Assembly: GCF_003382685.1 (NCBI RefSeq) | Contig: NZ_KZ859503.1 | Location: forward strand, 1 to 34,170 | Direction of reading: 5' to 3' | Origin: Halorussus litoreus | GTDB lineage: Archaea; Halobacteriota; Halobacteria; Halobacteriales; Haladaptataceae | DNA length: 34,170 nt | Part shown: piece after piece, positions 1 through 34,170 of the stretch | How the letters are laid out: every line of letters starts with the position of its first letter | How positions within the stretch are numbered: the first letter of the stretch is position 1 | The notes under the pieces: generated by a model | Databases searched by the model: none | The model's input: the letters and a program-made list of their open reading frames with translations, nothing else | What the model was told of the DNA's origin: nothing | Translations under genes and position numbers: made by a program

Positions 1-1
1 C

Positions 2-2803
2 GCCGCGCTCGCCAGCACCACGCTCGCCGCCTCGTCTGAAGAGGGCGTCGCCGAGCGCACGGGCCGGAGTCCGCGTCCGCTTTCGAACGAAATTGTCACC
101 GACGGTGGCGATGTGAACGAGGACGACGCGGACGGTGGTGACCCAGACTGCAGCGACGCGGACGGTGGCGACTCGGAGCGGGAACTCCAGGATCGGATTC
201 GCCAGCAGCACGCCGTTGCGGAGTTCTCCCGGCAGGCACTGGCGGATCGGCCGCTCGACGAACTGTTCGACGAGGCGGTCGAACTCGTCGCCAACGCGCT
301 CGACCACGACTACGCGAAGGTGCTGGAACTCCGTCCGGACGAGGACGATCTCCTACTCCGCGCCGGGGTAGGCTGGCGCGAAGGGGTCGTCGGGTCCGCG
401 ACGGTCGGCACGAACCGGGAGTCCCAAGCGGGGTACACCCTGCTCTCCTCGGAGCCCGTCGTAGTCGAGGACCTCACGACCGAGGATCGGTTCTCCGGCC
501 CCGAACTGCTCACGTCCCACGACGTGTCCGGCGGGATCAGCACCGTCGTCGGGTCCTGCGACGAGCCATGGGGCATCCTCGGAACCCACGACACCGACCG
601 CCGGTCGTACGCCAACCACGACGTGGAGTTCGTCCGGAGCATGGCCCACCTGCTCGCGACCGCCATCGAACGGCACGAGCGCGAGCGGGAGCTCCAGCGC
701 CACGACGCGATGCTCGACGCGGTGAGCGACGGTGTGTACGCCCTCGACGCCGACTCGCGGTACGTCGCGGTCAACGACGCCTACCTGGAACTCACCGGCT
801 ACTCCCGCGAGGAGATACTCGGGAGTCACGTCACGGAGATCCTCGGTGAGGGGCTGTTCGAGCAGACGGAATGGGTCCAGGAGGCGCTCGAAGCGGGCGA
901 GGACGTGGTGACTGTGGAGGGAGAGATGCCGACCAGGGACGGCGAGTCGGTTCCGGTCGAGGCACGCGTCACGCCGTTCCGTCTCTCGAACGACGACGAG
1001 CTGGCCCGCGTCGGCGTGGTCCGAGACGTGTCCGACCGGAAGCTCCGGGAGGCCAAGCTCACCGAACTCACCGGCACCGCGGGGTCGCTCGCCGACGCAG
1101 AGACGCCCGACGCCATCTGCGAGGCCACGGTCGACGCCGCGGTCGACGTGCTCGGGTTCCCGAACGCGGCGGTCGCGCTGTACGACGACGCGGCCAGCGC
1201 GCTCGTCCCCGAGGCACTGCGGTGGGACGGTGACACTATCGACGACGCGCTGCTGGGAGCCCGGAGCGAGGGCGCGGCGTGGCGAACGTTCGTCGACAGC
1301 GAGTCGCGAGTCGTCGACGACCTCGGCGTGGAGGCGGGGGAAAAGACGGACGCGGAAGCGGCGGTGCAGGCGGACGAAGGAGTCCAAGCAGGGCCGTCAG
1401 CCACCGCCCTTTCGTCCGCGCTCACGATCCCGCTGGGCAAGCACGGCGTGTTCGTCGCGGCGTCGCCGGAGCCGGGGGCGTTCGACGGGACCGACCGGTC
1501 GCTGGCGGACCTGCTGTGCTCGAACGTCCGGTCGGCGCTCGATCGGGCGTCCCGCGAGGTGACGCTTCGCGAGCAGCGCGACGAGCTACGGACAAAGAAT
1601 CGGGAGCTCGAGCGGGTGAACCGCGTCAACGGTGTCATCCGGGAGCTCACGAAGGCGGTCACGCAAGCGTCCTCGCCCGAGGAGGTCGGGCAGGCCACGT
1701 GCGACCGGCTCACCGAGAGCGGGCTGTACCGGTTCGCGTGGTTCGGCACGCTCGACAGGGCCACCGACGAGGTCGAGCCGGCAACGTGGGCCGGGGTCGA
1801 GGAGGGGTATCTCGACGAGGTGATCGTGACCGCCGACGGCGAGAGCGCGCGGGGCCAGGGACCGGCCGGGCGCGCGGTCCGGACGAAGGAGGTACAGGTG
1901 CAGGACGACCTGCTGGGCGACCCGCCGTTCGAGCCGTGGCGCGAGCAGGCGCTCAAGCGCGGCTACCGGTCGAGCGCATCGGTGCCGGTCGTCTACGACG
2001 GAACGGTTCGAGGCGTGCTCAACCTGTACGCCGGCGAGTCCGGAGCCTTCGACGAGACCGAGCGAGCGGTGCTGACCGAACTCGGGGAGTTCGTCGGCTA
2101 CGCGATGAACGCGCTCGAACAGCGCCGGGCGCTCGCCAGCGACCGGTCGGTCGAGCTCGACTTCCGGGTTCGGGGCACCTCGACCGCAGTGCTCGCGTTC
2201 GTCTCGGACGCGGACGCGGAGTTCGAGTTCGAGAGCGCGGTCCAGCGCGCGGACGGCCGACTCCACGTGTTCTTCACCATCTCCGGACCGCCGGCCGAGG
2301 AGACGCTGGACTACGTCGAGGACGTGCCGTGGATCGAGGACGTGCGACTCGTGGCCGACCGTGACGACGAGCACCTCTACGAGACCACGCTGAGCGAGAA
2401 CTCGTTCCTCACGGCGCTGCTGGACAGGAGTGCGATGCCGAGGACGCTGACGGCCGCGGACGGCGAAGGCCGATTCGTGATCCGGGTCCCGTGGGACGCC
2501 GACGTGCGGACGTTCGTGGACCTGTTCGAGGACTACTACGAAGACGTGGAACTGGTCGCCCGCCGCGAGCGTGACGAACCAGTGCTGACTCGCCAGGAGT
2601 TCGAGTCCGAACTCGCCGACCGACTCACCGACCGACAGCGCGAGGTGGTCCGGATGGCGTACTTCGGTGGCTTCTTCGAGTGGCCCCGCGAGAGCACGGC
2701 CGAGGAGATCGCCGACGCGCTCGGGGTGTCCCAGCCGACGGTGAGCCGCCACGTTCGTCGGGCCGAGCGCGAACTGTTCGCGCTCCTGTTCGAGGAGCCG
2801 TGA
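2..2803 (+). CDS. Bat-type multi-sensor transcriptional regulator (GAF-PAS-GAF-GAF-HTH_10), 5' partial
   Basis: The product is a cytoplasmic sensor-regulator of the haloarchaeal bacterioopsin-activator (Bat) type. Counting from the GTG at 113, I see a GAF-like domain (about 35-185), a PAS domain (about 195-318, with NDAYLELTGYSREEILG), a second GAF-like region (about 320-470), a third GAF (about 510-690), a Bat-specific domain (about 700-830) and a C-terminal HTH_10 (LTDRQREVVRMAYFGGFF, then ALGVSQPTVSRHVRRAER). The same frame is open back to base 2 with normal codon use, so the gene probably starts outside the window and may carry a further N-terminal domain such as a receiver. The GTG at 113 follows an Asp/Gly-rich linker with three near-identical DGGD units and is an unlikely true start. 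The HTH should bind DNA; the ligand and targets cannot be inferred. Confidence 0.9.
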   Translation, partial: AALASTTLAASSEEGVAERTGRSPRPLSNEIVTDGGDVNEDDADGGDPDCSDADGGDSERELQDRIRQQHAVAEFSRQALADRPLDELFDEAVELVANALDHDYAKVLELRPDEDDLLLRAGVGWREGVVGSATVGTNRESQAGYTLLSSEPVVVEDLTTEDRFSGPELLTSHDVSGGISTVVGSCDEPWGILGTHDTDRRSYANHDVEFVRSMAHLLATAIERHERERELQRHDAMLDAVSDGVYALDADSRYVAVNDAYLELTGYSREEILGSHVTEILGEGLFEQTEWVQEALEAGEDVVTVEGEMPTRDGESVPVEARVTPFRLSNDDELARVGVVRDVSDRKLREAKLTELTGTAGSLADAETPDAICEATVDAAVDVLGFPNAAVALYDDAASALVPEALRWDGDTIDDALLGARSEGAAWRTFVDSESRVVDDLGVEAGEKTDAEAAVQADEGVQAGPSATALSSALTIPLGKHGVFVAASPEPGAFDGTDRSLADLLCSNVRSALDRASREVTLREQRDELRTKNRELERVNRVNGVIRELTKAVTQASSPEEVGQATCDRLTESGLYRFAWFGTLDRATDEVEPATWAGVEEGYLDEVIVTADGESARGQGPAGRAVRTKEVQVQDDLLGDPPFEPWREQALKRGYRSSASVPVVYDGTVRGVLNLYAGESGAFDETERAVLTELGEFVGYAMNALEQRRALASDRSVELDFRVRGTSTAVLAFVSDADAEFEFESAVQRADGRLHVFFTISGPPAEETLDYVEDVPWIEDVRLVADRDDEHLYETTLSENSFLTALLDRSAMPRTLTAADGEGRFVIRVPWDADVRTFVDLFEDYYEDVELVARRERDEPVLTRQEFESELADRLTDRQREVVRMAYFGGFFEWPRESTAEEIADALGVSQPTVSRHVRRAERELFALLFEEP

Positions 2804-2945
2804 GTCGATTCGCGCAGAGGCCCCGAAACGACCACTCGCGGCAACATTTGCGCGGAATTTAGAAGTATAACCCCCACGGCTCGCGCCGGGATATGCATCT
2901 ATCGTTAATTGCTATCCCCGAGCCGTTCGTTCGAACGAGTACAGA

Positions 2946-3275
2946 ATGAGTCAATCACTGAGTGGGGAGTCCGTCGAGGAGCCGTCGACCAGCCAGCTCG
3001 TCATCGAGGCCGTGTCCGAGGCAACCGGTAGCGATCCGACCGAGGTGGGGCCGCTGTACCACGTCATCGACCCGGACGCGCTCGACCGACTGTTCGCCGG
3101 GACGCCCGGGCGCACCCGAGTTGGCGGTCGCGTGGAGTTCACCTTCGCCGGCTGCGACGTGGTCGTCCGCGGGGACGGCGAGGTCGAAGCTTCCGAGCGC
3201 GAGGCTCTCGCGGGGGTCGGCGACACCCCCGAGAACGAGGGCACCCGCGCCGGATCGAGCTACGAAGTCAGATAG
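2946..3275 (+). CDS. HalOD1 output-domain protein
   Basis: This 109-residue protein consists almost wholly of a HalOD1 domain, a haloarchaeal domain predicted to be a signalling output module. After a disordered acidic start (about residues 1-18) come the typical features: a helix ending in VSEATGSDPTEVGPLYHVID, then LDRLF, then a two-stranded end with VEFTFAGCDVVVRG. The ATG at 2946 is the first start in frame. A 12-bp palindrome (2927-2938, TCGTTCGAACGA) lies just before it and an AT-rich TATA-like stretch lies near 2904-2912. It follows the Bat-type regulator on the same strand and ends one base before the next ATG, so it is likely co-transcribed with the zinc-finger gene. A paralogue lies at 28860. 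Confidence 0.85.
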   Translation: MSQSLSGESVEEPSTSQLVIEAVSEATGSDPTEVGPLYHVIDPDALDRLFAGTPGRTRVGGRVEFTFAGCDVVVRGDGEVEASEREALAGVGDTPENEGTRAGSSYEVR

Positions 3276-3276
3276 T

Positions 3277-3555
3277 ATGGGGACGGGGGACAGTGATCGC
3301 TTCGGGGCCCGTCGGTCGGTACTGGTCGGCCAGGACGATGGTCTACCGAGCGAGCGCGACGGCCCGCGAAGTGAGCGCAACGGTCTACGGAGTGAGCACG
3401 AATCCGTGAATCGGCAGTGTTCGTACTGCGGGGAAGACGTACCCGCCGAAGAGTGGCACCCGGTGGCGACCGTACGCGACGCCGACGGCGACATCGATAT
3501 CCACGCGTTCTGCAACGAAGCGTGTCGGTCGGCGTGGGAGCGCGAGCGCGAGTAG
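3277..3555 (+). CDS. Small zinc-finger (TRASH/MYM-like) protein
   Basis: This 92-residue protein has a C-terminal zinc-binding module: CSYCGEDV, a histidine in EEWHPV, another in IDIHAFC, then FCNEACRSAW. The CxxC...H...CxxxC layout resembles the small haloarchaeal proteins grouped as DUF7576, whose function is unknown. The N-terminal half is a seven-residue repeat (about residues 22-42) and is probably disordered. I chose the ATG at 3277, one base after the stop of the HalOD1 gene. A GTG at 3406 just before the zinc finger would give a 49-residue protein with no repeat, so the N-terminus is uncertain. Confidence 0.75.
   Translation: MGTGDSDRFGARRSVLVGQDDGLPSERDGPRSERNGLRSEHESVNRQCSYCGEDVPAEEWHPVATVRDADGDIDIHAFCNEACRSAWERERE
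3340..3402 (+). repeat. Three tandem 21-bp units inside the zinc-finger gene
   Basis: Three diverged 21-bp units start at 3340, 3361 and 3382 and encode GLPSERD, GPRSERN and GLRSEHE. The unit is a whole number of codons, so copy number can change without a frameshift. The segment lies before the zinc finger and may be non-essential linker. Confidence 0.75.
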
Positions 3556-3569
3556 CTCAGTCGTCGTTC

Positions 3570-6059
3570 TCAGTCCTCGTTTAGCGTCACCTCGTAGACG
3601 ACGACACCGTCTTTCTCGAAGACGGGCTCGATGCCCGCCTCGTCGCCGAACTCCAGATCGGCGTCGGGGTACGCCTCGCGTTCGAGCGGCCCGACATAGA
3701 GATACTCCACGTCGTACGTATCGAGGAGTTCGGCCCGCTCGCTCGGGTGGCCAGTGTAGATGTAGTCGACGTCCTCCTCGCGGGCCTGCGCCAGCTCGTA
3801 CCCGCGGTACGCGCCCTCCTGATACACCCAGCCCACGACAGCCGGGAGACCGGTCAGCGAGGGCACGGGGCTGGACCACTGGTACGGGCTGCCCGGCGCG
3901 GTGACGACGTGGGGCTGGCCCGCCCTGTCGTCGAGCCAGTGGATGGCCTCGACCTCGTCGGGATGGCGCTCGTCGAGGTACGCGAGGCCGTCGAGGGTCG
4001 TCTCGTCGGGACTCACGAGGTCGCCGTTCGGCGCGAAATGGGACTTCAGCACGAGGCCGCCGTACAGCGAAGTCGACACCACGAGGATCGCAGCGACGAC
4101 CGCCATCAGGTCCCCGCGCGAGACGCCGAATCCACCGGTCGAGACGCCGAGTCCGGCGAGCGACGCCGACCGGTCGGCGTCGCTCGCCGGACTCGGCTCG
4201 TCCCCGCCGGCCGACTCCGACCGCCCGTCGCTGCCCAGTCCCGCCCGGTCGCTGACGAGGGCGGCCAACATGGCTCCCGCGGCGGTCCCCCAGAGCACCC
4301 ACACCTGCATGTACACCTTGAACACGGTGTTGAACCGGCCCGAGATGGCACCGTCCTCGACGTACGCGAACTCCACGATGGTCACCAGTCCGGCCCCGGC
4401 CACGAGCAGGACGGTCCCGTAGCCGACAGCGGAGTTCCGAGCCTCCCGCGACCGGAGCAACAGCCAGCCGAACAGAAGGAGGGGAACCACGAGCGCGAGC
4501 ACGGCGTAGCCCGCCATCCACGCGACGACCGCGACCAGCACGCCGAGCAGGCCGACGCGTGCGGGGTCGACCGCGAACGTCCGCTTGGCGCGCGGCCAGA
4601 GGTAGAGCGCGAACACCAACAGGAACGCGCCGTGGACGAGGACGAGTCCCGTCGCTGTGGACGGGTTCGGCAACACGTCGAAGCTCCGGTTGCTCGCCGA
4701 CCCGAGCAAAATACCGACGACGAACGGCGAGAGCCACGCCACGGTCAGCGCGGCGATTGCACCCGCGCCAGCGAACGCCGAGCCGACGCGTCGGGCTTCG
4801 CCGAACAGGACGGTCTCGGGAGAGAGTTCCTCTCGGGACTCACCGCCGACCGACTCGCCGTCGACCGACTCGCCGCCGTCCGAGACGGGGGTCGTCCGTC
4901 CGCCGGGCGAGCGCCCGGGCACCACCAGCGAGAGGGGGTCGCCGGTTGCGAACAGGAGCGCGAGCCACGCGACCCCGAGGCCGGTCGGGAGGCTCCAGGC
5001 GTTGACCAGTCCGAGCAACGCGACGGCCACCGGGAGGACGCCGAGCGCGAGGACCCGCCGGCGGCCCTGCTCGCTCGGCGGGGTCCGGTAGTAGGCGAAC
5101 CCGAGCGCCGCGATCAGCACGAGGAACTGCGTGCTGAGCATGTGGCCGTGGAGGTCGCCATTGTAGAACGCGAACAGCGGGAACTCGTTGATGGTGTTCG
5201 GGATGACCCGGCTCGGTCCCCAGTACCCGAACTCGCTCAGCCCGCTGGCCACGAGTTCTCCCGCTGCCGACAGCGAGCCGTCGGGGCTGCGGAGTTCGTC
5301 GGCGACCCAGTTCGAGACGCCCGCCGCAGTCGAGTCGGGCAGGAGCCCGATCAGTCCGGTGACCGGGACGACGAGGTTGCTCGCAAAGCCGACGAAGAAC
5401 GCCGCGAAGGTGCCGCCGACGCGGGCCGACGCGCCGCGAGAGTCGGCGAGCGCGCTTCCGAGGCCGTACGCCGCGGTCACGAGCGAGGCGTAGAAGCCCG
5501 ACAGCGCGAGGTTGTAGGCGAACCGCGGGGCGGTACCGGTCAGATGCGACAGCGTCGCGGCCACGAGGTGGCCGCCGTAGTAGTACACCACGTGGTCGCC
5601 CGCCCACCACATGTCCTCCGGGGGCAGTGCGGTAGTCCGCATCAGCGACTTGAAGATGCCGAAGTCGAGGAACTTCTCGCCGCCGCCCGGGACGATGGCC
5701 GGATCGACCGCCCGAACCGCGACGAGGAGCGCGAACGCCAGCGCAAATACGATTACTGATTCCGCGTACGCGTACGGGCGCACGCTCGCGCGACCGCCCG
5801 GCCGCACCGACTCGTCGCGCCAGACGAGGGCTGCGGACAGACCGACGAGCGCGAAGACGCCGAGAACCGCGGTCCACCGGCCGAATCGGAGATGACCGAT
5901 CCAGTAGACGACGGTGGTGACGACGACAAGCGCGAGCGGCAGCGCGACGGCCGCACCGCGGTCGGGGAACCGGGGAAACAGCCGGGCCGCGAGCGGGAGC
6001 GCGGCCACCGCGAGCGCCTGAAAGGCGACGAACCACAGCAGGGCGAGCGCGTACTCCAT
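3570..6059 (-). CDS. DUF2298 / Chlor_Arch_YYY family polytopic membrane protein
   Basis: This 829-residue integral membrane protein belongs to the DUF2298 (YYY) family, whose function is unproven; glycosyltransferase-like roles have been suggested for related large membrane proteins. The hallmarks are visible: MWWAGDHVVYYYGGHLVAA, FNTVFKVYMQVWVLWG and many hydrophobic segments from residue 1 onward, with a soluble C-terminal part (PHVVTAPGSPYQWSSP, YIYTGHPSERAELL). I chose the ATG at 6059. The frame continues upstream to 6266, but that extension is not membrane-like and reaches into the tRNA, and a TATA-like box sits about 28 bases before 6059. Two hydrophilic linkers carry short repeats, and one contains a perfect 52-bp palindrome. 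The gene is divergent from the tRNA and appears monocistronic. Confidence 0.88.
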   Translation of the reverse strand: MEYALALLWFVAFQALAVAALPLAARLFPRFPDRGAAVALPLALVVVTTVVYWIGHLRFGRWTAVLGVFALVGLSAALVWRDESVRPGGRASVRPYAYAESVIVFALAFALLVAVRAVDPAIVPGGGEKFLDFGIFKSLMRTTALPPEDMWWAGDHVVYYYGGHLVAATLSHLTGTAPRFAYNLALSGFYASLVTAAYGLGSALADSRGASARVGGTFAAFFVGFASNLVVPVTGLIGLLPDSTAAGVSNWVADELRSPDGSLSAAGELVASGLSEFGYWGPSRVIPNTINEFPLFAFYNGDLHGHMLSTQFLVLIAALGFAYYRTPPSEQGRRRVLALGVLPVAVALLGLVNAWSLPTGLGVAWLALLFATGDPLSLVVPGRSPGGRTTPVSDGGESVDGESVGGESREELSPETVLFGEARRVGSAFAGAGAIAALTVAWLSPFVVGILLGSASNRSFDVLPNPSTATGLVLVHGAFLLVFALYLWPRAKRTFAVDPARVGLLGVLVAVVAWMAGYAVLALVVPLLLFGWLLLRSREARNSAVGYGTVLLVAGAGLVTIVEFAYVEDGAISGRFNTVFKVYMQVWVLWGTAAGAMLAALVSDRAGLGSDGRSESAGGDEPSPASDADRSASLAGLGVSTGGFGVSRGDLMAVVAAILVVSTSLYGGLVLKSHFAPNGDLVSPDETTLDGLAYLDERHPDEVEAIHWLDDRAGQPHVVTAPGSPYQWSSPVPSLTGLPAVVGWVYQEGAYRGYELAQAREEDVDYIYTGHPSERAELLDTYDVEYLYVGPLEREAYPDADLEFGDEAGIEPVFEKDGVVVYEVTLNED
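4146..4197. repeat. Perfect 52-bp palindrome within the DUF2298 coding region
   Basis: Bases 4146-4171 are the exact reverse complement of 4172-4197, with no spacer and no mismatch; pairing fails at 4145/4198. It encodes part of the linker PSPASDADRSASLAGLG in the membrane protein. Next to it, a 14-nt direct repeat with one mismatch (4120-4133 and 4141-4154) makes a seven-residue repeat GLGVSTG/GFGVSRG. The function is unknown; it could extrude as a cruciform. Confidence 0.95.
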
Positions 6060-6083
6060 TCGAACTGTAGGCGAGCGGGCGAG

Positions 6084-6092
6084 AGATAAACC
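6084..6092 (-). promoter_or_regulatory. TATA-like box for the DUF2298 gene
   Basis: On the minus strand this reads GGTTTATCT, centred about 28 bases before the ATG at 6059. That is the spacing expected for a leaderless archaeal transcript and supports the chosen start. Confidence 0.55.
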
Positions 6093-6228
6093 TCTTGGGG
6101 TTCGTACTGCTTTCTCGCCGCCGAACAGCCGCACGGGAACGTCCAAGTTGAGTGGTACCACGGGCCATAAATCCGCGGACGGCAGCCGAATCACAATCCT
6201 TAACTGTGGGACGGCGCTACGAAGTGAT

Positions 6229-6303
6229 AGCGGGATGGGATAGCCAGGAGATTCCGGCGGGCTCATAACCCGCAGACCGGTGGTTCAAATCCACCTCCCG
6301 CTA
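6229..6303 (+). tRNA. Initiator tRNA-Met (CAT)
   Basis: This is a full 75-nt cloverleaf. The acceptor arm pairs 6229-6235 (AGCGGGA) with 6296-6302 (TCCCGCT), with A73 at 6303. The anticodon stem GCGGG/CCCGC encloses the loop CTCATAA (anticodon CAT at 6264-6266), and the T arm is GGTGG-TTCAAAT-CCACC. The A1-U72 pair and the three consecutive G-C pairs next to the anticodon loop mark it as the archaeal initiator rather than an elongator. No CCA is encoded. A TATA-like CCTTAACT (6198-6205) lies about 28 bases upstream. A 7-bp hairpin (6307-6313 with 6323-6329) follows the gene. Confidence 0.97.
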
Positions 6304-6649
6304 CTTCTCTCGGACTCGACCACCGAGAGCGGCGTCTCGTCGCCGCTTGGCTGGCGAGATCGTGAACTTGCACGGAGTAGATTTGAACCCAGCAGTCCGC
6401 AAAGCCACCAGTAGTTGTACGTGACGAGTATTCTAGTCCGGGCAGAAGCTCCCGAGCAGAATAGTAACATAGAATATAATTCTTCGCGGTGGGGTTCGAC
6501 ATATTTACTCAGGAAAAAATAAATATGGGCTGATATTCGGCAGTTACGCGGTCAAACCGATGCGAAGCTGCGGCAAATATTTCAATAATTTTTGTTCATG
6601 GGGTTCGTGGCCGGGGTGCGCGCGCCGTCGCGTGCGACTTTGCGGGACC
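6304..6649. other. AT-richer non-coding island downstream of the initiator tRNA
   Basis: I see no convincing gene here. The stretch from about 6440 to 6600 is clearly more AT-rich than its surroundings (for example GGAAAAAATAAATATG near 6513). Around 6383-6397 the minus strand carries CTGGGTTCAAATCTA, which looks like a degenerate tRNA T-arm. Open frames on the minus strand run through the tRNA and have no domain-like content. It is best read as decayed or foreign DNA next to a tRNA. Confidence 0.5.
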
Positions 6650-6953
6650 GACGCGCGCGAGCACTCCCAAGACGGTAACGGCGGCTTTCTCGTAGAGGGC
6701 CGCGACGTCACCGGCTTCCCCCACGAGTGGGAGGAGTGATCGTGGACGACCACGACCTGATGCCCGACGGGCGAAAGCTGCCGTACTGAGTCGAGGACGA
6801 GGTAAAAGCCGCGGGGCGAACTGGGACGCCGAGCTCGACGCCGAGACCAGCGTCACCGTGGACGGCGACCCCGTGACCGCCCGCGGTCCCGGGTCGTCTC
6901 ACGAGGCTGCGACCACCCTCGTCGAGCAGTTCGGCGTCTCCCGAACGGCGTAA
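6650..6953 (+). pseudogene. Decayed DJ-1/PfpI-family gene (C-terminal half)
   Basis: Three frames together give the C-terminal half of a DJ-1/PfpI (class I glutamine amidotransferase-like) protein. Frame one reads GGFLVEGRDVTGFPHEWEE up to a TGA at 6737. Frame two reads IVDDHDLMPDGRKLPY, then a stop at 6787, then VEDEVKAAG. Frame three, from 6819, reads NWDAELDAETSVTVDGD, continues to TLVEQFGVSRTA and stops at 6951. Two frameshifts (near 6737 and 6817) and one nonsense codon mean it cannot make a normal product. The N-terminal half with the nucleophile-elbow cysteine is missing. The order of motifs matches the family, where GRxVTGF is followed by a conserved C-terminal helix. A sequencing error is unlikely to explain three lesions plus the missing half. 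Confidence 0.8.
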
Positions 6954-7006
6954 CGTCGAACGCACACTTTTATCACCCACCTGTCCGCATCGTAGGTGAG
7001 TACACG

Positions 7007-7285
7007 ATGGCGATGGGCACCCGAGGGGTTCTGGCGATCTTCGCTGGACTGTTGATGACCGCCGGCTTCGTCGCCGCGCGGACGGAGAATCGCTTGCTGG
7101 GAACGTGGCTGATGATGCTCGGGTTCGTCTTCGCCACACTCTGGTCGGTCATGAGCGTCTTTTGGTCGGAGTCGAATCCGAGCCCGCTCGGGTCGGAGGC
7201 GTGGCTGTCTTTGGCGGCGATGGCCGCTGCCGGTGCGGTGTATTTCGGGTATCTGGGCCTCTACGGCGAAGGAATGGGCGAATAA
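7007..7285 (+). CDS. Small membrane protein, about three transmembrane segments
   Basis: This 92-residue hydrophobic protein has three predicted membrane segments (about 7-24, 32-52 and 66-84) separated by short charged loops (ARTENR, FWSESNPSP). I do not recognise a family. The start is the ATG at 7007; a second ATG at 7013 would remove two residues. It lies alone between the DJ-1 pseudogene and the ABC transporter and has its own spacing, so operon membership is unclear. Codon use is typical of the genome. Confidence 0.75.
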   Translation: MAMGTRGVLAIFAGLLMTAGFVAARTENRLLGTWLMMLGFVFATLWSVMSVFWSESNPSPLGSEAWLSLAAMAAAGAVYFGYLGLYGEGMGE

Positions 7286-7430
7286 TCGCTTGACAGCCCT
7301 ATCACTGGTCGAACGCACGCAGCCGTCGACGGAACGAACGAGGATGGAGATTTCATACTTACGCTACCGGTAATTTCCACTTTCAGTGGCGTTATTGTTC
7401 CGTTTCCGGCTAATACTTCATAACCAGTAG

Positions 7431-7438
7431 ATTTAAAT
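7431..7438 (+). promoter_or_regulatory. TATA box of the ABC transporter operon
   Basis: ATTTAAAT is centred about 27 bases before the ATG at 7462, the position expected when transcription starts at or next to the start codon. This favours 7462 over the upstream in-frame ATG at 7441, which lies between the box and the inferred transcript start. Confidence 0.7.
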
Positions 7439-7461
7439 GCATGATTGCATACCTCATTGGT

Positions 7462-9516
7462 ATGCCACACAGGCGCAACCGATCGGATGGTGCGAACGAA
7501 AGCCGACGAAAGTTTCTGAAGGCGAGCGGTACCGGTGCTGTCGCGCTCTCCCTGGCGGGATGTAGCGGTGGCGGCGATCAGGACCCAACCACCACGGAAG
7601 GCACTGGTGAGGAGACCGAAGCGGACACCACCACCGAGGAGGAAACCGTCGAGAAGCGAACCGAGGACTCCGACAGTATCCCCCGCGGCGGGACGTTGAC
7701 GTACGGGATGGCCCAGAACCCGGACACGTCCAACTACCTGACGTCAGGGAGTGTGTACTCGGCGGTCGCGCTGAACCTCATCTACGACTTCGGGGTCGAG
7801 ATCGACCCTGTCACCTACGAGATCCAACCGTGGGTGTTCACCGACTGGGAACTGCAGAACGCCGACGCCGACCAGCCGGAAATCGCGTTCAACGTTCGGG
7901 ACGACCTGACGTGGAACGACGGCGAGGACTTCACCATCGAAGACGTCATTTTCTCGCACGACTACATCATCGAGAACGAAGTCGGCGAGTGGTCTTCGGT
8001 CTGGAACAACATCGAGTCCGTCGAAGAGGACAGTGGCGACTGGGACTGCCGGATGACGCTGACCCAGCAGATCGGGACATGGGACTCCTCGGCGCTCGGC
8101 GCGTGTCCGATGCTTCCCCAGCACATCTGGTCGGAGGTCGACGACTTCCAGAGCTACGACCCGATGGCCGAACGCGAGAACGGTCCTGTCGGCACCGGTC
8201 CGGGCGTGCTCACCACGTTCCGTCCCGACACGTCGATGCAGATTCAGTTCCGCGACGCCGAGGAGTACCCGCTCACGGACCTGGACTGGGTCGACGAGCA
8301 CGACAACCTCGTCGCCGGTGGCCCGTTCCTCGATCAGGTCAACTTCCAGATCTACGGGGAGACCGCCGCGCTCACGCAGGCGTTCATGCGCGGAGAGGTC
8401 GACACCCATTACGGCTCGCTCGACACCGACAAGATCCCGGAGGCCCAGGACACCGAAGGACTCGGCCTCGTTAACGGGTACGACAGCGGGTTCTCCTACG
8501 CGGCATTCAACTGCCGGCGCGAACCGCTCGACGACGTCGCGCTCCGGCAGGCCATCGCGTTCGCGTGGGACGACTACTACTGGACCCAGCAGCTCCAGCA
8601 AGGGTACGTCTTCGACGGCGACTTCGCACAGTCGCCCGGCTATTCGGGCGTCCGGCCCGAGTCCGTCTTCGACGGCGAACTGCTCGAGGGCGCAGCGGCG
8701 GAGGCGTTCAAGTTCCGCGGTCAGGGTGACAGCGCCGACCCCGACGTCGAGTCGATCCGGTCGTTCCTCGAGAACGGCGAGGTCATCGACGGCTCGTCGG
8801 GCACGTTCGCCGGCCAGGACTACCCCGGTTCGCTGTCCGGCGTCTCGGCCAGCCAGTCCGAGTCGAAGTACAACTACACGTTCGACACCGCGCAGTCCAG
8901 TAATCTCGACGGCGTCTCGGACGTCGAGTTGTACGTCGACGGCGAACCCCTCTCCGAGTTCAAGGGCGGCCCGATCTCGATTCTGATGGACCCACCGGGC
9001 GAGAACCCCAAGCAGGGGCAGGCCTTCGAGCGGTGGGCCGAGAACCTCCGGAAGGTCGGCATCCCCATCAAGCTCGAGCCGACCGGCTTCAACACCATGA
9101 GCGACATGGTGTACTACAACGCCGATTACGACATGTACGAGATGGGCTGGGGCGGCACCAACCCGTTCGGGACGTCCATCCGGTCGTTCTTCCACTCGAA
9201 CTTCGCCAAGGAAGCGTTCGGCGAGAACGAGGGCGAGCAGTTCGCCTACAACTCCACCGGCTACGGCGTCGCCGGGGGCAGCAGCGACGAACTCATCATG
9301 GACGCGTACGGCGAGATGGACCCCGAGACCCGTAACGAGAAGTACGCGACGGCCATCGAGAAGGTCTACCTCGACATGCCGTACATGGTCCGGGACTACG
9401 ATAAGCAGCGCTGGCCGATGAACACCGCCGACTTCACTGGTGCAATCGCGAACATCGTCGACCCGGCCTACGCGAACTGGTTCTGGGAGGCGACCCACAT
9501 CCACCAGACGGAGTAA
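7462..9516 (+). CDS. ABC transporter substrate-binding lipoprotein, dipeptide/oligopeptide type (SBP_bac_5)
   Basis: This 684-residue extracellular binding protein for a Dpp/Opp-type importer is anchored by lipid. A twin-arginine motif, SRRKFLKASG, is followed by a short hydrophobic run and the lipobox LAGC, so it is a Tat-exported lipoprotein. A Thr/Glu-rich linker comes next, then the family-5 binding fold starting at RGGTLTYGMAQNP and including the usual FNVRDDLTWNDGEDFTIEDV, LDDVALRQAIAFAWD and the late PMNTADFTGAIAN. It is longer than most bacterial homologues (about 500-600), with an inserted acidic region around residues 400-480. The ligand is unknown: peptides are the default for the family, but sugars are also carried by haloarchaeal relatives. 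It heads the cluster with two permeases and two ATPases. Confidence 0.92.
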   Translation: MPHRRNRSDGANESRRKFLKASGTGAVALSLAGCSGGGDQDPTTTEGTGEETEADTTTEEETVEKRTEDSDSIPRGGTLTYGMAQNPDTSNYLTSGSVYSAVALNLIYDFGVEIDPVTYEIQPWVFTDWELQNADADQPEIAFNVRDDLTWNDGEDFTIEDVIFSHDYIIENEVGEWSSVWNNIESVEEDSGDWDCRMTLTQQIGTWDSSALGACPMLPQHIWSEVDDFQSYDPMAERENGPVGTGPGVLTTFRPDTSMQIQFRDAEEYPLTDLDWVDEHDNLVAGGPFLDQVNFQIYGETAALTQAFMRGEVDTHYGSLDTDKIPEAQDTEGLGLVNGYDSGFSYAAFNCRREPLDDVALRQAIAFAWDDYYWTQQLQQGYVFDGDFAQSPGYSGVRPESVFDGELLEGAAAEAFKFRGQGDSADPDVESIRSFLENGEVIDGSSGTFAGQDYPGSLSGVSASQSESKYNYTFDTAQSSNLDGVSDVELYVDGEPLSEFKGGPISILMDPPGENPKQGQAFERWAENLRKVGIPIKLEPTGFNTMSDMVYYNADYDMYEMGWGGTNPFGTSIRSFFHSNFAKEAFGENEGEQFAYNSTGYGVAGGSSDELIMDAYGEMDPETRNEKYATAIEKVYLDMPYMVRDYDKQRWPMNTADFTGAIANIVDPAYANWFWEATHIHQTE

Positions 9517-9529
9517 CGAACGCCAGACA

Positions 9530-9586
9530 CCCGTTTTTTCGGCTAGCACACCGAACTCGAAGGCGTGCCCTCGGACAGAAAACGGG
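9530..9586 (+). terminator. T6 tract and inverted repeat between binding protein and permease genes
   Basis: The sequence CCCGTTTT (9530-9537) followed by more T forms an eight-base inverted repeat with AAAACGGG (9579-9586), 41 bases apart, and TCGG/CCGA can pair inside it. A T-run just after the stop at 9516 fits an archaeal terminator or 3'-end processing site that would leave the binding protein mRNA more abundant than the downstream genes. Confidence 0.45.
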
Positions 9587-9600
9587 CAGGAATCAGCACA

Positions 9601-9608
9601 TTAATAAT
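9601..9608 (+). promoter_or_regulatory. Possible internal TATA box before the permease genes
   Basis: TTAATAAT lies in the 166-base gap between the binding-protein and permease genes. It could start a separate transcript with a leader of about 50 bases that contains the Shine-Dalgarno GAGGTGA at 9670-9676. Only position and composition support it. Confidence 0.35.
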
Positions 9609-9682
9609 GAAGCTATTCGATGACACACGTACCCGTAAATTGCTGATATGAACTACAGAACCAAAACGCGAGGTGATGCACG

Positions 9683-10669
9683 GTGACGCGAATCAGCGCG
9701 CGATACCTGGGTAAGCGCATCGTGGTGTCGTACATCACCCTGCTGGTGATCATGACGCTGCTGTTCGCGCTGCTGCGCAGCATGCCCGGGACGTTCATCT
9801 CCTCGATGATCACGCCGGAGATGCAACCCGAGCAGATCCAGCGCATGCGCGAGGTATGGGGCCTGAACGAACCGCTCTGGAAACAATACGTCAACTTCAT
9901 GGTCAACTACCAGACCGGAGAGTTCGGGATGTCGCCGACCAACCGGGTCCCCGTCTGGGACATCATGATCCGACGACTCCCTAGAACGCTCATCCTGTTC
10001 GGTGCGGCGTTCATCGTCGCGTACATCGTCGGTCCGCTGGTCGGGATGTATCTCGGCTGGCTACGCGGCAGCAGAAAGGACAAGTCCATCTTCGCGTCCA
10101 GCCTCGTGATGTACTCGATGCCCGCGTTCTGGCTCGCGTGGCTGTTCATCTGGCTGTTCAACTACGAGCTCGGCTGGTTGGAATCGACGTACATGTACCA
10201 CCAGTTCCCGCAGTTCGAGTGGACGGTCGTCTCGACGATAACGAACGTGTTACATCACATCACGCTCCCGCTGATCAGTCTCGCGTTCGTGAACTGGGTC
10301 GGGGTGATGTTGGTGATGCGACCGTCGATGAACAACGTGACCGAGGAGGACTACGTGTTCCTCGCGCAGGCGAAGGGACTCAGCGAGCGCACCGTGATGA
10401 TAAAACACGCCGCACGGAACGCGCTCATCCCCGTCGCGACGCAGGCCATCGTCGGCCTCGCGTTCCTCATCGACGGGAGCATTATCATCGAGCAGGTGTT
10501 TAGCTGGCCGGGCATCGGGCAGCTTATCGTCAACGCCGTGATATCGAAGGACTACCCAGTCGCACAGGCGTCGTTCTTCATCCTCGCGGTGCTGGTGGTC
10601 GTGATGCGCCTGCTGACCGACGTGGTGTACACGTACCTCGACCCACGCATCAAATTCGGGGAGGGATAA
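9683..10669 (+). CDS. ABC transporter permease, DppB/OppB type
   Basis: This 328-residue inner permease subunit of the Dpp/Opp importer begins with the family-typical short first helix (RYLGKRIVVSYITLLVIMTL), then a large extracellular loop including WGLNEPLWKQYVNFM, then five further helices. The cytoplasmic coupling (EAA) loop is AQAKGLSERTVMIKHAARNA. The C-terminus has RLLTDVVYTYLDPRI as in DppB. The start is the GTG at 9683, supported by a strong Shine-Dalgarno GAGGTGA six bases upstream. The next permease starts three bases after its stop, so the two are co-translated. It forms the membrane channel with the DppC-type protein. Confidence 0.93.
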   Translation: MTRISARYLGKRIVVSYITLLVIMTLLFALLRSMPGTFISSMITPEMQPEQIQRMREVWGLNEPLWKQYVNFMVNYQTGEFGMSPTNRVPVWDIMIRRLPRTLILFGAAFIVAYIVGPLVGMYLGWLRGSRKDKSIFASSLVMYSMPAFWLAWLFIWLFNYELGWLESTYMYHQFPQFEWTVVSTITNVLHHITLPLISLAFVNWVGVMLVMRPSMNNVTEEDYVFLAQAKGLSERTVMIKHAARNALIPVATQAIVGLAFLIDGSIIIEQVFSWPGIGQLIVNAVISKDYPVAQASFFILAVLVVVMRLLTDVVYTYLDPRIKFGEG

Positions 10670-10672
10670 TAC

Positions 10673-11629
10673 ATGTCGACCCAATCAGAGAGCGGCTTCG
10701 AACTCGACACGCTTCGTGAACGCTGGGGACCCCGCATCGAGCGGTTCAAGCGCGGCTGGGACCGGTACACGACCCACAAGATGGGCGTCGCCGGACTGGC
10801 CATCCTGGTGTTGTTCACGCTCTGGGCGCTGTTCCCGGACGTCTTCGCCCCCCACACTCCCGAGTGGAAGGCATACATCGGCTACGAGAACACCCGCATG
10901 TCGCCCGAGGAAGTGAACTCGCTGCCCCATCCACCGGCGTTCGGTGACCCCTTCTTCGCACCGCTCGGCACGAACGCGTCCGGTCAGGGCATCTACTCGA
11001 TGCTCGTGTACGCCGCAGGGAGCGCCCTGTACATCGGTCTCGCGGCAGGGCTACTGTCGAGTCTGGTCGGCGTGCCGCTCGGACTCATCAGCGGGTTCTA
11101 CGGTGACACGTGGATCGACGAGACCATCCAGCGCATCGTCGACGTGATGTACGGCCTGCCGTTCCTGCCGTTCCTCATCGTGCTGGTCGCGATCCGCGGG
11201 GTCAACACGACGAACATCATCCTCGGCATCGCCGTCACCTCTTGGCTGAACAACTGCATCCTCATCCGCGGAGAGACGCTGTCGCTGAAAGAGCGGGCGT
11301 ACATCGAATCCGCGCAGGTCGCAGGTGCCAGCGACACGCGCATCGTGTTCCGGCACATCCTACCGAACGTGTTGCCGCTGGCGTTCGTGTTTCTCGCACA
11401 GGACGCCGCGGCCGCCATCCTCGCGCAGGCGTCGCTGGCGTACCTCGGACTGGCGGACTTCACCGCCAACTCGTGGGGGCTGATGATCCAGAACGTTCAG
11501 GCACACAACTACATCTACAACGCGCCGTGGTGGCTCATCCCGCCGGGCCTGGCGATTACCGCCATCGCCGCGGCGTTCTACTTCATCGGCTTCTCGATGG
11601 AGGACGTGACCAACCCACAGAAGGAGTGA
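10673..11629 (+). CDS. ABC transporter permease, DppC/OppC type
   Basis: This 318-residue second permease subunit has an acidic cytoplasmic N-terminus (about 1-35), an OppC_N-type first helix (LAILVLFTLWALFPDVFAPH) and the permease core with the coupling loop YIESAQVAGASDTRIVFRHI. The extracellular loop after helix one is expanded (about residues 55-100). The ATG at 10673 follows GGGAGGG. Its C-terminus, FIGFSMEDVTNPQKE, is typical of the family (usually D..NP). It lies in an operon with the preceding permease and the two ATPases. Confidence 0.93.
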   Translation: MSTQSESGFELDTLRERWGPRIERFKRGWDRYTTHKMGVAGLAILVLFTLWALFPDVFAPHTPEWKAYIGYENTRMSPEEVNSLPHPPAFGDPFFAPLGTNASGQGIYSMLVYAAGSALYIGLAAGLLSSLVGVPLGLISGFYGDTWIDETIQRIVDVMYGLPFLPFLIVLVAIRGVNTTNIILGIAVTSWLNNCILIRGETLSLKERAYIESAQVAGASDTRIVFRHILPNVLPLAFVFLAQDAAAAILAQASLAYLGLADFTANSWGLMIQNVQAHNYIYNAPWWLIPPGLAITAIAAAFYFIGFSMEDVTNPQKE

Positions 11630-11635
11630 TCTACG

Positions 11636-12784
11636 ATGAGTCTACTCGAAGTAAACGATCTGTCGATACAATACGAAGTCGACGACGACGAGGTTCACGC
11701 CGTCGACGGCGTCGACTTCAGCATCGACCGCGGCGAAACGTACGGGTTCGTCGGCGAATCCGGTTGCGGGAAGACGACGCTCGGCAAGTCACTCGTCCAC
11801 CTGCTCGACAGCAACGGGTTCATCGCGGACGGCGAAATCTGGTTCGACGGCACGCTCCCCCAGTGGGAGAACGACCGGGGCGAGCCCCGACGAGACGTCA
11901 TCGAGAACGACCAGTACCCGGTGCGCGAGGACGGGAAGACCGATCTCGCACAGCTCGACAACGAGCAGATCCGCGACGTGCGGTGGCGTAACATCGCGCT
12001 CATCCCACAGAGTGCGATGAACGCGTTGAACCCGGTGTACAAGGTCGGAGACCAGATCGTCGAGGCCATCCGACGCCACGAGCCAAACACTAGCGTCGAG
12101 GAGGCCGACACCCGCGCCCGGGACCTGCTCGAGCGGGTCGGCATCGACCCCGACAGGGCCGACGACTACGCCCACCAGTTCTCGGGCGGGATGAAACAGC
12201 GCGCGGTCATCGCGATGGCGATGGCGTGCAACCCGGACATCCTCATCGCCGACGAGCCGACGACCGCACTCGACGTCATCATCCAGGACCGAATCCTCGA
12301 CGAACTCGACGAACTGCAGGAGGAGTTCAACGTCTCCATTCTCGTCATCAGCCACGACATTAGCGTCATGGCCGAGATTTGCGACCAGCTGGCGGTGATG
12401 TACGGCGGGAAGATCATGGAGAGCGGCCCGAAGGCCGAGGTGTTCCAGGAGTCGGCCAACCCCTACACTCTCGGGCTCAAGAACTCCTTCCCGACGGTCA
12501 AGCAGGAACAGTCCGAACTCGTCTCCATCCCCGGGTCACCACCCACGCTGCTCGATCCCGACCCAGGATGTCGATTCGTCGACCGCTGCCCGTTCGCCGT
12601 CGACGAGTGCGAGTCCTCCCACCCGCCGATGTACGACGTCGCCGACGCGGAAGGCGGCCGACGGGTCGAGGGCGACGACGAAAAATCCCACCGGTCGGCG
12701 TGTTACCGGGTGGACGACCTCGAAACGATGCGGACCGAAGCAAGCAAGGAGGAAACATGGCAAGCGATCACGCAGAACCACTAG
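11636..12784 (+). CDS. ABC transporter ATP-binding protein, DppD type
   Basis: This 382-residue ATPase powers the importer from the cytoplasmic side. Visible motifs are Walker [10 protein letters not shown] (about 39-47), Q-loop [11 protein letters not shown], signature FSGGMKQR, Walker [13 protein letters not shown] and H-loop ISHD. A roughly 45-residue hydrophilic insertion lies between Walker A and the Q-loop. The C-terminal oligopeptide-transporter domain has cysteines in [14 protein letters not shown] plus a later SACYR, the CX5CX6C...C pattern that in DppD-type proteins can hold an iron-sulfur cluster. The start ATG is preceded by GGAGTGATC, a good match to the 16S anti-Shine-Dalgarno. 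It overlaps the next gene by 28 bases. Confidence 0.93.
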
Positions 12785-14115
12785 TCGAGGTAAAGGGCGT
12801 CTCGAAGCTGTTCGATCTGACGCAGGGCGTCACGGATCGACTGCTCGGTCGCGAGGCGAATCCGGTCCGGGCGGTCGACGACGTCAGTTTCACCATCAAC
12901 GAGGGCGACATCATGGGTATCGCCGGCGAGTCCGGCTGCGGGAAGACGACCCTCGGCAAGCTGCTCGTCCGGCTGTACGAGCCGACCCACGGCACCATCG
13001 AGTTCGACGGCATGGACATCGGCGCCCTCACGAACGAACGGGAACGGGAGTTCCGAAAGCGGGTCCAGATGATATTCCAGGACCCGTTCGAGAGCCTCAA
13101 TCCCCGAATGACGGTGTTCCAGTCGGTGATGGAGCCGCTGAAGATCAACGACATCGGCGACTCGTATCACGACCGTCGCGACCGGGTCAAGGAGGTGCTC
13201 GAGGACGTCGGCCTCGCACCAGCGGACGCGTACCTCGACGAGTTCCCCAAGGAGCTGTCGGGCGGGGAGCGCCAGCGCGTCGCCATCGCGCGGGCGCTCG
13301 TCGTCAATCCGGACTTCATCGTCTGCGACGAGCCGGTGTCGATGCTCGACGTGTCCATCCGCGCGGGCGTGCTCAACCTGATGCAGGACCTGCAGGACGA
13401 GTACGGGCTCACGTACGTGTTCATCAGCCACGACCTCTCGCTCATCCGGTACATGTGCGACCGGACCGCAATCATGTATCTCGGCGACATCGTCGAACAG
13501 GGGCCGACCGACGACGTGGTGATGGACCCGAAACACCCCTACACGGAGGCGCTGTTCGACGCGGTGCCCGAGATCGACCCGGAGGCCGAGCGCCACCGCG
13601 CGAACGTCACCGGCGAGGTCCCCGACCCACGGAACCCGCCGAGCGGCTGTCGGTTCCACCCGCGCTGTTCGAACGTCATCCCGCCCGAGAACTGGACGGG
13701 GAGTCAGGACGCGTTCCGTCGCACGATCCAGTTCAAGCGGCGCGTGCTGACCGACGACCTCGACCCGGAGGAGGCACTCGAGAACGCCGGTCGCGATTCG
13801 GTCGACGCGATACTCGAACGCGGACTCGCGCTCGACCTGCCCGAGGAACACTCGCTGGCCGGCGAAGACTCACACGCCGTCGACCCGTCCGCGATCGACC
13901 TGCCGAGCGACGCCGAGCGAACGCTCCGCCGAGCCGCCGAACAGATGCTCGACGACGACCCCGATGCTGCGGCGGCCGAACTCGACGGCGAGTTCGTCTC
14001 CATCTGCGAGCGCGAACATCCCGAGATGCGCGAGACCGGAACCCGGGTTACGGCCTGTCACCTCTACGAGACCGAGGAGCGCGACGCGGTCGCCGCGCCC
14101 GGCAGTTCGGACTAA
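12757..14115 (+). CDS. ABC transporter ATP-binding protein, DppF type, with long insertion in the cysteine motif
   Basis: This 452-residue second ATPase has Walker [11 protein letters not shown]-loop FQDPFESLNPRM, signature ELSGGERQR, Walker B FIVCDEPVSMLD and H-loop ISHD. The start is the ATG at 12757, preceded by AAGGAGGA; it lies inside the end of the previous gene, so translation is coupled. Longer open frames upstream are shadow. DppF proteins are usually about 320-340 residues; the excess is a hydrophilic block of 112 residues between the second cysteine (GCRFHPRC) and the third (SICEREHP), with the fourth in TACHLYE. All four cysteines are kept. It ends the transporter operon. Confidence 0.92.
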   Translation: MASDHAEPLVEVKGVSKLFDLTQGVTDRLLGREANPVRAVDDVSFTINEGDIMGIAGESGCGKTTLGKLLVRLYEPTHGTIEFDGMDIGALTNEREREFRKRVQMIFQDPFESLNPRMTVFQSVMEPLKINDIGDSYHDRRDRVKEVLEDVGLAPADAYLDEFPKELSGGERQRVAIARALVVNPDFIVCDEPVSMLDVSIRAGVLNLMQDLQDEYGLTYVFISHDLSLIRYMCDRTAIMYLGDIVEQGPTDDVVMDPKHPYTEALFDAVPEIDPEAERHRANVTGEVPDPRNPPSGCRFHPRCSNVIPPENWTGSQDAFRRTIQFKRRVLTDDLDPEEALENAGRDSVDAILERGLALDLPEEHSLAGEDSHAVDPSAIDLPSDAERTLRRAAEQMLDDDPDAAAAELDGEFVSICEREHPEMRETGTRVTACHLYETEERDAVAAPGSSD

Positions 14116-14181
14116 CTCGCGCGGAAGCTTCGGTTGGATGAAAAGCTTTACCGTGCGTACGGTTCTCGTTTTTGCTATCGA

Positions 14182-14658
14182 ATGAGAGTCCCCGAACTGA
14201 CGACGAGACGAATCGTTCTCGTCGGCACGTTTCTGTGCTTGTTTGGCGGGACGAGCGTCGCGTTCGCACAGGTGACGACGGGCCACCTCGCCGCGATGCA
14301 CGTCCAGAGTTCCGAGATAACCGTGATCGATTACGAGGTCGCCGACGACGACAAGCTTCACCTGACCGTCCGGATGCACAATCCGACGACGAAGGACGTC
14401 GATGTCGGGACCGCACAGCTGAACGCGTACGTCGACGGCGAACAGGTCACCGACGGAACGACGACGCGACTCGACGATGCGTCGGTACCGTCCGAGGAGA
14501 CCACGGATCTGAAGATTCCGCTGGAGCTCCGCGACGGCGTTGCCGACCGGCTTCGGAACGCCGACCCCGAACAGGTCGAGATAGAAGGCCGGTTCAAGAC
14601 GTACGTCGTCGAGGAGATGGTGTACGTCTCGCTCGACGGGACGGAGGTCGACGGATGA
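14182..14658 (+). CDS. Secreted or anchored LEA14/WHy-like protein
   Basis: This 158-residue protein has one N-terminal hydrophobic segment (about residues 10-29, IVLVGTFLCLFGGTSVAFAQ), which is a Sec signal or membrane anchor. It is followed by an immunoglobulin-like domain of the LEA14/WHy type: ITVIDYEVADDDKLHLTVRM, then HNPTTKDVDVGTAQLNAYVD, and a final strand VEIEGRFKTYVV. Such domains are associated with surface proteins and desiccation response; the role here is unknown. The ATG at 14182 is the first with a signal peptide, and a weak TATA-like CTTTACC lies at 14146-14152. Its stop overlaps the start of the next gene (ATGA), so the two are translationally coupled. Confidence 0.75.
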   Translation: MRVPELTTRRIVLVGTFLCLFGGTSVAFAQVTTGHLAAMHVQSSEITVIDYEVADDDKLHLTVRMHNPTTKDVDVGTAQLNAYVDGEQVTDGTTTRLDDASVPSEETTDLKIPLELRDGVADRLRNADPEQVEIEGRFKTYVVEEMVYVSLDGTEVDG

Positions 14659-15113
14659 GCAACTCGAACACCGCCTCGTCGGGCTGGTCGTCCGAGGCCG
14701 ACCATTCGACCTACCTCGACCGCCTCGGCGTGTTCGTGCTCAAAGGGGTAGCGATCGCGGTGCTGGCGGGGATGGGCGCGTTCGTCTACAACGCGACCCA
14801 GTTCCTGACGTTCGACCTCGACTCGAATCTGCTGCTCGTCCCCATCTTCGCGGCCGGGTCGTTCGCACATCTGTTCGCGTCCTCGCTCCGCGAGTCGATT
14901 CGACTCGGCATGTTCGGGATCTTCGGCGGACTGGTCGTCTTCGTCGCGGCGTGGATCGCGCCGCTGTGGATACTACCGTACTCGACAGCGGCCATAGACA
15001 TCGTGTTGCCTTCGATGATCGGTGAAGCCCTCTCAGCGGCGTTCCTCAACTGGTCGCCGACGTATCTCGGCGGCTACCTCCTGACGCTCTCGGTCAGCGC
15101 GTTCTGGGAGTGA
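14655..15113 (+). CDS. Membrane protein of unknown function, about four transmembrane segments
   Basis: This 152-residue protein begins with a soluble stretch of about 30 residues, then has four hydrophobic segments (about 28-48, 57-75, 84-108 and 128-148). One loop contains SLRESIRLG. I do not recognise a family. The ATG at 14655 overlaps the stop of the LEA14-like gene by four bases, so the two proteins probably work together at the membrane. A longer open frame upstream (from 14172) runs out of phase through the previous gene and is not coding. Confidence 0.75.
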   Translation: MSNSNTASSGWSSEADHSTYLDRLGVFVLKGVAIAVLAGMGAFVYNATQFLTFDLDSNLLLVPIFAAGSFAHLFASSLRESIRLGMFGIFGGLVVFVAAWIAPLWILPYSTAAIDIVLPSMIGEALSAAFLNWSPTYLGGYLLTLSVSAFWE

Positions 15114-15203
15114 GCGGCCCGCTGGCCGTCCGTCACCGCGCCGAACGCCGCGCTCGCCGACCGAATCACTACGTTTTTGTGTTCAGTTCGGGTAGCTGAA
15201 TCC

Positions 15204-15458
15204 GTGCCGAAGGACACGCCACAGCCCGAGCGGACCGTCCGCGAGCGCGGCACGTTCGCCAAGCACGGCGACGACCCCACGCTGAAGAGCTACCTCTCGT
15301 CGCTGTTCTTCGTGCTCTCGGTTCCGGGGTTCATCACGCTCGCGGTCGCCGGCCACTGGGCGGGTCTGTACTCGTATGCGATGGTGGTCCCGGCGTTCGC
15401 GGGCCTGCTGGTCGCGTCGCTCGTGATCGTCTTCACCGTGATGCACGTCACGAGCTGA
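15204..15458 (+). CDS. Small membrane protein, two transmembrane segments
   Basis: This 84-residue protein has a charged N-terminus (PKDTPQPERTVRERGTFAKH) and two hydrophobic helices (about 31-51 and 59-80). The family is unknown. I chose the GTG at 15204. The same frame extends to a TTG at 15177, which is a weak start in this genome. The gene is convergent with the minus-strand gene ending at 15501, with only about 40 bases between. Confidence 0.65.
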   Translation: MPKDTPQPERTVRERGTFAKHGDDPTLKSYLSSLFFVLSVPGFITLAVAGHWAGLYSYAMVVPAFAGLLVASLVIVFTVMHVTS

Positions 15459-15500
15459 GCGGTAGCTGAAGGGTACTCGATCCGGTTAATTTAGGACCGC

Positions 15501-15713
15501 TCACGCCGGGCTCGACCGGATGGTCAGGTAGAACATGATGACCATCGAGACCAGCAGCAGCGCCAGATGGACGCGCGTCGGCGAGTCCCCCGGCGTGAAG
15601 ATGAACAGCAGTACGCTCGCGAGCCCGAACAGCGACGCCGCAGCGAACAACAACAGCGTCCGGGTGGCTTCGTCGAACAGCAGGCCGCGCGGCCGGGGCC
15701 GACGGTCGTCCAT
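15501..15713 (-). CDS. Small membrane protein, two transmembrane segments
   Basis: This 70-residue protein has a short basic N-terminus (DDRRPRPRG) followed by two hydrophobic helices (about 19-40 and 48-65). It is the last gene of a minus-strand group of four; its start lies three bases after the stop of the 179-residue gene. Function unknown. It is probably co-transcribed with the three upstream genes. Confidence 0.7.
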   Translation of the reverse strand: MDDRRPRPRGLLFDEATRTLLLFAAASLFGLASVLLFIFTPGDSPTRVHLALLLVSMVIMFYLTIRSSPA

Positions 15714-15716
15714 TTC

Positions 15717-16256
15717 TCAGAAGAGGATGTCCTCGTACACCGCTTCGACCGGTTCGACGACGAGTTGCTGTGCGAGCGCGTACGTCGTCAGCGCGAGCGG
15801 ATCGTCGGCGGTGAACTGCCCGTCTTCGTCGCGCCACTCCGCCACGCTCGCGGCGTAGCGGACGTGCGAGTCGTGGACCGTGAACAGCCACTCCTCGGGG
15901 AGGTCGTCGTCCTCGTCGGCCTCCTCGCGGCGCGCGCGGAAGAGGTACTTGAACGTCTCGTCGGTTCGCCAGCTAATGTCCTCGCCGGCGTGGTAGTCGG
16001 AAATCTGAGGCGTGCCGAACAGTTGGACGAGTCGGTACAGTCCGACGCCGACGCTGACCGCGTCCTCGCCGTCCGGCTCCGGACTGAGATACGCGATCAC
16101 GTCGAGGTCGTCGCGCTCGCGCACGTTGTCTTCGACGAGGACCCGCCCGTCCTCGCGTTCGCGCTCGATCTCCTCGACCGAAACCGGCTCGACGAGGAGA
16201 TTCTGTAGCGTCTCTCGGTCCGGCGCGTCGGGGTGCTTGCGGATTTCGACGGCCAT
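15717..16256 (-). CDS. Conserved-looking soluble haloarchaeal protein, unknown function
   Basis: This 179-residue acidic soluble protein has no signal peptide or membrane segment. Notable stretches are MAVEIRKHPDAPDRETL, an Asp/Glu-rich loop (REEADEDDDLPEEW) and a C-terminal helix TTYALAQQLVVEPVEAVYED. I recognise no catalytic motif. Its start lies three bases after the stop of the 82-residue membrane protein and its stop three bases before the next start, so the three are tightly packed in one operon. It may be a soluble partner of these small membrane proteins. Confidence 0.75.
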   Translation of the reverse strand: MAVEIRKHPDAPDRETLQNLLVEPVSVEEIEREREDGRVLVEDNVRERDDLDVIAYLSPEPDGEDAVSVGVGLYRLVQLFGTPQISDYHAGEDISWRTDETFKYLFRARREEADEDDDLPEEWLFTVHDSHVRYAASVAEWRDEDGQFTADDPLALTTYALAQQLVVEPVEAVYEDILF

Positions 16257-16259
16257 GGA

Positions 16260-16508
16260 TTAGTACGCGAAGTAGTTGAAGCTCTTCCAGCCGGCGTACC
16301 CGACGACGAGGCAGGCGAGCCCGAACGCCGAGATGGCCAGCGATTCGACGGTCGTGAGCGACTCGGCCGGGACACCCTGACCGAAGTACAGCGTGATCCC
16401 GGTCGCGGTGAAGATGTACCCGACGACGATGCCGAGGATCATCACGCCGATCGAGCCGAACCCGATGGGTCCTCGGAGCGTTTTCGGTACGTTGTCCTTC
16501 AGGGCCAT
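16260..16508 (-). CDS. Small membrane protein, two transmembrane segments
   Basis: This 82-residue protein has a short polar N-terminus (ALKDNVPKTLRGP) and two hydrophobic helices (about 17-38 and 54-73), ending GYAGWKSFNYFAY. Family unknown. A TATA-like box lies 26-27 bases before the ATG at 16508, which suggests that it starts a leaderless transcript running through the next two genes, although a fourth gene on the same strand lies 69 bases upstream. Confidence 0.7.
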   Translation of the reverse strand: MALKDNVPKTLRGPIGFGSIGVMILGIVVGYIFTATGITLYFGQGVPAESLTTVESLAISAFGLACLVVGYAGWKSFNYFAY

Positions 16509-16531
16509 GGTCTGTGGTGTCCTCCGGCAAG

Positions 16532-16537
16532 GTTAAA
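16532..16537 (-). promoter_or_regulatory. TATA-like box before the 82-residue membrane protein gene
   Basis: TTTTAA on the minus strand is centred about 26 bases before the ATG at 16508, the leaderless spacing seen at other genes in this window. Confidence 0.5.
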
Positions 16538-16542
16538 AGTTC

Positions 16543-16602
16543 TGGAACTACTCGTCGTCAGCAGCGGGGCGCTCGAACTACTCGTCGTCGGCGTCGAGGC
16601 GC
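16543..16602 (-). repeat. 30-bp tandem duplication spanning a stop codon
   Basis: Two adjacent 30-bp units (16543-16572 and 16573-16602) are near-identical, with a shorter third copy at 16603-16620. The unit includes the end of the upstream minus-strand gene with its stop (reading ERLDADDE then stop), so an extra, now untranslated copy (ERPAADDE then stop) follows the gene. Confidence 0.8.
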
Positions 16603-16913
16603 TCGAACTCCTCGTCGGAGAGCGGAGACATCTCGGGATCGAACTCCGTCGGGCCGGGGGCGCCGTCGTCCTCGCTCTCCGACGAGGAACTGCCCGACTT
16701 CGCGGACGGAACCGCCGCGTACTCCGACGGTGGCGTCTTGAGCCGATAGCCGAGCGCGATGCAGACGACGCCTACCACGGCTCGAAGGACGGCCGCGGGG
16801 GAGGTAACCGAGTACTGGGCGGTCACCACGGAGCCGTGGAGGGCGTCACCGACGAGCAGCGCGCCGGTCACGAGGAAGAGCGTGCTCGCCATCGCCGCGA
16901 GCCTGATCGACAT
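16578..16913 (-). CDS. Small membrane protein with acidic C-terminal tail
   Basis: This 111-residue protein has two hydrophobic segments (about 4-23 and 41-58), then a Ser/Asp/Glu-rich tail (about 65-111) with SGSSSSESEDDG and ending FERLDADDE. Family unknown. I chose the ATG at 16913; an open extension to 17075 is basic and unlike the genome's proteins. A later ATG at 16889 is possible. It is the first gene of the minus-strand group and is divergent from the pilus ATPase gene. Confidence 0.65.
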   Translation of the reverse strand: MSIRLAAMASTLFLVTGALLVGDALHGSVVTAQYSVTSPAAVLRAVVGVVCIALGYRLKTPPSEYAAVPSAKSGSSSSESEDDGAPGPTEFDPEMSPLSDEEFERLDADDE

Positions 16914-17052
16914 CACGGCTGGAGGTTCCGACCCGGGGAAGTTACGCTTTCCGGTTCGAAACGTGACAGTCCCCGACCCCTCGCCGACGCCCCGGTCTCG
17001 AAATTCGGCGTTGTCCGGCCTCAACCACCCGTTACTGGCGTTTTCCGGACGT

Positions 17053-17059
17053 GTATAAA
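17053..17059 (+). promoter_or_regulatory. TATA box of the type IV pilus cluster
   Basis: GTATAAAG, centred near 17056, predicts a transcript start around 17083. That gives a leader of about 8 bases to the ATG at 17091 or about 29 bases to the ATG at 17112. Confidence 0.6.
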
Positions 17060-17111
17060 GTTTGCCAACTGGCAAGAGGTTTTTTCAACCATGGGCGGAA
17101 GGAAACAGCCA

Positions 17112-20100
17112 ATGAGCGACGGATCGGACGCGGGAGACGCTCCCGACGAATCGGACGGGTCGGACGACCCCGGCGGCGAGAGGACGCCGGAGCGAAGCGA
17201 CGCGCCGGACGCACCGGACGCGCTCGACGTGTCCGACGAACCGTTGACGAGCGCCGCAGCGACCGTCGGCGAGTACGACTGGGAGACGTTCCGAGAGGAG
17301 TTCTTCTACGAGGACGGGAAGCCGCCGACCAACTGGCGCGGGAAGGCGGTCCCGTTCGAGCCCGAGAAGTACCTCGGCCACGACCCCGCCGAGACGGACG
17401 ACCAGGTCGGGGAGGGTGTGGAGACTGCTGCCGCGCTGAGTGACTACTTCGAGACGTATCTCGACCCGGAGGAGACGCCCGTCGAACTCGGCGAGTACCT
17501 CTGGGAGCACTTCCGGTACGAGTACTATTACGAGGACCGTGAAGCCGACGAGCGCCGCGACCGTCCGGTCGCCCCGCGCGACGAGGACGGCGAAGTTATC
17601 CCGTTCGACCGGAGCGAGTGGCTGGGCCACGACGACCTCTCGACCAGCGTGTTCGCGGTCGGGGCCGAAGTCACGGACCTGAGCGCCGACTTCGAGGCGT
17701 GGCTCGACCCCGCGACCACGCCCGTGACGAAGGGCGAGTACTACTGGGAGCACTTCAAGTACGAGTACTACTACGAGGACACGACTACCACCGCACCCGA
17801 GCGCCCGCGCGACGCCCACGGCGACATCGACCGGTTCGACGAGGAGGCGTGGCTCGGCTTTCCCGAGGAGGACCTCGAAGACCTGCTCGCGCAGGGCGCG
17901 GCCGAGGCCCGCGAACTCCGGAAGGTCGAGGACGCCCGCACGCTCGACGTGCCCGAGGAACTCGACGAGGACGCCTTCTTCTCGACGGTGGAGGGCCACA
18001 CTACCGTCGTCAACCGCTACGATCTGGAGAAGGAGGTGCCGCTCCCGAAGAAGGGCCACTTCCGGGAGATCGACCGCTACTGGGTCAACAAGCCCTACTC
18101 GTTCGTCGTCCTCTTCCACTCCGCGAAGGAGAACGAGACCAAATACTACGTCGTCGAGCCGTACTGCACCCCCATCGAGGACGACCTGAAGGAGTTCCTC
18201 GAAGGCAAGCTCCGGTCGGCGATCAAGTACTCCAGCGACGACGTGGTGGTCGAGGCCGAGCCCGACGAGCGCGGCGCGGTCGTCGAGCGCGAGACCCTCC
18301 GACTGCTCGCGCGCTACGACCTCTACGCCGAGAACGACGGCGAGCGCGCCGCACAGCTCCAACAACTGCTCGACCGCTACGACGCGACCAAGACCTCGGT
18401 CGCGGCGACCAGAGCGACGCTCGGCGAGCACGCCGCTCGCGTCCGCGCGGAGACCGACGACGCGCTCGAACCCCTACGGGAGGCGCTAGAGAGCCGCGGT
18501 GGGAGCGACGACACCGAGAACGCCGACTCCACCGCGAACGTCGACGCGGGCACCGAGGACGACCCCGAGAACGCCGATTCACCGGCGAAGGCCGACGCGG
18601 ACGCCGAAGACGAACCGGTCGCCGCGGACGGCGGCGCAGTCGGCGACGACGGCGGAACCGCCGACGCGACGGCCGAACCGGCGTGGCCCGGAGACGACGA
18701 GCCGGAGTTCGACGGCCCAAGAGACTCTGTAAGCGGGACCACTTCCGCGAACGCCGCCGGCTCGTCCGCGGGCTCCGACGACGAGTCCGGACTCCGGCTC
18801 GACGACTACATCGACGTCGACCTCGACGAGCACCTCGATCTGGATCTCGACGACGCGGCCGGCGGGTCGATCCGCCGGCAGATTCGGGCCGCGTTCGAGG
18901 CGAAGATCGAGGAGCTAGAGCCCGACGAGTCGGGCGGGCTGGACGGCATCGCGGTCCGACCCGAGCCGGTGCTCATCGAGGAGGACGACGAGACGCTCTC
19001 GGAGTACCAGACCGAGAAGCTGCTGTACTACCTCCGGCGGGACTTCACGGGCTACGAGCGCATCGACGGTATCAAACACGACATCAACGTCGAGGACATC
19101 TCGGTCGACGGGTACAACTCGCCCGTGTTCGTCTACCACACCGACTACGAGCAGGTCATCACCAACGTGTTCCACGGCGAGGAGGAGTTAGACGACTTCG
19201 TTGTCAAGATGGCCCAGCGGTCGGGCAAGGGCATCTCGAAGCGCCAGCCGCAGGTCGACGCCACGCTACCGGACGGCTCGCGCGCCCAGCTCACGCTCGG
19301 CCGCGAAGTCTCGGACCACGGCACCAACTACACCATCCGGCAGTTCAAGGACGTGCCGTTCACACCCATCGACCTCGTGAACTGGAACACGTTCTCGCTG
19401 GAGCAGATGGCGTTCATGTGGCTCGCTATCGAAAACCACAAATCGCTCATCTTCGCCGGGGGTACGGCCTCGGGTAAGACGACCAGCCTGAACGCCGTCT
19501 CGCTGTTCATCCCCAGCAATACGAAGATCGTCTCCATCGAGGACACCCGGGAGGTCGAACTGCCCCAGCGCAACTGGATCGCGAGCGTGACCCGGCCCTC
19601 CTTCTCGGACGACGACAAGGGCGACGTCGACGAGTTCGACCTGCTGGAGGCCGCGCTCCGCCAGCGCCCCGACTACATCGTGATGGGCGAGATCCGCGGC
19701 GAGGAGGGCCGCACCCTCTTCCAGGTCATGTCGACGGGTCACACCACCTACACCACATTCCACGCCGACACGGTCGGCGAGGTGCTCAAGCGGTTCACGA
19801 CCGAACCCATCAACGTCAGCAAGACCCTGTTCACGGCGCTCGATCTGGTGTCCATCCAGACCCAGACCCGGGTGCAGGGCAGCAAGGTTCGCCGGAACAA
19901 GTCCCTGACGGAGATAAACGAGTACAGCGCCGAGAACGACGAGATAAACGTTCAGGACATCTTCCAGTGGCGCGCGGAGGACGACGAGTTCATGCGCCTG
20001 TCCGGTTCGAACACGATGGAAGACATCATGTTCGACCGCGGGTGGGACCACGAGCGCCTCGAAGACGAGATTCTGAAGCGCCGGGTCATCCTCGCGTACC

Positions 20101-20378
20101 TCATCCGGAACGGCCTCAACGAGTACACGCAGGTCGCGGCCACGATTCAGGCGTTCATCAACGACCCTGACACCATCCTGACGCTGGTCGCCAACGAGAA
20201 ACTCGAAGAGAGCCTCGCTGACCTCCGGGAGATGGAGAGCGTCCACATCGACATCGACCCGAAGAAAGAGGAGATGGTGCCCCGGCCCGACCCGAGCGAG
20301 GAGACCTACGACCTCGCGAAGGGCATCCTCGCGGAGGCCGAGGACCGGATACTCGACGACTACCGCGGACGCGGGTGA
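17112..20378 (+). CDS. Type II/IV secretion system ATPase (PilB/GspE/VirB11-like) with N-terminal repeats
   Basis: This 1088-residue cytoplasmic motor ATPase drives assembly of an archaeal type IV pilus-like structure. After an acidic start come three tandem repeats opening with GEYDWETF (residue 53), GEYLWEHF (127) and GEYYWEHF (208), each followed by a Tyr-rich EFFYED or EYYYED and a WLG or YLG motif. Next are the N-domain (KEVPLPKKGHFREIDRYWVN), a long Asp/Glu linker (about 465-570) and the ATPase core: Walker A GGTASGKTT (about 783-791), Asp-box IEDTREVELPQRNW, Walker B YIVMGEIRGEEG and His-box STGHTTYTTFHAD. It is about twice as long as simple archaeal homologues. The start could also be the ATG at 17091; a GGAAGGA precedes 17112. 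Its stop is followed immediately by an acidic frame in another phase. Confidence 0.93.
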   Translation: MSDGSDAGDAPDESDGSDDPGGERTPERSDAPDAPDALDVSDEPLTSAAATVGEYDWETFREEFFYEDGKPPTNWRGKAVPFEPEKYLGHDPAETDDQVGEGVETAAALSDYFETYLDPEETPVELGEYLWEHFRYEYYYEDREADERRDRPVAPRDEDGEVIPFDRSEWLGHDDLSTSVFAVGAEVTDLSADFEAWLDPATTPVTKGEYYWEHFKYEYYYEDTTTTAPERPRDAHGDIDRFDEEAWLGFPEEDLEDLLAQGAAEARELRKVEDARTLDVPEELDEDAFFSTVEGHTTVVNRYDLEKEVPLPKKGHFREIDRYWVNKPYSFVVLFHSAKENETKYYVVEPYCTPIEDDLKEFLEGKLRSAIKYSSDDVVVEAEPDERGAVVERETLRLLARYDLYAENDGERAAQLQQLLDRYDATKTSVAATRATLGEHAARVRAETDDALEPLREALESRGGSDDTENADSTANVDAGTEDDPENADSPAKADADAEDEPVAADGGAVGDDGGTADATAEPAWPGDDEPEFDGPRDSVSGTTSANAAGSSAGSDDESGLRLDDYIDVDLDEHLDLDLDDAAGGSIRRQIRAAFEAKIEELEPDESGGLDGIAVRPEPVLIEEDDETLSEYQTEKLLYYLRRDFTGYERIDGIKHDINVEDISVDGYNSPVFVYHTDYEQVITNVFHGEEELDDFVVKMAQRSGKGISKRQPQVDATLPDGSRAQLTLGREVSDHGTNYTIRQFKDVPFTPIDLVNWNTFSLEQMAFMWLAIENHKSLIFAGGTASGKTTSLNAVSLFIPSNTKIVSIEDTREVELPQRNWIASVTRPSFSDDDKGDVDEFDLLEAALRQRPDYIVMGEIRGEEGRTLFQVMSTGHTTYTTFHADTVGEVLKRFTTEPINVSKTLFTALDLVSIQTQTRVQGSKVRRNKSLTEINEYSAENDEINVQDIFQWRAEDDEFMRLSGSNTMEDIMFDRGWDHERLEDEILKRRVILAYLIRNGLNEYTQVAATIQAFINDPDTILTLVANEKLEESLADLREMESVHIDIDPKKEEMVPRPDPSEETYDLAKGILAEAEDRILDDYRGRG
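18516..18617 (+). repeat. Two tandem 51-bp units in the PilB acidic linker
   Basis: Units at 18516-18566 and 18567-18617 encode ENADSTANVDAGTEDDP and ENADSPAKADADAEDEP. A whole-codon unit in a disordered linker can change copy number without harming the ATPase. Confidence 0.75.
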
Positions 20379-20443
20379 ACGTGGGGATGCGAGCGCGCCT
20401 GAAGGCCCCGATTTACCCGAGGACGTCGACTTCCCCACGGATT

Positions 20444-20503
20444 CCGATTCCGCGTCCGCGCCGGGGTCGGCGGCCGCCGACCCCGGCGCGGACGCGGAAT
20501 CGG
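20444..20503. repeat. Perfect 60-bp palindrome after the PilB gene
   Basis: Bases 20444-20473 are the exact reverse complement of 20474-20503, with no spacer; pairing fails at 20443/20504. It lies within the acidic frame between the PilB- and PilC-type genes, 66 bases after the PilB stop. In RNA it would be a very strong GC-rich hairpin and could affect how much of the downstream operon is transcribed or translated. Confidence 0.95.
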
Positions 20504-20538
20504 TCACCGACGCGGAGTCCGCCACTCCTGAGGACAGC

Positions 20539-20868
20539 GTGCGGGACACCAGCGAGGGCGGCGAGTTGGGGAGCTTCCCCGAGGCGTACGACGAGGGAGA
20601 GGAGTCCGGGTCCGAAGACGACGACCTCTCCGGCGAATTCGACTCCGAGGAGATCGGTTCCGACGAAGACGGGGAACTCGACGCTGAGGATTCCAGCGAA
20701 GAAGACGACTCCTTCGGCGGGTTCGAGGCCGCGTTCGAGCCAGAGGAGAGAGACGGAGCGACTGACGACGAGACGCCCGCGAGAGCCGACGACGGAACTA
20801 CTGAGAACGGGGACGACGAGACGCCCACGAGAGCCGACGACGAGAACTCCGCGGAGGACGAGCGATGA
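20539..20868 (+). CDS. Acidic disordered protein, or frameshifted C-terminal extension of the PilB ATPase
   Basis: The annotated start is a GTG at 20539, giving 109 residues that are almost all Asp, Glu, Ser, Gly and Thr, with one aromatic patch (DDSFGGFEAAFEPEERD). No domain is recognisable. The same frame shows typical haloarchaeal coding (acidic residues, G/C third positions) from about 20380, reading GDASAPEGPDLPEDVDFPTD, although no ATG, GTG or TTG lies there. Removing one base near 20375 joins it to the PilB frame (RGERGDASAP). So it may be a C-terminal tail of the ATPase separated by a frameshift or sequencing error, or a small gene with a non-standard start. Its stop overlaps the ATG of the PilC-type gene (ATGA). 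Confidence 0.55.
   Translation: MRDTSEGGELGSFPEAYDEGEESGSEDDDLSGEFDSEEIGSDEDGELDAEDSSEEDDSFGGFEAAFEPEERDGATDDETPARADDGTTENGDDETPTRADDENSAEDER
20764..20842 (+). repeat. 48-bp-spaced direct repeat in the acidic frame
   Basis: A 31-base segment at 20764-20794 recurs at 20812-20842 with one mismatch; it encodes DDETPARADD and DDETPTRADD. The 48-base period keeps the frame. Confidence 0.75.
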
Positions 20869-22892
20869 GCCACGGGGGCGCGACCGGCACCCGACCCTCT
20901 GCCGACTCGCTGGCAGACGCGTTCTACCCGCTGTTCGCGTACCTGTTCGACGCGGACGGCGACTTCGTGGCCGACATCGAGACAAAGCTCGCGGAGGCCA
21001 GAATGCCCAACACCGCGGAGCTGTACCTCTCGCGGGCGCTCGCGGTCGGCGTCCTCGCCGGCGGACTGCTCTGGCTCGTCGGGACGGTCGTCGGTTACGT
21101 CCTCTTCGTGACCGGCGTGATCGAGGTGGGCATCCTCATCGGCGTGCCGGTGCCCAACGACTTCGTGGCGTGGCTCATTCTGACGTTCAAGATCCCGTCG
21201 CTCGTGGCGGTCAGCGGCCTCGTCTTCGGAGCCATCGGGTTCGGAGCCGGGTTCGGCGGCATGGTGTCGATTCCCTACATGCGCTCGTCGAGCCGCGAAC
21301 GCGAGATCAACATGCTGCTGCCCGACGCCATCTCGTTCATGTACGCGCTCTCCATCGGCGGGCTGAACCAACTCGAGATTCTGGAGGCGATGGCGAAGGC
21401 CGACGACACGTACGGCGAGGTCTCGCGGGAGTTCCAGTCCATCGTTCAGGAGACCGAGTACTTCGACACCGACTACCGGACCGCCATCCGCAAGCGGTCG
21501 CTGGAGACCCCGAGTGACGATCTCGGCCAGTTTCTAACCGACATGCTCTCGATCGTCAACTCCGGGGGCAACATGAGCGACTTCCTCGACGACAAGAAGG
21601 ACAAGCACATGCGGACCGCCAAGCAGCAACAGAAGCTGACCCTCGAAACGCTCGAACTGTTCGGCGAGATGTACATGACCCTCTCGCTGTTCCCCCTACT
21701 GCTCATCATCATCCTCGTCATCATGTCGATGCTCGGGCAGGCCAAAGAGGAGATGCTGTACGCCACCGTCTACGGGCTCATCCCGCTGACCGGCGTCGGA
21801 TTCCTCGTACTGGTCTCGACCGTCAAGCAGGACGAACCCGGCAACGGCTTCCTCGACCCGGACGACGGCGGCGAGCGCGTCGTGGCCGACTCCGGACGGG
21901 GACTGCTCCACCTCGGCCTCGTCGAGAAGTACGTGGGCGAGTTCTCGGTGTTCGACCGCATCAAGAGCCGGGAGGGGACCCACGAGACGGTCGCGCTGCT
22001 CAAGGCACCCCACGTCTTCTTCCGGGACAACCCGCTGTTCATTCTCGGGCTGACCGTCCCGGCGTCGCTGGTGCTGGTCGGGAGCGCGGTCTGGACCGGC
22101 GCGGCCCCGCGGACGTTCGACGGGATGGTGTCGAACCCGGTCTGGGGGACGTTCATCTACGTCTACGTCCCCATCTACGTCACATTGCTCCCGCTGGCGA
22201 TCTTCCACGAGTGGAACGTCCGGTCGCGCCGTACCATCACGAACAAGCTCTCGGACAACCTCCGGAAGCTCTCGTCGGCCAACGACACCGGACTCACCCT
22301 GCTCGAATCCATCCGGACGGTCGCGGACACCTCCTCGGGCAAACTCGCAGACGAGTTCGACGTGATCCACGCCAAGGTCGAGTACGGCATGAGCCTGAAG
22401 GCCGCGCTGGTGGAGTTCAACAACCGGTACCACATCCCGCGGCTCGCCCGCACCGTCAAACTGGTCTCGAAGGCTCAGGAGGCCTCCAGCCAGATCTCCG
22501 CGGTGCTGTCGACGGCCGCGCAGGCCAGCGAGAACCAGGACGACATCGCGCGCGAGCGCCGGTCGCGCTCTCGGATGCAGGTGGTCATCATCGTGATGAC
22601 GTACTTCACCCTGCTCGCGGTGATGGCCATCCTGAAGGTCCGGTTCCTCGACGTGATGGCCGGACTCGCGAGTCAGGCCTCGGGCGGTGGCGGCGGGGGC
22701 GGCGGCCCGGCCCAGTTCGGCGGCGGCGTCGACACCACCCTGCTCGGGATGCTGTTCTTCCACGCCGTCACCCTGCAGGCCATCCTGTCGGGGTTCATCG
22801 CGGGCTACATCCGAGACGCCTCGCTGCTCGCCGGCGTGAAGTTCGCGGTGGCGCTGCCCACCGTCGCCCTGATCACCTTCGCGTTCATCTGA
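20865..22892 (+). CDS. Type II secretion system F family / PilC-type membrane platform protein
   Basis: This 675-residue polytopic membrane protein anchors the pilus assembly machinery and pairs with the PilB-type ATPase. It has two T2SSF-like cytoplasmic domains: the first (about 140-240) with LLPDAISFMYALSIGGLNQL and SGGNMSDFLDD, the second (about 455-575) with LSDNLRKLSSANDTGLTLLE. Each is followed by membrane helices (around 270, 295, 385, 425, 580, 625 and 655). A Gly-rich loop GGGGGGGGPAQFGGG lies near residue 608. The start ATG overlaps the stop of the acidic frame by four bases. Archaeal homologues commonly carry this tandem arrangement. Confidence 0.92.
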   Translation: MSHGGATGTRPSADSLADAFYPLFAYLFDADGDFVADIETKLAEARMPNTAELYLSRALAVGVLAGGLLWLVGTVVGYVLFVTGVIEVGILIGVPVPNDFVAWLILTFKIPSLVAVSGLVFGAIGFGAGFGGMVSIPYMRSSSREREINMLLPDAISFMYALSIGGLNQLEILEAMAKADDTYGEVSREFQSIVQETEYFDTDYRTAIRKRSLETPSDDLGQFLTDMLSIVNSGGNMSDFLDDKKDKHMRTAKQQQKLTLETLELFGEMYMTLSLFPLLLIIILVIMSMLGQAKEEMLYATVYGLIPLTGVGFLVLVSTVKQDEPGNGFLDPDDGGERVVADSGRGLLHLGLVEKYVGEFSVFDRIKSREGTHETVALLKAPHVFFRDNPLFILGLTVPASLVLVGSAVWTGAAPRTFDGMVSNPVWGTFIYVYVPIYVTLLPLAIFHEWNVRSRRTITNKLSDNLRKLSSANDTGLTLLESIRTVADTSSGKLADEFDVIHAKVEYGMSLKAALVEFNNRYHIPRLARTVKLVSKAQEASSQISAVLSTAAQASENQDDIARERRSRSRMQVVIIVMTYFTLLAVMAILKVRFLDVMAGLASQASGGGGGGGGPAQFGGGVDTTLLGMLFFHAVTLQAILSGFIAGYIRDASLLAGVKFAVALPTVALITFAFI

Positions 22893-22894
22893 CC

Positions 22895-23683
22895 ATGTCC
22901 CGGAACACCCCTACCGCCACCAGCGCCGACGACCGACCACTAGGACGACACGACGGCGGGTCATCCACCGCTAGCGAGCGCTCGGTCTGCCATCCAACAC
23001 GGGCGGGACTGAAAGGGGCCGGTCGCTCGCGTTCACTTCAGTCGCCTGAGCGACCGTCTCGTGAGCGAAGCGAACGAGATCTCGGCAGTCCCACCCCGCG
23101 CAGGAGCGCAGCGACGAGCAGGACCGTCTTCCGGTGGCGAGCGACCGGGGGCTTTCTACCCGTTATTACCGACAGATACGACGACGAGTCGAGCAATCGT
23201 TCCATTCGCGCCCAGACCAGCATCGACTTCGTGGTCGGCGCGAGCGTCTTCTTGCTCACGGTGGCGTTCGTGGCCGCGTTCCTGCCGGGGACGTTCGAGC
23301 CGTTCACCGCCGACGGGACCGAGGACGCGCTGGTGGCCGACCGGACCGCCGACCTGCTCGCCGAACAACTGCTCGCGCCGCCGACCGACCCCGGCGTGGT
23401 CGACGCCGACTGCGCCGCCGCGTTCTTCGACGCCGAGGGCGACGGAGCCGACGGCCTCGCCTGCGAGTACGGAACCGACGCCGCGGACCTCGACGCCGCC
23501 CTCGGACTCGACTCCAGAACTGGCGTCAACGTCACGGTCGAAGAGAATAGTAGCGTCCTCGCCACTGGCGGTGAACGACTCGCCGCGGGACCGACCCCAC
23601 CGGACGACCGGAGCGTGATCGTCTCCCGGCGGGTCGTGCTGCTCGACGGCGAGGAACGAGACCTGTACGTGAGGGTGTGGTGA
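22895..23683 (+). CDS. Type IV pilin-like protein with unusually long leader
   Basis: The product is a 262-residue pilin-like protein. A class III signal motif, IRAQTSIDFVVGASVFLLTV, places the probable prepilin-peptidase cut after residues 105-106 (RA|Q), followed by the hydrophobic assembly helix. The mature part is acidic with two cysteines (DADCAA, GLACEYG) and N-glycosylation sequons (NVT, NSS). It resembles the uncharacterised haloarchaeal DUF72xx pilin families found with PilB/PilC. The only in-frame start is the ATG at 22895, two bases after the PilC stop. The resulting 106-residue leader is Arg/Ser-rich and non-acidic, unlike the rest of the proteome, because it is partly encoded by an inserted repeat element (23011-23156). 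Normal leaders are 10-30 residues. Confidence 0.75.
   Translation: MSRNTPTATSADDRPLGRHDGGSSTASERSVCHPTRAGLKGAGRSRSLQSPERPSRERSERDLGSPTPRRSAATSRTVFRWRATGGFLPVITDRYDDESSNRSIRAQTSIDFVVGASVFLLTVAFVAAFLPGTFEPFTADGTEDALVADRTADLLAEQLLAPPTDPGVVDADCAAAFFDAEGDGADGLACEYGTDAADLDAALGLDSRTGVNVTVEENSSVLATGGERLAAGPTPPDDRSVIVSRRVVLLDGEERDLYVRVW
23011..23156. mobile_element. MITE-like 146-bp element with terminal inverted repeats
   Basis: The left end (23011-23030) starts GAAAGGGGCC and the right end (23137-23156) finishes GGGGGCTTTC. As inverted repeats they match at 17 of 20 positions; the only mismatches are one GGG/CCC block. The sequence between has no transposase and encodes an atypical Arg/Ser-rich peptide in the pilin frame. 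I cannot see clear target-site duplications. It may be a non-autonomous element or a dispersed haloarchaeal repeat. Confidence 0.6.
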
Positions 23684-23684
23684 G

Positions 23685-24347
23685 ATGGCGCGCACTGACA
23701 CCTCTCGCGAGCAACGCGACACTTCCTGCGGGAACGGCAACACCTCTCGCGGACAGGCTCACACACTGGAAGCGTTCACGGCGGCGCTCATCGTCGTCTC
23801 CGGCGTCCTCTTCGCGCTGCAGGCGACGGCGGTGACGCCGTTGACCGCCAGCACCTCGAACCAGCACGTGGAGAACCAGCACCGCACCGCGGCCGAGGAC
23901 CTGCTGGCGACCGCCGAGGCGAACGGTTCGCTCCGTTCCGCGGTGACGTTCTGGGACGCCGAGAACCGGACGTTCGCCGGGGCGACCAGCCGGGGGTTCT
24001 ACGTCGACGGCGGGCCGCCGAACGACTTCGGGGCCGCGCTCAACGACACCTTCGGGAACGTCTCGACATCCGGACGCCGGATCGCGTACAACGTCTACGT
24101 CCGATTCCGAACCCCGGACGACGCCCCGTCCTGTAGTGGCGTATCGAGCCCGCGGACGATGGTGTACATGGGCTCGCCGAGCGACAACGCCGCGTCTGCG
24201 ACCCGGACCGTGGCGCTGGCCGACGACGGCGACCTCTCGGGGCCGTCCGAGGGCACCGTCTCGGCGGACCTGTACGGCTGCGACGCCGCGCCGGACGACC
24301 GACTGTACAACGTCATGGAGGTGCGCATCGTCGTATGGCAGATGTGA
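23685..24347 (+). CDS. Type IV pilin-like protein
   Basis: This 220-residue secreted or anchored protein has a class III signal: SRGQAHTLEAFTAALIVVSG, with cleavage expected after RG (about residue 22). The leader contains near-repeated DTS/NTS units. The mature domain has an N-terminal assembly helix, several N-glycosylation sequons (NGS, NRT, NDT, NVS) and cysteines at SCSGVS and YGCDAA that may form a disulfide. The ATG at 23685 lies one base after the previous stop. It resembles the pilin-like families that accompany haloarchaeal PilB/PilC. It overlaps the next gene by 13 bases. Confidence 0.8.
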   Translation: MARTDTSREQRDTSCGNGNTSRGQAHTLEAFTAALIVVSGVLFALQATAVTPLTASTSNQHVENQHRTAAEDLLATAEANGSLRSAVTFWDAENRTFAGATSRGFYVDGGPPNDFGAALNDTFGNVSTSGRRIAYNVYVRFRTPDDAPSCSGVSSPRTMVYMGSPSDNAASATRTVALADDGDLSGPSEGTVSADLYGCDAAPDDRLYNVMEVRIVVWQM

Positions 24348-25333
24348 GCCCCGAACCGGACGGCCGCGAGCGGTGGACGAGCCGGGACGACGAGGGCCGG
24401 AACCGCGACCGCGGACAGCTCATCCTCGTGACCGGCCTCGCCGTCGCGGTGACGCTGGTCGCGCTCGTCTTGCTGCTGAACACGGTCATCTACACCCAGA
24501 ACCTCGCGACCCGCGGGACCGGGGTCGAACACGGCGAAGCGGTCGCGTTCCGCGGAGAGACCGCGTCGGGCGTCGGTGCGGTCGTCGACGCCGAGAATCG
24601 GGCCGGGTACGACGACTGGGAGGCTGTCCAGGAGAACGTCACGGCCGGGGTCAAACGCTACGACAACCTCTCGACGCGCTACTCGGCCGAGCGCGGCACC
24701 ATCGCGGACGTGGAGGAGGACAGCCTCGCGCTGTCCGAAGGGACGATTCTCTCTCAGACGGACGACTCGCGCTACTTCACGAGCGCGGGCGGGGACGCCG
24801 ACTGGCTGCTCATCGAGAACGTCTCGTCGGTCCGGCGCTTCCGCGCGACTGTCTCCGGCGAAGATCTGTCCGACGGCCCCGGTGGCGCGTTCACGGTTCG
24901 GCTCGTCAGCGAGTCGGACACCCGAGAGTTCTACGTGTACAACGATTCCGAGGACGCCATCGCGGTGTCGAACGACCTCGTTGGCTCTCCCCCTGACGGA
25001 TGTACGGCGTCCGGCCCCGAAGCGACCATCGACCTCACGGCGGGGACGGTCGGCGGCACCGACTGCCCGGAACTCGACTACCCCGCCGGGAGCGACGAGT
25101 ACAACGTCACGTTCGACAACGGCACGGCAGTGACGGGGATCTACGAGTTGACCGTTGGCCTCCCGCCCGGCGACTCGAAGGTGAAGACCGGCCAGTTCGA
25201 CGGCCCCGCCGCCGACGACTCCACGCCACGCTGGGGTCACGCCGTCTACGACGCCGCGTTCGACCTCCACTTCGAGACGGCGACGATGGAGTTCCACACC
25301 AGAGTCCGGGTCGCCCCGGGTGAGCCGGAATGA
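24335..25333 (+). CDS. Large pilin-like protein
   Basis: This 332-residue protein has an acidic/basic leader of about 27 residues, then DRGQLILVTGLAVAVTLVAL, matching a class III signal with the cut after RG. The extracellular part has several N-glycosylation sequons (NVT, NLS, NVS, NDS) and a possible disulfide pair (DGCTAS, GTDCPEL). It overlaps the previous gene by 13 bases and the next by four. I cannot assign a specific role; a minor pilin or tip protein is the likely guess from the operon. Confidence 0.8.
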   Translation: MADVSPEPDGRERWTSRDDEGRNRDRGQLILVTGLAVAVTLVALVLLLNTVIYTQNLATRGTGVEHGEAVAFRGETASGVGAVVDAENRAGYDDWEAVQENVTAGVKRYDNLSTRYSAERGTIADVEEDSLALSEGTILSQTDDSRYFTSAGGDADWLLIENVSSVRRFRATVSGEDLSDGPGGAFTVRLVSESDTREFYVYNDSEDAIAVSNDLVGSPPDGCTASGPEATIDLTAGTVGGTDCPELDYPAGSDEYNVTFDNGTAVTGIYELTVGLPPGDSKVKTGQFDGPAADDSTPRWGHAVYDAAFDLHFETATMEFHTRVRVAPGEPE

Positions 25334-25848
25334 GGCGACCGTGGCGCTCCGGCAGTGGAAGTTCGCGTCGGCAGTTGCGGAGCGACACCCGGAGCGTCTC
25401 GGTCACGGTGAACTACGCGCTCAACCTCGTGGTGGCGACCCTGCTGGTCGGCGGCGTGCTGACCGCGACCGGTGGGATGGTCGAGGACCAGCGCGAGTCG
25501 GCAGTCCGGACGGAGCTGTCGGTCGTCGGCGAACGCGTCGCGGCCGACCTGCTGGCGGCCGACCGGCTCGCGCAGGTCGGGGCCCACGACAGCGCGGAGA
25601 CGGGCGAAGAGCCGACCGTGGCGCTCTCGGTGTCGCTACCCGACAGGGTCGCGGCCACCCGGTACGAGATAGCGATAGAGACCTCGCCCGACCGCATCGT
25701 GCTCACCGCGGACAACCCCGACGTGGAGGTCGTCGTGCGCTATCGCACCGACGCGCCGGTCGCCGAGACCACGGTCCGGGGCGACGACCTCCGGATCGCG
25801 CTCGACACCGCCCCGGACCCGAACCGGCTGGAGGTGACCGAAGCGTGA
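25330..25848 (+). CDS. Pilin-like protein with one N-terminal membrane helix
   Basis: This 172-residue protein starts with an Arg/Ser-rich leader (about 1-22), then SVTVNYALNLVVATLLVGGV as the membrane helix. No clear RG or RA cut site precedes the helix, so processing by prepilin peptidase is uncertain. The rest is a beta-rich extracellular domain (VALSVSLPDRVAATRYEIAI). Its ATG overlaps the stop of the previous gene and its own stop overlaps the next GTG, so it is translationally coupled on both sides. Confidence 0.78.
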   Translation: MRRPWRSGSGSSRRQLRSDTRSVSVTVNYALNLVVATLLVGGVLTATGGMVEDQRESAVRTELSVVGERVAADLLAADRLAQVGAHDSAETGEEPTVALSVSLPDRVAATRYEIAIETSPDRIVLTADNPDVEVVVRYRTDAPVAETTVRGDDLRIALDTAPDPNRLEVTEA

Positions 25849-26654
25849 GGAGGGACGACTCCCCAAGAGAGAGCCGCGAGCGGAGCCTGCGACTCGGCGA
25901 CCGCCGCGCGGCCAGCGAGACCATCGGCTTCGTGCTCGCGTTCGCGCTGGTGACCGCCTCGGTCGGCGTGGTGTACACCACCGGCATCGGCGGGCTGGAG
26001 GACGCCCGCGAGGACGAACAGCTGACCAACGCGGTCCGGGCGTTCGAGGTGCTGGCCGACAACGTCGCGGACGTGAGCCGGCAGGGCGCGCCCTCGCGGG
26101 CGACCGAACTCAAGCTCAACGGGGCCACCATCGGCTTCGGCGACCCGGTGCGGTTCACGGTGCAGGTGAACCACACCGACAGCGACGCCAACGACACGTT
26201 CGTCGCGACGACCCGACCGCTGGTGTACGACGACGAAAGCGGCGCGGTGGTGTACTCCGGCGGCGCGACGTTCCGGGTCGACGACGGCGCGGCTGTGATG
26301 CGGGTAGAGCCGGGCCTCGTGGTCGACGACCGGCGGTCGCTCGTCCCGCTGCTGGTCACCTACCCGCAGGGCGATTCCGGCGGCATCGGTGGGGACTCGA
26401 CGGTGCTGGTGGTCGCCCACCGCCAGCCGTCGGGGTCGGCGGGCGAGTTCGACACCGGACTGGACGACCCCGGCGAGGCTCGGGTCAACCTCACGGTCGA
26501 GTCCCCGCGGGCGGGCGCGTGGGGTCGCTACTTCGAGGACGAGGGAATGACCGCCATCGACGGCGACGCCAGCGACGGCGCGGTGACCTACCAGTTCCAC
26601 ACCGAGCGACTCGTCGTTCCCGAGACGGTCGTGGAGTTCGAGGTGACCCGCTGA
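25845..26654 (+). CDS. Pilin-like protein, last gene of the pilus operon
   Basis: This 269-residue protein has a leader with SLRLGDRRAASETIGFVLAF, so the cut may lie near RRA, followed by the assembly helix VLAFALVTASVGVVYTTGI. The extracellular part shares the order of blocks with the large convergent protein at 26840: VYDDESGAVVYSGGATFRV, a long central beta region and AWGRYFEDEG. They are therefore probably paralogous, of the haloarchaeal DUF7289-like group. It has sequons NHT, NDT and NLT. The GTG at 25845 overlaps the previous stop (GTGA); the longer upstream frame to 25320 is shadow. Confidence 0.78.
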   Translation: MRRDDSPRESRERSLRLGDRRAASETIGFVLAFALVTASVGVVYTTGIGGLEDAREDEQLTNAVRAFEVLADNVADVSRQGAPSRATELKLNGATIGFGDPVRFTVQVNHTDSDANDTFVATTRPLVYDDESGAVVYSGGATFRVDDGAAVMRVEPGLVVDDRRSLVPLLVTYPQGDSGGIGGDSTVLVVAHRQPSGSAGEFDTGLDDPGEARVNLTVESPRAGAWGRYFEDEGMTAIDGDASDGAVTYQFHTERLVVPETVVEFEVTR

Positions 26655-26732
26655 GGCCGACTTCGTCCAGCAACCTCCGGCACATCCCCGCCACCGGGAC
26701 GAGAGGCCCTGACTCGGCTCGCATCTCGCGCC

Positions 26733-26766
26733 TCGCCGACGGCGACTCGCGAGTCGCCGTCGGCGA
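26733..26766. terminator. Perfect 34-bp palindrome between convergent genes
   Basis: Bases 26733-26749 are the exact reverse complement of 26750-26766. It sits in the 185-base gap between two converging genes (stops at 26654 and 26840). As RNA from either strand it would form a 15-bp GC-rich stem with a four-base loop, so a bidirectional terminator or 3'-end stabiliser is the simplest reading. No T-run follows. Confidence 0.7.
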
Positions 26767-26839
26767 ACCGCGAAGAGAGGAAGAGATGGTGTCCGAGCAG
26801 TCACGATGCAACCCGCTTTCGACGAAACGTTACCGAGGC

Positions 26840-28678
26840 TCAGGCGCTCGTGACGTTCACGTGGCTCACGCTGACGTGGAGATACGTCAGTTGCGGGAAG
26901 TCCTCGCCCACGTCGGCCTGCGGGTCGACCGAGCGCAGGGCCTGATCGAAGTGGATCGAGCCGCCCGACTGGAGGAGCGCGGTTCCGCCGCCCACGATCC
27001 CGCCGTACAGTTCCGACTGCGTTCGGACCGTGATCGACCCCGAGGCCGAATCGGTACCGGGGGCGTACACCAGCCCGACGAAGGTCGCGTCCTCGTCGAG
27101 CGCGAAGTCCAACCCCGGTCCGGCGTACACCCGCAGCGACGGCGACCGGTGATCGATCGTGTCGCCGACGCTCCCACCGGTCACGCGGAACGTCGATGCC
27201 GACGTGTAGATTCGGACCTCGCCGCGGTCGGGGTGGGTCACCTCGACGTTCACGTCGGTCCAGACAACGTCGTCGTCGACAGCGAGAACCACGTCACCTT
27301 CGGACGTGTCGAACGCTAATGTCTGGGAACTATCCAGCGTCGCGTCCGAGAGGTAGTACGCAGACCCCGCGTCCGGGGCCGAGGGGAGCGTGAGCGTCGA
27401 CTCCGAGTCGTTGAACGCTTCCCCGTCGATGGCCGACACCTCGTCGTTGCGGTTGTTCGACGGGTCGGCGTACGTCTCGATCCGCCCGTCGACCACGTCG
27501 CCGATGGGGTTCAGATCCGGTGCAGTCCCGTTGTTTGCGGTCCAACCGTCGACCGCGCCGCAGTCGCCGCCTCCGCCCCCTCCGCCGGGACCGCCACCTG
27601 GACCGCCACCACCGCAGTCGAGCGTCCCGCCGTAGGAGACGTTACCGTGGACGGCGACGCCGCCGCCCACGTCGACGGTGCCGCCGCCGGTCCGGAGGTC
27701 GCCGAAGATTTCGGCCCCGCCGGTGAGTTCCACGCCGCCCTTCGTGACGATGGTGCCGTTTTCGGTCCGGTCGGCCTCGGAGTACGGACCGTCCGAGGAG
27801 TTGTAGCTGTCCGTGAACGACGACCCGCCCGCGCCCTTGATCGTCATCCGGTCGGGCGTGGTGCCGGCCAGCGCGTTGGTGACGTTCCGCGTATTGCCGG
27901 GCACGACGAGCGTGATGGTCACGCGCTCGCGGTCGTCGTCGTAGGAGACGTTGCCGCCGGTCCGGTCCTCGAAGAAACGGCCCCACGCCTCGTAGTAGTC
28001 GCTGTGGACCGTGACGTTGACTTCGCCGTCCTCCAGCGGGTTCCGGAGTTCGGCGTCGCCCGGCCGCGGGAACGTCGAGTTGGTCGGCGCGTCGCGAGTC
28101 ATCCGGACGGTACCGTCGAGCGTTCCGCTCCCGTTCACGCTCACGAGCGGGAGCGTCAGCGTGGTTCCGCGGTAGTGGAACTCCGGCGGCGACACCATCG
28201 TCGCGCCGCCCCCGGTTCGCTTCCAGACGCCGCCGCCCTGATACGCGACGCGGGTGTCGCCGTTGCTGTAGACGACGGCCCCGAGCGTGTCGTTCATCAC
28301 CACGTGCTCGGTGGTCCCATCGGTCCGGTTGACCACCCTGACGCGCATCCACCCGCGGTCCTCGTGGACCCGCGTGGTGCCGTCGCTCCCGAGCGACATC
28401 GTCTGGGCCGAGGACGTGCCGAGGCCGACCAGACTCGCCTTCGAGTCGAACTGGGTCATCGCGTGCTCCGCGCTGCCGACTTCCGAGGCCCGCTGGGAGT
28501 CCGACAGCGCGGACGAGCCGAAGGCGACGACCAGCCCCGTCCCCGTGACGGTGATAGCCAGCAGTAGCGCGACGCTCAGCACCTCCGTCTGGCCGCGCAA
28601 GCCTTCCCAGCGGGACTCGTCGCCGGTTGGCGTGTCTCGCCGCCCAACCCCGTCGCTGGTTCCCCGCCGACCGGTCAT
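26840..28678 (-). CDS. Large pilin-like surface protein with bactofilin-like repeats and poly-glycine
   Basis: This 612-residue protein has a leader of about 28 residues, then LRGQTEVLSVALLLAITVTG, a class III signal with the cut after RG. Up to about residue 270 it resembles the last pilin-like protein of the opposing operon (VYSNGDTRVAYQGGGVW, AWGRFFEDRTGG). A middle part (about 310-350) has short Gly/Val turns, VELTGGAEIFGDLRTGGG, like polymer-forming bactofilin beta-helices. Then comes a poly-Gly/Pro hinge flanked by cysteines, and a beta-rich C-terminal region with LYGGIVGGGTALLQSGGSIH. It carries many N-glycosylation sequons. It is leaderless from its own promoter and monocistronic. It may be an adhesin or tip protein; this is inferred from the signal and neighbours only. 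Confidence 0.85.
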   Translation of the reverse strand: MTGRRGTSDGVGRRDTPTGDESRWEGLRGQTEVLSVALLLAITVTGTGLVVAFGSSALSDSQRASEVGSAEHAMTQFDSKASLVGLGTSSAQTMSLGSDGTTRVHEDRGWMRVRVVNRTDGTTEHVVMNDTLGAVVYSNGDTRVAYQGGGVWKRTGGGATMVSPPEFHYRGTTLTLPLVSVNGSGTLDGTVRMTRDAPTNSTFPRPGDAELRNPLEDGEVNVTVHSDYYEAWGRFFEDRTGGNVSYDDDRERVTITLVVPGNTRNVTNALAGTTPDRMTIKGAGGSSFTDSYNSSDGPYSEADRTENGTIVTKGGVELTGGAEIFGDLRTGGGTVDVGGGVAVHGNVSYGGTLDCGGGGPGGGPGGGGGGGDCGAVDGWTANNGTAPDLNPIGDVVDGRIETYADPSNNRNDEVSAIDGEAFNDSESTLTLPSAPDAGSAYYLSDATLDSSQTLAFDTSEGDVVLAVDDDVVWTDVNVEVTHPDRGEVRIYTSASTFRVTGGSVGDTIDHRSPSLRVYAGPGLDFALDEDATFVGLVYAPGTDSASGSITVRTQSELYGGIVGGGTALLQSGGSIHFDQALRSVDPQADVGEDFPQLTYLHVSVSHVNVTSA

Positions 28679-28700
28679 ACGCGGCCCATCGAACCACGGC

Positions 28701-28709
28701 GTTATAAAC
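28701..28709 (-). promoter_or_regulatory. TATA box of the large surface protein gene
   Basis: GTTTATAAC on the minus strand is centred 27 bases before the ATG at 28678, a good leaderless promoter. The gap up to 28859 is shared with the divergent HalOD1 gene. Confidence 0.65.
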
Positions 28710-28859
28710 TAATCCGCCACCCGTTGGGAATATTTCACTCCGCGCCTCGCGCTGGCTCCGCTGTCCGACATCGAACACGACCGCCATCTGGGAGGAGTCG
28801 GACGTTGTGGCCACCGCAACGACTTTGTACGCACACTCCTGAAAGGGCCTATCACGCCA

Positions 28860-29189
28860 ATGTCCTCGTCGAGAACTACCATCGAACCGGTCGAGATCCG
28901 AACGGACTCGGACGGCGGTGGACCGACCGCGACGTACGTCTTCGACGTGAGCGGCTACATGCTCGACGGGGAGGTCTGCACCGGCATCGCGCTCGGCCTC
29001 TCGGAAGTCGTGGGTCACGAGCCCCCGCGGCTGACGCCGCTGAGTGCCGTCGTCGACTGCGACGCGCTCGAGACGCTGTTCAAGCCCCGGCGATACGGCG
29101 ATCTGCGCGACGAGGTGTCGGTGTCGTTCCCCTACGACGTGTACGAGGTCACGGTTCACTCCAGCGGTCGCGTCGTGATGCGGCGGTAG
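28860..29189 (+). CDS. HalOD1 output-domain protein
   Basis: This 109-residue protein has HalOD1 features after a short variable start: VCTGIALGLSEVVGHEPPRL, then LSAVVDCDALETLF, then VSVSFPYDVYEVTVHSSGRV. It has no membrane segment. It is a second copy relative to the gene at 2946 but clearly diverged from it. It is divergent from the large surface protein gene and separate from any sensor gene here. Its likely role is a small stand-alone signalling output module; partners are unknown. Confidence 0.85.
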   Translation: MSSSRTTIEPVEIRTDSDGGGPTATYVFDVSGYMLDGEVCTGIALGLSEVVGHEPPRLTPLSAVVDCDALETLFKPRRYGDLRDEVSVSFPYDVYEVTVHSSGRVVMRR

Positions 29190-29279
29190 CCTCGGAAAAG
29201 GCTTCTCGGACTCCCTATCCCGAACTCGCCACCCCGGAGCGCCAACAGTGATGTGGGTCGACTGCGTAAACCGGCACGA

Positions 29280-29471
29280 ATGCGGGAGATACTCGGCCCG
29301 AACTACCGGAACCTCTCGGCGCTGGCCGTGGTGATCGGACTACTCGGCTTCGCCTACGTCGTGGCTCCGCACCCGCTGGTCCAGTACGGCGTCTGGCTGG
29401 TGGTGTTCTCGGTGTGGATGGTGTGGTTCGTGGCCGCCGCCCGCGAGTGGATTTCGAAGGCTGACTTCTGA
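29280..29471 (+). CDS. Small membrane protein, two transmembrane segments
   Basis: This 63-residue protein starts MREILGPNYRNLSALAVVIG and has two hydrophobic helices (about 11-30 and 36-54), ending AREWISKADF. The ATG at 29280 is the best start; a GTG at 29253 would add nine residues. Family unknown. Confidence 0.65.
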   Translation: MREILGPNYRNLSALAVVIGLLGFAYVVAPHPLVQYGVWLVVFSVWMVWFVAAAREWISKADF

Positions 29472-29540
29472 CGTAACCGGGGAGCAAAACGACCGTACTT
29501 CGGTGCGACGTGCTACTTTTTCGCACGCAAAAATGCCACC

Positions 29541-29549
29541 TTTTAAATA
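29541..29549 (+). promoter_or_regulatory. TATA box of the aIF1A gene
   Basis: TTTTAAATA is centred about 26 bases before the GTG at 29571, supporting a leaderless transcript starting at that GTG. Confidence 0.7.
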
Positions 29550-29570
29550 CGCGCGCGCCGTCTTTATACT

Positions 29571-29858
29571 GTGAGTGAAGAATCTGGGCGACGGAATCTC
29601 CGCATGCCCGACGACGACGAGGAGTTCGCTATCGTGACCGAGATGCTCGGCAAGAACCGGGTGCGCCTGCGCTGCAACGACGGCGTCGAGCGCATGGGCC
29701 GCATCCCCGGCCGGATGCGCAAGCGCATCTGGATCCGCAAGGACGACATCGTCCTCTGCGAGCCGTGGGACTGGCAGGACGAGAAGGCCGACATCGAGTG
29801 GCGCTACGACGGGTCCGCGCAGGACCAGCTCCGGCGCGAAGGTCACATCAACGTCTGA
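29571..29858 (+). CDS. eif1A: Translation initiation factor aIF1A
   Basis: This 95-residue cytoplasmic factor binds the A site of the small ribosomal subunit and helps set initiator tRNA at the start codon. The OB-fold core is clear: [40 protein letters not shown], then [19 protein letters not shown]. Its length is normal for archaeal aIF1A. The GTG start fits the TATA spacing. It is convergent with the LpxC-like gene; T-runs at 29960-29964 may terminate it. Confidence 0.97.
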
Positions 29859-29959
29859 ATCGCTGTTTTGCCGCTCGCACTCCGACCCACTGAGCGAAGG
29901 CTGTAACGTGACCCGCCAAGTAGTAACCGCAACCAGTCGTAAAACCGGCCGAACTGCAG

Positions 29960-29964
29960 TTTTT
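29960..29964 (+). terminator. T-run downstream of aIF1A
   Basis: A T5 tract after CTGCAG, with a second T5 at 29990-29994, lies in the gap between the converging aIF1A and LpxC-like genes. Oligo-T is the usual archaeal termination signal. Confidence 0.4.
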
Positions 29965-29993
29965 CGCCCGAGCGACCGACTCTCGTCCGTTTT

Positions 29994-30731
29994 TCAGCCG
30001 GAGCGCTCGACGACCACCCCCTCGTCGCGAGCTTTTCGGGAGACGCCGATAGTGTCGTCGTGGCCTGCGCTGTACGAGTCGATGACGAGGTCGTCGAACC
30101 CACCGATCACCCCGATGTCGGACACCAGGTCGCCGATCCAATGGGTCAGGCCTTCCTGGCGCCGAGTCAGGAACGGGGTCGTCGAGGTCACGATCTCCTT
30201 GATCGTCGCCTCGTCGTCTCTGGCCTGCGGATCGACCTCGAAGCTCTTGACGCCGTCCTCGTAGTGGTTGTTGATCAGGAGACCACTTCCGTATTCGCGC
30301 GGTCGGATCCGGATCGCCCCGTCCCCGTATTCGACGGGTTCCGAGACGCTACGTCGGGGCTCCGACCCGCGTTCGATCGTCTCGGCCGTTCGGAGCGCTT
30401 CGGCGAGAACCGGATTGTGCAGCCCTGCGGGGTGGCCGACGACGGTGCTCGGGTCCGACCCGGTAGAGTACGCGAAGCGATGCTCCGGACGGGCGAAGTC
30501 CCACTCCGTCCGGACGCCCGTGACCTCCGCGGCGGTGATCCCCGACAGGCCGAGGACCGAGAGGACGTGCTCCGCGATGAAGGTCCGCCGATCGCCGTCC
30601 CGCAGGTCGATCCGGAACACGGGAACCGCGTTGTCGAGTTCCACCGGGACGCCGTTGATCGTTATTCCCTCCGACTCGGCGGGTTCGACGCGAACTTCTG
30701 TCCCCTCGACGGGGTTTGCGACGGTTCTCAT
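29994..30731 (-). CDS. LpxC-like (UDP-3-O-acyl-GlcNAc deacetylase fold) protein
   Basis: This 245-residue soluble protein shows the LpxC motifs in order. VRVEPAESEGITI (about 13-25) fits the first-domain strand. AEHVLSVLGLSG has E54-H55, matching the catalytic Glu and first zinc His. DGAIRIRPREYGSGLLIN, then the TSTTPF patch, fits the substrate lobe. HWIGDLVSDIG gives H197 and D201 with HxxxDxxxD spacing, the other two zinc ligands. SAGH has H224, the late catalytic His. The usual N-terminal GxGLHTG motif is missing, the lysine after the second His is Trp, and the protein is about 50 residues shorter than bacterial LpxC. Archaea have no lipid A, so the substrate must differ. It overlaps the stop of the Tat-secreted gene upstream (ATGA). 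The assignment is by eye only. Confidence 0.65.
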   Translation of the reverse strand: MRTVANPVEGTEVRVEPAESEGITINGVPVELDNAVPVFRIDLRDGDRRTFIAEHVLSVLGLSGITAAEVTGVRTEWDFARPEHRFAYSTGSDPSTVVGHPAGLHNPVLAEALRTAETIERGSEPRRSVSEPVEYGDGAIRIRPREYGSGLLINNHYEDGVKSFEVDPQARDDEATIKEIVTSTTPFLTRRQEGLTHWIGDLVSDIGVIGGFDDLVIDSYSAGHDDTIGVSRKARDEGVVVERSG

Positions 30732-31711
30732 TCGATCTCACCCAGATTGGTGACGCTCTCGGAGAGCACGTCCACGCAGGACGCGTACTCCCCGTTCGAG
30801 AACTCGGTCGCTCCGGCACCCCCGAGTCCGAACGCGATCTTCTCCTGCGGAAGCGAGCCGAAACGCGTCGGAGTCGGTTGCCACTCGTACGTTGCGACGC
30901 CGAGGACCGATCGGTGGGCCCGCTCGACCGCGTCTCTGACCTCAGTCGACGGGTTGGCGCGCGCTACGTCGACGACCGACTCGTACGAAACGTCGCGCAC
31001 GCAGTCGAGCGACGCGAACCGATCCTCGACGCTCTCGGCCGTGGTCGCGGGCGTCGTCGAGACGTCGAACGTCACTGTCAGCGTTTCAGCGGCCGTTTCG
31101 ACGTCCGACAGCGTGAAGCTCATCATCCCGGTCGTGAACACCGCACGGTCGACCGGGTAATACGGATGGGACAGATCGGAAGCCGCACGGACTTCCGTGA
31201 GGCAGTCCGAGAACTCGCCGTCGGATTCGCCGGCGAACTCGCGGTAGTCCATCGTCACCTGTACCCGTCCCGTCCCCGCCTGAACAGTCGATAGCTGACC
31301 CGAAAGCGGTTCGAGCACGAACCACGGACCGGCCGCGTCGGTGTCGGGCCCGGGATAATGGAGTCGAACGTCGGCGTCCACGACGGCCACCGCGGCCGCC
31401 AAACGCCCGAGTTGGCCCGCGTGCTCGCCCGCGTACCCCTCGTCGGTTCGTCGAACGTCGGGGTCGTCGTCCATCTCCGGAAGGACGACGTTGACGGCCG
31501 GCTCCGTAATATCTGCCGAACTGGTACGCTCTCCTGCCGCTTGCGCGTCTTTCAGCACCTTCTGTGGTGGCGGTAGTACTCGCGAACTCTGGTTCTGCCG
31601 CTCGACGGCTTCCGTCTCGGTCCGTCCCTTCGCAGCCACTCCACTCCCCATCACCGACGCCGTCCCGCCCCCGACTAGCTTCAGTGCGAATCGGCGCGTC
31701 GTTCGTAACAT
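30728..31711 (-). CDS. Tat-signal protein, weakly M20-peptidase-like, partner of the LpxC-like gene
   Basis: This 327-residue protein begins RTTRRFALKLVGGGTASVMG, a twin-arginine signal, with no lipobox. Parts follow the order of an M20 metallopeptidase: GQLGRLAAAVAVVDADVRLH, then WFVLEPLSGQLSTVQAGTG, a dimerisation-like block FTLSDVETAAETLTVTFDVS with TTPA, and near the end KIAFGLGGAGATEFSNGEYA. The expected metal ligands (HxD, DxKG, EE, final His) are not visible, so it may be a non-catalytic relative. It is coupled by a four-base overlap to the LpxC-like gene, whose product has no signal peptide. A TATA-like AAATATTT lies about 50 bases before the start. The M20 assignment is weak; it may be an unrelated secreted protein. 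Confidence 0.6.
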   Translation of the reverse strand: MLRTTRRFALKLVGGGTASVMGSGVAAKGRTETEAVERQNQSSRVLPPPQKVLKDAQAAGERTSSADITEPAVNVVLPEMDDDPDVRRTDEGYAGEHAGQLGRLAAAVAVVDADVRLHYPGPDTDAAGPWFVLEPLSGQLSTVQAGTGRVQVTMDYREFAGESDGEFSDCLTEVRAASDLSHPYYPVDRAVFTTGMMSFTLSDVETAAETLTVTFDVSTTPATTAESVEDRFASLDCVRDVSYESVVDVARANPSTEVRDAVERAHRSVLGVATYEWQPTPTRFGSLPQEKIAFGLGGAGATEFSNGEYASCVDVLSESVTNLGEIE

Positions 31712-32064
31712 AGCGTGTCAACACCCCACACGGCAAACGATAGCATTGGACAAAAATATTTGGTACCGTTCGCGCGTTTCGGTTTCACGAGAGTCGAACT
31801 TCGGGCGAGGACGACGGACATCGTTCGGACAGCACTCACATTTACTGTAGATAAGCCAATCTTCCCGGAGGGTTATCTTGGAGATAGCTACGCCCTACTG
31901 TCCCGTCATCGTGTGAGTTTAGAGCGTAAGGGACCCGTACTTCGAGATTACGAAGTCGTCGAGCTCGGACGAGTCCACGTCATCGGATTTTTGGGCGGAT
32001 TTAGCGCCGGATAGGAACGTAAGAATAGAATATCTGGTGGGTGAAGCGAGGAAGCAAAATGGAG
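31712..32064. other. Intergenic region without a recognisable gene
   Basis: This 353-base gap holds the likely promoter of the Tat-signal gene (AAATATTT on the minus strand near 31757-31764). Short open frames on both strands run into the tRNA or lack haloarchaeal composition. The segment is AT-richer than coding DNA. I see no RNA gene or repeat. Confidence 0.5.
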
Positions 32065-32136
32065 TGGACTCGTCGGGATTTGAACCCGAGGCCTTCCCCG
32101 TGCCAGGGGGATGATCTACCGCTGATCTACGAGCCC
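32065..32136 (-). tRNA. tRNA-Ala (GGC)
   Basis: This is a 72-nt cloverleaf on the minus strand. The acceptor GGGCTCG pairs with CGAGTCC and contains the G3-U70 wobble that marks alanine tRNAs. The anticodon loop CTGGCAC gives GGC (plus-strand GCC at 32102-32104), and the T arm is CGGG-TTCAAAT-CCCG. A73 is present and CCA is not encoded. A TATA-like GTTTATC lies at 32169-32175 upstream. Confidence 0.97.
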
Positions 32137-32602
32137 TCGAACGCATTCCATCGTTGTCCGGGGGTACTGATAAACTTCTCGGAATCCGACCACCCGCGAC
32201 GTGAGATAGCGCGGTCGTCGGCAGTTTGAAATCTCGGTCGTTCTCTACTGACGCTATCTTGGACTTTGATTCCGGCGCGTGCGAACATCGCGCGCGAGGC
32301 CGCGCCAGCGCGCGCCGTGTAGAAGAGCTATCCTGTCCCACTCCAGTTGCTCGATGAGATCCCAAGTACGGACTCGAATCTTACCATTTAACTACCTCCA
32401 CCTACTCGTACCGCATACGGGAACAGCACAGCCGCAAATCTGACTCGCTAGGTGCTCGCGGGCGTTGCCCGCTCGCGACCGAGGTCTCGCGACCTCGCTT
32501 CTTTCCTAGCTCGGGATTGCGGACGTGCGCCGCGTCACCCAGACGCACTCGCACGCCACAGGAACGCGATTTAGCGGCCTGTGCAGTTCCAATCAGATAA
32601 CC
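32137..32602. other. Long intergenic region with hairpins and a tRNA-like remnant
   Basis: I find no gene in these 466 bases. Around 32371-32400 the minus strand reads GGAGGTAGTTAAATGGTAAG, followed by ATTCGAGTCC, which looks like tRNA D-arm and T-arm pieces without an anticodon arm. A hairpin pair lies at 32458-32497. A TATA-like GATTTAGC at 32568-32575 is the probable promoter of the uS15 gene. Open frames here are basic and unlike genuine proteins. Confidence 0.5.
32458..32497. repeat. Two adjacent hairpins upstream of uS15
   Basis: Hairpin one pairs GCGGGC (32458-32463) with GCCCGC (32467-32472). Hairpin two pairs CGAGGTC (32480-32486) with GACCTCG (32491-32497) around a four-base loop. 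Their compact layout suggests a dispersed intergenic repeat or a terminator. Confidence 0.6.
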
Positions 32603-33070
32603 ATGGCACGAATGCACACCCGCCGTCGCGGGTCGTCCGACTCGGACAAGCCCGTGACAGACGAACCGCCGGAGTGGAGCGACGTAGACGAAGACGCCAT
32701 CGAAGAGCGCGTGGTCGAGCTGGCCGAGCAGGGCCACAGCCCGAGCCAGATCGGCCTGAAGCTGCGCGACGAAGGCGTGAAGGGCACGCCGATACCCGAC
32801 GTGAAGCTGGCGACTGGCAAGAAGGTCACCGAGATCCTCGACGAGAACGACGCCGACCCGGACCTGCCCGAGGACCTCCGGAACCTGATGGAGCGGGCCG
32901 TCCGCCTGCGCGAGCACATGGACGAGAATCCGCAGGACGCCCAGAACAAGCGGGCGCTCCAGAACACCCAGTCGAAGGTCCGCCGCCTCGTCGACTACTA
33001 CCGCGGCGACGAACTCGACGCGGACTTCACGTACTCGTACGACACCGCGAAGGAACTCCTCGAGGACTGA
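32603..33070 (+). CDS. rps15: Small-subunit ribosomal protein uS15
   Basis: This 155-residue protein of the 30S subunit binds 16S rRNA. The archaeal N-terminal extension (MARMHTRRRGSSDSDKP) is followed by the S15 body with EERVVELAEQGHSPSQIGLK, LRDEGVKGTPIPDVKLATGK and the C-terminal helices with NKRALQNTQSKVRRLVDYYR. The length is normal for archaea. The ATG at 32603 is the conserved start; the longer open frame upstream is not. The following gene, 49 bases on, is the RecJ-like gene, an arrangement common in haloarchaea. Confidence 0.97.
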   Translation: MARMHTRRRGSSDSDKPVTDEPPEWSDVDEDAIEERVVELAEQGHSPSQIGLKLRDEGVKGTPIPDVKLATGKKVTEILDENDADPDLPEDLRNLMERAVRLREHMDENPQDAQNKRALQNTQSKVRRLVDYYRGDELDADFTYSYDTAKELLED

Positions 33071-33119
33071 ACCCCTCGGAGACCGAAGCCACTCGAAGAC
33101 GACGAATCCCGGAGACCAC

Positions 33120-34170
33120 ATGTCAACCTCGGACCGCCCCGAAGCCGGAAACGAGCCAGCCCACTCGGCCAGCGACGTGGCCGCCAGCCTGCGCGACGCC
33201 GCGTTCGTTCGCGTGCTCGCGCTGGCCGACGGCGACTGTCTGGCCGCGGCGGGCTTGCTCGCACGCGCCTGCGCCGACCGCGGCGTGCCGTATCAGGTGC
33301 GCGTCGGCCGCTTTGGCGAGACGCTGGCCGCGACCGAGAGCGACGGTGTGGCCGATTCCGAAGGTGACGAGACGACCGTCAGCGTGGGGCTCGACCCTGC
33401 AGCAGACGTACACCTTCCGGCCGATTCGACGCCAGCGAGCGTGACCGCGTTCGACGCGGCCCGCGAACTCGACGCCGCGCCGGACCCGGTGCTGGCGCTG
33501 GCCGGCGTCGTCGCCGCCGAACGGCCGCCCGGCGCGGGCGAGAGCGCCCACGTCCTCGAAGCGGCCCGCGAGTCCGGCGTCGAGCGACGACCCGGCGTGG
33601 GCGTCCCGACAGAGGACCTCGCGGACGGCCTCGCGCACACGACGCTCGGCCACGCAGAGTACTCCGGGGACGCGGAGGCCGCGCAGGCCGCGCTCGCCGA
33701 ACTCGGCTTGCCAGCGGAACTCGACGCGTCGGCCCACCGTTCGGTGGCCTCGGAGTTCGCGCTGGCGGTCGCCGGAAGCGAGGACGCGACCGACCGCGCC
33801 GCGGAAGCGGTCGAGCGCGGGCTCCGACCCCACGCCGTCGCGAACGGTGAGTTCTCGACCGTCGAGGGGTACGCCGACGTGCTTGCGGCGGTCGCGCGCG
33901 AGCGACCGGGCACGGGCACCGCGCTCGCGCTCGGCCACGACGTCCGCGCGACGGCGCTCGACGCGTGGCGCACCCACGCCGAGCGCGCGCACGCCGCCCT
34001 CCGCGGAGGGACGACCGGCCGGTACGACGGCCTGTTCGTCCTGCGCGCGGAGTCGGCTCCCGTCGAGACGACCGCGCGACTGCTCGGTGACTTCCGGTCG
34101 CCGGAACCGGTCGCGCTGGTCGTGAGCGAGTCGGGGGGGGGGGGGGGGGGGGCGGGGGCCGGGCGCCCCC
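33120..34170 (+). CDS. RecJ-like exonuclease (DHH superfamily), 3' truncated by the window end
   Basis: The frame from the ATG at 33120 is open to the end of the window, so the C-terminus is missing. The first ~337 residues are well supported: a DHH-type start ALADGDCLAAAGLLARACAD, long acidic loops, ALAGVVAAERPPGAGES, and ERPGTGTALALGHD. This fits the haloarchaeal single-strand-specific RecJ-like nuclease gene usually found next to uS15, involved in DNA repair or replication. From about 34130 the sequence becomes a poly-G run and should not be translated. The catalytic second half, with DHHA1, is not in the window. Confidence 0.8.
   Translation, partial: MSTSDRPEAGNEPAHSASDVAASLRDAAFVRVLALADGDCLAAAGLLARACADRGVPYQVRVGRFGETLAATESDGVADSEGDETTVSVGLDPAADVHLPADSTPASVTAFDAARELDAAPDPVLALAGVVAAERPPGAGESAHVLEAARESGVERRPGVGVPTEDLADGLAHTTLGHAEYSGDAEAAQAALAELGLPAELDASAHRSVASEFALAVAGSEDATDRAAEAVERGLRPHAVANGEFSTVEGYADVLAAVARERPGTGTALALGHDVRATALDAWRTHAERAHAALRGGTTGRYDGLFVLRAESAPVETTARLLGDFRSPEPVALVVSESGGGGGGAGAGRP
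34132..34170. other. Poly-G tail, probable sequence artefact
   Basis: About 20 consecutive G and then a G/C-only stretch interrupt the RecJ-like frame. Nothing else in the window looks like this. It resembles poly-G miscalls or a low-quality contig end rather than natural DNA. Confidence 0.75.

Follow-up and report, generated by a model that had tools for sequence, protein, structure and literature searches.

Work on LpxC has treated it as an enzyme with a single function, in the bacterial outer membrane, and as a target for antibiotics. Archaea are not known to make lipid A, and LpxC itself was not found above cut-off in the genome of Halorussus litoreus or in 393 genomes of its phylum; the sole match to the LpxC family model (PF03331) in the phylum, L084, looks like a frame overlapping another gene. 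No relative of LpxC was described from haloarchaea in the literature searched, which lay mostly outside subscription journals. The parts of the bacterial enzyme that contact its substrate have been mapped with E. coli LpxC; Lys239 and Lys262 belong to the UDP pocket, and the segment between T191 and H238 holds the acyl-tunnel residues Met195, Ile198, Phe212 and Val217 (PMC10254716).

A probable LpxC-fold protein in Halorussus litoreus

The gene named here c5 was located at positions 29994-30731 on the minus strand of the window, the stretch of 34,170 nucleotides of H. litoreus DNA that was analysed as a whole. Its open reading frame, with an ATG start, a TGA stop and a GC3 of 0.83, encodes a protein of 245 amino acids that is predicted, from homologue conservation, fold search and profile-profile alignment, to have the LpxC fold and to be a zinc amidohydrolase. 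The initial annotation of this DNA had recognized the catalytic set of LpxC in E54-H55, H197-x3-D201-x3-D205 and H224. These residues were found at the places claimed, and a survey of haloarchaea, which that annotation had proposed, provided ten homologues (44-55% identical to the window protein where measured), an upstream partner gene (c6) and a catabolic cluster. The whole set is invariant in the 11 proteins now available, more than is expected by chance. In the E. coli numbering of LpxC, E54-H55 (30567-30572; this and the following on the minus strand) are the equivalents of the catalytic E78 and the zinc ligand H79, H197 (30141-30143) and D201 (30129-30131) those of the zinc ligands H238 and D242, D205 (30117-30119) that of D246, and H224 (30060-30062) that of the catalytic H265. 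To these can be added T185 (30177-30179), also invariant in all 11 proteins, which was matched with LpxC T191 by motif order (the TT of TTP against ARTFG).

A search with the single sequence through 392 genomes of the order identified c5 in 8 genomes belonging to 5 of 95 genera. The genome of H. litoreus has two copies, one in the window and one on contig C20, which are 55% identical, and further searches brought in one additional genome as well as one locus from a metagenome-assembled genome (L001, also listed as L029). No c5 was found in the viral contigs, phages or plasmids searched. Within what was searched, the family thus looks confined to haloarchaea and patchy. Matches in Myxococcus and other bacteria (L002-L009) were rejected, those inspected being M3-type peptidases that had been picked up because they contain the c5 peptide GVRTEWDF (30495-30518 of the window, minus strand); the sharing of this peptide with the M3-type peptidases of Myxococcus and relatives is taken as coincidence. 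Weak class-level matches (E 1e-4 to 1e-2) were also set aside, as those inspected look like frames overlapping MoeA, HisD or other genes.

Sequence search alone lent no significance to a link between c5 and LpxC (E about 1). Searches of Pfam, NCBIfam and PDB sequences with c5 returned nothing even at E 10, and with PF03331 in particular c5 lies below the cut-off and gives no match at E 10. A template-free structure model was built from the ten haloarchaeal sequences, with LpxC left out of the alignment. Confidence in this model was low (mean pLDDT 54, pTM 0.55), residues 31-122, which include E54-H55, falling below pLDDT 50. Nevertheless, the 50 best PDB matches returned by Foldseek were all LpxC (best E 4.5e-4, probability 1.00), at TM values of 0.3-0.44 for a model in which residues 31-122 are below pLDDT 50. 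Given the warning of the tool that low-confidence models can yield meaningless fold matches, reliance was placed on a second test, profile-profile alignment with 34 LpxC sequences. These include LpxC of E. coli and of Aquifex, the latter sequence being identical to that of PDB 1xxe. The alignment was co-linear over residues 1-245 of c5 and paired E54-H55, H197, D201, D205 and H224 with E78-H79, H238, D242, D246 and H265, respectively. Its score of 27.9 (P 0.0034) exceeded those of 600/600 shuffles, the margin being thin for the 300 block-shuffled profiles (maximum 27.8) and the maximum for the 300 column-shuffled profiles being 26.1; the reversed profile reached 15.2, and the c5 profile gave a P of 0.83 with an M20 profile.

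This full-length alignment supports the assignment to c5 of both putative domains of LpxC. Independent support is weaker for the first domain than for the second since, with the E54-H55 region below pLDDT 50 in the model, the evidence for the first is the profile alignment. Poor modelling of this domain, together with an E value of about 1 and the silence of Pfam and NCBIfam, would fit a reading in which c5 has only the ribosomal-S5-like fold class in common with LpxC, its motif being convergent or coincidental. Such a reading is very improbable, however, in view of a co-linear alignment over the full length that scores above all shuffles, and of LpxC being the only protein among the 50 best fold matches. 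On these two lines of evidence, the fold and catalytic set that the initial annotation had attributed to c5 are supported; c5 and LpxC would share a homologous fold, and c5 would represent, as had been suggested, a new LpxC-type subfamily in a haloarchaeon that has no recognizable LpxC.

Departures from LpxC

Besides the predicted fold, c5 has in common with LpxC the catalytic Glu, two zinc His, the zinc Asp, the second Asp, the late His and the Thr, all in the same order. It differs in its length (245 amino acids compared to about 300 for LpxC), in the absence of GxGLHTG and of Lys239, Lys262 and Phe192, in its escape from the Pfam model, and in the catabolic neighbours of its family. The Thr and the zinc His are separated by 12-13 residues in the c5 family compared to 47 in LpxC (T191-H238), and the acyl-tunnel segment (Met195 to Val217) is missing. 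Neither Lys239 nor Lys262 has a lysine equivalent, Trp, Ser or Ala following the zinc His and no Lys occurring just before the late His. A Trp in place of the lysine after the second zinc His had been noted at the outset; the loss of the lysine extends to all 11 proteins, but the Trp is peculiar to the window copy, the other ten having Ser or Ala. The c5 family has invariant residues of its own, among them W-x-F-x-RPEHR and a later His. The loss of the tunnel segment and of the UDP lysines coupled with the gain of these residues argues for the same chemistry as that of LpxC acting on a different and probably smaller substrate. With the LpxC mechanism, two His and an Asp would bind the zinc, the Glu would serve as general base, and the His would stabilize or protonate the intermediate. 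The substrate would then be a small, soluble, imported amide and not a precursor of lipid A.

The partner protein c6

Directly upstream of c5 is c6 (30728-31711, minus strand), which encodes 327 amino acids from the ATG at 31711, its true start being uncertain. The stop codon of c6 and the start codon of c5 share four bases as an ATGA overlap (30728-30731, minus strand; junction sequence GAATGAGAA), and by their coordinates the two genes overlap by 4 bases at the other loci that have both, which suggests that the two may be translationally coupled. At 10/10 loci with the upstream side covered, c6 lies directly upstream of c5, and a fragment of it was found at the contig edge in genome G165; none was found on the plasmids searched. 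In the window, c6 has an N-terminal extension (31592-31711, minus strand) in which a twin arginine precedes a hydrophobic stretch (MLRTTRRFALKLVGGGTASVMGSG). Other c6 proteins are without this extension, which could be a Tat-like signal or the product of a wrong start.

The c6 proteins, about 280-330 amino acids across the family, are unrecognized by Pfam. A model of the homologue at locus L021 (pLDDT 87, pTM 0.80) was compared with the PDB by Foldseek, and the 50 best matches were all members of the M20 family (including DapE, LysK and ArgE; best E 4e-11). Sequence profiles alone gave only a hint of this relation, since 10 and 31 of 300 shuffles outscored c6 against a mixed M20 profile, and the assignment to M20 was hence settled by the fold search alone. 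Although the predicted fold is that of the M20 deacylases DapE, ArgE and LysK (PF01546), c6 differs from them in its size, in being missed by the Pfam model and in lacking the metal-ligand pattern (H, D, E, E, H); before residue 136, no H, D, E or C is conserved in at least 8 of 10 sequences. Unlike c6, the M20 protein of the catabolic cluster (M20a) retains GH[FL]D, SDMK, EE and AH. Thus, c6 is an M20-fold pseudoenzyme, with the fold of the M20 deacylases but without their metal ligands. A derivation of c6 from M20b, the second M20 protein of the sister clusters described below, was considered and is not claimed; the strongest local match spans 35 columns (P 0.029) and is not co-linear.

Catabolic clusters and the copy in the window

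At 8 of the 10 loci with the upstream side covered (L001, L021, L022, L023, L025, L026, L027 and L087), the c6-c5 pair ends a catabolic cluster. The intact M20a, which is of the ArgE/DapE type, lies just upstream of the pair at 8/8 of these, SDR is present at 7/8 and ALDH at most. Many also encode an ABC transporter of the oligopeptide type (permeases, ATPases and a substrate-binding protein of family 5), a class III aminotransferase, an MMSDH-type dehydrogenase and an Lrp/AsnC regulator. The cluster M20 is present in 16/253 sampled genomes, and the five genomes with c6 in a sample of 243 are all among these 16, a co-occurrence with a probability of about 5e-7 under an assumption of independence that these genomes do not satisfy.

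The initial annotation had proposed a sugar nucleotide, glycolipid or surface glycan as the substrate of c5, and an N-deacetylase of this kind would suit both the kinship with LpxC and the gene next to c5 at L021 (5979-7730, minus strand), which is Agl23-like (TIGR03663) and thereby linked to archaeal N-glycosylation. This gene adjoins the cluster at that one locus, however, and there is no glycosylation gene among the recurrent neighbours of c5. With the UDP lysines and acyl-tunnel segment lost, and with most family members situated in a catabolic amidohydrolase cluster with its transporter and deacylases, the proposal is not supported and is considered unlikely; the c6-c5 pair probably serves to degrade a small compound taken up by the cell and not to build the cell surface.

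The same M20 is also found in clusters without c5-c6 (L100-L103, L121-L125 and L127), a recurrent haloarchaeal catabolic cluster of which no description was found. These sister clusters, such as that of Natronorubrum aibiense (NZ_CP045489), resemble those of c5 in their M20 deacylase, which is orthologous, and at most loci also in SDR, ALDH, class III aminotransferase, MMSDH or Lrp, the first four of which they often carry; in some there are C45, M20C-type or other amidohydrolases as well. They differ in having a second intact M20 (M20b) and an SSS sodium:solute symporter where the c5 clusters have c6-c5 and the ABC transporter. M20b and the symporter were found in 10/10 clusters without the pair and in 0/8 with it, within the covered stretches, which are of limited length and come from related genomes. 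In H. litoreus, there is no close M20b among six M20 matches (best 33% identity). Most simply, M20b and the symporter would have been exchanged in the c5 clusters for c6-c5 and the ABC transporter. The route encoded by the cluster would comprise uptake, deacylation, oxidation of an alcohol and an aldehyde, transamination, and the action of a CoA-acylating semialdehyde dehydrogenase. SDR, ALDH, the aminotransferase and MMSDH would fit pantothenate or a beta-alanine amide as substrate, which is not claimed here; the symporter of the sister clusters matches PutP and PanF only far below the cut-off.

Taken with the conservation of its catalytic residues, it is reasonably likely that c5 is a divergent metalloenzyme of the LpxC superfamily which, with c6, hydrolyses a small soluble amide and replaces the second M20 deacylase of this haloarchaeal cluster. 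Having lost its own metal centre, c6 would probably act as a structural or substrate-binding subunit. More tentatively, c5 and c6 may form a complex that is one two-subunit amidase, the dead M20 providing the substrate site or scaffold and the LpxC-fold subunit the zinc centre. That c5 is instead a regulatory or assembly subunit with the LpxC fold and not the hydrolase of this step would accord with its pairing with a dead enzyme and with the adjoining intact M20. This is improbable, however, as the catalytic residues of LpxC are all invariant whereas those that contact the substrate are not kept, and the pair also occurs without an adjoining intact M20, in the window and at L024.

Neither of these last two pairs belongs to a cluster, and what the cluster suggests may therefore not hold for them. 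In H. litoreus, two paralogous pairs coexist, the one in the window, which stands alone, and a second inside a cluster (L022, 8241-9997, contig C20). The window c5 is the most divergent member of the family (end branch 1.07 compared to a median of 0.19), with a dN of 0.40 and a dS of 0.86 by a simple method relative to the C20 copy. Its reading frame is uninterrupted, resembles coding sequence and is under some constraint, and the protein may have a shifted specificity. Elsewhere in the window, about 16 kb from the pair, is an oligopeptide-type ABC transporter set (7441-14115, plus strand; a binding protein, two permeases and two ATPases) with general similarity to the cluster transporters, and a gene at 26840-28678 (minus strand) encodes a protein of 612 amino acids with DUF7289 and DUF7305 domains.

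If the preferred reading of c5 as an amide-hydrolysing metalloenzyme holds, this branch has kept the catalytic machinery of LpxC, dropped the parts that bind lipid and UDP, and taken a role in archaeal catabolism, which would show the fold turned to other amides. With an M20 pseudoenzyme as its partner, it would also offer an unusual example of a catalytic centre that has taken the place of another and, if the two proteins do constitute a single amidase, catalysis would have moved between unrelated hydrolase folds within the same pathway.
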